Positions 1-26,039 of a stretch of DNA of 26,039 nucleotides are shown one piece after another. How positions within the stretch are numbered: position 1 is the first letter of the stretch; each line of letters starts with the position of its first letter. The DNA is taken from positions 1 through 26,039 of IMG/VR virus record IMGVR_UViG_3300028608_000070; one strand, written 5' to 3'. A model generated the notes under the pieces. It saw only the letters and a list, made by a program, of their open reading frames with translations, had not been told where the DNA came from and searched no databases. The translations under genes and the position numbers were made by a program. This DNA is from a virus.

Positions 1-4
1 CTCC

Positions 5-430
5 ATGACCGCACCCAACGTCACCCACCTCGTCCGCCCCGAAGACGTCACCCTCATCCCCGCCAGCCCCTACAACATCAGCTTCACCGGCGAATACGCC
101 GACGAACCCGACGACCACGGCGCCGGCGGCTACACGTTCCTCCAAGACTCCGCCTACACCGGCCGTGTCAGCCTCTCCCTCCACGGCCTCGCCGCCGACG
201 AGTACGTCGAAGTCCGCGTCCTGGAAACCCCGGCCACCGGCAGCCCGGTCGTCGGCGACGCCCACGAAGTCCCCGGCCGCGGCGACGGCACCGACGTCGT
301 CACCGTGACCCTCCCCGTCGTCGGCAAGCCCGCCGCCGGGAACCGAGTCTCAGTGCAGCTCACCAACCGGGCCAGCCAAAGCGTCACCCTCACGTTCGCC
401 CGGGTGATGCTGCTGTCCTGGCCGCTGTAG
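5..430 (+). CDS. Hypothetical protein, beta-rich, probable virion or adsorption-related
   Basis: I do not recognise this 141-residue protein. It is acidic, lacks a signal peptide or membrane segment, and alternates short hydrophobic and Thr/Val/Ser-rich stretches typical of a beta-sandwich, ending in a hydrophobic strand (VTLTFARVMLLSWPL). The ATG at 5 is the first one visible, but only four bases lie upstream, so an earlier start cannot be excluded. It is followed 10 bp later by a membrane-protein gene and then by the collagen-like gene, all co-directional with the terminase. A role as a small virion accessory or host-interaction protein is inference from fold character and position only. 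Confidence 0.6.
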   Translation: MTAPNVTHLVRPEDVTLIPASPYNISFTGEYADEPDDHGAGGYTFLQDSAYTGRVSLSLHGLAADEYVEVRVLETPATGSPVVGDAHEVPGRGDGTDVVTVTLPVVGKPAAGNRVSVQLTNRASQSVTLTFARVMLLSWPL

Positions 431-440
431 GCACCGCACC

Positions 441-683
441 GTGCTCGAAGAGCCCACCATCGGAGAGATCGTCCGCGACATTCAGCAAGACGTCCGGAAG
501 CTCGTGGAGGACCAGCAGAAGGCCGTCACCAGGGAGGTGTACGACTTGCACCGGGAGGCGCACGAACGGCGCCTAGCTGCCCTGGAGGAGAAGGACAAGG
601 ACCGGAAGCGGCTCATAGCCTCCGCGTTCGTCCTTCCGCTGCTCGTTCTTCTGGTCGCGTATGCGCTGGGGGTTCGGGCATGA
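441..683 (+). CDS. Small coiled-coil membrane protein, XhlA/holin-accessory-like
   Basis: This 80-residue protein starts with GTG at 441. Residues about 10-56 are highly charged and heptad-like, predicting a helix or coiled coil. Residues about 58-76 form one hydrophobic membrane segment, followed by a very short tail. A charged coil with a C-terminal anchor is the layout of the XhlA family and of small membrane proteins that lie near the endolysin in many Streptomyces phages. Its stop overlaps the ATG of the collagen-like gene (ATGA), so the two are probably translationally coupled. A lysis-accessory role is inference; an unrelated membrane protein is possible. Confidence 0.6.
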   Translation: MLEEPTIGEIVRDIQQDVRKLVEDQQKAVTREVYDLHREAHERRLAALEEKDKDRKRLIASAFVLPLLVLLVAYALGVRA

Positions 684-1243
684 AGGCGTTCCGATGGTGG
701 GCTGTGGTCGTGGCGCTGGCGCTGGCTGTCGCCTACGCGATTGCCGGAGTACGGGGCCTGGTTGAGGCCCGGGAGCAGGATCGGGCGTATGCCGCCGCGT
801 TGGCTGATCAGGTGCGGTCGATGGGCGGTACGCCGGTAGCCGGTCCGCGTGGTGAGGACGGCTCTGACGGCCGCGACGGCGCGCCGGGACCGTCTGGGCC
901 GCCGGGACCGTCCGGTGAGGACGGCGTCGACGGTGAGGACGGTGTCGACGGTACGCCGGGAAGCCCCGGACCTTCAGGCTCGCCTGGCGCGCCTGGCCGT
1001 AACGGAACAGACGGCGTGGACGGCGTCAACGGGGTCGACGGCAAGGACGGTTCACCCGGACCAACAGGACCGACCGGACCGACGGGCCCTAGCGGACCCC
1101 CCGGACCCTCAGGACCACCCGGACCAGCCGGACCCCAAGGCGACAAGGGCAACCCCGCCGAAGCATGCCCCGTCGGCTACCTCGGCACCACCTTCGACTA
1201 CCAGGGCGTCACCTACTTCGGATGCAGGAAGGAGACACCGTGA
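680..1243 (+). CDS. Membrane-anchored collagen-like protein
   Basis: The 187-residue protein has three parts. Residues 6-25 are a hydrophobic segment with basic residues before it, so it reads as a signal anchor or uncleaved signal peptide. After a helical linker, residues 55-159 are 35 uninterrupted Gly-X-Y triplets. The ends are proline-rich (GPS, GPP, GPT) and the middle is acidic (GED, GVD, GKD). The last 28 residues form a small aromatic cap with two cysteines (C163, C182). Collagen-like repeats form trimeric triple helices and occur often in phage fibres. An N-terminal membrane anchor is unusual for a virion fibre, so a display or lysis-associated function is possible. The gene overlaps its upstream neighbour by 4 bp and the small terminase gene by 4 bp (GTGA). 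Confidence 0.85.
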   Translation: MKAFRWWAVVVALALAVAYAIAGVRGLVEAREQDRAYAAALADQVRSMGGTPVAGPRGEDGSDGRDGAPGPSGPPGPSGEDGVDGEDGVDGTPGSPGPSGSPGAPGRNGTDGVDGVNGVDGKDGSPGPTGPTGPTGPSGPPGPSGPPGPAGPQGDKGNPAEACPVGYLGTTFDYQGVTYFGCRKETP

Positions 1244-1719
1244 CCGACGAGCCGTACCCGTGGGTGCGCCGCACCACCGAACGCGGCAAGGCCTACGACG
1301 CGTTCCGCGAATACCTCAACCAAGGCCCCCGGCGTACCGTCCTTGCCGCAGCCGAAGCCGCCGGCATCACCAAGGACTCCGCCTACGAACTGTCCAAGCG
1401 GCACGACTGGGGCGCCCGCGCCACCGCCTACGACCAGCACCTCGCGTCCGCGGCAACCGACGGACTCGCCTCCCAGATGGCGTCCGCGCGGGACGACAAC
1501 CTTGCGTTGGCCGACAAGCTCCGCGGGCACCTGACCGACCAGCTCGACGGGTTCATCCGCGGCCGCGAGGACCCCACCGTGCGCTGGTCCCAGGCCCTTG
1601 CCGCCATGGTCCGCCTTGAGGAGCACGCGTTCCGACTCAAGGACGACCCGAAGACCACTGCTGCCCGCAGCCGCGTCGAGGAGTACCTCCAGCGCATTGA
1701 GAACGCCGGACAGACATGA
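1240..1719 (+). CDS. Putative terminase small subunit
   Basis: The 159-residue protein precedes the large terminase gene, the usual place for the small subunit, which recognises phage DNA and recruits the large subunit for packaging. Residues about 33-57 (from RRTVLAAAEAAGITKDSAY) look like a helix-turn-helix, followed by an aromatic/basic segment (KRHDWGARATAYD) typical of these DNA-binding domains. The rest is helical and suits oligomerisation. I chose the GTG at 1240 over the upstream in-frame ATG at 1165 because AGGAAGGAG lies just upstream and the GTG overlaps the previous stop (GTGA). Its end overlaps the large-subunit ATG by 4 bp. The assignment rests mostly on position and the HTH. 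Confidence 0.75.
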   Translation: MTDEPYPWVRRTTERGKAYDAFREYLNQGPRRTVLAAAEAAGITKDSAYELSKRHDWGARATAYDQHLASAATDGLASQMASARDDNLALADKLRGHLTDQLDGFIRGREDPTVRWSQALAAMVRLEEHAFRLKDDPKTTAARSRVEEYLQRIENAGQT

Positions 1720-3158
1720 TCCTCACGCCCGCCGAACTGGCTGCCCTCACCCCCGCCGAGCTGGAGGAGCTCGCCGAGGGGCTAGAGAAGATGGTCCTCG
1801 ACCGGGAAGCCGGGAAGGTCCCGTGGCTCTGCGACATCCCCGGCTGCAACGGGCAGCCCCACCCTGGGCGGCCGGGCCGGCACTCCCGCGCCGCGCAGCG
1901 ACCGCCCGAGGGTGACGACTGGGACGTGTGGCTCGCCCTCGCAGGCCGCGGCTGGGGCAAAACCCGCACCGGCGCCGAATGGGTCATCGAGCAAGCCCGA
2001 CACCTCGAACGCGGAGCGCTCATCGGCCCGACCGCAGCAGACACCCGCGACATCCTCGTCGAGGGCGAGTCCGGCATCCTCGCCTCCGCCCCCGCCACGT
2101 TCCGCCCCGACTACCAGCCGTCCAAGCGACGCCTCGTCTACCCGAACGGCGCCATCCAGGTCTGCTACTCCGCCGACGAACCCGACCGACTCCGCGGCCC
2201 CCAGCACCACTACGGCTGGTTCGACGAACTTGCAGCCTGGCGGTACCTCCAGTACGCGTGGGACATGGCGCAGATGGGCATGCGACTCGGCCAACACCCC
2301 CGCATCTGCATCACGACCACCCCGCGGCCCCTTCCGCTGATCAAGGGGCTGTTGAAGGACGAGCGGACCGCCGTTGTGCGCGGCTCGACCTACGACAACC
2401 TCGACAACCTGGCGGACACGTTCCGCCGGGCCGTCATCGCCAAGTACGAGGGAACGACGCTCGGTCGGCAGGAACTTGACGCCGAAGTCCTAGAGGACCT
2501 CCCCGGCGCCCTTGTCGCGCGTGCGCTTATCGACCGGGCCCGGGTCACGTCGGCCGACGTACCCGACCTGATCTCGATGGCTGTCGGCATGGACCCCGCC
2601 GGTACGGGCGCGGGTGACGAGACCGGCCTGGTCGTGACTGGGTGGGGCGTCGACCAGCACCACTACGTCCTTGCCGACGCCTCTGCCAAGCGCACCCCTG
2701 ATCAGGCAGCACGGGCCGCCTACGCGCTGCTGGAGGAACACGGAGCGTCGTACATCGTCGTCGAGGACAACGGCCCGAAGGACTGGCTGGAGGAAGTCCT
2801 GCGCCGCGTCTGGCGGGACCTCCACCCCGGGGAGACGACTCCGCCGCCGATCCGTCGCGTCAACGCCTCCAAGGGCAAGAAGCTCCGCGCCCAGCCCGTC
2901 GCCATGCTGTACGAGCAGGGCCGCGTTCACCACGTCGGCAGCCTGCCCGAGCTCGAAGACCAGCTCACCACCTGGATTCCCGAGGAGTCCCCCAACTCCC
3001 CCGACCGCGTTGATGCCGAGGTCCACGCGATCACCTACCAGATGAAGCGCGACCGCGGTACGCGTACTGAGCTGGTCAATCCGCACAAGGCCGCCCAGCG
3101 TCGTGGACGCGCCGCCGCACAGCATCCGGCACTCAAAGCACGCCGTCAGGCGGCATGA
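1716..3158 (+). CDS. terL: Terminase large subunit (ATPase and nuclease)
   Basis: The 480-residue protein is the DNA-packaging motor that cuts concatemeric DNA and pumps it into proheads. The N-terminal ATPase has a Walker A-type loop GRGWGKT at residues 77-83, a Walker B motif ending in D170-E171 (YGWFDE) and a coupling motif ITTTPRP at 199-205. The C-terminal RNase H-like nuclease has three acidic positions: D293 in GMDPAGTGAGDETG, E350/D351 in YIVVEDNGP, and D430/D433 in SPDRVDAEVHA. Length is normal for the family. Residues 38-50 carry a short CxxxxxC segment (CDIPGCNG), seen in some actinophage terminases. The start overlaps the small-subunit stop (ATGA). Confidence 0.96.
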   Translation: MILTPAELAALTPAELEELAEGLEKMVLDREAGKVPWLCDIPGCNGQPHPGRPGRHSRAAQRPPEGDDWDVWLALAGRGWGKTRTGAEWVIEQARHLERGALIGPTAADTRDILVEGESGILASAPATFRPDYQPSKRRLVYPNGAIQVCYSADEPDRLRGPQHHYGWFDELAAWRYLQYAWDMAQMGMRLGQHPRICITTTPRPLPLIKGLLKDERTAVVRGSTYDNLDNLADTFRRAVIAKYEGTTLGRQELDAEVLEDLPGALVARALIDRARVTSADVPDLISMAVGMDPAGTGAGDETGLVVTGWGVDQHHYVLADASAKRTPDQAARAAYALLEEHGASYIVVEDNGPKDWLEEVLRRVWRDLHPGETTPPPIRRVNASKGKKLRAQPVAMLYEQGRVHHVGSLPELEDQLTTWIPEESPNSPDRVDAEVHAITYQMKRDRGTRTELVNPHKAAQRRGRAAAQHPALKARRQAA

Positions 3159-3168
3159 TGGGACTCAA

Positions 3169-3468
3169 ATGGATATGAATCCGCTTCTGCTGATCGTGGT
3201 CGCGGCCTTGGCGACAGCCCGCGTGACGCGGCTGATCACCCAGGACCGCATCTTCGACGCGCCCCGGAACGCTGTCCTGCGCGCCCTGCCCGACGGGCAC
3301 ATGCTGGCGTACCTGGTGACGTGCGATTGGTGCGTGTCCATCTACACCGGCACCCTGACGGCCGTCGGCGGCGGCTATGCGGGCTGGTGGCCGTGGGCCG
3401 CTGTCCCCGTCGTGGCGCTGGCGTTCAGCTACGTGACGGGCTGGCTGGCCTCCCGGGAAGGCGAGTAA
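3169..3468 (+). CDS. DUF1360 family membrane protein
   Basis: The 99-residue protein has two hydrophobic segments, about residues 4-18 and 74-93. Between them it carries the features that define DUF1360: TARVTRLITQDRIFDAPR, then LVTCDWCVSIYTG with a CxxC pair (C52, C55). The family occurs in Bacillus and in actinobacteria and their phages, and its function is unknown. The start is ATG at 3169 or the second ATG at 3175; neither has a strong ribosome site. An in-frame ATG at 3103 would overlap the terminase by more than 50 bp and is less likely. It sits between terminase and portal genes, an odd place for a membrane protein. Confidence 0.8.
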   Translation: MDMNPLLLIVVAALATARVTRLITQDRIFDAPRNAVLRALPDGHMLAYLVTCDWCVSIYTGTLTAVGGGYAGWWPWAAVPVVALAFSYVTGWLASREGE

Positions 3469-3470
3469 CC

Positions 3471-5318
3471 ATGGCGATCTTCCGCAGGCGTACCCCGAAG
3501 GGCCCGCTGCTTCCCGAGCAGCACGACTCTTCCGTCACGCCCCGCAGCATCACCGCAGCAGCCATGCCGATGGCCGGCCCCGGCGTGAAGATCGCCGACC
3601 GTGCACGCAAGCACTCCGCCAACAACGACTGGCAGAAACAGGGCTGGTACTACTACGACGTCATCGGTGAACTCCGGTCCCCGCTCGTATGGATCGCGAA
3701 CGCCGTCAGCCAGGCCGACCTGCACGCTACCGAGCTGGACCCGGCAACAGGGAAGCCCACCGGCCCGTCGGAGAACCCGACCGCCGTAAAGGCCGCGGCG
3801 CAGGTTCTCGGTGGAGCAGCAAAGCGCGCCACGCTCCTCAAGGTGCTCGCACTGTGCTGGCAGGTACCGGGTGAGGCGTGGGTCATCGTCCGGCCCCGCA
3901 ACACTGGGCAGCCGGACGAGTGGATCGTCCTTCCGCCGTCGCAGGTCACCACCAAGGGCACCGGGGCGACCGCGGCCTGGCAGTACCGGGACCCCAAGCT
4001 CGGCACCGACATCCCCCTCGACGCCAAGTCCCGGCTCTTCCGGGTCTGGTCGCCGCACCCTGCGGACTTCATCCAGGCCGACAGCGCAGTCCGGCCGGCG
4101 CTCCCGATCTGCCACGAGATTGAGCGCTGCTCCCAGACCATCGCCGCCCAGCTGAACTCACGGATCGCGCTCGCGCCGATCATGCTGCTCGCAGACGAAC
4201 TCGACTTCCCCCGCGGCGACCATGAGACGTCAGCGCTCGCCCTGATGGACGAGGTACTTGCTGCGGCTGAGGCATCTGTACAGCAGCCCGGGACACCGGC
4301 GGCTATCGTCCCGCTTGGCCTGAATGCGCCTTCCGAGATGATTGCGGCGGGCGGCGCGGTCGCGTTCGTGTCGCCGACCACCGAGTTCGTGCAGGGCTTG
4401 GATGACCTTCGCGACAAGGCTCTTGACCGGCTCGCGGCGACTCTCGACATGCCGAAGTCCGTGGCAGCCGGGTCTCAGGACGAGTCGAACCACTGGTCTG
4501 CGTGGCAGGTGGAGGAGTCCACCTACAAGATCTTCATCGAGCCGCTCCTACGCGAACTCGGCGACGCCCTGACGGAGCAGTGGTTCCGACCCGCGCTCGT
4601 CACGATGGGGATGACTGCCGACCAGGCCGCCAGGTACGAGATCGGATGGGACACCACGAACATCGTGGCCCGCCCGGACGACCGGGAGACGCTGGAATCC
4701 CTCTACGACAAGGTCCTGATCAGCGACGAGTACATGCTGACGGAGAACGGGATCCCGGTGGACGCCATGCCGGACGAGGCGGAGCGGGAGCGGCGCCTGT
4801 TGGAGAAGTGGGTGACGTCGTCGCCTGCGATCCTGTCGGAGCCGGGTGTGGCGGAGACGCTGGGAATGCCGGAGTTGGCGGCGGCGCAGGCGTCGGCTGT
4901 CGAGGAGGCACCCGAGCCCGATCCTTCGGAGCCGCGGGCCCTTCCGGCTACGCAGGACAGCGAGCCGGAGCCCGAGGCCGTGCCGGACGGTCTGACGGCG
5001 GCGGCCGAGCTGCTGGTCTTCGATGCCCTGTCGCGTGCGGGCGGACGCCTGCTCACGCGCGAGAACCGAGGCCAGTTCACCAGCACCCCCAAGCACGAGC
5101 TGTACCTCCGGATCCCGTTCGACGGTTACGGCGACGGCGTCGTAGAGAGACTGCTGGAGGGCAGCTTCACCTTTGCCGGACACCTTGCCCAGTCCCGCGG
5201 CCTCGACCCGGAGAAGCTGGAGTTCGGGATCCGCGAGCACGTCACGAACCTGCTGACGCATAAGACGGCTCACAGTCAGGTGTCGCTGCTGCGCACGATT
5301 CGGCACTATCTCCGATGA
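3471..5318 (+). CDS. Portal protein
   Basis: The 615-residue protein forms the dodecameric ring at one capsid vertex through which DNA enters and leaves. The actinophage portal signature is clear: an N-terminal segment with NNDWQKQGWYYYDVIGELRS and a central stretch ending in LAATLDMPKSVAAG, then ESNHWSAWQVEESTYKIFIEP. The rest is a helical region and an acidic, Pro/Glu-rich linker (about residues 475-510). The last 100 residues resemble the C-terminal extension of many actinophage portals (SRAGGRLLTRENRG). I chose ATG 3471, two bases after the DUF1360 stop and downstream of GGGAAGG, rather than an upstream in-frame start at 3321. The stop overlaps the MuF-like start. Confidence 0.93.
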   Translation: MAIFRRRTPKGPLLPEQHDSSVTPRSITAAAMPMAGPGVKIADRARKHSANNDWQKQGWYYYDVIGELRSPLVWIANAVSQADLHATELDPATGKPTGPSENPTAVKAAAQVLGGAAKRATLLKVLALCWQVPGEAWVIVRPRNTGQPDEWIVLPPSQVTTKGTGATAAWQYRDPKLGTDIPLDAKSRLFRVWSPHPADFIQADSAVRPALPICHEIERCSQTIAAQLNSRIALAPIMLLADELDFPRGDHETSALALMDEVLAAAEASVQQPGTPAAIVPLGLNAPSEMIAAGGAVAFVSPTTEFVQGLDDLRDKALDRLAATLDMPKSVAAGSQDESNHWSAWQVEESTYKIFIEPLLRELGDALTEQWFRPALVTMGMTADQAARYEIGWDTTNIVARPDDRETLESLYDKVLISDEYMLTENGIPVDAMPDEAERERRLLEKWVTSSPAILSEPGVAETLGMPELAAAQASAVEEAPEPDPSEPRALPATQDSEPEPEAVPDGLTAAAELLVFDALSRAGGRLLTRENRGQFTSTPKHELYLRIPFDGYGDGVVERLLEGSFTFAGHLAQSRGLDPEKLEFGIREHVTNLLTHKTAHSQVSLLRTIRHYLR

Positions 5319-6109
5319 CAACGTTGCCACCCGATGACGGGCTGCCCCAGCGTCTCAGAGCGGAGGCGTTTATCCGCGAGGGCGAGCAGCGGGTTGCCCG
5401 GACATGGTTCCGGTCCCTCACGCGCTGGATGGACCGTGTCAGGCCAGCTGTCGTGCAAGGCGACACGGTCGATCCCGCCCGGGTGTCCGACCATCAGGGG
5501 TTCTGGACGGAGCAGGTGGATGTCGAGGTCATGCCGGTCGTGGACGGCATCCTGCAGCGCGCGGCACGTCGGGTACGGCGCCAGGGCGTACCGCAAGACG
5601 ACTCCTGGGTGTCGACGTACCTCGATGCCGCCGGCAACCGGCTCGTCCGCCTGCCCGACGAGGTGTACGGCCTGATCGTCGCGGAGCTTGAGCGTGGGAT
5701 CCGCGAGCAGGAGTCGATCCCGGACATTGCCAAGCGGGTGTCGACCGTGCTGACGGCGACGGGGTCGGAGCGGTGGCCGAACCGGGCGGTGACAGTCGCG
5801 CGGACGGAGACGCTGGCCGCGGTGAACGCCGGCGTCTACCGCAGCGCGCAGTTGGAGGCCGAGCAGCGGGGGGATCCGGCGCCGTTCAAGCAGTGGATTG
5901 CGACGGCGGATCCCCGGACTCGGGATACGCATCGGGAGGCCGACAAGCAGCGCACCCTGCTCAGCGCTCCGTTCCGGGTAGGGGGCGCGCAGCTCTTGTT
6001 CCCTGGTGATCCGACGGGCCCGGCAAACGAGGTCATCAACTGCAGGTGCAGCCTCTTCCCAGTGGTGCTGGGCGAGGAGATCGACTGGACAGAAAGGCAG
6101 GACCCGTGA
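5315..6109 (+). CDS. MuF-like minor head protein
   Basis: The 264-residue protein carries the signature of the phage Mu F-like domain in its C-terminal half: ARTET at 162-166, ATADPRTRDTHREAD at 196-210 and ANEVINCRC at 237-245. Conserved Asp, Arg, His and Cys positions match the family. The N-terminal half is helical. MuF-like proteins are minor capsid components that interact with the portal and are needed for head assembly. In some phages the C-terminus is replaced by a toxin, but here the domain is complete and ends without an extra module. ATG 5315 overlaps the portal stop (ATGA). Confidence 0.9.
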   Translation: MTTLPPDDGLPQRLRAEAFIREGEQRVARTWFRSLTRWMDRVRPAVVQGDTVDPARVSDHQGFWTEQVDVEVMPVVDGILQRAARRVRRQGVPQDDSWVSTYLDAAGNRLVRLPDEVYGLIVAELERGIREQESIPDIAKRVSTVLTATGSERWPNRAVTVARTETLAAVNAGVYRSAQLEAEQRGDPAPFKQWIATADPRTRDTHREADKQRTLLSAPFRVGGAQLLFPGDPTGPANEVINCRCSLFPVVLGEEIDWTERQDP

Positions 6110-6285
6110 CCACAGAGGAAGTGGCGCAGGCGATTCAGGACCTGAACGGGGACTGGACGATCAGCCAGATGGGCCGTGACGGTCTCGACGACCTGATCTG
6201 GGACGTCTACCCCGACTACCAGAAGATGTCTCCGCCTAATAGGGCCGCCGTCCGAGACGCGGTCGGAACGGAGCTGTTCGGATGA
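6106..6285 (+). CDS. Small hypothetical protein
   Basis: This 59-residue acidic protein starts with GTG at 6106, overlapping the MuF stop (GTGA), and ends overlapping the protease start (ATGA). It has no membrane segment or cysteines. The sequence looks like three short helices, with a conserved-looking WDVYPDYQKMSPPNRAAVRDAVG segment. I do not recognise a family. Tight coupling on both sides suggests a real translated gene of the head-assembly cluster. An upstream in-frame ATG at 6046 would lie entirely inside the MuF gene and is unlikely. Confidence 0.65.
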   Translation: MTTEEVAQAIQDLNGDWTISQMGRDGLDDLIWDVYPDYQKMSPPNRAAVRDAVGTELFG

Positions 6286-7451
6286 CCAGAACCTGGAGTG
6301 CGGTGCTGGCCCGGTTGGGTGTGCCGACCGGTGACGGCCGCATCATTGACCCCGCAGGCGGCTCGTCCCGCGACCTGCCGCTGCCGCTGATGTTCCAGCA
6401 GAAGAGCGAAGATGGCCACGGCGGTTCGCAGGTTGTCGGCCGCATCGAGACCCTCCGCATCGCTGATGGCATGGTCACGGCGACCGGCTCCATGCTCGAT
6501 GCCGCCTACGGCACGGACGTCATCGAGCTCCTGGAGGCGGGCGTGGTCGGACCGTCGGTCGACCTCGACGACATCGAGTATGTGATGGGCGAGAACGAGC
6601 AGCTCGTCATCACCCGGTGGCGCGTGGCAGGCGCCACGCTCGTCTCGATCCCGGCGTTCGCGGACGTGTCCCTCACCCTCGACCCGCTCCCCGCCGAGCA
6701 GGTAGGCATCCCGGAGCCGAGCGAGGACTACAGCCCTCTGTACGAGGACGGGCGCCGCCGCGACCTCGATTGGGAGCCTTTCTCTCTCAGGGCCGGAGCC
6801 GAGGAGCAGCTGCCTCCGGCGGACTGGTTCCATCGCCCCGACGTCGACCGCCTGACCCCGCTCACCGTCACGGACACCGGCCGGGTCTTCGGGCACATCG
6901 CCGGATGGGACACCTGCCACGTCGGCCTGCCCGGCTGCGTCACCCCGCCGTCCAGCCCGACCGGCTACACGTACTTCCACGTCGCCGAGCAGCGCACTGC
7001 AGACGGCGCCACGCTGCCCGTGGGGACGCTCGTCGCGGGCCCCCGGCACGCGGATGCCCAACTCGCCTTCCGGGCCGCCCAGGAGCACTACGACGACCCC
7101 AGTGCGGCCGTCGCCCGCGTCGTCGCTGGCGAGGACGAACACGGCATCTGGGTGGCCGGCTGGCTCCTCCCGGGCGCGAGCGAGGAGGCGCTGGACGTCT
7201 TCCGGTCATCGCCGGTGTCGGGCGACTGGCGGCGTGTGGGCGGGGCGCTGGAGCTGATCGGCGTGTGCTCGGTGAACACGCCCGGCTTCCCAGTGCGTCG
7301 GGTGCACTTCGCGGCGGGCACGCAGCGGGCCCTCATCGGCAGCTTCGGGATTACGCCCCAAGCCGGAAGCTTCGGGGCGCCCCGAAAGGCGGAGGAATCG
7401 GACATCGCCCGCGCGCGTCTGCGCTGGGCCCTCGCGAACACGGAGGACTGA
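6282..7451 (+). CDS. Capsid maturation protease, two-lobed
   Basis: The 389-residue protein resembles actinophage capsid maturation proteases, which cleave the scaffold or delta region of the capsid protein. Residues about 30-135 look like the HK97 prohead protease fold: a histidine at 46, a serine in GVVGPSVDLDD (S92), then WRVAGATLVSIPAFADV (113-129). After a linker, residues about 198-340 contain a second domain with GHIAGWDTCH, GPRHAD (H256), EHYDD (H269), SGDWRR (S313) and GGALELIGVCSVNTPGFPV. This second domain is common in actinophage proteases and mirrors the first lobe's Ser and GAxL...PxF pattern. Which lobe is catalytic I cannot tell. Position just before the capsid gene fits. Confidence 0.85.
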   Translation: MTRTWSAVLARLGVPTGDGRIIDPAGGSSRDLPLPLMFQQKSEDGHGGSQVVGRIETLRIADGMVTATGSMLDAAYGTDVIELLEAGVVGPSVDLDDIEYVMGENEQLVITRWRVAGATLVSIPAFADVSLTLDPLPAEQVGIPEPSEDYSPLYEDGRRRDLDWEPFSLRAGAEEQLPPADWFHRPDVDRLTPLTVTDTGRVFGHIAGWDTCHVGLPGCVTPPSSPTGYTYFHVAEQRTADGATLPVGTLVAGPRHADAQLAFRAAQEHYDDPSAAVARVVAGEDEHGIWVAGWLLPGASEEALDVFRSSPVSGDWRRVGGALELIGVCSVNTPGFPVRRVHFAAGTQRALIGSFGITPQAGSFGAPRKAEESDIARARLRWALANTED

Positions 7452-7452
7452 C

Positions 7453-7623
7453 ATGGGCTGCGGATGCGGCGGTAAGAGGACACTCCTCGACTACCAGGTG
7501 ACCCTCCGAGGCGGCGGAACCCAGACCGTCACCCACGAAGACGGCGGGCTGGCGGCTGTCCGCCAGCTCCTCGCCAAGTCCCCTCAGGGCGGCACGTACA
7601 AGGCCGTCCCCCGACCGAAGTAA
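7453..7623 (+). CDS. Small MGCGCGG-type conserved phage protein
   Basis: This 56-residue protein begins MGCGCGGKRTLLDYQVTLRG and ends in a lysine/proline-rich tail. After the Cys/Gly start it has a short beta-hairpin-like part with TQTVTHEDGG and a helix AAVRQLLAKSP. Very similar short proteins with an N-terminal CGCGG-type motif sit next to the major capsid gene in many actinophages; their function is not known to me. The ATG lies one base after the protease stop. The two cysteines could bind a metal or a partner, but that is speculation. Confidence 0.8.
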   Translation: MGCGCGGKRTLLDYQVTLRGGGTQTVTHEDGGLAAVRQLLAKSPQGGTYKAVPRPK

Positions 7624-7634
7624 CACGCCGACAG

Positions 7635-7660
7635 CCGGGCGACCCTTACGAGTCGCCCGG
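7635..7660 (+). terminator. Hairpin between protease cluster and capsid gene
   Basis: CCGGGCGA at 7635-7642 pairs perfectly with TCGCCCGG at 7653-7660 around a 10-base loop. It lies 11 bp after the small gene and 93 bp before the capsid ATG. No U-tract follows, as usual in high-GC actinobacteria. It may terminate the upstream transcript, attenuate it, or protect the 5' end of a separate capsid message. Confidence 0.5.
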
Positions 7661-7753
7661 TAAGCGGTACCCTGGCCACAGCTTCGATGCTGGCGGTGGG
7701 CCGGTCGATGCAGACGAGACGTTGTCGTTCTGCCGATCGGAAGGAGACCCGCC

Positions 7754-9499
7754 ATGGCAGAGCAGACCCCGGAGACCCCCGAGCCGAACGAGCCGGTCGT
7801 CTTCAACATCGCCGAGGCCACCGACGAGCAGCTGCTCGCCGAGTACGGGCGAGTCCGCACCGCCGGAGCCGAGCTGTCCGCCAAGGCCGACGCCGACCCG
7901 ACCGAACTGTCCGGCCTCGCCAGCCAGCTCCAGGAGCTCTCTGCCGCTGTCGCCGAGCGGAAGACCCGCGCCGAAGCCACGCAGGCCGCGCGTGACGCGT
8001 TCTCCAACGCGCCCGAACTCACCATCCCCACCCAGGTCATCCCCGAGACGAGCGCCCCCGTGACGCCTGACAACGATGTCACCCCCGAGCCTGCTACCCC
8101 GGCACCGGTCCCGTCCGTCTCCCAGATGGCCGCCCAGCCGCACCCCACACCCCACACTCCGAAGGTCACCCGAGACCTCGTCCGAGCTGAGCTGTCCGCC
8201 ACCGCTGCCGGCCTCCTGGGCATGAAGGCGGGCGACACCTTCACCGGCGACAACAACGTCGGTATCGCCCTGATCAAGAACGCCCAGTCGTTCGGTATGA
8301 AGGGTGCACCCGGGCAGTCCCAGGTCATCGCCCAGTACAAGCGCGACCGCGAGTTCGTCATCGACACGAGCGACGAGCGAGAGACCCGGCGTACCCTCAA
8401 GGCGGCCCGCAACGAGCGTCGCCTCGACGGCGGCAATCTGGCCACGGCCTACCAGCGGTCCGTCGAGCAGACCGGATCCCTGACCGCCGCCGCAGGCTGG
8501 TGTGCTCCGTCCCAGAACGACTACGACCTCTGCCGCAACTGGGGCGAAGGCGTCGGCCTCCTCGACCTCCCGACCGTCACCGTCACCCGAGGCGGCATCA
8601 ACTACACGCAGGACCCCAACTTCCCCGAGATCTACGCCAACGCCGTAGCGGCCGGCGGAGGCAGCAACTTCCTCACCGAAGCCCAGGTCATCGCGGACAC
8701 CCCGAAGACCTGCTCGGAGCTCCCCTGCCCGGACTTCACCAACCGGCGACTCGACGTGATGGCGCTCTGCATCCGCGTCAGCTTCCTTCAGGCTGCGGGT
8801 TACCCGGAGGTCGTCGAAGCGTGGGAGGACGGTCTGCGCGAGGCGCACTCGCAGGAGATGAACCGCATCATCCTGGCCGACCTGATCGCCACTGCCGGCG
8901 CCACGACCACGTGGCTCGGAGGCGTCACGGCACCGGACTCCTTCACCACGGCGCTTCTGTCGGCTGTTCGTGGCGCGCGCATGGACCTGATCTACCGGTG
9001 GAACCTGCCCGCGAACGCGACCGTCGAGGTTGCCCTCCCGCTGTGGGTGCTGGAGCAGATCCGGGCTGACCTCTCCCGCCGCACCCGGGAGAACATGCCG
9101 CTTCTGCAGGTGTCCGACGCGCAGATCGCGCAGCTGTTCACGTCGACCGGGATCCGGCCGCAGTTCGTGCGCGGCTGGCAGGACGGCCTCATCACCGGTG
9201 GCGCGCTCGCTCCGACGTTCCCCGGTGGAGACGCCACCGCCCCGTACATGACGGCGCTCCCGGACGACGTCAGCTTCCTGATCTGGCCTGCCGGATCGGT
9301 CGCGGTCGCCCGCCAGGACGTGGTCACCCTGACCAACGTCTACGACGCTGCCTCCCTCGCGGTGAACGAGTTCACGTCGCTCTTCGCCGAGGAGGGCTTC
9401 GCCCCGATCTACCCGTGCCCCGGCATCCGCCAGTACACGGTCGGCGGCTGCCTCGGCGGCCTGGTCGGCGCCGCGTCCATCACCTGCGCTGCTCCGTAG
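7754..9499 (+). CDS. Major capsid protein, HK97 type, with fused scaffold-like N-terminus
   Basis: The 581-residue protein has the layout of actinophage HK97-fold capsid proteins. Residues about 23-84 are helical, charged and coiled-coil-like, as in a delta or scaffold domain. Residues about 88-138 are a Pro/Thr-rich linker that probably contains the cleavage site for the upstream protease. Residues from about 139 form the capsid core, with a long-helix segment (about VVEAWEDGLREAHSQEMNRIILADLIA), a beta-rich P-domain region and a C-terminal stretch SVAVARQDVVTLTNVYDAASLAVNEF typical of these proteins. The core holds eight cysteines. The ATG follows GGAAGGAG with good spacing, in a 130-bp leader with its own hairpin, and a perfect hairpin follows the gene. 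Confidence 0.9.
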   Translation: MAEQTPETPEPNEPVVFNIAEATDEQLLAEYGRVRTAGAELSAKADADPTELSGLASQLQELSAAVAERKTRAEATQAARDAFSNAPELTIPTQVIPETSAPVTPDNDVTPEPATPAPVPSVSQMAAQPHPTPHTPKVTRDLVRAELSATAAGLLGMKAGDTFTGDNNVGIALIKNAQSFGMKGAPGQSQVIAQYKRDREFVIDTSDERETRRTLKAARNERRLDGGNLATAYQRSVEQTGSLTAAAGWCAPSQNDYDLCRNWGEGVGLLDLPTVTVTRGGINYTQDPNFPEIYANAVAAGGGSNFLTEAQVIADTPKTCSELPCPDFTNRRLDVMALCIRVSFLQAAGYPEVVEAWEDGLREAHSQEMNRIILADLIATAGATTTWLGGVTAPDSFTTALLSAVRGARMDLIYRWNLPANATVEVALPLWVLEQIRADLSRRTRENMPLLQVSDAQIAQLFTSTGIRPQFVRGWQDGLITGGALAPTFPGGDATAPYMTALPDDVSFLIWPAGSVAVARQDVVTLTNVYDAASLAVNEFTSLFAEEGFAPIYPCPGIRQYTVGGCLGGLVGAASITCAAP

Positions 9500-9513
9500 C
9501 CCTCCCCTGATCC

Positions 9514-9549
9514 GGCGCCCCCGTTCGTCGTCCCTGTGGCGGGGGCGCC
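9514..9549 (+). terminator. GC-rich terminator hairpin after the major capsid gene
   Basis: GGCGCCCCCG at 9514-9523 pairs perfectly over 10 bp with CGGGGGCGCC at 9540-9549, with a 16-base loop. It lies 14 bp after the capsid stop. There is no T-run, as is usual for actinobacterial terminators. Partial termination here would raise capsid message relative to downstream genes. Confidence 0.65.
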
Positions 9550-9576
9550 ACCCAGGACCAAGGAAGGAGGGACCTG

Positions 9577-10449
9577 ATGGCAGTACTTCAGCCCAACCGA
9601 GAACTCATCGCGCCGCCGCCCACGCAGCGCGTCCGCTACGGCCTGTTCACCGCCGGGTCGGTCGTCCCGATGTCCGACCGCATGCTGGGCAACGGCCTCC
9701 AGTTCTACGCCGACCACTGCGGCGAGTTCACCGAGCTGTACAACCAGGAATGCGGCGTCGAGTCGCCGGTCAAGACGCCGAACGAGGGGACCGAGCTCGT
9801 CGGCACGGATCCGTTCTGGCTGGAGACCAGGCTGCGGTGTGGCACGGTCGGCCGGACCGCCGAGGAGATCAGGGCCGCGGCGCAGGGCCGTCTGACGGCT
9901 GCCGAGCAGCGCCGTGTCGAGGATGTCCTGTGGAACGGCATTGCCGCTCAGCCGGACGTCCTGAACCTCGTGAACAACGTCGGCACCACGGTCGTCACCC
10001 CGCTTGCTCCTGGCGCTGGCGCCGCGATCTCCGCACTGGAGAACGCGTTCTACCAGATGACCGGGTACGTCGGCACAATCCACGTCAACACGCAGGCGGA
10101 AGGTGCCCTGGAGTACGCAGGGTTCCTCAACCCTGAGGCTGGCGTCCTGCGCACGCGCATGGGCTCTGCGGTCTCGCTCGGCGCCGGATACGGCATCAAC
10201 GGACCCGAGGACGCGGCTCCGGCGGCCGGGTTCGTGTGGGCGTTCATGACGGCGTACACGACCGTGTGGCGGTCGACCGATGCCCAGCTCCCTCAGCCCG
10301 ACCCGCAGCGCGTCATGGACCGCACCCTCAACCAGTGGGACGTGGTCTCCGAGCGGGTGTATGCCGCAGCGTGGGCGTGCCCCGAGGTGTTCGCCGTCCA
10401 GGTCCCGATCGCGGCGCCCGCAACGGCTGCTACTCCGGCGGTGCCGTGA
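9577..10449 (+). CDS. Virion-associated protein of unknown function
   Basis: I do not recognise this 290-residue protein with confidence. It lies right after the capsid gene and has an excellent ribosome site (AAGGAAGGAGG at 9560-9570) before its ATG. It has no membrane segment. The middle (about 95-155) is helical (RTAEEIRAAAQGRLTAAEQRRVEDVLWNG), flanked by Gly/Ala- and Thr-rich beta-like segments. It has four cysteines in similar short contexts (HCGEF, ECGVE, RCGTV, ACPEV). Position and the strong ribosome site suggest an abundant structural protein, for example a decoration, pentamer or head-joining protein. Residues at the end (ATPAVP) form a short disordered tail. Confidence 0.65.
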   Translation: MAVLQPNRELIAPPPTQRVRYGLFTAGSVVPMSDRMLGNGLQFYADHCGEFTELYNQECGVESPVKTPNEGTELVGTDPFWLETRLRCGTVGRTAEEIRAAAQGRLTAAEQRRVEDVLWNGIAAQPDVLNLVNNVGTTVVTPLAPGAGAAISALENAFYQMTGYVGTIHVNTQAEGALEYAGFLNPEAGVLRTRMGSAVSLGAGYGINGPEDAAPAAGFVWAFMTAYTTVWRSTDAQLPQPDPQRVMDRTLNQWDVVSERVYAAAWACPEVFAVQVPIAAPATAATPAVP

Positions 10450-10667
10450 TGGGCGGAGTGAAGGACTGGACGGTCGTCGTGCCGCCTGCAGCTGAGGTGA
10501 AGGCCACGGCGCAGGCGCTGCTGGCGCTGGCGGACAGCCCGGCAGACGTCCGCACGGACGGGACCGGCAACGAGTTCCTGGTGCCGCCGTACCTGGCGGA
10601 TCGCTACAACGAAAGCCTGCGCCCCAAGCCGAGGCGCCGCGCGAAGAAGGATGAGGAGGACGAGTAA
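10449..10667 (+). CDS. Small hypothetical head/tail-region protein
   Basis: The 72-residue protein starts at ATG 10449, overlapping the previous stop by one base (TGATG), and its own stop overlaps the next ATG (TAATG). Residues about 10-27 (PAAEVKATAQALLALA) are helical, a conserved-looking segment GNEFLVPPYLADRYNESL follows, and the end is a charged tail (PRRRAKKDEEDE). No family is recognised. The short form LVPPYLADRY resembles small actinophage proteins found between capsid and tail genes, but I cannot name a function. A longer in-frame reading from 10236 lies inside the previous gene and is rejected. Confidence 0.6.
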   Translation: MGGVKDWTVVVPPAAEVKATAQALLALADSPADVRTDGTGNEFLVPPYLADRYNESLRPKPRRRAKKDEEDE

Positions 10668-11365
10668 TGGCTGTTGAGTGCGCCTCGATGTCGCGCGGCA
10701 AGATGCTGCGCATCACCAAGCTGAACGAGTGTGGGTCGGTGGTGGAGGGGGCCGGATCGTCGCTGGTGGCGTCCGCCTTCGTGTCCGGAACGTTCACGCC
10801 GAACTACCAGGATCCGCAGGAGATCTCCGTTCCCGACGCGAACGGTGACATCTGCATCGAGGACCGGTCTCCGGTCGCGCTGCGCTGGGTCGACATGAGC
10901 CTGGTCATCTGCACCCTCGACCCGACGATGATCAACCTCATCACCGGGGATCCGCTCGTCCTCGACGACGCGGTAGCACCGAACACGGTGGGCTTCCGCC
11001 TGGACGCCGACCTGACTGGCTCCGCGAACTTCGCCATCGAGTTCTGGTCTGGGATCGTCGGCCAGGCGTGCGATCCGTCGGGAAACACCAAGTACGGCTA
11101 CTGGCTGTTCCCGTGGGTGAAGGATGCCCAGTGGGGCGAGTGGGTGATCCAGAACGATGCCCTCACGATCACCTTCACGGCGCGTGCCGTGTATGGCGGT
11201 GACTGGGGCGTCGGTCCTTACGACATCCGTCGGGACGCGGTCACCCCCGCCACCCTCGAACCGCTGCTCACGCCGATCGGGGCGACGCAGCCCATGCACT
11301 ACGAGGTCAGCTCGGCGCCGCTTCCGACGCCGGCGTGTGGCGCGGTCACGCTGCCCGCTCCGTAA
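10667..11365 (+). CDS. Putative major tail protein
   Basis: The 232-residue protein is beta-rich, with no signal or membrane segment. Conserved-looking parts are RWVDMSLVICTLDPTMINLITG (72-93), FAIEFWSGIVGQAC, GYWLFPWVKDAQWGEWVIQNDALTITFTARAV and WGVGPYDIRRD. They suggest a tail-tube subunit of the kind that polymerises into the siphovirus tail. The strongest context evidence is a perfect 13-bp hairpin directly after the gene, as after the capsid gene, which suggests high separate expression. The position before connector genes rather than after them is not the lambda order but occurs in actinophages. It has six cysteines. It could instead be another head protein. Confidence 0.55.
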   Translation: MAVECASMSRGKMLRITKLNECGSVVEGAGSSLVASAFVSGTFTPNYQDPQEISVPDANGDICIEDRSPVALRWVDMSLVICTLDPTMINLITGDPLVLDDAVAPNTVGFRLDADLTGSANFAIEFWSGIVGQACDPSGNTKYGYWLFPWVKDAQWGEWVIQNDALTITFTARAVYGGDWGVGPYDIRRDAVTPATLEPLLTPIGATQPMHYEVSSAPLPTPACGAVTLPAP

Positions 11366-11372
11366 CCGGGCC

Positions 11373-11406
11373 GGGGTCCTGGCCGACGGCTCCCGGCCAG
11401 GACCCC
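11373..11406 (+). terminator. Terminator hairpin after the putative major tail gene
   Basis: GGGGTCCTGGCCG at 11373-11385 pairs perfectly over 13 bp with CGGCCAGGACCCC at 11394-11406 around an 8-base loop. It starts 7 bp after the stop. It fits an intrinsic or partial terminator, probably separating an abundant tail-tube message from the low-copy connector genes. Confidence 0.7.
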
Positions 11407-11428
11407 ACCACACCCCTGAGGGACACCC

Positions 11429-12238
11429 ATGGCTGTACCTGTACCGGGCCCGTGCGAGTGGCCCATCGATACCACCTGCTGCCCGGACTGGGACACATAC
11501 GACCCGGCAGTCCAGCAGCGCGCTACGACGCTGGCCACCTCGATCCTCGACGCGCTCACCGGCAGACAGTTCTCTCAGTGCCCGGTGAACTACCGGCCAT
11601 GCGGCCCGAAGTGCCAAGGCGGCGGCGGGTACGTGACGTGGCCCGTCGGAACACCCGGCGTCTCCGGGGCAGGCGGCCCGTGGATGATCCCGTACATCGA
11701 TGCCGGGGTGTGGCGGAACTGTGGCTGCACGGGAGGCTGCTCCTGCGCGGCACGCTGCGAGGTCCCGTTCCCGACGTCGGTCGCTTCGGTCGCTTCGGTC
11801 ACTGTCGACGGCCTGGAGCTGAACCCGGACGCGTACCGGCTGGACTCGTGGCGGGGCCGGCCGATGCTCGTCCGCGTCGATGGCGAGTGCTGGCCGACCT
11901 GCCAGGACATGAACGTCGGCCCCGATGAGGAGGGCTCGTTCGTCATCACCTACCAGCCAGGCCGGGCCCTTCCTGTCGCGGGACAGATCGCTGCGGGTGA
12001 GTACGCGTGCGAGATCGCGAAGGCCTGCGTGGGTGCTGACTGTGCGCTGCCGCAGCAGATGGCGAACCTGTCCCGCAACGGTGTCGACATCCAGCTCGTC
12101 GACCCTGTGGAAACGGCGGAGAACGGGCTGACGGGCCTCACGAACGTCGACCTGTGGATTCGGTCGGTGAACCCGGCGCGGCGTGCTCAGCGGTCGCGTG
12201 TGGCGTCGGTGGACACGTACCGGGGGCGGTTCTCGTGA
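11429..12238 (+). CDS. Head-to-tail adaptor/connector, cysteine-rich
   Basis: The 269-residue protein resembles actinophage head-to-tail adaptors that sit below the portal. The N-terminal helix (YDPAVQQRATTLATSILDALTGRQF) and the C-terminal signature GLTGLTNVDLWIRSVNP (about residues 233-250), followed by a basic tail, are typical of that family. What is odd is the cysteine content: 16 cysteines, including a cluster RNCGCTGGCSCAARC near residue 90-105. Such clusters can bind zinc or form disulfides. The ATG follows GAGGGA and the stop overlaps the next GTG (GTGA). Confidence 0.75.
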   Translation: MAVPVPGPCEWPIDTTCCPDWDTYDPAVQQRATTLATSILDALTGRQFSQCPVNYRPCGPKCQGGGGYVTWPVGTPGVSGAGGPWMIPYIDAGVWRNCGCTGGCSCAARCEVPFPTSVASVASVTVDGLELNPDAYRLDSWRGRPMLVRVDGECWPTCQDMNVGPDEEGSFVITYQPGRALPVAGQIAAGEYACEIAKACVGADCALPQQMANLSRNGVDIQLVDPVETAENGLTGLTNVDLWIRSVNPARRAQRSRVASVDTYRGRFS

Positions 12239-12750
12239 CGCAGGCGATGGACTTGGCTCAGATCCTCCTCGGCTGCCTGGAGACGCAGTTGCAGGCGCCC
12301 CACCCGTGGCCGGTGCCGGAAGACAGGGTGATGCTGCGGGCGGGCGAGCAGGTCATCCCGCTGGCATCGACATCAACGGACGAGTGCTGCACCGGGCTCG
12401 GCTACGTCCGGATCGCCGGCATCCAGGGAGTTCGGGACGTCACCGACCGCATGGCCGCGTCCGGCTGCTTCATGGCGGAGCGGCTCCTGACGATCGAGCT
12501 GGGCGTGTACCGGTGCATCCCCACGCCGGACGCCAACGAGATCGTGACTGCCGAGCAGTGGAGCGAGGCGGCTCTCAAGTTGGATGCCGACTGGCAGGCG
12601 ATGGAGGCCGCGATCTGCTGCGCCTTCGGCGACCCTGAGCAGCTGCGCATCGGGCCGGTTGCGGTCGGCTTGTACGAACCGATCGGCCCCGACGCGAACT
12701 GCATCGGCGGCCGGACCACCGTGAACATCGTGATGGAGGCGTGCTGCTGA
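12235..12750 (+). CDS. Putative connector or tail-terminator-like protein
   Basis: The 171-residue protein starts at GTG 12235, overlapping the connector stop; ATG 12247 is an alternative. It has a helical start (MDLAQILLGCLETQLQ) and a mixed alpha/beta body. It has ten cysteines, three of them as CC pairs (ECC, ICC and the terminal ACC). Position between the adaptor and the gp10-like gene suggests a head-closure or tail-terminator protein, and segments such as RMAASGCFMAERLLTIELGVYRC fit a small structural domain. I cannot assign it to either family by sequence alone. Confidence 0.6.
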   Translation: MTQAMDLAQILLGCLETQLQAPHPWPVPEDRVMLRAGEQVIPLASTSTDECCTGLGYVRIAGIQGVRDVTDRMAASGCFMAERLLTIELGVYRCIPTPDANEIVTAEQWSEAALKLDADWQAMEAAICCAFGDPEQLRIGPVAVGLYEPIGPDANCIGGRTTVNIVMEACC

Positions 12751-12962
12751 TGGCGACACGGAAGAAGTCCGCAGGCAAGGCGACGTTGCGGGTACGTACG
12801 TCATTCGACGGCTTCCGCCAGGGCGACGAGATCGAGGCCACCCTCGACGGTCCGGTCGCGGCGTGGGTTGAGTTGGGGCTGATGGAGGTGATCGCGGGTG
12901 GCGAGAGTCAGGCTGGACCGAGCAGCGCTGAACCGGACGTTCAGGGCGACGAGCCGCAGTGA
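12750..12962 (+). CDS. Small basic-start hypothetical protein
   Basis: The 70-residue protein starts at ATG 12750 (TGATG overlap with the previous stop). It begins MATRKKSAGKATLRVRTSFDGFRQGDEIEA. The segment DGFRQGDEIEATLDGPVAAWVELGLMEVI resembles short beta-barrel-like proteins found between connector genes of actinophages, which typically contain a G(D)x...W...GL..V motif. It ends in a Ser/Pro/acidic tail. The function is unknown. Its last 65 bp are also the first part of the next gene, read in another frame. Confidence 0.65.
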   Translation: MATRKKSAGKATLRVRTSFDGFRQGDEIEATLDGPVAAWVELGLMEVIAGGESQAGPSSAEPDVQGDEPQ

Positions 12963-13305
12963 GGGCGAGATCGCTGCCCGGCAAGTCGTGGCGCGGGCGA
13001 AGGTCCTGGCGCCGGTTGACACGGGCCGTCTCCGAGCGTCGATCCGGGTTGAGCGCAGGTCGACGTTCGGTCTGAGGCAACGCTGGACAGTCGGCTCGGA
13101 CGTCGAGTACGCCCCGATGGTGAACGACGGCACCCGGCCACACATCATCCGGCCACGGCGCGCGAAGGCTCTTAAGTTCAAGGTGGGCGGCCGCACGGTG
13201 TACGCCAAGGTGGTGCACCACCCTGGGACTCGTGCACGGCCGTTCCTCGACAGGGCCCTTGCCGATGTCGCGCGGTCACGCGGTTACAGCATCACCCAGC
13301 GATAG
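12898..13305 (+). CDS. HK97-gp10-like tail completion protein
   Basis: The 135-residue protein shows the HK97 gp10-like signature: VVARAKVLAPVDTGRLRASI (30-49), VEYAPMVNDGTRPHIIRP (69-86), AKALKFKVGG (89-98) and VVHHPGTRARPFLDRAL (105-121). Such proteins complete the head-tail joint. The GTG start at 12898 is chosen because a near-ideal ribosome site (GGAGGTGAT, 12884-12892) lies six bases before it and the resulting N-terminus (MARVRLDRAALN) is typical. This gives a 65-bp overlap with the previous gene, which is unusual. A later GTG at 12988 would remove part of the domain. Confidence 0.85.
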   Translation: MARVRLDRAALNRTFRATSRSEGEIAARQVVARAKVLAPVDTGRLRASIRVERRSTFGLRQRWTVGSDVEYAPMVNDGTRPHIIRPRRAKALKFKVGGRTVYAKVVHHPGTRARPFLDRALADVARSRGYSITQR

Positions 13306-13314
13306 GCTTGCGCT

Positions 13315-13623
13315 ATGGACGACGACAAGACGATCGAGGCGCCCACTTACAAGGTCACCATCGCGGGGGCCGAGTACAACTTCGACCAGCCAGATCCGCA
13401 GCTGATCGAGCGAATGATCATGATCAGCCACATGAACGCGGACACCTTCGTCACCCTGGAGGCGTGCACGAAGTGGTTCTCCGTCGCGGCCGGCCCCGAG
13501 ACGTGGGCAACGATCATGCGCCGGTTCCTCGATGGCGAGATCAACGCCCAGGACCTCATCACCGCGATCAAGGACCTGACCGACGCCATGAAGCTCGCCA
13601 AGGAGCTCGCCGCTGATGCGTAG
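13315..13623 (+). CDS. Tail assembly chaperone (gpG-like)
   Basis: The 102-residue acidic, helical protein lies two genes before the tape measure, the classic place for the siphovirus G protein that coats the tape measure during tail assembly. Its sequence (YNFDQPDPQLIERMIMISHMNADTFVTLEACTKWF) begins with a short beta hairpin and continues in helices. The ATG has no strong ribosome site. The stop overlaps the start of the following gene (ATGCGTAG). The assignment rests on position, size and composition. Confidence 0.65.
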   Translation: MDDDKTIEAPTYKVTIAGAEYNFDQPDPQLIERMIMISHMNADTFVTLEACTKWFSVAAGPETWATIMRRFLDGEINAQDLITAIKDLTDAMKLAKELAADA

Positions 13624-14134
13624 CGCGTCTCCTCTGTCGCGAGGGCCGGTGCCGGTGGAGATCGGCGGCCGGACCCTCATGCTCGCGTGGCGTCCCGCAG
13701 CCGAGTGGACCACCGTGCAGACAGAGATGGACGTGCTCCGCTTCCTTACCGACGACGACCGCTCCCTTGTGAGCCGCATGGTTCTCGACGGCACCGTACG
13801 TTCTGACAACGTTGTCTCCAGCGTGCATAGGGTGCTGGAGGCGGTCACCGGGCGCCGCTGGTGGGAGGGCCAAAGCCTCCTGGCCATGTCCGTCCAGCCC
13901 GAGGCGCTGGGGCATCTGACGCTGGCAGGCGTGGATCCGTGGCAGCGGTCGGCCTACGAGTGGTGCGCCGCCACGTATGCCCTGTACACGCGCCATGCGG
14001 ACGAGAAGGGACGCCTCAGGTTCGACTTCCAGCTGTCGATCCCGCCGCGGGGCTACGAAGACGAGTGGGATGCCGACGGCGGCGACGATTCGGCAGCTGT
14101 CGAGAAGGCTCTGGCCGGATGGATGGGAGGGTGA
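13616..14134 (+). CDS. Putative second tail assembly chaperone
   Basis: The 172-residue protein follows the gpG-like gene and precedes the tape measure, matching the place of the T part in the G/GT system. Its reading frame is +1 relative to the upstream gene and is open from about 13592, so a +1 fusion is formally possible. It also has its own ATG in an ATGCGTAG overlap. The sequence is mixed alpha/beta (WRPAAEWTTVQTEMDVLRFL, GHLTLAGVDPWQRSAYEWCAATYALYTRHADEKG) and ends acidic. No catalytic motif is visible. It could be an unrelated tail protein. Confidence 0.6.
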   Translation: MRSASPLSRGPVPVEIGGRTLMLAWRPAAEWTTVQTEMDVLRFLTDDDRSLVSRMVLDGTVRSDNVVSSVHRVLEAVTGRRWWEGQSLLAMSVQPEALGHLTLAGVDPWQRSAYEWCAATYALYTRHADEKGRLRFDFQLSIPPRGYEDEWDADGGDDSAAVEKALAGWMGG

Positions 14135-14137
14135 CAG

Positions 14138-16546
14138 GTGGCTGCGAACCAAGCCGAGGTTGACCTCGTTGTCAGTGCTGCCGGTGCTCTGCCGGACCTG
14201 GAGCGGCAGCTCTCTCAGATCGTCCGGCAGGCGGAGAACGGCGCCCCTGAGGTCGACGTACAGGCGTCTCTGGCGGTCCAGAACTCCATCGCCGTCATGT
14301 CCACGCAGCTCGACCAGGTACTGCGGGGCGTTGACGCGAGCGATCCCAGCGTCGATGTGGAGGCTGCGCTTGACGCCCAGACGTCCCTTCGGAACCTGCG
14401 CAATGACCTCGACGAGCTGACTCGCGCGGCTGCGCGCGGGACGACGGACATCGTCGAGCTGGAGGCGGTTCTCGACTTCCCGCGGTCGTTGGCCGAGGTG
14501 ACAGAGGCGGTGAACGACCTCGTCGCCGACGTCCAGCGTGTCGCCCCAGAGATCGAAGTCGAAGTCGACGTCGACGAGGACGCCGAACGAGAGATCACCA
14601 AGACCGAGCGGGCACTGAAGTTCCTCGGCCGCACGTCGATCGTCACCGGCAAGGGCCTGCTCGGCGTGGGCAAGGGCATCTCCCAGCTCAGCCTCGCCGC
14701 ATCAGGCGGAGCCAACGCTGTGGCCGCCCTTGTGGCAGCCCTCCAGGAGGTTGGCCCCGCTGCGGCTGTCGCCACCCAGGCGATCCTCGCGCAGAAGCTG
14801 GCGGCCGGCACCCTCAAGCTCGCCATGGTTGGGGTCCAGGAAGCGATCGAGGACGCGTTCGACCCTGAGATCAGCCCCGATGAGTTCCACAAGTCGCTGA
14901 AGAAGCTGGCACCCGAAGCCGCGCTGTTCGTGGACGAGATCCACACCATGCGCCGGGAACTGAAAGCTCTTCAGCAGGGGATCCAGAACCGCGTGTTCCA
15001 GGACTTCGACGAGGTCCTTCGTGGGCTGGGTCAGCAACTACTGCCGGACGTCCGCCGAGCCCTGAACCAGACGGCGAACACTCTGAACCGGATGGGCAAG
15101 GAGACGGCTATCGCCGCCTTCCAGCTGTCCAAGTCCGGTGCCCTGGGGACCGCACTCGACGGCGCTACCCAGGGTCTGTCCAACCTGGAGCAGGTACCCG
15201 GTCGGCTCCTGACCTCCTTCACGCTGCTGTCGGCCGGCGCCGCTCCGGCGTTCGACCGGATCACCAAGGCTGTCGATGGGGTCACCCAGTCCCTCGTCGA
15301 AAAGCTCCAGCGATCGTTCGAGTCGGGAGATCTGGAGCGGGCGATCAACGGTGCGATCGACACGCTGGTTCAGCTCGGCAGCGTGGTGAGCAACTTCGGC
15401 GCCGGTATCCGGAACATCTTCGCCGGCCTCACCTCGGACGGGGGAGGCCTGTTCGACGTCCTGGAGGACATCTCCGAGGCGTTCGAGAAACTGACCGCAT
15501 CGAAGGAATTCCAGGTCATCCTGAACGAGCTGTCCCTCACCGCCGGGACGATCGTCTCCACGGTTTTGCCGCTCCTCCAGGAGGCGTTCGTCCAGCTCTC
15601 CCCAGTCATTGCGGAGCTGGCGCCGGTAGTCCGCGAGTTCATTACGGCCATCGGCCCCGAGCTGATCCCGATCATTCAGGAGCTCGGCCCGATCCTGGTC
15701 GACATCGCTCTCATCCTGCGCGAGCAGCTGCCCCTTGCGATCGACCTCACCAAGGCAGCTCTTGGCGCCGTGACCATCGCTCTGCAGGTCGTAGCAGTTG
15801 CCGTGGATCTGGCGCGCAAGGGATCGGAGAAGTTCGCCGAGTTCTACCGGAGCGATTTCGTCGAGTCGTTCCGGCTGGCGTCGAATGCTGCGCTGATCAA
15901 CCGGGACACGATCACCGACGCGATCCTCCGATGGACCGCCAGCGGCATCGCGTCCGTCCGCAACTTCCAGAACACGCTGAACGACTTCAGCAGCAACCTG
16001 CGCGGCCGATTCGTGGACGCCGTGATCGAGTCGGTGGGCAGCGCGGCCCGTGCGTTTCAGAGCCTGGGAGCCGAGATCATCAGCGTTATCGGCACCCTCC
16101 CCGACCGGCTCTTCGATATCGGTTTGCAGATCGTCAACGGCCTGACCGGCGGTCTCCGGGCCGGAATCGGCAGCGTCATCTCGGCCGCGCACGACATCGC
16201 GAGCGCGGTGCCGAACTCGGTCAAGGAGCTCCTCGACATCCGATCGCCCTCACGCGTCATGTTCGGTCTCGGCGAGGACACAACCGACGGTTTCCTCCTT
16301 GGCATCAAGAGCGGGTTTTCCGAGGTCAGCACCCTCATGTCCGGCCTGGCCGACATGACTACGTTGGATGGGTCGTTCTCGACCCGGGCCGGCCTGCAGA
16401 CGGTTCCGCTGCCCGGCCTTCAGGCGGCGCCTGCGGTGACGAACGTGTACGTCGGCAATGAGTTCCTGGCCCGCTACGTCGACGGCCGGGTCCAGGCCAT
16501 CGACACCCGTAACCGCCGCGTCCTGTCCCAGGGAAGGCGCTTCTGA
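14138..16546 (+). CDS. Tape measure protein
   Basis: The 802-residue protein is long, helical and nearly repeat-free, as expected for the tape measure that sets tail length and lies in the tail tube. Residues about 1-160 are coiled-coil rich, with an acidic run near 145-155. Hydrophobic segments are near 185-235 and 534-557. The C-terminus carries the well-known motif LLDIRSPSRVMFGLGEDTTDGFLLGI (about 698-723). There are no cysteines at all, unlike the neighbours. At roughly 0.15 nm per residue this predicts a tail of about 120 nm. GTG 14138 follows GGGAGGGTG. Confidence 0.93.
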   Translation: MAANQAEVDLVVSAAGALPDLERQLSQIVRQAENGAPEVDVQASLAVQNSIAVMSTQLDQVLRGVDASDPSVDVEAALDAQTSLRNLRNDLDELTRAAARGTTDIVELEAVLDFPRSLAEVTEAVNDLVADVQRVAPEIEVEVDVDEDAEREITKTERALKFLGRTSIVTGKGLLGVGKGISQLSLAASGGANAVAALVAALQEVGPAAAVATQAILAQKLAAGTLKLAMVGVQEAIEDAFDPEISPDEFHKSLKKLAPEAALFVDEIHTMRRELKALQQGIQNRVFQDFDEVLRGLGQQLLPDVRRALNQTANTLNRMGKETAIAAFQLSKSGALGTALDGATQGLSNLEQVPGRLLTSFTLLSAGAAPAFDRITKAVDGVTQSLVEKLQRSFESGDLERAINGAIDTLVQLGSVVSNFGAGIRNIFAGLTSDGGGLFDVLEDISEAFEKLTASKEFQVILNELSLTAGTIVSTVLPLLQEAFVQLSPVIAELAPVVREFITAIGPELIPIIQELGPILVDIALILREQLPLAIDLTKAALGAVTIALQVVAVAVDLARKGSEKFAEFYRSDFVESFRLASNAALINRDTITDAILRWTASGIASVRNFQNTLNDFSSNLRGRFVDAVIESVGSAARAFQSLGAEIISVIGTLPDRLFDIGLQIVNGLTGGLRAGIGSVISAAHDIASAVPNSVKELLDIRSPSRVMFGLGEDTTDGFLLGIKSGFSEVSTLMSGLADMTTLDGSFSTRAGLQTVPLPGLQAAPAVTNVYVGNEFLARYVDGRVQAIDTRNRRVLSQGRRF

Positions 16547-17370
16547 TGGCCTGCGAACCACTGTTCCTTACGGCCGACTTCACGGCCGCGCCCGGCACCC
16601 AGACGACAGCCGTCCTGGACCGAGGCCCCACCAATGAGGGTCCCTGGACGTTCGTCCGGGAGATCAACCTCCTCGGCCAGATCGGCGCCACCTACGACAC
16701 CACCCCGCCCGACGGGGTGGCAGTCTGGTACCGATGGACGGCCAGCCCAGGCGACGCGGAGATCATCCAGGGCCCGTTCGTCCCGGCCGAGTCGGACCTG
16801 GTCTGCCTCCGGGACCCCATCCGCCCGTGGGCGAACCTCAACTTCGGATTCTGCGACTCTGCCGAAGCGCTCCTCACGCAGGCCTGCGCGCCCGGCGGGA
16901 TCGAGTACGTCTGGGCTGGCTGGGGTGAGAAGGTTCGCCGAGCCGACGCCGGCTTGTTCGACCGGTTCGACTCCGAGACTCCGGCCGATGTGTATGGCCG
17001 GCGCAAGCGGCTCGACTCCTCGATTCGGTTCCTGACCAAGACCGACGCCGCGCGCGTCGCCGTGAACGACCTGTTCACGTGGGGCGGCCCCATTCAGATC
17101 ACTGCGCCGCTGGTCTACGGCTGGGAGCCGTTTACGGTCCAGCCCGGTGACCTGGTGGAGAGCTACCTCACTGACCGGATCGACCAGCGGTTCCCCCACC
17201 GGCTGTGGTCAGCTCCGGTCACCGTGGTGGACGAGCCGTCCGGCCCCATCCAGGGGACTGCCTGCGCCAACTGGTGCGCAGCCGCCGAGGCGTTCCCGAC
17301 CTTCGCAGACATGACGGCCGCCGGAGGAACCTGGCTGGACGTGCTGTCCGGGGAAACGGTGTGCCCCTGA
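16546..17370 (+). CDS. Minor tail protein (distal-tail-like)
   Basis: The 274-residue protein lies immediately after the tape measure, where the distal tail protein is usually encoded. It is beta-rich: a fibronectin-like first half (about 1-90, TADFTAAPGTQTTAVLDRGP) is followed by a second part with RRKRLDSSIRFLTKTDAARVAVNDLF and a beta-strand-rich end. Seven cysteines are spread along it, including CANWC near the C-terminus. ATG 16546 and the tape-measure stop overlap (TGATG). It probably forms the junction between tube and tip. Precise type is inference from gene order. Confidence 0.7.
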   Translation: MACEPLFLTADFTAAPGTQTTAVLDRGPTNEGPWTFVREINLLGQIGATYDTTPPDGVAVWYRWTASPGDAEIIQGPFVPAESDLVCLRDPIRPWANLNFGFCDSAEALLTQACAPGGIEYVWAGWGEKVRRADAGLFDRFDSETPADVYGRRKRLDSSIRFLTKTDAARVAVNDLFTWGGPIQITAPLVYGWEPFTVQPGDLVESYLTDRIDQRFPHRLWSAPVTVVDEPSGPIQGTACANWCAAAEAFPTFADMTAAGGTWLDVLSGETVCP

Positions 17371-18461
17371 TGTGGCCTACGACGCTCACCTACCAGGCAG
17401 CCATCCGGGGCCCCCACCGCCGCTCCGTCAAGGTCGACGTCTACGACATCGACGGCAACCCACGCGCGCTAGGGCTCCGGCCTACGTCCGGGTTCGTGGA
17501 GGCCAACCTGACCAACCGGGTCACTCGGAACGCCCAGTTCACGCTGACCCGCCCGTTCTACCCGCTGACCGCCGATGATCCGCTGTCGCCGGAGCACGCT
17601 GTCGTACAGATCTCGGCGGGCATCCGCTACGGCACGTACCAGGAAGAGCTGTTCCCTCTCTTCCGGGGCCGCATCTGGGACGCCACGCTCCAGGACAACG
17701 GACAGGTCCGGTTCGACTGCGAGGACCTTGCCGCCGACGTAGTCGGCTACCGGTTCGAGCAGCCGCGCACCACGTCGGCCGGCACGACGCTGAACGAGAT
17801 CAGGAACCTGATCCTCGAAGCGCTGCCGCAGGCTGTGTTCGGCACGGACACGGTGACTGACGCGGCCACTCCGCAGTCCCTCACCTGGGACGAGGACCGG
17901 GGGCAGGCGCTCGATGACCTGGCCTCGTCTCTCGGCGGCCGCTGGTTCGCCAACGGCGCGGGAGAGTTCACGGTCCGCCCGTTCGACTACCAGCTTGGCG
18001 CGGTGGCCCAGGAGTTTCGGGACGGCCCGGGTGGGCTGCTTACGGGCGCGACCGTCCTGCGCTCGCGTGCAGGCGTGTCGAACTCGATCGTGGTCGTCTC
18101 GGAGCGTACTGACGGGTCCCCTCCCATCCGTGTGCCCGCGCGTGACTCCACGACCGGGAGCCCGACCCGGTTCGGGGGCCTGTTCGGGCGTGTGTCGACC
18201 ATCATCAACGTCCAGACCCCTATCAGCTTCACGGCCGCCCAGACACTCGCACAGACCCAGCTGCAGTCGTCGATCGCGCTCGGCCGTCAGTGGACGGCCA
18301 ACGTGGTCCCGGACCTCGCGATCGAGCCGGGCGACACGGTCGACGTGGAGTACATGGACGTCCGGGACCGGCAGATCATCGACAGCATCCGCTATCCCCT
18401 GGAGACCGACACACCCATGCAGATCGCTACCCGCGCAGGCTCGACGACGGGAGTCAGTTGA
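17370..18461 (+). CDS. Minor tail protein, DUF5047-like
   Basis: The 363-residue protein has an N-terminal region (about 10-110) resembling DUF5047-type actinophage minor tail domains: SVKVDVYDIDGN, LTNRVTRNAQFTLTRPFYP, ISAGIRYGTYQEELFPLFRGRIWDA. A middle mixed domain follows (DEDRGQALDDLASSLGGRWFANGAGEFTVRP), then a beta-rich tail-hub-like end with EPGDTVDVEYMDV. This layout suggests a tail hub protein comparable in role to gp27-like hub proteins. The start is ATG 17370 (TGATG with the previous stop); longer readings from 17205 overlap that gene. Confidence 0.75.
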   Translation: MWPTTLTYQAAIRGPHRRSVKVDVYDIDGNPRALGLRPTSGFVEANLTNRVTRNAQFTLTRPFYPLTADDPLSPEHAVVQISAGIRYGTYQEELFPLFRGRIWDATLQDNGQVRFDCEDLAADVVGYRFEQPRTTSAGTTLNEIRNLILEALPQAVFGTDTVTDAATPQSLTWDEDRGQALDDLASSLGGRWFANGAGEFTVRPFDYQLGAVAQEFRDGPGGLLTGATVLRSRAGVSNSIVVVSERTDGSPPIRVPARDSTTGSPTRFGGLFGRVSTIINVQTPISFTAAQTLAQTQLQSSIALGRQWTANVVPDLAIEPGDTVDVEYMDVRDRQIIDSIRYPLETDTPMQIATRAGSTTGVS

Positions 18462-19027
18462 TGGACACCACGCCCCTGGGATTCCCGTACCCGGAGTGCG
18501 ACCCCCCGCGGGTCAAGGACATCTCTGACATTGGGCAGCTGAAGGACCTGGCCGAGGCGATCGACGGGGCTGTCCAGACGATCGCCGACGACCTGAACGA
18601 CCAGCTCGTCATCCCGCTGGGCGCTCGCATGCGCCAGGCCGCGCCTGTGGCCTCCCTGGGTAACGTGGTGGATCCGTTCCTGGACCAGACTGTCTTCGCG
18701 TCCCCCGGTATGGCCGACCTAGTCTCGGGGGGAATTCGGATCACGCAACGCGGCTGGTACCTGGTGGGCACGTACAGCCTGGTGGCCATCGCTGCCGGTA
18801 CGGAGATCAACTCCAACACAGCGATCCTCCGCAACGGGTCGCTCCTGACGCACTTCGGCATCGCCTCCCGTCTCGTGACAGCGGCGTCCCAGGACCCGTA
18901 CGTGTCGACGGTCGCTCAGCTCGAAGTTGGGGACCTTCTGCGTCCTCGCATTCGCCACAGCGGCCCCGGAGCCACGGCGTACACGACCACGGCCCACATG
19001 TGGGCCCACCTGATCCTGGGGAACTGA
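18461..19027 (+). CDS. Tail-tip protein A with shared N-terminal motif and jelly-roll-like domain
   Basis: The 188-residue protein begins with a TPxGxxYPxxxD motif (TPLGFPYPECD) followed by a helix ending LKDLAEAIDGAV (about 26-38). The same pattern opens two later genes. The C-terminal half reads as a C1q/TNF-like beta-sandwich (ITQRGWYLVGTYSLVA, ILRNGSLLTHF, QLEVGDLLRPRIRHSG, TTAHMWAHLIL). Such domains trimerise and bind sugars or proteins, so this is a probable receptor-binding or tip protein. The ATG overlaps the previous stop by one base. Confidence 0.7.
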   Translation: MDTTPLGFPYPECDPPRVKDISDIGQLKDLAEAIDGAVQTIADDLNDQLVIPLGARMRQAAPVASLGNVVDPFLDQTVFASPGMADLVSGGIRITQRGWYLVGTYSLVAIAAGTEINSNTAILRNGSLLTHFGIASRLVTAASQDPYVSTVAQLEVGDLLRPRIRHSGPGATAYTTTAHMWAHLILGN

Positions 19028-19785
19028 TGACGACACCCCTCTACCACTCCACGAACGCCGAGGAACTGTCCGCCGAGGACGGCCCGTTCGCCCGGTTCCG
19101 GGTCGGCACGCTGGTCTCCTTCGCGACTAACCAGGCGGTCGTGTCCCTGGGCGGGTCGACGTTCCCCGCCGCCTACATCCGGGGCACCAACTTGCTCGCC
19201 GGCGATCTGGTGTACGTCTCGAACCAGTCCGGGTCCTGGGTCATCCACGGCGCGCTCGCCGGCGTCGGAACCAACCTTCTGGCGAACTTCAACCCCTCCT
19301 TCGAGGACTCGGCGCCGGGCACAGAGCCGGTGCTCTGGTTCCTCGCCAACACCGCCGGAACGTCAACGGCGGCTGTCGTCCAGACTGGCGACGCTCCGGA
19401 CGGATCCCAGGTGGCGTCGGTCGGCACGGCAGGCGGCGGCGCCACGGCGTACCTGTACTCCTCACCGATCGCTGTCAGTACGGGCGACATGTTCACTGTG
19501 TCGGCGTTCGCCGGAGGCGAGTACCAGCCGTCTGACACGGCCACGGCCGACGTGGCCCTGGTCGGGCTCTGGTTCGCCAACGCGACGAACCTGTACCCGA
19601 CCACGTCGTCGGCGGACACGGTCATCGTGTCGGTCAACGACATCGTCCAGAAGCCCCCGTACACGACGCTGTCCGGCTCAGTCACGGCGCCAGTGAACGG
19701 GTTCATGCGCCTGGCTCTGCGCACCGCCACAGTGGGCACCCAGCAGGTCTACTGGGACCAGGTCATCGTCAGGAGGACCCTGTAA
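19027..19785 (+). CDS. Tail protein with OB-like and carbohydrate-binding-like domains
   Basis: The 252-residue protein differs from the genes around it. Residues about 22-80 (FRVGTLVSFATNQAVVSLGGSTFPA, LLAGDLVYVSNQSGSWVIHG) look like a small OB-fold or spike-type barrel. Residues about 83-252 resemble a carbohydrate-binding jelly-roll: NLLANFNPSFEDSAPGTEPV, then GGGATAYLYSSPIAVSTGDMFTVSAFAGG, and a final VYWDQVIVRR, the pattern of many CBM-type modules with the NPSFE/YWDQV ends. It may bind cell-wall glycans during adsorption. The start and stop overlap their neighbours (ATGA, TAATG). Confidence 0.7.
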   Translation: MTTPLYHSTNAEELSAEDGPFARFRVGTLVSFATNQAVVSLGGSTFPAAYIRGTNLLAGDLVYVSNQSGSWVIHGALAGVGTNLLANFNPSFEDSAPGTEPVLWFLANTAGTSTAAVVQTGDAPDGSQVASVGTAGGGATAYLYSSPIAVSTGDMFTVSAFAGGEYQPSDTATADVALVGLWFANATNLYPTTSSADTVIVSVNDIVQKPPYTTLSGSVTAPVNGFMRLALRTATVGTQQVYWDQVIVRRTL

Positions 19786-20342
19786 TGCCCGCGAACACCC
19801 CCCGGGGATACACGTACCCGCTGTATGGCGACACCCAGAACTTCCCCGCGCAGATCCAGGACCTGGCCACGGACATCGACACCGATGTGGACGGCCTGTA
19901 CGACGCACGTGCGGCCGCGCTGTACGCGCCGACCGGGGTTGCCTCGTTCACCGGGGCACTGGCGCTTGCGTCCGGCGTCACGACCACGGTCACGTTCGAC
20001 ACCGAGCTCTACGACAACGCCAACATGGTCGACATCGCCGGCGCCCCTACGGACATCTCGATCCCGTCAGTGGGCAACTACCTCATCTCGGCGTCGGTGC
20101 GGTATTCGACTGGAGCCGCGGGCAGTTGCGCGCTGCTGGTCATCTCCCCGGGCGGGTTCGTCAACGACGTCGTGTCGGTGACCAAGCTGACGAACACCGC
20201 GTTCCCGACGTCGATCTCTGCCGTGGCTTTGACCCGGTGCACGTCCACGGTAGAGAACATCCGTGTGCAGGTCCGCCAGCTCACCGGCGGTGCGATGACC
20301 GTAACGAGCGTCCGCCTTCAGGTCACCAAGGTGGCCCCGTGA
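19785..20342 (+). CDS. Tail-tip protein B with shared N-terminal motif
   Basis: The 185-residue protein opens with TPRGYTYPLYGD and a helix ending IQDLATDIDTDVDGL, the same pattern as the proteins at 18461 and 20359. From about residue 45 it has a beta-sandwich (VASFTGALALASGVTTTVTFDTELYDN, ISIPSVGNYLISASVRYSTG, a final VRLQVTKV) that reads as C1q-like. It is probably one of several alternative or co-displayed tip proteins. The ATG overlaps the previous stop (TAATG). Confidence 0.7.
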   Translation: MPANTPRGYTYPLYGDTQNFPAQIQDLATDIDTDVDGLYDARAAALYAPTGVASFTGALALASGVTTTVTFDTELYDNANMVDIAGAPTDISIPSVGNYLISASVRYSTGAAGSCALLVISPGGFVNDVVSVTKLTNTAFPTSISAVALTRCTSTVENIRVQVRQLTGGAMTVTSVRLQVTKVAP

Positions 20343-20358
20343 CCGACTGGAGGCTCTG

Positions 20359-20940
20359 ATGCCTGCGTTCACCCCGAACCGGAACTACCCGTACTCGATC
20401 CCGGCCGACCCGGCCAACGTGCCCGAGGCGATCCAGGCCCTGGCGGAGGCGGTCGACGCCGATCTGCAGACACTCCAGTCCCTGGTGGGGCCACGCCCCA
20501 TGGCCCGCGCCCGCGGCATTACCCCGGTCGTCGCGTCGGGCTCGGTGACCACCTTCAACACGATGCCGATGGAGGTCCTCGACTTCAACGTCGGGGGCGC
20601 CGTGTCCCTGCCCGGCGACGGGACCGTACAGATCCTGTCGGAGGGATCGTGGCTGGGCATCGCCTCGATGTCGTTCCCGCCCTCCAGCGGCACTCTCTCC
20701 GGCATCCGAATGACGATCATCGACGGATCGAACACCGAGTACGCAGACACGTCGACGAACAACTTCCCGGTTGTCCCGGAGACACAGCGCACGATGGGCG
20801 CGTCCGGCATGGCGTTCTTCATCCCCGGGGTGTTCGACCGCACGCTCTTGCGCGCCGAAGTGAACCGGACGGCCGGCGGCGCCGCCTTCACACTCAGGGA
20901 CCACACCCTGACGCTCATCCGCATGACTGACGGCCCTTAG
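20359..20940 (+). CDS. Tail-tip protein C with shared N-terminal motif
   Basis: The 193-residue protein starts with TPNRNYPYSIPAD and a helix VPEAIQALAEAVDADLQ, matching proteins A and B. A helical linker leads to a beta domain (VVASGSVTTFNTMPMEVLDFN, VQILSEGSWLGIASMSF, TLRDHTLTLIRM) that reads as another jelly-roll. It is the last structural gene before the holin. The ribosome site GGAGG lies at 20349-20353. A 16-bp gap separates it from the previous gene. Confidence 0.7.
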   Translation: MPAFTPNRNYPYSIPADPANVPEAIQALAEAVDADLQTLQSLVGPRPMARARGITPVVASGSVTTFNTMPMEVLDFNVGGAVSLPGDGTVQILSEGSWLGIASMSFPPSSGTLSGIRMTIIDGSNTEYADTSTNNFPVVPETQRTMGASGMAFFIPGVFDRTLLRAEVNRTAGGAAFTLRDHTLTLIRMTDGP

Positions 20941-20949
20941 GAGGCTCAC

Positions 20950-21174
20950 GTGAAGAAGTACCTGTTCGACCTGGCGTACCTGGTGATCGGCACGTTCCTG
21001 GCAACGCTCGCAGGCATGGCGTCCGCCGACGGGGTGTTCAATGTGCTGACCTTCGACTGGGGAACGGCGCTCGCCACATCGGGGTCGACCGCTCTCCTGG
21101 TTCTACTGCATGGTCTGGCCGCCCGGTTCCAGGGTGACCCGAGCCGGGCCCGGTTCACTGCTCCGAAGCAGTAA
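20950..21174 (+). CDS. Holin, r1t-like
   Basis: The 74-residue protein has two hydrophobic segments (about 7-24 and 39-57) around a turn that carries LTFDWGTALATSGSTALLVLLHGLAA, close to the Phage_r1t_holin pattern. It begins with basic residues and ends with a basic tail. Holins make the membrane lesions that let endolysin reach the wall. The start is GTG 20950 with AGGAGG at 20939-20944. The stop codon lies inside the end of the convergent GntR gene. No endolysin gene is adjacent. Confidence 0.8.
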   Translation: MKKYLFDLAYLVIGTFLATLAGMASADGVFNVLTFDWGTALATSGSTALLVLLHGLAARFQGDPSRARFTAPKQ

Positions 21175-21388
21175 CGAAGGATCCCATGCCGGGCGTGGTG
21201 ACGAGGAGCCCGTCATCACGCAGGGCGGCGATCGCTTTGCGGACGGTGCCGCGGGCGACTCCGAACTCGGCCTCGAGCTGGACCTCAGACACGAGCGCGC
21301 GGGCTGGCAGCGTGCCGTCGGCGATGCGCTCGCGCAGCACGTTGGCGATCTGCTCCCACTTCGGGCGGGTGGGGTCGAAGTCCATCAT
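21155..21388 (-). CDS. Short GntR-type transcription regulator
   Basis: The protein is 77 residues if it starts at the ATGATG pair (21388 or 21385); an upstream in-frame ATG at 21424 would add 12 residues. It is a bare GntR winged helix: WEQIANVLRERIADGTL, then a recognition region LEAEFGVARGTVRKAIAALRDDGLL and a wing TPGMGSFV. The usual C-terminal ligand domain is absent, so it is an unusual DNA-binding-only protein. Streptomyces KorSA-type and other phage or plasmid GntR proteins have such layouts. It converges on the holin with a 20-bp 3' overlap, and its promoter probably lies in the repeat-rich region to the right. Confidence 0.85.
   Translation of the reverse strand: MMDFDPTRPKWEQIANVLRERIADGTLPARALVSEVQLEAEFGVARGTVRKAIAALRDDGLLVTTPGMGSFVTASEQ
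21157..21172. terminator. Small hairpin in overlapping 3' ends of holin and GntR genes
   Basis: ACTGCT at 21157-21162 pairs with AGCAGT at 21167-21172 over a 4-base loop. It sits in the 20-bp overlap of the two convergent genes and could serve as a weak bidirectional terminator. Six base pairs is a short stem, so the role is uncertain. Confidence 0.3.
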
Positions 21389-21434
21389 TCGAGTGAGGGT
21401 AGGTAGCAGGACACACCCTGACATAGAGGCTCAT

Positions 21435-21460
21435 ACCCATAGCTAGGCATGGCTACGGGT
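21435..21460. promoter_or_regulatory. Imperfect inverted repeat, possible operator
   Basis: ACCCATAGC at 21435-21443 and GCTACGGGT at 21452-21460 are inverted with one mismatch in nine, separated by 8 bp. The site lies between the GntR gene and the plus-strand small genes, where a regulator would control both. GntR-type proteins bind imperfect palindromes, so autoregulation is a reasonable inference. Confidence 0.4.
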
Positions 21461-21476
21461 GTACAGGTGTGTACAG
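21459..21476 (+). repeat. Tandem 8-bp repeats GTGTACAG with 10-bp period
   Basis: GTGTACAG occurs at 21459-21466 and 21469-21476, one helical turn apart, each holding the palindrome TGTACA. This spacing is typical of operator half-sites. The first TGTACA lies 17 bp before a TACGGT at 21483-21488, so it may also serve as a weak -35 for a promoter of the genes at 21564 and 21731. That promoter call is low confidence. Confidence 0.4.
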
Positions 21477-21563
21477 GCTGGGTACGGTGGCCCACACAGA
21501 CAGAACCCCCGCGACCGTGCTACCGGTCCGGGGGTGCGGACGACACCCCTGGGAGGTCTCGTC

Positions 21564-21734
21564 ATGGCCCAAGCTACCCCGCCGCCCCCAGCCCGTACAG
21601 GCACCCGCATCTCTGGCGCATGCCAGCTCGACTACGGGCACCGCTTCTGCTCACCCGGGCCGGTCATGGTCCGCGATGTCCAGGTGCTGCCGCAGTCCTG
21701 CTTCTGCTCCTGCCACAAGGAGGGAGACCAGTGA
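21564..21734 (+). CDS. Small cysteine/histidine-rich protein, zinc-binding-like
   Basis: The 56-residue protein has a Pro/Ala/Thr-rich start, then C20, H26 and C29 (GACQLDYGHRFC) and a dense SCFCSCHK cluster (C46, C48, C50, H51). This layout suggests a zinc-binding microprotein. The ATG follows GGGAGG (21551-21556) with good spacing. It is the first of two small co-directional genes, and its stop overlaps the next start (GTGA). Similar small Cys/His proteins are common in Streptomyces and its phages, with unknown function. Confidence 0.65.
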   Translation: MAQATPPPPARTGTRISGACQLDYGHRFCSPGPVMVRDVQVLPQSCFCSCHKEGDQ

Positions 21735-21913
21735 AGCGCTGCGCCTACTGCGACCGCCCCATCCTGGGGGACTCCATCAAGATTGCCCCGGAGTCATCAA
21801 GCGGCGCCCGCCCCACGGCCTACTGGCACAAGAGGTCGGTGGACTGCGTCGTTGCCGATGAGAACGCAACCGGTGTCTCGTCTCCCCTGCGCCGCCTCCT
21901 GAATCTTCTCTAA
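21731..21913 (+). CDS. Small zinc-ribbon-like protein
   Basis: The 60-residue protein starts with GTG 21731, overlapping the previous stop, and has AAGGAGGG before it. It carries CAYC (C4, C7) and HKRSVDC (H33, C39), a CxxC...HxxxxxC ligand pattern typical of small zinc-ribbon proteins annotated in Streptomyces and its phages. The C-terminus is a short basic and leucine-rich helix (PLRRLLNLL). Function is unknown; a nucleic-acid-binding or host-modulating role is possible. A longer in-frame reading from 21449 is a shadow of the upstream small gene. Confidence 0.7.
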   Translation: MKRCAYCDRPILGDSIKIAPESSSGARPTAYWHKRSVDCVVADENATGVSSPLRRLLNLL

Positions 21914-21916
21914 GTT

Positions 21917-21956
21917 CCTGCTCGTCCGTGCTCATGGCGGATCACGGACGAGCAGG
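21917..21956 (+). terminator. Perfect 14-bp hairpin after the zinc-ribbon gene
   Basis: CCTGCTCGTCCGTG at 21917-21930 pairs perfectly with CACGGACGAGCAGG at 21943-21956, with a 12-base loop. It begins 3 bp after the zinc-ribbon stop and lies between two convergent genes, so a terminator role is likely. Confidence 0.75.
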
Positions 21957-21960
21957 CCTT

Positions 21961-21995
21961 GGACTCCCGGCCGGCTAGCTTCCGGCCGGGAGTCC
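21961..21995 (-). terminator. Perfect 14-bp hairpin overlapping the end of the XRE gene
   Basis: GGACTCCCGGCCGG at 21961-21974 pairs perfectly with CCGGCCGGGAGTCC at 21982-21995, with a 7-base loop that contains the XRE gene's stop codon (TAG on the minus strand). It fits a terminator for the minus-strand XRE gene whose stem is partly coding. Confidence 0.75.
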
Positions 21996-22238
21996 TCCCA
22001 CGAGTTCTGCGAGGGGTACGTTCAGTCCGTGGGCGATGAGGACGAGGTCGGAGAAGCTGGGGTCGCGCTCTCCGCGCTCGTACCGCTGGACGCTGCGTCG
22101 TTCCTTTCCGATGCGGTCGGCTAGCTGGTCTTGCGATAAGCCCGCTCCTCGACGGAGTCGGATGATGTTCTCCCCCAGGGCCCTGCGCTGGTCGATGACC
22201 CAGCTGGGTAGTGGGGTTCTTCGTGTCGGCACGAGCAC
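21975..22238 (-). CDS. XRE-family transcription regulator
   Basis: The 87-residue protein has a clear XRE helix-turn-helix: LGENIIRLRRGAGLSQDQLADRIGKERRSVQRYERGERDPSFSDLVLIAHGLNVPLAELV (about residues 21-80, HTH 33-55). It is DNA-binding only, with no cleavage or dimerisation domain. The start is GTG at 22238, or a second GTG at 22232; neither has a ribosome site, so a leaderless message is possible. It lies between two perfect hairpins and the probable attP. It may act in the lysogeny switch, but its target is not visible. Confidence 0.8.
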   Translation of the reverse strand: MLVPTRRTPLPSWVIDQRRALGENIIRLRRGAGLSQDQLADRIGKERRSVQRYERGERDPSFSDLVLIAHGLNVPLAELVGGLPAGS

Positions 22239-22374
22239 AACGGTTGAGCCGGGTGATCATGCCAGTCAGTACCCAAGTGGTCGCATTGCGATTCGCTTGC
22301 CGAGACCTCCCACGTGAAGCGTTCCGCTGAGAAGTCGTGGGCGGATGTTCCAGCTGGTCAGGGCCCGGATGCCG

Positions 22375-22390
22375 TTCCGGAATCCTTCCG
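22375..22390 (+). repeat. Arm-type repeat copy 1
   Basis: TTCCGGAATCCTTCCG is an exact 16-bp match to the copy at 22592-22607. It contains a palindromic TTCCGGAA, and with the next base forms CCGGAA-TCC-TTCCGG. Direct repeats beside attP are typical integrase arm-binding sites. Confidence 0.65.
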
Positions 22391-22403
22391 GTAGAGAGCT
22401 GGA

Positions 22404-22419
22404 TTCCGGAGATCTTCCG
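22404..22419 (+). repeat. Arm-type repeat copy 2, degenerate
   Basis: TTCCGGAGATCTTCCG differs from the other two copies at three central positions (13/16 identical) and lies 13 bp after copy 1. The CTGGA just before it also precedes copy 3. Confidence 0.5.
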
Positions 22420-22549
22420 TACGTTCACGACGACTCCAGAAAGCCCATGAAAGGTATGGAAAGTAGTTCCGTCGCAGGTCAGACCCCCCGCAGGGACCTG
22501 ACCTGCTCAGGCTCGGCAAGCCTGGAACATCCTTTCTGGATGCCTTGGA

Positions 22550-23797
22550 TCAGCCGCTGACCTGCGGCAGAGCCTTGATCACCCCCCTGGATTCCGGAAT
22601 CCTTCCGCCCAGCTCGGCAGATTCCTGCTTCGGCACTCCCCACGCCTTGTCCAGCACGTCGCGCGTCCGCTCCTCCGCCTCAGCGAAAAGATGGGCGTAG
22701 GTACGCAGCGTGGTGGCTACGTCCTTGTGGCCGAGACGCTTCTGCACCACCTTCGGGTTCTCCCCGCCACCGATGAGCACTGAGGCGTAGTGGTGCCGCA
22801 GTTCGTGCCAGTGCCGCGGCTGCACTTGCGCTTTCCGGCAGGTGCTCTTGAACGCCCAGTCGAGACTCGACTCACTGATCGGCTGGCGGTCCGCGGTGAC
22901 AAAGATGAGGCCGGCGTACTCGCCATTGACCTGCGGGGGGTACTGGGCAATGTAGGCCGCGAGCAGGTCGATGGCGCGCTGCGTAACAGGCAGGAGGCGC
23001 TTGCCGGCACCGGTCTTGAGGTTGTCGAGGAAGTGACCCTTCCTGGGCTCGTACACCATCTGGAGGTCGACATGGATCATCCTGCGGAGGAAGTCAACTC
23101 TGTCGACGGTGAGTCCGCGGATCTCGCCGGACCGCAGGCCGGTGAGAGCGGTGAACTCGATCATCGCCTCCCATACCGGCTTGTACGCGGCTGCAATGAG
23201 CTGCTTGACCTGAGCAATGTCCGGCGGCTGCACATCCGACTCAACGAGAGTGGGCGCCTTGATCCCGGCGAATGGACTGACGGGGATGACCCGATCGATG
23301 ACGGCCAGCTTGAAGATGGAACGCACGTAGCGGGCGACACGGTTCGGGTAGGACTTCTTCAGCTTGTACTTGGTGCTCAGCAGCTGCTGCCACGCGCCGG
23401 CCTCGGACGGCTTGATGGATCGCATCTCCCTGCTGCCCCATTCGGGGAAGAGGTAGCGCTCCAGGATGCCCAGGTAGTTGTCGTGGGACCGGTCGATGAG
23501 GTTCTGGGCGGGTAGCCACGTCTCAAGTGCGAACGTACGAACTGTGACTTGGCCGGCCCTGGGGTCGAGCCAGGAGCCGGTCTGCTTTGCGGCTTCCTGC
23601 TTGACGATCTCGGCTTCGGCTTCGGTCTTCGTCCGGTGGAGCGAGGTGACCTCAACACCGTTGGGGTCGTCATACCGGGCTTGCCACCGTTTCCCCTTGC
23701 CGTGCGCCTTGGACGCTACGAGCCCTTTGTGCTCGCCGCATTCCGGGTCGTCGGGCTTGGGTCGGGTCTTGTGCCAGCGGTCAGCGACGTATCCCAT
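22550..23797 (-). CDS. int: Tyrosine-type integrase
   Basis: The 415-residue protein is a site-specific tyrosine recombinase for attP/attB integration and, with a directionality factor, excision. N-terminal residues about 1-80 include an arm-binding-type domain (KRWQARYDDPNG, SLHRTKTEAEAE); about 85-180 is a SAM-like core-binding domain (TFALETWLPAQ). The catalytic domain shows R222 (TGLRSGEI), K261 (NLKTGAGKR), H331 and R334 (HELRHHYAS), H357 (LGHKDVATT) and Y367 (LRTYAHL). All key residues are present, so it looks active. I chose ATG 23797 because an upstream start at 23992 would overlap the small gene before it and adds a low-complexity sequence. It overlaps that gene by 17 bp. Confidence 0.93.
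   Translation of the reverse strand: MGYVADRWHKTRPKPDDPECGEHKGLVASKAHGKGKRWQARYDDPNGVEVTSLHRTKTEAEAEIVKQEAAKQTGSWLDPRAGQVTVRTFALETWLPAQNLIDRSHDNYLGILERYLFPEWGSREMRSIKPSEAGAWQQLLSTKYKLKKSYPNRVARYVRSIFKLAVIDRVIPVSPFAGIKAPTLVESDVQPPDIAQVKQLIAAAYKPVWEAMIEFTALTGLRSGEIRGLTVDRVDFLRRMIHVDLQMVYEPRKGHFLDNLKTGAGKRLLPVTQRAIDLLAAYIAQYPPQVNGEYAGLIFVTADRQPISESSLDWAFKSTCRKAQVQPRHWHELRHHYASVLIGGGENPKVVQKRLGHKDVATTLRTYAHLFAEAEERTRDVLDKAWGVPKQESAELGGRIPESRGVIKALPQVSG
22592..22607 (+). repeat. Arm-type repeat copy 3, inside the integrase coding end
   Basis: TTCCGGAATCCTTCCG repeats copy 1 exactly, here within the codons for GRIPES (residues about 398-403) near the integrase C-terminus. A binding site inside the gene suggests that integrase may bind its own 3' end as part of attP. 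Confidence 0.65.
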
Positions 23798-23987
23798 GTA
23801 GTGCCCCCAGGATGAGTCCGGCGTCGAGGCCGGCTCCTGCGAGCGCGTACGCGGCCTGCGTGCGGAGCTCGGGGCGGTGGGCGGCCTCGGTGTTGATGAC
23901 GGCAACAGGTCGGCCGTCGATTCTGGTGGTGAAGGCGGCGACCTTGGCGCCGAGATTACCGGTAAGGACGGTGCTGGACTCGGGCAT
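23781..23987 (-). CDS. Small unknown protein upstream of integrase
   Basis: The 68-residue protein begins MPESSTVLTGNLGAKVAAFTTRIDGRPVAVINTE and ends in an Ala/Leu-rich helix (AAYALAGAGLDAGLILGALHGI). It has no recognised family. Its last 17 bp overlap the integrase start, suggesting coupling and possible joint regulation of integration. Small genes just before integrase genes can encode excisionases, but this one has no HTH and does not look like one. The ATG at 23987 has GGGGGTGTGCC before it. Confidence 0.65.
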   Translation of the reverse strand: MPESSTVLTGNLGAKVAAFTTRIDGRPVAVINTEAAHRPELRTQAAYALAGAGLDAGLILGALHGIRR

Positions 23988-24008
23988 GGCACACCCCCGC
24001 GCTAGGCA

Positions 24009-24031
24009 ACCCGGAGTGATGAACTCCGGGT
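24009..24031. repeat. Perfect 9-bp inverted repeat between repressor and small integrase-associated gene
   Basis: ACCCGGAGT at 24009-24017 pairs perfectly with ACTCCGGGT at 24023-24031, with a 5-base loop. It lies about 80 bp after the repressor stop and 20 bp before the small gene's start, in transcription order. It may be a terminator for the repressor message or an operator for the integrase genes. No T-run follows. Confidence 0.45.
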
Positions 24032-24108
24032 GTCAGGAGCATATGACGCGTGACCACTTAGTCGCTATCCGTATGCGATAAACGTTGAAAGTTGTATGCC
24101 AAACGTCT

Positions 24109-24516
24109 TTAGATCAGCCCGTGTTGCCGCAAAACGTCCAAGGCGGCCTTCGTAGCTGCCTCGATCTCGGCGCCTGACGCGCCGCGGAGGGCTCGTACGT
24201 TCGCATAGGTGATGTCGGCTTCGAGTCGCGCCTGGTCGACCTGCTTCTGCACGGACACGTCGGTCCACCCGCCTGGCGGGGCGCCTCCCTCAAGAACGCT
24301 GTCGACGGCCCCGTCGGGCCAGCCGAGCGCTTTGGCGATGGCGGGGATGGTGTACGGCATGCGGGCTTTGGGAACGGTGCCGGCCTCAGCGTTCTTCACG
24401 CTACCTAGCCCGACGTCAGCCTGGTCTGCCAGTTCTTCCTGGGTTAGGCCGAGGGCTCGTCGTGCGCTGGCGAGTGCCTGGCCGAGCCGTGCCCACGCGT
24501 GGGGGTCGCGGTTCAT
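24109..24516 (-). CDS. XRE-family repressor-like protein
   Basis: The 135-residue protein has an N-terminal XRE helix-turn-helix (LGQALASARRALGLTQEELADQADVGLGSVKNAEAG, HTH about 24-45), a middle segment TIPAIAKALGWPDGAVDSVLEG, and a C-terminal helical part (VDQARLEADITYANVRALRGASGAEIEAATKAALDVLRQHGLI) that may mediate dimerisation. There is no LexA-like cleavage domain. Its place divergent from an early operon, with a repeat-rich region between, fits an immunity repressor. ATG 24516 follows GAGAGGCGGCC. Another regulator role cannot be excluded. Confidence 0.75.
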   Translation of the reverse strand: MNRDPHAWARLGQALASARRALGLTQEELADQADVGLGSVKNAEAGTVPKARMPYTIPAIAKALGWPDGAVDSVLEGGAPPGGWTDVSVQKQVDQARLEADITYANVRALRGASGAEIEAATKAALDVLRQHGLI

Positions 24517-24527
24517 GGCCGCCTCTC

Positions 24528-24536
24528 ATTCTATCA
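24528..24536 (-). promoter_or_regulatory. Candidate extended -10 promoter for the repressor
   Basis: On the minus strand TGATAGAAT reads as an extended -10 (TGN followed by TAGAAT, a near-consensus actinobacterial -10). A good -35 is not seen, which extended -10 promoters can do without. The predicted transcription start is about 5 bases before the repressor ATG, so the message would be nearly leaderless. Confidence 0.4.
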
Positions 24537-24563
24537 CTCCGTTGCGTCCTGCCCGACGCATGC

Positions 24564-24588
24564 AGGCACCGATAGGCACCGATAGGCA
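24564..24588. repeat. Tandem 10-bp repeats, candidate operators
   Basis: AGGCACCGAT occurs twice in tandem at 24564-24573 and 24574-24583, followed by a partial third unit AGGCA. The 10-bp period is one helical turn, so bound proteins would lie on one DNA face. It sits between the divergent repressor and XRE genes and is a strong candidate for repressor binding. Confidence 0.5.
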
Positions 24589-24648
24589 ACAGAGTAGACG
24601 GTGATCAACGACCGTGCGAGATCGGATCCCGCCCCTTAACCCTGCCTT

Positions 24649-24658
24649 GACTTAAGTC
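24649..24658. promoter_or_regulatory. Palindrome GACTTAAGTC, candidate operator
   Basis: This is a perfect 10-bp palindrome in the divergent intergenic region, flanked by near-symmetric CTTGA and TCAAG. It includes TTGACT (24647-24652), but no -10 lies at the right distance on the plus strand. A dimeric HTH protein could bind it. Confidence 0.35.
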
Positions 24659-24708
24659 TCAAGCAAGCGGTTGCCGTTGACCATCCTCATCTTTCGATGG
24701 CTTTCCAG

Positions 24709-24737
24709 TTGTTTCGTTGACTGTCGTCGGCTACTGT
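24709..24737 (+). promoter_or_regulatory. Candidate promoter for leaderless early transcript
   Basis: TTGTTT at 24709-24714 and TACTGT at 24732-24737 are separated by 17 bp. TACTGT fits the actinobacterial TANNNT -10. The GTG of the XRE gene lies 8 bp after the -10, at about the expected transcription start, so the message would be leaderless. Confidence 0.45.
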
Positions 24738-24744
24738 CGTCCAT

Positions 24745-24975
24745 GTGCAGCCCGATGGACCCGAAATCCGACGGCAGCGCGAAGAACGCGGCTACGGCCT
24801 GCGCGGATTCGCCAAAGCCGCCCACATCAACCCTGGTTACCTCTCCCGCATCGAGAGAAACCTCCGAAGCCCTCAGCCGGAGGTCATGGCCAGGATCGCC
24901 AGATTGCTTGGATGCCGGATCGCCGACATCCAACGACAGCGAACGGAGACCAACGATGAGCGAGAAGATTGCTGA
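24745..24975 (+). CDS. Small XRE protein, Cro-like by position
   Basis: The 76-residue protein is an XRE helix-turn-helix (IRRQREERGYGLRGFAKAAHINPGYLSRIERNLRSPQPEVMARIARLLG, HTH about 19-40) with a short basic tail. It has no other domain. It starts with GTG 24745, has no ribosome site, and lies next to a -10, so a leaderless message is likely. It is the first gene of the rightward operon and divergent from the repressor, as a Cro-type gene would be. The following gene overlaps it by 20 bp. Similar small XRE proteins in Streptomyces elements lie before an excisionase gene. Confidence 0.8.
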   Translation: MQPDGPEIRRQREERGYGLRGFAKAAHINPGYLSRIERNLRSPQPEVMARIARLLGCRIADIQRQRTETNDEREDC

Positions 24976-25174
24976 CTCGCCCTTCCTCAGCACCAAGGAT
25001 CTCGCCGAGCTCCTCCAGACCACGGCGAACGCGGTGCACATCCTGCGTCACCGCGGTCAGGGTCCGCAGGGCTTCCGGCGTGGCCGAAACGTGCTCTACC
25101 GGCGTGAGGCGGTGGACGCGTGGCTCCGAGCGCAGGAGGCCGGCGACCGTCTCGGCCAGCGCGCCGCGGCCTGA
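24956..25174 (+). CDS. Excisionase/HTH_17-type DNA-binding protein
   Basis: The 72-residue protein is a MerR-like or excisionase winged helix: FLSTKDLAELLQTTANAVHILRHRGQGPQGFRRGRNVLYRREAVDAWLRAQ (about 10-60), with the strand pair R-x-GRNVLYRREAV typical of HTH_17 proteins. It is probably the directionality factor for the integrase, or an early regulator. ATG 24956 follows GGAG (24945-24948). A long in-frame extension upstream to 24671 is a shadow of the XRE gene. Confidence 0.8.
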   Translation: MSEKIADSPFLSTKDLAELLQTTANAVHILRHRGQGPQGFRRGRNVLYRREAVDAWLRAQEAGDRLGQRAAA

Positions 25175-25261
25175 CCCCTCAACCGAAGCGGGGCCGCCGC
25201 AGACCCAGCACGGTCCGCGCGACCCCTCGGCATCCACCTACCACTAGAAGGAGTGGACACC

Positions 25262-25531
25262 TTGAGCATCACTGTACCGACGAACATCCCCTCAGGTGAC
25301 CGGCGTACGGTCCTCGTCGCTCTTCCGTCCGTCCCCGTGGCGCTGGTCCTTCAGGACGCGCAGGGCGACGTGTGGCGGCAGGTCGGCGTGACGGACGAGG
25401 GTGAGCCGCGCATGGTGTGCGACGTGCCGCAGGACCCGTCGGAGATCGGTCCGGGCGCTTCGAACCCGTGGACGCCGGACGCGATCCGGGCGTGGTTCTC
25501 CCCGGTGCGCACGCTGGGCGGTGCCGCATGA
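25262..25531 (+). CDS. Small early hypothetical protein with probable TTG start
   Basis: The 89-residue protein is beta-rich at its start (SITVPTNIPSGDRRTVLVALPSVPVALVLQDAQGDVWRQVG) and ends in a helical part with NPWTPDAIRAWFSPVRTLGG. No family is recognised. I place the start at TTG 25262 because AAGGAG at 25248-25253 is 8 bases before it; the GTG at 25253 would overlap the ribosome site itself. The stop overlaps the next ATG (ATGA). Residue 1 is read as Met. Confidence 0.65.
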   Translation: MSITVPTNIPSGDRRTVLVALPSVPVALVLQDAQGDVWRQVGVTDEGEPRMVCDVPQDPSEIGPGASNPWTPDAIRAWFSPVRTLGGAA

Positions 25532-26039
25532 GCGCCCGCGAGGAGCTGTTCCGGCTGGCTGGGTCCATCACCTCCGGGGACCGCGCGAACAAGCTGATCG
25601 ACGGCGTCATCGCCGAGGCGCTGGCCGAGTTTCAGGCGGAGCGGCACTCGACGAACGAGGCCCTCGACGACGCGGTCCGTGAGCTGCGGGTGCAGCGGGA
25701 CCGGATCGCCGAGCTGGAGGCCGCCGCCAGGAAGGCGGACGTCGACTTCTTCCAGCCGGGTCAGACGTACACGGACGTCGAGCACCCCCAGTACGACTGG
25801 CGGTTCCGCTGCGACACGGTGACGACTCACCCCGAGGACGGCGAGCGTACGGCCCTGGGATGGCGGTACTTCAAGGGCGTCTGGGAGCCGTACGCCTACG
25901 GCGAGGACGACTGGGACGTGCAGCAGTTCATGGGCAAGACGGCCGTAAGCAATGCCGCCTCGGCCCGCCAGCTGGGGGACCCGCACACGAGTCCGCTGCA
26001 CCACGACTACGCCGTGCCCCGCGACCTGCCGACCATCCC
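25528..26039 (+). CDS. Early hypothetical protein, cut by the window end
   Basis: The reading frame is open from ATG 25528 to the last base, about 170 residues, with no stop. The N-terminal third is helical and charged and reads as a coiled coil (IAEALAEFQAERHSTNEALDDAVRELRVQRDRIAELEAAARKA). The second part is a small domain with VDFFQPGQTYT, a beta segment WRFRCDTVTTHPEDGERTALGWRYFKGVWEPY and a further helical segment. Such proteins recur in Streptomyces phages as early hypotheticals; I cannot assign a function. The C-terminus lies outside the window. Confidence 0.7.
   Translation, partial: MSAREELFRLAGSITSGDRANKLIDGVIAEALAEFQAERHSTNEALDDAVRELRVQRDRIAELEAAARKADVDFFQPGQTYTDVEHPQYDWRFRCDTVTTHPEDGERTALGWRYFKGVWEPYAYGEDDWDVQQFMGKTAVSNAASARQLGDPHTSPLHHDYAVPRDLPTI

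Follow-up and report, generated by a model that had tools for sequence, protein, structure and literature searches.

Integrase gene and repeats in the window

The window, which is the whole stretch of 26,039 bases analysed here, is a virus record of 68% G+C. On its minus strand lies a gene for a tyrosine integrase of 415 amino acids (int; 22550-23797), which matched PF00589 (E 2.2e-26) and the PHROG 1 integrase family (E 1.1e-60). The start was placed at 23797 because most of the relatives open with MGYVADRWHK there, and the stop codon is at 22550-22552. The tyrosine recombinase catalytic domain (PF00589) is the one expected of a lambda-type enzyme, and the fold neighbours of the predicted model were Tn1549 Int and lambda Int. 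Residues 1-73 of the model formed three strands and one helix, with moderate confidence only. Residues 388-415 had pLDDT values below 50, and the C-terminal tail is predicted to be disordered.

A small HTH protein, encoded on the plus strand at 24956-25174, is a candidate excisionase, as seen from its match to PHROG 66, excisionase and transcriptional regulator (E 4.9e-08). The same gene gave a weaker terminase small subunit match, and HTH_17 was found in a longer ORF. Its product is a possible partner for excision. A 68-aa ORF at 23781-23987 overlaps the start of int and had no Pfam or PHROG match. Elsewhere in the window, a gene for a collagen-repeat protein (PF01391; 680-1243) is immediately upstream of the terminase region. 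The right end of the window was compared with the phage collection by blastn and no match was found.

Exact copies of TTCCGGAATCCTTCCG are at 22375-22390 and 22592-22607, and a copy with three mismatches is at 22404-22419. No further sites with up to three mismatches were found in the 26,039 bases; shuffled sequences gave a mean of 0.18 sites and 0 of 100 shuffles reached three. The minus-strand form, CGGAANNNNNCCGGAA, returned exactly those three sites (shuffle mean 0.05). Read on the minus strand, in the direction of int, each repeat is CGGAA-N6-CGGAA, that is, two CGGAA boxes 11 bp apart. We refer to the copy at 22592-22607, with boxes at 22603-22607 and 22592-22596, as the P arm site; it was identified by pattern and shuffle scans and by comparison with the relatives. 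The P'1 (22404-22419) and P'2 (22375-22390) arm sites, identified by pattern scan and by their spacing in the relatives, are 29 bp from each other and start 188 bp and 217 bp beyond P, respectively. The initial annotation had described a 16-bp repeat with two exact copies and a degenerate third at 22404-22419, and the mismatch scan with shuffles confirmed this. The copy that had been placed in the GRIPES codons of the integrase is indeed within int, in the codons for GGRIPES, and the interval of about 170 bp said to hold an inverted repeat measured 172 bp (from 22419 to 22592), with the inverted repeat present.

This inverted repeat, CAGGTCAG/CTGACCTG, was located by repeat search at 22474-22506 (arms 22474-22487 and 22493-22506, no strand assigned), between P'1 and the core described below. 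It is taken for an accessory site or a hairpin. The unit CAGGTCAG is not rare, with three sites compared to a shuffle mean of 1.39 and 15 of 100 shuffles reaching three. The inverted repeat recurs between core and P'1 in the relatives, including those that carry CGTAA boxes, and when folded, all four sequences tried beat their own shuffles. A covarying RNA hairpin was not supported in a test of 15 sequences, from which L041 was left out: 116 of 135 cells were paired, the shuffle mean was 114.2, and 271 of 1000 shuffles were as high. A scan of 21900-24200 for T-run terminators found none.

Core and junctions in the relatives

Protein scans identified relatives of the integrase at 18 viral and 10 genome loci, two of the latter being fragments; identity was 61-72% (best segment) for the viral loci and 59-75% for the genome loci. 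The related integrases are mostly from Streptomyces. Both prophage junctions were recovered in eight genomes or prophage records, on different contigs in two of these (G010 and G011). The attL and attR of the eight prophages share 29-39 bp, consisting of CACNNNTGGATGTTCCARGC and onward, and this shared block is truncated in G002 and G007, where the contig ends, and in G010, where an N run interrupts it. From these junctions, the attP core of the window was placed on the minus strand at about 22520-22542, where GGATGTTCCAGGC (22520-22532) is common to the dps sites of the relatives. Repeated arm sites are found on both sides of the core that the attL and attR of the relatives share. Putative half-sites of the form CATC-N7-GATG are proposed at 22528-22542; the window, L002, L003, L005 and L022 agree with this model, and the relatives with other cores (L010, L012 and L028) do not. 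L006 was out of register in the alignment of the core flanks.

The initial annotation had put the core probably in the inverted repeat, at 22475-22505, and the junctions moved it to about 22520-22542. One alternative explanation keeps the inverted repeat at 22474-22506 as the core and assigns the CGGAA repeats to another protein. The dyad is strong and central between the repeats, and its fold z-score in the window was -3.48. We consider this explanation extremely unlikely, since the prophage junctions of all eight relatives are in the GGATGTTCCA block, before the inverted repeat.

In 8 of the 8 relatives with both junctions, the junctions are at the 3' end of a dps-type gene. At the dps side, the junction continues an ORF ending in WMFQAE; the two such ORFs that were tested both match the ferritin family PF00210, and the others read alike. 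The phage DNA after the core supplies replacement codons and, thus, the end of the dps-type gene is restored. Six empty dps sites in other genomes, which are those with the exact 15-mer among 14 loci, all end identically and have no arm sites in the next 155 bases shown. In Streptomyces sp. 130 (G011; L022/L035, L048, L051), attP, attL and attR were found in three contigs of one assembly. This suggests that excised and integrated forms of the prophage occur side by side through spontaneous excision. Contig C91 of this assembly (37,997 bases) was considered as a circle and rejected, its ends having no overlap.

A tRNA gene had been named as the probable attB, and the junctions in the relatives point instead to the 3' end of a protein gene. 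ARAGORN found no tRNA gene in the window and none in 26 of the 28 relative loci. Its two predictions were a tRNA-His in L003, 3.8 kb away from int, and a 93-nt tRNA-Arg in L006, which lies over attP and is doubtful.

The window core has only 13 bp, GGATGTTCCAGGC, in common with the dps sites, and AGAAA precedes it in the window. The match does not extend through the codon before TGG, where the window reads AGAAAGGATG and the dps sites read CACCACTGGATG, CACGCCTGGATG or CACGCGTGGATG. Because only GGATGTTCCAGGC matches, we do not claim dps as the target of the window phage. Either exchange occurs within the 13 shared bases with dps as the target, or another gene is the target. A search of viral contigs for the window attB as a 19-mer returned 0 stretches, and 0 of 297 genomes of one family contained it. 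When up to two mismatches were allowed, 1 of 4 genomes had a site, with one mismatch and inside a long unrelated ORF. The attB pattern with one mismatch was found in 4 of 121 genomes of another order, compared to 1 for a control pattern. A scan of 101 genomes for pSAM2-type arms found matches in two, each with a single mismatch. The junction predicted from the relatives falls inside 22239-22607, the interval to which the initial annotation had confined it.

Several other elements were observed near the attP. Between +60 and +113, counted from the core, the A+T content is 53%. At 22343-22353 the core 11-mer is repeated exactly in inverted orientation, as CTGGAACATCC on the int strand. TGGAAC occurs at an equal distance past the arms in 8 of the 13 P' sides printed, one of them shifted by an N run, and it also accompanies other cores (L010, L012, L028). 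The motif GCGACCACTTGGGTAC at 22269-22284 is kept beyond attP in 8 of the 13 P' sides printed and lies directly upstream of a gene for a small HTH protein on the minus strand (21975-22238); that it is an operator or promoter is a guess. In L023 (Streptomyces thermodiastaticus, about 5260-5450), int runs into an ORF reading MVAFLWQDPAAGE, and L028 (860-1000) has a similar core. Cores of the L023/L028 type likely lead to a different target gene.

The probable arm site inside int and its conservation

The CGGAA pair was found in the last 120 nt of 20 of 22 int genes, the window counted, and nowhere else in those genes. After synonymous codons were shuffled within each gene (200 rounds), a mean of 0.09 genes had the pair, with a maximum of 1. 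These genes share ancestry, so the counts are of non-independent events. The count of 22 leaves out L013, L020, L024 and L025, which were judged to be duplicates, the fragments L028 and L029, and L023, which had entered the codon-identity table from a wrong start. The proper ORF of L023 ends in GRIPEPRAAGVRVVQVRR and, therefore, the arm codons are present there too. In L029 the arm site is damaged, and no P' side was seen. A scan of viral contigs for the tandem P' pattern found 12 stretches; among them, L057 lacks both an in-gene arm and a core and seems to be unrelated.

The repeat could be conserved for the protein rather than the DNA, with GRIPES being a functional C-terminal peptide of the integrase and the likeness to the downstream repeats being secondary. 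GRIPE is common among the relatives, as this explanation would have it, but the letters of the boxes are fixed even where synonymous codons are available. The distance between the site and the end of the stop codon is 58 nt in 19 genes; among these, 11 of 11 box columns are identical, and flanking columns average 0.65-0.67. Four of the arm codons are uncommon in the integrase family: AGG is 5.7% of Arg, GGA is 8.4% of Gly, ATT is 6.6% of Ile and GAA is 16.8% of Glu. CCG (55.8% of Pro) is not uncommon. Of these, the use of the family-rare AGG, GGA and GAA counts against a peptide kept for its own sake. Three arm codons are in the top four of 278 conserved positions when ranked by codon identity above expectation; the conservation of the isoleucine codon was not above expectation. 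L015 keeps the arm DNA in another reading frame and, hence, encodes a different peptide, the C-termini of L019 and L027 differ, and the tail is predicted to be disordered. These data make conservation of the peptide very unlikely.

The distances between the sites are also kept. Nine of 10 joined attP regions, that of the window among them, have P and P'1 at a distance of 188 bp, and in the tenth, L015, this distance is 189 bp. From the P arm to the core is 75 bp in all 11 genes with a dps-type core downstream. The window integrase is close to the dps-integrated relatives and has the same arm and core spacing.

L019 and L027 have no CGGAA and carry CGTAA boxes instead. Their first 75 residues are 30-51% identical to those of the window integrase, compared to 64-69% for the remaining protein. 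The N-terminal sequence and the arm letters thus change together in 2 of 22 relatives. In L027, the CGTAA boxes are 11 bp apart, start 75 bp before the core as P does, and overlap the TAA stop. The L019 gene likewise ends in ACGTAA and the contig stops there, so the distance from arm to core is measurable in L027 only. The two records also have dps-side ends (L046 and L041), where GTAA pairs were found at +113 to +145. The CGTAA integrases with the diverged N-terminal domain (L019, L027, L041, L046) form a putative natural switch of arm specificity; in L019 and L027 the switch may have been a single event.

Since the spacing holds both in L015, with its other frame, and in L027, with its CGTAA boxes, selection appears to keep the DNA geometry and not the peptide. 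By the same comparison, the integrase tail looks like a by-product of reading through the arm site. It is most likely that the repeats serve as arm-type sites for the integrase in an attP, and the claim of the initial annotation that one such site is in the coding end of int was supported by the relatives.

Named phages, known systems and interpretation

The layout was also looked for in 26 named phages, hand-picked from match lists covering 1592 records; the first 10 were picked before any result and the other 16 after the pattern had been seen. By an exact test, int contains an X-N6-X pair within its last 130 nt in 7 of the 26, with a direct copy that begins 154-200 nt past the stop codon: Rhodococcus phage Sleepyhead, Arthrobacter phage TripleJ, Gordonia phages Schmidt and Gsput1, Corynebacterium phages phi16 and Juicebox, and a phage whose record assigns it to Pasteurella, for which the case rests on a single 5-mer. 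Five positives were among the 10 first-picked phages and two among the 16 picked later. Four of the 26 have a repeated pair outside the gene only, and 15 have none by the exact test. With the window included, 8 of 27 were positive at a spacer of 6, each of the 15 other spacers from 0 to 15 gave 0 or 1 of 27, and shuffles gave 2 of 8100. The pair in corynephage 304L is inexact, and the annotated attP core of that phage is between the copies. In the distant phages Lrm1 (+1) and WXIN (+58), the first pair is just after the int stop, showing that the position of the stop codon wanders relative to the arm.

Another possible explanation is that the arm within the gene mainly regulates int, the bound integrase limiting int transcription or marking the integrated state. 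The site is within a transcribed gene, and in KplE1, according to the available text, the integrase regulates the gene that encodes it by way of att sites located at the promoter of int (PMC2951348). The site in the window is at the far 3' end of int, however, away from the promoter, and the pairs just outside the gene in Lrm1 and WXIN are what is expected if position relative to the core counts. Regulation as the main role is quite unlikely. The initial annotation had proposed that an in-gene site couples integration to the integrity or the expression of int, and neither was supported. Because the int stop precedes the core, int is expected to remain whole after integration.

The attP and integrase resemble those of lambda in that arm sites flank the core, the N-terminal part may form a domain separate from the catalytic one, and the fold matches that of lambda Int. 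The arm sites of lambda are outside int; here, in contrast, one arm pair is inside it, and the target in the relatives is the end of a protein gene. With the catalytic domain and the flanking arms of a lambda-type system of arms and core, the attP appears to work as one, the twist being an arm inside int that is kept as DNA.

The attP of cluster K mycobacteriophages, as described in the available text, has 11-bp arm repeats that flank the core in pairs, with letters that follow the integrase N-terminus as they appear to do in L019 and L027. Its core is at the 5' side of int, whereas the core in the window is past the 3' end, with an arm pair in the gene (PMC3203893). In pSAM2 and pACPL, which also have an actinobacterial tyrosine integrase, the portion of the source available describes repeats that flank the attP identity segment and that are bound and needed in pSAM2. 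Unlike the repeats here, they are 21 nt long with another sequence, and the target is tRNA-Pro (PMC3364876). In the Bifidobacterium dnaJ2 prophages, a tyrosine integrase targets a gene for a stress-related protein at its 3' end and restores that gene, as with dps in the relatives; the target gene is another one, and the accessible part of that paper makes no mention of arm sites in int (PMC6109161). Archaeal suicidal integrases, as far as the available text goes, share the overlap of attachment DNA and integrase gene in a compact module, but there the att site is in the gene and integration splits it, whereas here the arm alone is inside and int would stay whole (PMC8371274). Samy is described in the available texts as having a serine integrase and a different target (PMC12924846, PMC11302927). 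Among the literature matches listed, which mostly did not cover subscription papers, there was no recognised arm site in the 3' coding end of int and no dps attB.

Taken together, the locus very probably belongs to a temperate actinobacterial phage and is its attP, with composite arms and a tyrosine integrase that is lambda-like; P is in int, and the letters of its DNA appear to be under selection. The N-terminal domain of the integrase would bind the three composite arms, each made of two CGGAA boxes offset by one helical turn (11 bp). P would be bound in the last int codons and P'1 and P'2 where they start 188 and 217 bp on, with the core at about 22520-22542 between them. The catalytic part would bind the core, and the integrase would bridge arms and core in a bent complex, allowing strand exchange between attP and a chromosomal attB. 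With P held 75 bp from the core and int ending just before the core, the reading frame would pass through P. The tail peptide would then be incidental, and selection would act on the letters of the arm DNA. The comparison shows the sites and their spacing, conservation of the DNA over the peptide, the joint change of arm letters and N-terminal domain, and the prophage junctions of the relatives; we infer the binding, the bending, the overlap and the activity of this particular phage.

It is tentatively possible that this holds in several genera. The 3' end of int would have a dual use, with a tail arising from read-through of an arm that is held at a distance and a stop codon that drifts, and int and attP would form one inseparable cassette; the bound integrase might also act on int transcription. 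For the actinobacterial integrase group with prophages in the 3' end of dps, the comparison provides a concrete attP map of three composite arms, core and spacings. An arm site could be lost unnoticed if such an int were trimmed or recoded, a point of relevance to integration vectors. For work on the evolution of arm recognition, the CGGAA and CGTAA integrases form a natural pair.
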